From contig CANRVM010000042.1 of the NCBI GenBank assembly GCA_947643295.1, forward strand, positions 1-9,270: a stretch of 9,270 nt of DNA, read 5' to 3'. The notes beneath the pieces were generated by a model, which saw nothing but the letters and a program-made list of their open reading frames with translations, had not been told where the DNA came from and searched no databases. The position numbers and the translations under genes are program-made. Positions 1-9,270 of the stretch are shown here, piece by piece. The number at the start of each line of letters is the position of its first letter. The first letter of the stretch is position 1. This DNA comes from an uncultured Mycoplasmatota bacterium (GTDB lineage: Bacteria > Bacillota_I > Bacilli_A > RF39 > UBA660).

Positions 1-1
1 A

Positions 2-1336
2 GGAGGACTTGGAGAAATTATCGAGTATATTAAAAATTTTAAAATTACGGAGGAGGATATCGATTATTTAAGAAGACAAGGATGTTTCAGTGAAGATTTT
101 CTAGCTTATTTAAAGGATTTAAAGTTTACAGGTGATATCTATGCGATGCCAGATGGAACTGCCGCTTTTCCAAATGAACCAATTATTACGGTACGTGCTA
201 AAATGATAGAGGCACAGATTATTGAAACAGCTCTACTTGCCAACTTCAATCATGGAAGCTTAGTAACTACGAAAACGAAAAGAATCACAAATGAAGCAGG
301 AGAGATTCCTGTATGGGAGTTTGGGGCAAGACGTGCTAGAGGAGAAGATTCTGCGATTGAAGCTAGTCGTCACGCTTACATTGGTGGTGCTTATGGAACT
401 AGTAACATTTATGCAGGAAGAAAATACGGATTACCAATTTTTGGAACGATGGCTCATTCTTTTATTGAAAAATTTGATTCGGAATATGAAGCATTTAAAG
501 CTTATGCACAAAGCTTCCCAGAAAACAGTGTATTCTTAGTAGATACTTATGATGTTTTGCGAAGTGGTATACCAAATGCGATTCGAGTAAGTAAAGAAAT
601 ACTAGAGCCAAAAGGACAAAGGTTAAAGGGAATTCGAATTGATTCAGGAGATTTAGTTTATTTAACAAAAGCAGCAAAACAGATGCTAGTGGAAGCTGGC
701 TATTCCGATGTGAAAATCTGTGTATCAAATGGACTGGATGAATATGCTATTTCAAATTTAATCAAACAGGGAGCTGTTATTGATTCGATTGGACTTGGAG
801 ATAATATTACAGCAAGTAAAGAAAGAGTAAATGGTGTTTATAAGCTAGTTGCTATTGAAAAAGATGGCGAAATTATTCCGAAAATAAAGGTAAGTGAGGA
901 TGCCGTTAAAACCATTAATCCAGGAGTAAAAAAAGTATATCGTTTTTATGACTTTGATAGTGGAGAAGTATTAGGAGATGTTATTGCAAGAAATACCGAA
1001 AAAATACCGAAGGATCAATATACCCTTGTATCTGATCAAAATCCATGGAAGAAAACAACAATCACAGATTACCGAGTAAGAGAATTACAAGTACCAATTT
1101 TCTTAAATGGAGAATTTGTTTATCAAGAACCAACCTTAGAAGAAAAAAAGACTTATTGTCAAAAAGAATTTGAAACCTTAACAGATCGTATTATCGATAT
1201 TGAAAATCCACATACTTATTATGTTGATTTATCAGAAGAGGAAAGAGCTTTAAAAGAATATATGTTATACGATGTGATGAAAAAATCAGCTGCTACTGCT
1301 ATTGAAAATTCAGGATATCAAAAAATAAAAAAGTAG
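2..1336 (+). CDS. pncB: Nicotinate phosphoribosyltransferase, 5'-partial
   Basis: This enzyme joins nicotinate and PRPP, with ATP hydrolysis, to make NaMN, the entry step of NAD salvage (Preiss-Handler pathway) in the cytoplasm. The frame is open from base 2, well before the first internal ATG at 146, so the true start lies outside the window. 444 codons are present against about 490 for full-length Bacillus-type PncB, so roughly 45 N-terminal residues are missing. Family motifs are plain: MPDGTAAFPNEP (146-181), the EFGARRARG block with the following SRHAYIGGAYGTSN (about 317-408), the GIRIDSGDL strand (about 630-656) and SNGLDEY with IGLGDNI further on. It ends in TAG, 98 bp before nadE. 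It heads the visible NAD cluster, so the main operon promoter, and any NrtR operator there, probably lie upstream of the window. I see no frameshift or lost motif in the visible part. Confidence 0.96.
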   Translation, partial: GGLGEIIEYIKNFKITEEDIDYLRRQGCFSEDFLAYLKDLKFTGDIYAMPDGTAAFPNEPIITVRAKMIEAQIIETALLANFNHGSLVTTKTKRITNEAGEIPVWEFGARRARGEDSAIEASRHAYIGGAYGTSNIYAGRKYGLPIFGTMAHSFIEKFDSEYEAFKAYAQSFPENSVFLVDTYDVLRSGIPNAIRVSKEILEPKGQRLKGIRIDSGDLVYLTKAAKQMLVEAGYSDVKICVSNGLDEYAISNLIKQGAVIDSIGLGDNITASKERVNGVYKLVAIEKDGEIIPKIKVSEDAVKTINPGVKKVYRFYDFDSGEVLGDVIARNTEKIPKDQYTLVSDQNPWKKTTITDYRVRELQVPIFLNGEFVYQEPTLEEKKTYCQKEFETLTDRIIDIENPHTYYVDLSEEERALKEYMLYDVMKKSAATAIENSGYQKIKK

Positions 1337-1365
1337 TCAAAAATAAAAATAAGAAATAAGTAAAA

Positions 1366-1412
1366 GAAGTAGAGTTGGGGTATACTAAAAATAATTCCCT
1401 TTTCTCTACTTC
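1366..1412. repeat. Long-loop inverted repeat in the pncB-nadE gap
   Basis: A perfect 9-bp inverted repeat, GAAGTAGAG at 1366-1374 and CTCTACTTC at 1404-1412, encloses a 29-nt loop. The loop contains GGGG (1377-1380) and CCC (1397-1399), which could extend the structure inward past an asymmetric bulge. It also contains TATACT (1381-1386), which resembles a -10 box, but I see no convincing -35 for it. No T-run follows on the + strand, so it is not a standard intrinsic terminator. It may be an mRNA stem protecting or tuning the nadE leader, or a protein-binding dyad. The nadE ribosome binding site starts about 10 nt downstream. Confidence 0.5.
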
Positions 1413-1434
1413 ATATTAAAAAAGGAGAAGTTAT

Positions 1435-2193
1435 ATGAAAGATTTTGATGCAAAAAAAGAAACCAATAAGGTAATTGAATTTATTAAAAAATATTATAAA
1501 GAAAATCATTTAGGTGGTGCTATATTAGGAATCAGTGGAGGAAAGGATTCTGCCATTGTTGCCGCTTTAATGACAAAAGCGTTAGGATGTGAAAATGTAA
1601 TAGGAGTAACATTGCCATGTCATTCTAAAAAAGAAGACAGAAATGATGCTAAATTAGTTAGCGATTTTTATGGATTTGAACTATTAAATTTTAATCTTAC
1701 GGGAGTTTTCGAACAGTTTAAGGAAGAAGTAAGACATTTGGGGGAATTCACAGAAGAAGAAGTAAAAAATAGTGATATTAATCTAAAGCCAAGACTTAGA
1801 ATGGCAACTGTTTACTATTTAGCAGCTCTATATAGTGCTTTAAAGAAAAAAACGTATTTAGTGGCAGGAACTTCTAATAAATGTGAACTTTTTGTAGGAT
1901 ACTTTACGAAGGGAGGAGACTCTGTTCATGATATTTCACCAATCGCAGATTTTACAGTCGAAGAAGTAATAAAAATTGGTGAATACTTAAATGTTCCAGA
2001 ACAAGTTCTATATAAAAAACCAAGTGATGGTTTATCAAACCAAACCGATGAAGAAAAGTTAGGAGTCAGTTACAAGGACATCACAACCTATATGGAAGAT
2101 AAAACAAAAGTAAATAAAGAAGTAGCTGAAAGAATAGAAAAATTACACAAAAATAGTTTACATAAATTTCATATTCCAATTTATGAAAGATAG
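1435..2193 (+). CDS. nadE: NH3-dependent NAD+ synthetase
   Basis: NadE converts nicotinate adenine dinucleotide (NaAD) to NAD, using ATP and ammonia, the last step of NAD synthesis. The 252-aa protein is a single synthetase domain with no N-terminal glutaminase domain, so it should take free ammonia. The N-type ATP pyrophosphatase P-loop SGGKDS is at residues 34-39. Further family blocks are LKPRLRMATVYYLAAL, VAGTSNKCELFVGYFTKGGD with the following ISPIADF, and KKPSDGL. The family loop usually read as KYGDGG appears here as KGGDSVHD, a small variation. The ATG at 1435 has AGGAG at 1423-1427 with a 7-nt spacer. The TAG stop abuts the nadD region directly, so the two genes are almost certainly co-transcribed and probably translationally coupled. 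Confidence 0.96.
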   Translation: MKDFDAKKETNKVIEFIKKYYKENHLGGAILGISGGKDSAIVAALMTKALGCENVIGVTLPCHSKKEDRNDAKLVSDFYGFELLNFNLTGVFEQFKEEVRHLGEFTEEEVKNSDINLKPRLRMATVYYLAALYSALKKKTYLVAGTSNKCELFVGYFTKGGDSVHDISPIADFTVEEVIKIGEYLNVPEQVLYKKPSDGLSNQTDEEKLGVSYKDITTYMEDKTKVNKEVAERIEKLHKNSLHKFHIPIYER

Positions 2194-2197
2194 GTGA
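2192..2197 (+). promoter_or_regulatory. RBS that supports a TTG start for nadD
   Basis: AGGTGA matches the 3' half of the consensus AGGAGGTGA and overlaps the nadE stop codon. It lies 5 nt before TTG 2203. It cannot serve the GTG at 2194, which lies inside it. It therefore favours TTG 2203 as the nadD start. Confidence 0.6.
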
Positions 2198-2202
2198 TTG
2201 AA

Positions 2203-2778
2203 TTGAAGATAGGTATCTTTGGAGGAAGTTTTAATCCTCCTCATAATATGCATAAAAAAATAGGATTAGAATTAATCGAAAAAGGATATCTGGATAAGGT
2301 AATTTATGTTCCAACAGGAGATAAGTATCAGAAAAAAGAATTAATTGATGCAACAAAAAGGTATGATATGATTAAACTTATGGTAGAAGATAGTGAGAAT
2401 TTATCCGTATCCGATTATGAAATAAAAAATAAATTAACCTATACTTATCAAACGTTATCTTATTTTAACAATTTGTATCCAAAAGATGAAATATATTTTA
2501 TCTGTGGAAGTGACAATTTATTAGAATTTGATACTTGGAATAATTGTCATTATATTTTAGATAAATATAAAATACTAGTGATTCAGCGAGGAGAAGAGCG
2601 ACAAGGAGAAATGGTAGATAAGTATCCAAATGTAATAGAGGCGGATATTACAATGTCTAACTTATCTTCTACTAAGATTAGAAATTTAATAAAGGAAAAC
2701 AAATATGAGAAGTTAGGTACCAAATTAGAGCTATCTGTGATAGAATATATCAAAAAGGAAAATCTATACAGGAAGTGA
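2203..2778 (+). CDS. nadD: Nicotinate-nucleotide adenylyltransferase
   Basis: NadD transfers AMP from ATP to NaMN, giving NaAD, the substrate of NadE. I choose TTG 2203 (191 aa): the product then starts MKIGIFGGSFNPPH, as NadD proteins normally do, and AGGTGA sits 5 nt upstream. The alternative GTG 2194 would add three residues (MIE, before a Leu in place of the initiator Met) with no good ribosome binding site. Seen motifs are GGSFNPPH near the N-terminus, CGSDNLLEFDTW in the middle (the family's G[AS]D...W region) and LSSTKIRNLI near the C-terminus, the characteristic SSTxIR signature. One oddity is that the nucleotidyltransferase HxGH motif reads HNMH at residues 14-17, with Met for the near-invariant Gly; both His are kept. 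The stop overlaps the ribosome binding site of the next gene. Confidence 0.92.
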   Translation: MKIGIFGGSFNPPHNMHKKIGLELIEKGYLDKVIYVPTGDKYQKKELIDATKRYDMIKLMVEDSENLSVSDYEIKNKLTYTYQTLSYFNNLYPKDEIYFICGSDNLLEFDTWNNCHYILDKYKILVIQRGEERQGEMVDKYPNVIEADITMSNLSSTKIRNLIKENKYEKLGTKLELSVIEYIKKENLYRK

Positions 2779-2782
2779 TTTT

Positions 2783-3370
2783 ATGGATACTGGAATAAAA
2801 GATATTGAGATTAATCCAGATTGGTTTTATCATAGATTGAAGGAAGAAGATTTCGATAAAGTTATTTTAAGTGGTGGATTGTATTCAAAAAGAAAACTCG
2901 GAAGGAAGGAAAATAAGAATCTTTCTTTAAATGGTAAGGATTTTATTTCCTTATCGAAACGAATTGCTATCAAAGAGGGTACCAGTACTTCTGATTATTC
3001 CTATTCCTATTACATTGATTGGCATTTTGGATACGTTATCGAGGGAGTAGATGCGATTAAGACTAGGTATATAAAATCCTATCAATCATTTCATACCTTC
3101 TTAAAGAATTTACCCGTTAATCGGCGATATTCTCTTTTTTACGATGAATATCAAGTAAGAAATGAAATTTCTCTAGACAAAATAAAAGGTATAAAGATTC
3201 CTGATTTAAAAAGTTACTTTGTAGACTTAGAATATAGTGAAATGGTGCTAGAAAGTTTATTAGAAAAGATGGATTTGGTAGGTAGAGCTTTCCCATTTAT
3301 TGATGTAGAAGAGGGAAAATTAATTGAGAAAGAAAAAATAAAAGAATATATAAAAAAAGGTAACGGATAA
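2783..3370 (+). CDS. Unrecognised 195-aa protein, possible ADP-ribosyltransferase-like fold
   Basis: I do not recognise this gene by name. The ATG at 2783 follows AGGAAGTGA (2770-2778), which overlaps the nadD stop, so it is translated within the NAD operon. The protein is soluble, with no signal peptide or membrane segment. Its layout resembles ADP-ribosyltransferase folds: WFYHRL with His17, then a helix leading to ILSGGLYS (28-35), a strand FISLSKR (54-60), a strand FGYVIEG, and a late block DEYQVRNEISLDKIKGIKIP (121-140) with Glu122 or Glu128 as a possible catalytic acid. This H / S-T-S-like / E order is what such enzymes (for example the DarT, KptA and toxin families) show, but I have no alignment, so this is inference. 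A KEKIKEYIKKG-type charged helix ends the protein. Alternatives are a family-specific NAD-operon accessory protein or an unrelated fold. Confidence 0.9.
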   Translation: MDTGIKDIEINPDWFYHRLKEEDFDKVILSGGLYSKRKLGRKENKNLSLNGKDFISLSKRIAIKEGTSTSDYSYSYYIDWHFGYVIEGVDAIKTRYIKSYQSFHTFLKNLPVNRRYSLFYDEYQVRNEISLDKIKGIKIPDLKSYFVDLEYSEMVLESLLEKMDLVGRAFPFIDVEEGKLIEKEKIKEYIKKGNG

Positions 3371-3399
3371 AAAGAATAGACATATGGAGGAGTATTTGT

Positions 3400-4200
3400 A
3401 TGATATGGATAAAGGATGAAAGTAAGAAAAAACTAAAAAATATCACTCTTGATAATTATTATGTAGTAGCGGATTTTGACCGAATTTTATCTACTAGAAA
3501 TAGTAAAACAACCTTTTCTTTATTTGGAGAGAGTGGATTCTACGGAGAAGAGTATAGTAAAGAAAGAAGAAAACTATATGAGCATTATAGACCTTTAGAG
3601 TTAGATACAAAGATACCAGATTCCTTAAAATATGAAATAATGGAAGAGTGGCAGAGGAAAAGCTATCAACTAATGCTAAAATATAGAGTAAGAGAAAGCG
3701 ATATTAAAAAAATTCTTTCTACAACGGATTTATTAGAATTAAGAGATGGTGCTATTGAATTTATTGATAGATTAAATGAAAATAATATCCCTTTGATAAT
3801 TAATTCTGCAGGTTGTGGTAATTTCATTATAGAATTATTGAAATTAAATAATTGTTGTTCTGATAATATTTATCTTCATAGTAATTTATTTACTTTTAGG
3901 GAGGATATTATGATAGATAGTATAGAGAAAATCGTACATAGTATGAGTAAATATGATATCAATCTTCCAACCGATTTTTTTAATAGATTGCTAGATAAAA
4001 AATACAGTATTGTAATAGGGGACCAATTAACGGACTTAGAAATGGCTAAGAACTTACCTAAGAAAGAAATAATTTCCTTTGGCTTTTTGGAAGAAAAGGT
4101 AGAAGAATTAGAACCTTTCTTTCAAAGAGATTATGGTGTTATTTTAAAGGAGATGGAAGATTTTACTCCCATTCATAAAGTTTTAAGATTAAAAAAATAA
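3400..4200 (+). CDS. HAD-superfamily 5'-nucleotidase, cN-III/UMPH-1-like
   Basis: The 266-aa protein reads as a HAD phosphohydrolase closest to cytosolic 5'-nucleotidase III (pyrimidine 5'-nucleotidase, UMPH-1). Motif I is DFDRILS (Asp25 nucleophile, Asp27 general acid), where cN-III proteins have DFDxTLS, so Ile replaces the usual Thr. The helical cap follows, then LRDGAIEFIDRL and IPLIINSAGCG (motif II Ser136), very like the LREG...FSAG region of cN-III. NIYLHSNLFTF is the cN-III post-motif strand, and IGDQLTDLEMA supplies motif IV (Asp208, Asp212). The start at ATG 3400 has GGAGGAG (3386-3392) with a 7-nt spacer. It would release inorganic phosphate from a nucleoside monophosphate. Human cN-III and related enzymes are reported to act on NaMN and NMN, so a role in trimming pyridine mononucleotides is a reasonable inference here. 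Confidence 0.85.
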   Translation: MIWIKDESKKKLKNITLDNYYVVADFDRILSTRNSKTTFSLFGESGFYGEEYSKERRKLYEHYRPLELDTKIPDSLKYEIMEEWQRKSYQLMLKYRVRESDIKKILSTTDLLELRDGAIEFIDRLNENNIPLIINSAGCGNFIIELLKLNNCCSDNIYLHSNLFTFREDIMIDSIEKIVHSMSKYDINLPTDFFNRLLDKKYSIVIGDQLTDLEMAKNLPKKEIISFGFLEEKVEELEPFFQRDYGVILKEMEDFTPIHKVLRLKK

Positions 4201-4201
4201 G

Positions 4202-4206
4202 AGGAG
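4202..4206 (+). promoter_or_regulatory. RBS that sets the pncC start
   Basis: AGGAG lies 8 nt before ATG 4215 and only 2 nt before the GTG at 4209. The spacing argues for ATG 4215. Confidence 0.7.
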
Positions 4207-4214
4207 AGGTGTGT

Positions 4215-4679
4215 ATGAGGAAAATAGTAGAAAAATTAATTAAGCAAAATAAAACCATCGCAACGATGGAGTCTTGCACTGGGGGAGGAGTTTCTAATGC
4301 CATTACCAATATAGAAGGTGCTAGTAGTGTGTTAAAATTTAGTGCAGTAACGTATTCGAATGAATTTAAAATAAAAATGGGTGTTTCTTCTGAACTTATT
4401 GATAAATATAGTGTTTACTCAGAAGAGGTAGCAAAAGAAATGAGCAAAAATATTAGCCTCTTTACTTCTAGTCATTATGGAATAGGAATCACTGGTAAAT
4501 TAAATAGGGTAGATATAAATAATTTATATGGAGAAGATAATATGGTATTTATTAGTATCTATGATAGAGAATCTAATACATTTTATGATGATAAAATAAA
4601 AGCTTTAAAAACATCTAGAAAGGATAATAAAGAATTAGTTATCGAAAAAATCGTAGATATGCTAAATTCTATTTTATAG
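4215..4679 (+). CDS. pncC: Nicotinamide-nucleotide amidase, stand-alone CinA C-terminal domain
   Basis: PncC hydrolyses NMN to NaMN and ammonia, recycling the NMN released by NAD-dependent DNA ligase and feeding NadD. The 154-aa protein is the CinA C-terminal domain alone, without the N-terminal MoaB-like domain. ESCTGG (residues 19-24) and the block from GASSVLKF to SAVTYSNEFK (35-52) are the family core. The Ser20 nucleophile and Tyr47/Lys52 of the YSNxxK motif are kept. The usual ITGIAGPGG loop is not: here ITGKLN (92-97) runs directly into a shorter loop ending at YGED. This loop lines the active site in the family, so specificity or activity could differ. ATG 4215 is preferred over GTG 4209 because of the upstream AGGAG. 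The gap to the preceding nucleotidase gene is 14 bp. Confidence 0.88.
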   Translation: MRKIVEKLIKQNKTIATMESCTGGGVSNAITNIEGASSVLKFSAVTYSNEFKIKMGVSSELIDKYSVYSEEVAKEMSKNISLFTSSHYGIGITGKLNRVDINNLYGEDNMVFISIYDRESNTFYDDKIKALKTSRKDNKELVIEKIVDMLNSIL

Positions 4680-4686
4680 GAATTAA

Positions 4687-6207
4687 ATGAAACAAGTACA
4701 GGCGATTAATAGAATTTTGGAAAAATATCCTTACTTAAATAAAAGAAGTATTGGTTTTCCAAGTGTTGGAAAAAGAAAAGATAATAAGCATTTTAGTAGT
4801 GTAGTAGATGATGTAAAAGATGGATTTTCTCTTTATAATGATATGATGAATCATTATTATAATCCTATGAGTGATTTAAACTTTACAAGTGGTAATCCTC
4901 TTTCTTATAAGATATTTCCTCCTACTAAAAAGGCTTTAAAAAAAGCAATTTTAAAAGAAAACTTATATTCATACCCTTATTCAGAAGGAGATAATCAAGT
5001 AAGATTAGAGTTGTTAAAATATATTGAACAGGAAGGTATTTATAATAATAATCCCTATGAATATGATGATGTTGATGAAAAAGGTTTATCTATCCACAAT
5101 TTAACATTTACTGTTTCAACCTCTCATGCTTTTGATTTGATTTTAGATATTATTGCAAGAGAAAATGATGTTATTTTAATGACTGGTCCCAATTATGGAT
5201 TATTCAGTTTTAAACCAGAGAGAAAAAATATCAATGTAAAAATTATCAACTTAGATAAGGAAGATAATTATTTAGTAAATCCAGATAAGTTAGATAAGAG
5301 AATAAAACAGATAAATAATCGATTAAAAAGGGAATATAAAGATAGTAACTATATTCCTAAAGTAGTGGCTTTTGTAAATGGTAATCCTTGTAATCCAACA
5401 GGTAAAGTAATGGGAAAAAGAGAATTCTCTATTTTACAAGGGATTGGCGAGGTATGTATTTCGCATGATTTATTTATCATTGATGATTTGATATATCGGG
5501 ATATTACTTATGATAGGGAAAATATAGCTTTACCTATGGCATCCATAGAAGGATTCTTTAAAAATACAATTTCTTTGTTTGGTCTTTCTAAGTCTTATGG
5601 ATTAGCAAGTCTAAGAGCAGGCTTCGTTGTTGCAGATGAAGTTATTATTAGAGAAGTTATTAATCGAATATTTCAACAAATGGATGCTGTTCCTTCTATT
5701 ATAGGGGATGCTTTAAAAGGAGCTTTTAATGTAAGCAAGAATCATAATAAAGAATATGAAAACTATTTTAAAAAATTAAATAATGAATACATCTATCGAT
5801 ATAGTTTATTAAAATCCTTTGTAATGGGAATGGAACAAGTAGAAGAAAAATATAGGAAAAGAATTATAAAGGATATACAAAAATATAATAAAAGAGCTCT
5901 TAAAATAGTGGAACATGGTATTGATGGTATTAATATGATAAAATGGTTAGAACCAGAAGCAGGTTTCTTTATCATACTTGATTTTACTTCTTTAAAATAT
6001 AAGAAATACGATAATATTATAATTCATACCGAAGAAGATTTATTAAGAATTATCTATAAAAATATACAAGTAAGGTTTTTAATTGGAAAGTCGATAGCGT
6101 GGCCAAATAAAGATCAACTAATTGGTAGATTCACTTATGCAAAAAAAGAGGAAGAAATTATTCATGCATTTTATTTGTTAAATGAAATAATTAGCAAATT
6201 AAAGTAA
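4687..6207 (+). CDS. Class I/II PLP-dependent aminotransferase, substrate unknown
   Basis: This 506-aa protein is a fold-type-I PLP enzyme. Visible hallmarks are LYSYPYSEGDNQVRLELL (cofactor/substrate region), TSHAFDLILD, GPNYG, the NPCNPTG turn (Asn236), DDLIYRD with Asp267 and Tyr270 (pyridine N and O3' contacts), SKSYGLASLRAG with Lys302 as the Schiff-base lysine and Arg310 for the PLP phosphate, and GRFTY near the C-terminus carrying the likely carboxylate-binding Arg. Typical class I/II enzymes have about 390-430 residues. The extra length lies in an N-terminal extension of about 60 residues and in a charged helical insert after the PLP lysine. The start ATG 4687 has AGGA at 4678-4681 overlapping the pncC stop. 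The substrate cannot be read from the sequence. Its place between pncC and nrtR suggests a link to NAD or aspartate metabolism, but that is inference. Confidence 0.9.
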   Translation: MKQVQAINRILEKYPYLNKRSIGFPSVGKRKDNKHFSSVVDDVKDGFSLYNDMMNHYYNPMSDLNFTSGNPLSYKIFPPTKKALKKAILKENLYSYPYSEGDNQVRLELLKYIEQEGIYNNNPYEYDDVDEKGLSIHNLTFTVSTSHAFDLILDIIARENDVILMTGPNYGLFSFKPERKNINVKIINLDKEDNYLVNPDKLDKRIKQINNRLKREYKDSNYIPKVVAFVNGNPCNPTGKVMGKREFSILQGIGEVCISHDLFIIDDLIYRDITYDRENIALPMASIEGFFKNTISLFGLSKSYGLASLRAGFVVADEVIIREVINRIFQQMDAVPSIIGDALKGAFNVSKNHNKEYENYFKKLNNEYIYRYSLLKSFVMGMEQVEEKYRKRIIKDIQKYNKRALKIVEHGIDGINMIKWLEPEAGFFIILDFTSLKYKKYDNIIIHTEEDLLRIIYKNIQVRFLIGKSIAWPNKDQLIGRFTYAKKEEEIIHAFYLLNEIISKLK

Positions 6208-6208
6208 A

Positions 6209-6230
6209 TCTATGTTATAATCAAGATAGA
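6209..6230. promoter_or_regulatory. Extended -10 promoter with small dyad, upstream of nrtR
   Basis: TGTTATAAT (6213-6221) is a perfect extended -10 element (TGnTATAAT). The best -35 candidate, TTAGCA at 6191-6196, is 19 bp away and weak, which an extended -10 tolerates. A short inverted repeat, TCTAT (6209-6213) and ATAGA (6226-6230) with a 12-nt spacer, straddles the -10. It could be an operator, but its half-sites are only 5 bp. This promoter would drive nrtR and nadK separately from the upstream genes. Confidence 0.6.
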
Positions 6231-6246
6231 AATAAGAGGTGTTAAT

Positions 6247-7086
6247 ATGAGTCAATATAAAAGCGAAGAGGAATTTTTAAAAGATTATGATTCTAGTAAA
6301 TTTGAAAAACTATCCATGACGACGGATATTTTAATGATAAGTGTATCTTCTGTTAAGCAAAATAATTATCGTAAAACAAGTAAGAAAATGATGAGTATTC
6401 TACTCGTAAAAAGAAAAGATTATCCTTATAAAGATATGTGGTGCTTGCCAGGCGGTTTTTTAAATCCTTTAACAGAAACCTTAGATGAATGTGCAAAAAG
6501 AGTACTAGAGAAAGAAACCAATTTAAAGGATATTTATCTAGAACAACTTTTTACTTTTAGTAGTCTAGATAGAGACCCAAGAATGAGAGTAGTTTCTACT
6601 TCTTATATTGCATTAGTTGATAAAAATGAATTGAAAGAGGATTTAATGGAGAATGCTTCATGGTTTGATATTACTTTTTTAGAGGAAAAGGATAATATGG
6701 TAGATATTATCTTAGATAATGGATTAGAAGAGATTAAATTCTGTATTAAAAAGGCATTAAAGGAAAAAACAACGGATCGATATCAATTTAGTACGTTAAA
6801 AAATGATAAATTAGCTTTTGATCATCCAATTGTTATCTTATCTGGAATGGAGAGATTAAAAAATAAAATTAATTATACCGATATTGTCTTTAATATGATG
6901 CCAGAATATTTTACTTTAGGAGATTTGCAACAAGTATATGAAGTCATTTTAAATAAAAAGTTGTTAGATCCAGCATTTCGTAGAATAATTGCAAACAAAG
7001 TAGAAAAAACAGAAAAAGTAAAAAAAGGAGAGGGCCATCGACCTAGTGCTTTGTTTAGATATAGAGGTAGAGTAGATGAAGAATAA
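6247..7086 (+). CDS. nrtR: NrtR-type Nudix-related repressor of NAD metabolism
   Basis: NrtR proteins bind operators of NAD genes and release or bind DNA in response to ADP-ribose or related metabolites. The 279-aa protein has the two-domain layout: an N-terminal Nudix-like domain (about 20-170) and a C-terminal winged helix (about 215-275). The winged helix reads PEYFTLGDLQQVYEVIL, then LDPAFRRI and GHRPSALFRYRGR, which is the NrtR signature. The Nudix box at residues 70-93 is degenerate. It has six rather than five residues between Gly70 and Glu77, and the catalytic REUxEE reads RVLEKE, so two metal-binding Glu become Val86 and Lys89. It is therefore probably a sensor and not a hydrolase, as reported for characterised NrtR proteins. 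GAGGTG (6236-6241) precedes ATG 6247 by 5 nt. Its end overlaps nadK by 11 bp. Confidence 0.92.
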   Translation: MSQYKSEEEFLKDYDSSKFEKLSMTTDILMISVSSVKQNNYRKTSKKMMSILLVKRKDYPYKDMWCLPGGFLNPLTETLDECAKRVLEKETNLKDIYLEQLFTFSSLDRDPRMRVVSTSYIALVDKNELKEDLMENASWFDITFLEEKDNMVDIILDNGLEEIKFCIKKALKEKTTDRYQFSTLKNDKLAFDHPIVILSGMERLKNKINYTDIVFNMMPEYFTLGDLQQVYEVILNKKLLDPAFRRIIANKVEKTEKVKKGEGHRPSALFRYRGRVDEE

Positions 7087-7873
7087 GATAAAGTTTGTAA
7101 AACTATTCCCTAATAATAATAAAAAATCGAAAGAACAAGCTCATACCTTACAAGAAAAATTAGAAAAGAATGGATTTGTGATAGATAATAATAAATTTTC
7201 CTTAGCCATAGCAATCGGTGGAGATGGTTCCTTTATTCGAATGGTAAAGGATTGTAATTTCGATGATGATATTTATTATTTAGGAGTCAATACGGGAACA
7301 CTTGGGTTTGCTCAAGAAATTTATCCAGATGAAGTGGATACTTTTTTAGAGAGACTAAAAAATGAAGATTACAAGATTGAAGAAATTGGTGTAGAAGAAA
7401 CAAAGGTAAAAACCAAAGAAGGAGTATTAGAATTTAACTCTCTAAATGAAATCTTAGTACGTGATAAAGAATTAAATACCATCAAATTAACGATTATGAT
7501 AGACGAAAAGAGATTAGAAAACTTTGTAGGAGATGGGATTTTAGTTTCTACTTCTTTTGGATCTAGCGCTTATAATTTAAGTTTTGGAGGTAGCATAGTT
7601 TATAGTGATTTACATACAATGCAGATAACTCCTGTAGCTCCATTAAATAATAAGAGTTATAAGGTTTTAAAAAACTCTGTTGTTATACCGGAAAGTAGAA
7701 TCGTTTCTCTGATTCCAAAAGAACTATCGAATCAACTAATAATTACTGTGGATGGAGAAAATAAATCATACAATGATGTACAAAAAATCGAAATATCAGT
7801 AAAGAAAAAAATAAAATTTGTAAGAATGACAGAGTATGATTATACCAAAAAAATTCATGAGAAATTTTTATGA
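7076..7873 (+). CDS. nadK: NAD kinase
   Basis: NadK phosphorylates NAD at the 2'-OH of the adenosine ribose to give NADP. The 265-aa protein shows GGDGS (Asp50 in residues 48-52), GVNTGTLGFAQE, the NEILVRD block (NE motif), VGDGILVSTSFGSSAY with FGGSIV following (the family's GDGxxxxTPTGSTAY...GG region) and ITPVAPLNNKS. All these are standard for bacterial NadK of usual length. ATG 7076 lies inside the 3' end of nrtR, 11 bp before its stop is complete, with GAGGT at 7064-7068 and a 7-nt spacer. Translation is therefore likely coupled to nrtR, tying repressor and NADP-forming enzyme levels together. The gene ends in TGA, whose last base begins the terminator stem. Confidence 0.95.
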   Translation: MKNKIKFVKLFPNNNKKSKEQAHTLQEKLEKNGFVIDNNKFSLAIAIGGDGSFIRMVKDCNFDDDIYYLGVNTGTLGFAQEIYPDEVDTFLERLKNEDYKIEEIGVEETKVKTKEGVLEFNSLNEILVRDKELNTIKLTIMIDEKRLENFVGDGILVSTSFGSSAYNLSFGGSIVYSDLHTMQITPVAPLNNKSYKVLKNSVVIPESRIVSLIPKELSNQLIITVDGENKSYNDVQKIEISVKKKIKFVRMTEYDYTKKIHEKFL

Positions 7874-7897
7874 AAGTATATAAAACTATACTTTTTT
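7873..7897 (+). terminator. Intrinsic terminator closing the NAD cluster
   Basis: AAAGTATA (7873-7880) and TATACTTT (7887-7894) form a perfect 8-bp stem with a 6-nt loop TAAAAC, followed by a T-run to 7897. The stem is AT-rich, as expected at this base composition. It starts on the last base of the nadK stop. Confidence 0.8.
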
Positions 7898-7907
7898 CAT
7901 GTTTGAT

Positions 7908-7936
7908 TTGATTTATTTGATTAATTATGGTAGGAT
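7908..7936 (+). promoter_or_regulatory. Promoter of the downstream two-gene unit
   Basis: TTGATT (7908-7913) and TAGGAT (7931-7936) are spaced by 17 bp, and TGG at 7928-7930 makes an extended -10. Neither hexamer is perfect. Transcription would start near 7943, which is compatible with ATG 7963 but not with ATG 7927. Confidence 0.5.
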
Positions 7937-7950
7937 ATAGCTTGCAAAAA

Positions 7951-7955
7951 AGGAG
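7951..7955 (+). promoter_or_regulatory. RBS that sets the start at 7963
   Basis: AGGAG lies 7 nt before ATG 7963, in an A-rich leader. The in-frame ATG at 7927 has no ribosome binding site and overlaps the -10 region. Confidence 0.75.
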
Positions 7956-7962
7956 AGAGAGT

Positions 7963-8688
7963 ATGGATAATAATCAGAATAGGGATAATGAAAAGAAAAG
8001 AATTAAATACATTTGTTATGTAGGGTTAGGGTACTTGTTAGGATGGAGCTTATTTAGAATCACAAATCTTAATGAGAATGATACTTCTAAATCAGCACAA
8101 GAATATTTAGAAAGTTTAGAGAGCAATCATGATTTAAATGAAAGGTTAGATAATTTAATTGAAGGATTTACCATGAAAGAAGGAAGTACTCGTTTAGGAG
8201 ATGATTTTGAAGAATATTTAGGAATTTCATTAAATCCTTATAAAAAACTGAATTTAAATCTGATAGCCAATGAATTAGATACCGTAAAGAGTCAATTAGA
8301 TCATACATCAGGTAGTATCTTTGCTTTTGAAACATGGCTAAGTGATGTTTCTTTACAAGAAGCAAAGGAAATTGTTTCAAACAATATAATAAGTGATAAT
8401 GATTGGAAATTTAATTGTTCTATTTCTTTTAATTATGGAAAAGATTATGGATGGGTAGTTGCTGATGATTCTTATCAAATTTTTGATGAAATGTTAAATG
8501 AATTTGTATCTTCCTACGAATATTTAAATAATCGTTCTACTAATTTGAGTGAGAATGCAAAAGAGTACGAAAATATTATGAACGGTGTTTTAAAAAGTAG
8601 TATTTGTGATATTGTATTAGATGAAAATAGTCATCATGTAAGAATAGAAATTCCAAATGATGTAAAAGAATTGGTAAAGAAAAAATAA
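7963..8688 (+). CDS. Uncharacterised membrane-anchored protein
   Basis: I do not recognise this 241-aa protein. A charged N-terminus (residues 1-15, ending KKRIK) is followed by one hydrophobic segment at about 16-31 (YICYVGLGYLLGWSLF), consistent with a single N-in anchor and the remaining 210 residues outside the membrane. There is no lipobox and no clear cleavage site. The outer part is acidic and mostly helical up to about residue 125. After that comes a stretch with strand-like pieces (WKFNCSISFNYG, YGWVVADDSYQIF) and a final helical region rich in Asn and Glu. No catalytic motif stands out. The start at ATG 7963 is chosen for the AGGAG 7 nt upstream; ATG 7927 would add 12 residues. It follows the NAD-cluster terminator with its own promoter, so a functional link to NAD is not implied. 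Confidence 0.8.
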   Translation: MDNNQNRDNEKKRIKYICYVGLGYLLGWSLFRITNLNENDTSKSAQEYLESLESNHDLNERLDNLIEGFTMKEGSTRLGDDFEEYLGISLNPYKKLNLNLIANELDTVKSQLDHTSGSIFAFETWLSDVSLQEAKEIVSNNIISDNDWKFNCSISFNYGKDYGWVVADDSYQIFDEMLNEFVSSYEYLNNRSTNLSENAKEYENIMNGVLKSSICDIVLDENSHHVRIEIPNDVKELVKKK

Positions 8689-8752
8689 TAGTATTTATGA
8701 GTGAATAGGAAAACGGTATTCTAATAAAGAAAATTTTTAAGGAGGAATTTTT

Positions 8753-9270
8753 ATGAATCAAGAGAAATCAATAGAAAAGTATATTAGGCATATAGAAACT
8801 TTAATGAAAAATTTAGGGAATGTGAAAGCATTTAAGTTAAATGACGAAGAAAAATTATATATTTATGAAGATGATATAGAGAGAATAAACCATTGGTATT
8901 ATTATAATAGTTTACTTGAATGTTTATTAACAAAAGAAAAAGAAAAAGGAACTATTGTGATTACAGATCAATTTGAATTCGTATCAGATAGTTTATTATC
9001 TTCTCCACTAAATGCACAAGAAAAAATGGCTGTATTATTCTATCTAATCATTCGTAATATTGATTTAGGAGGCATCTTAAAAGAAGATAAGGTTAGGGGA
9101 TTAATCAAGTATAATAAGTTTTTGGAATATGGACTTGATCAAGAAACAGTAAATGACCTATTCCTTAGTGGTGAAATAGAGTGTTTGCTTTATAGTGATG
9201 ACTCCACTTTAAATGAAGAGGCATTACATTTGAAAAATATGGTTAAGAAATGCATTGTGTTATTAGATAA
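8753..9270 (+). CDS. Uncharacterised soluble protein, 3'-partial
   Basis: This reading frame is open from ATG 8753 to the window end (172 codons, no stop), so its C-terminus is missing. A strong ribosome binding site, AAGGAGG at 8739-8745, lies 7 nt before the start. The protein looks soluble, acidic and helix-rich (IEKYIRHIETLMKNL at residues 7-21), with a hydrophobic helix AVLFYLIIRNIDLGG in the middle that is more likely core than membrane-spanning. I recognise no family. It lies 64 bp after the membrane-anchored protein with no terminator between, so the two may be co-transcribed. The gap holds only a weak GAATA/TATTC inverted repeat (8703-8707 and 8717-8721). Confidence 0.85.
   Translation, partial: MNQEKSIEKYIRHIETLMKNLGNVKAFKLNDEEKLYIYEDDIERINHWYYYNSLLECLLTKEKEKGTIVITDQFEFVSDSLLSSPLNAQEKMAVLFYLIIRNIDLGGILKEDKVRGLIKYNKFLEYGLDQETVNDLFLSGEIECLLYSDDSTLNEEALHLKNMVKKCIVLLD

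Follow-up and report, generated by a model that had tools for sequence, protein, structure and literature searches.

Most of the ADP-ribosyltransferases (ARTs) known from bacteria act as toxins, as defence effectors or in RNA repair and, to our knowledge, the part played by ADP-ribosylation in the ordinary metabolism of bacteria has been mapped poorly. DarT, from the DarTG toxin-antitoxin system (PF14487), is a DNA ADP-ribosyltransferase. The N-terminal half of KptA (tRNA 2'-phosphotransferase Tpt1/KptA, PF01885) binds RNA, and DraT-DraG is a reversible ADP-ribosylation system. The ARTD class is described by the motif H-Y-E and the ARTC class by R-S-E, and DarT is reported to need R51 and E160 (PMC9967889, PMC11543638).

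Operons that hold an ADP-ribosylglycohydrolase and an NrtR-like Nudix regulator, sometimes with a 5'-nucleotidase, are described in section 3.8 of PMC9503650. Regulators of the NrtR type are reported there, and in PMC3680494, to sense ADP-ribose; the latter source states that its binding to the NrtR repressor promotes transcription of NAD genes. The titles and abstract openings among the matches listed in our literature search reported no ART in an NAD operon of Bacilli, which is no proof of absence.

The NAD operon of the window and gene X

The gene studied here, which we call X, is an unannotated gene within an NAD operon of the window (the whole stretch of DNA analysed, 9,270 nucleotides, G+C 28%). 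All genes of the operon are on the forward strand, in the order pncB (cut), nadE, nadD, X, phosphatase, pncC, aminotransferase, NrtR and nadK (Table 1). From nadE to nadK, no two adjacent genes are more than 39 bases apart, and nadD and X are separated by 4 bases, so a single transcript from nadE to nadK is likely, judging by gene spacing. The phosphatase gene separates X from pncC. The NrtR-type regulator, which may control the operon, scored 147.9 bits against the NCBIfam NtrR equivalog, under its 400-bit cut-off.

Table 1. Features of the window and candidate active-site codons of X
Feature	Position	Strand	Basis or remark
pncB, nicotinate phosphoribosyltransferase	2..1336	+	NF006695 528 bits, over cut-off; 5' end outside window
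nadE, NAD synthase	1435..2193	+	TIGR00552 over cut-off
nadD, nicotinate-nucleotide adenylyltransferase	2194..2778	+	TIGR00482 over cut-off
X, predicted ART-fold protein, 195 aa	2783..3370	+	ATG start; without Pfam, NCBIfam, PHROGs or PADLOC assignment
His17 codon of X	2831..2833	+	candidate catalytic His; predicted strand 15-18
Ser56 codon of X	2948..2950	+	predicted strand 54-59
Tyr74 codon of X	3002..3004	+	conserved aromatic, predicted helix 73-78
Arg115 codon of X	3125..3127	+	conserved Arg upstream of Glu strand
Glu122 codon of X	3146..3148	+	candidate catalytic Glu; opens predicted strand 122-126
UMPH-1-like HAD phosphatase (5'-nucleotidase family)	3400..4200	+	PF05822 152 bits, over cut-off
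pncC/CinA C-terminal domain, NMN deamidase family	4209..4679	+	PF02464, TIGR00199 over cut-off
Class I/II aminotransferase	4687..6207	+	PF00155 over cut-off
NrtR-type regulator (Nudix domain and NrtR winged helix)	6247..7086	+	PF00293, PF21906 over cut-off
nadK, NAD kinase	7076..7873	+	PF01513, PF20143 over cut-off

The pncB-nadE gap contains an inverted repeat, GAAGTAGAG/CTCTACTTC (window positions 1366-1412, 29 bases between the arms), and the RNA fold of the gap has an energy of -17.6 kcal/mol (z -2.78). A search by the 8-base arm did not find both arms together in 14 related loci; therefore, the repeat was not counted as an NrtR operator. Rfam gave no match across the window up to E 1. Two ORFs lie downstream of nadK: one (7927-8688) had sub-cut-off Pfam hits only, and the other (8753-9268, open at the window end) had no NCBIfam match.

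The ORF of X is present as described in the first-pass annotation, and the motifs named there were found at their residues: Y16-H17, ILSGGLYS, FISLSK (S56 and S58), FGYVIEG and DEYQVRNEISLDKIKGI (E122 and E128). A protein database search at E 0.01 or better yielded an X family of 36 proteins, the window's own counted, and a Pfam domain or name was absent from all of them. The search with superfamily alignment A2 added 60 proteins, all without Pfam domains and named at most hypothetical protein. Because of the 36 proteins and the dN/dS values reported below, we regard X as a real gene.

Other sequence searches assigned X to no described family. Nothing convincing was obtained from NCBIfam, queried with X alone, where TIGR01383 (E 0.032) was well below its cut-off and was rejected, or from PHROGs, queried with X and five relatives; PADLOC, given X and five relatives, matched none of them. 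The PDB searched by sequence gave nothing significant (best E 0.45 for X and 0.12 for the X profile), and searches of viral contigs, phage records and plasmids revealed no relatives within their sensitivity. A Pfam match to Cas9_REC (E 7.5e-4, 18.8 bits, cut-off 25), found also in 2 of the 36 family members, was taken as chance, and it was dropped because the confident model of X is an alpha/beta ART fold.

Predicted fold and conserved residues of X

The structure predicted for X is an ART fold, as the earlier reader had inferred from the pattern of motifs, and not the clearly different fold that had been named as the contrary outcome. By our reading, all 50 matches listed for the model in the structure search were ART or ART-like, and the closest solved folds among them include DarT. 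Every Z value was below 8, a range that the tool deems inconclusive if read alone. The model of an X paralogue gave the ART fold more strongly (Z up to 9.1), and all 50 of its listed matches were again ART or ART-like; the two models together support the assignment. The ART core was aligned over residues ~9-178 of the 195 of X.

Conservation was counted in the X profile alignment for the 36 family members and for a remote set of 60 homologues, with gaps excluded. His17 is H in 31 of the 33 family members that are ungapped at this position (the other 2 have R, and 3 further members have a gap) and in 50 of 52 remote homologues. Ser56 is S in 34 of 36 family members (C in 2) and 59 of 60 remote ones, and Glu122 is E in 36/36 and in 59/59 with a letter there; D121, E122 and Q124 are invariant across the family. 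Two further positions stand out: Tyr74 (Y in 36/36 of the family, F or Y in 60/60 remote) and Arg115 (R in 34/36, and in 57 of the 59 remote homologues with a letter there).

The H / S / E order proposed earlier holds, with each of the three residues on its predicted strand (Table 1) in the order of the ART motif, and the triad was mostly correct. His17, Ser56 and Glu122 are conserved; Ser58 (S in 14/36) and Glu128 (E in 17/36) are variable and drop out as catalytic candidates. A lack of conservation at His17 and both Glu positions had been named as evidence against the idea, and this was found for Glu128 only.

X has both the conserved first-strand His/Arg (H17) and the late-strand Glu (E122) of the ART superfamily. 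Its candidate motif, H-S-E, reads as a mixture of the ARTD and ARTC patterns. The strand position of the second-motif Tyr of ARTD is occupied by Ser56, and the invariant Tyr74, further on, is another candidate for an ARTD-type Tyr. At the first motif position, where ARTC would have Arg, X has His17, and R occurs there in just two of the 33 ungapped family members; the ARTC pattern therefore does not fit.

Profile comparisons with hhalign were done for three X alignments (A1, A2 and A6), with 11 unrelated operon families as controls, whose best p values were 0.066 (A1), 0.033 (A2) and 0.032 (A6). The X profile matched DarT at p 0.039 (A1), 0.0041 (A2) and 0.067 (A6), and KptA at p 0.037, 0.017 and 0.014, respectively; for A1 and A6, the matched part of KptA lay outside its ART core. 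Against 18 DarT proteins, A2 matched in the YH region (p 0.0041) and in the E122 region (p 0.027), where E122 was weakly aligned onto the invariant DarT Glu, a pairing that recurs in two of the three alignments. DarT was ahead in one of the three, with A6 the unrelated nadK (p 0.032) outscored it, and none of these matches would count as homology alone. In the light of these controls, the sequence link of X to DarT or KptA is suggestive only. There was no match to PF14487 for X up to E 1 and none to PF01885, and the family matches recorded across the 36 members include neither. By sequence, X is not DarT or KptA, and it is best called a member of a new, predicted ART family, separate from both.

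Remote X paralogues were found in tandem, two to four together, in L021, L056 and L064, and some ORFs had two domain matches. The proteins at L029:847-2718, L032:739-2304, L042:100-1707 and L043:1042-2622 have a remote X domain preceded by an N-terminal half in which we read an HD-hydrolase-like HDxGR pattern; Pfam gave no match for the L029 protein, the one of the four scanned. A paralogue subfamily (L024, L026, L027, L030 and L035) has an upstream gene of ~235-253 aa in all five loci, and a HAD hydrolase and a transketolase N-terminal domain nearby in four of the five (Pfam names from L027 only).

Neighbourhood, occurrence and selection in relatives

A genome scan for X found 16 loci, all in MAGs with the titles Bacilli, Bacillales, Bacillota, Tenericutes or Candidatus Onthousia. 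Together with L055, which came from another search, 15 loci (L001-L014 and L055) had strong X (E under 1e-50). The gene before X was nadD in 11 of the 15, with a glycohydrolase gene in between in L002, L003 and L004. Directly after X came pncC in 10 of the 10 slot loci whose contig continues, at a spacing of 1-12 bases in the eight loci measured. Usually nadK also lay beyond pncC, and NrtR was further on, sometimes one gene later, where the contig reaches (unseen in L004 and L013). By X identity, these 11 loci represent approximately three lineages (L002-L005; L006-L009, L013 and L014; L055) and not 11 independent cases, and the X of the window is a fourth. The location of X in an NAD operon, first noted in the window, therefore recurs across relatives and, since X has the same operon place in some related Bacilli, an NAD-using enzyme and NAD-making enzymes may be made together there.

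Other arrangements were also seen. In L010, X has pncC beside it (pncC-X) but no other gene of the operon set, and for L011 and L012 blastp gave no match to other operon proteins in the DNA examined. In L001:9953-11781, X lies outside an NAD operon, and the genes after it encode a Nudix protein and a DUF488-N3 protein. Between pncC and NrtR, three X operons (L003, at 11088-11837, L005 and L055) have a gene of 236-249 aa with no Pfam match over cut-off.

The gene between nadD and X matched the ADP-ribosylglycohydrolase model PF03747 in L002 and L003, and that of L004 is 99% identical to the L003 copy. The L002 gene keeps TDDT and GGDTDT, which we take to be functional motifs of these hydrolases, and both it and X look intact; the L003 and L004 copies are without TDDT and one Asp of GGDTDT and look degenerate. 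By tblastn, no hydrolase remnant was found in L005, L006, L007, L055 or L102. The glycohydrolase was present in 8 of 60 NrtR regions, all 8 without X, and where nadD and pncC were both in view it occurred at 2/10 X loci versus 7/34 X-less loci (Fisher p 1.0). A writer-eraser pair of ART and hydrolase was rejected as a general rule, given that the gene is equally common without X and looks degenerate in L003 and L004. Among X-less NAD operons, a glycohydrolase homologue is an optional gene between nadD and pncC (L099, L101, L111, L115, L125, L132 and L137); in L144 it precedes pncC, with no nadD identified in view.

The occurrence of X is patchy. In the family sample, 5 of 243 genomes had strong X and 16 had any match at 1e-12; NrtR was found at 1e-60 in 69, of which three (G003, G005 and G312) had an intact strong X. 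In the order sample, 33 of 288 genomes matched at 1e-3, four of them strongly. We took 60 of the 69 NrtR regions, some ended by contig ends (G003 and G005 were covered separately and seven were left out), and X was present in one, L102, from the genome of L055. The X profile at 1e-3 revealed no hidden X among the ORFs of the 60 regions other than that of L102, and an unfiltered search with 20 selected unknown proteins from NrtR regions gave a best E of 0.012. Decayed copies were also observed: L097 (G307) has an X relic between nadD and pncC, L167 is missing the middle of X, including the E122 region, and the L014 copy (G010) is broken near its start. Of 35 genomes in the genus of G005, 7 matched X at 1e-20, the damaged L167 and L014 copies among them.

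In the NrtR tree (69 rows), a single starred clade, 30 rows in size, holds all ten X rows, and the distribution of X needs 5 changes, at least 3 of them forced by starred branches. Its history is either one of few gains and several losses or one of repeated insertion at the same slot. The dN/dS values were 0.15-0.34 in 16 pairs of X loci with protein identity of at least 73%, and 0.27-0.54 in 20 more distant pairs among those listed; with loci in common, these pairs are not independent, and the window X has no close DNA relative and was outside the test. The surviving X copies seem to evolve under purifying selection, as estimated from these substitution rates, and X is most likely an optional gene of the NrtR-type NAD operon in some Bacilli.

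Possible roles of X and comparison with known systems

We consider it fairly probable that X is an active NAD+-using ART with the candidate triad His17-Ser56-Glu122, whatever its role. The enzyme would bind NAD+, Glu122 would orient or activate the nicotinamide ribose, nicotinamide would leave, and the ADP-ribose would pass to a cellular acceptor, which could be a protein, a nucleic acid or a small molecule. If X is made with the nadD, pncC and nadK products, its synthesis would go together with that of the enzymes providing its substrate. A regulatory loop is a more doubtful proposal: X from the NAD-operon transcript would ADP-ribosylate an enzyme of the NAD pathway or some other target with a housekeeping role; ADP-ribose freed by a hydrolase (e.g., the L002 glycohydrolase) would then signal NrtR for more of the operon. 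Such a loop is attractive because NrtR-type regulators are reported to sense ADP-ribose, but the sub-cut-off equivalog score of the window regulator and the lack of X in most sampled NrtR genomes count against it.

The same signal could arise more directly if X were an NAD+ glycohydrolase that releases nicotinamide and free ADP-ribose, which would relieve NrtR repression and report NAD turnover. X and an NrtR-type regulator do share an operon, ADP-ribose binding to NrtR is stated to promote NAD-gene transcription (PMC3680494), and one X outside an NAD operon precedes a Nudix gene and a DUF488-N3 gene. However, just 3 of the 69 NrtR genomes have an intact X, L011 and L012 have strong X without a match to other operon proteins, and G001 and G008 have X but no NrtR match at E 1e-60. 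Since most sampled NrtR genomes are without X, NrtR does not depend on it, and we think a glycohydrolase role unlikely. We also find it improbable that X is a DarT-like conflict protein, that is, a toxin or an effector of phage defence that has ended up in NAD operons, near its substrate supply and genes handling ADP-ribose. The likeness of the model to DarT, the patchy distribution with its forced changes, the decayed copies and the tandem arrays of remote paralogues would fit such an origin, but the loci viewed have no antitoxin candidate at a constant place, and the PADLOC, viral, phage and plasmid searches described above found nothing, within their scope and sensitivity. Purifying selection and the recurrent slot between two housekeeping genes also argue against it.

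A non-catalytic ART-fold protein that senses NAD(H) or nucleotides, or that partners PncC or NadD, would agree with the short X-pncC spacing in the eight loci measured and with L010, where pncC alone adjoins X. Such a role seems very unlikely to us, as the catalyst-type residues H, S and E are among the most conserved, in the remote homologues too. It is hardly credible that X is a passenger with no selected function: it is rare and sometimes decayed (the G307 relic, the G707 internal deletion and the G010/L014 copy), but the dN/dS values of the 16 close pairs disfavour this, as do the invariant residues of 36 family members. An NAD+-using ART is the reading that we prefer. X indicates that uncultured Bacilli have a large ART superfamily that has gone unannotated, and a recurrent ART-fold gene in an NrtR-type NAD operon would be a defined system for asking about the control of NAD supply by ADP-ribosylation.

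Compared with DarT, X differs in its location inside an NAD operon and in the surroundings of its Glu, which lies within DEYQV (Glu122) and not within AEVL as in DarT (alignment A3). No macrodomain was seen among the X neighbours scanned, nor was a DarG or NADAR antitoxin in this subset of neighbours and loci. DarT itself is scarce in these groups, with 0/149 genomes in the class sample and 2/295 in the phylum sample. The differences from KptA are the lack of the extra N-terminal half, the ART core taking up most of the 195 aa of X, and the invariant Glu122 of its family. The DraT model of Pfam did not match X, for which Pfam shows only the sub-cut-off Cas9_REC. As in DraT-DraG, L002 has an ART-fold gene beside an intact-looking DraG-family hydrolase; unlike in DraT-DraG, pairing of the two is not enriched around X. 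The systems described in section 3.8 of PMC9503650 resemble this one in that a glycohydrolase shares its operon with an NrtR-like Nudix regulator and, in some cases, a 5'-nucleotidase. As described there, they were picked for the lack of a coupled ART, whereas here an ART-fold gene lies within the operon itself, amid NAD pathway genes and without need for a glycohydrolase.
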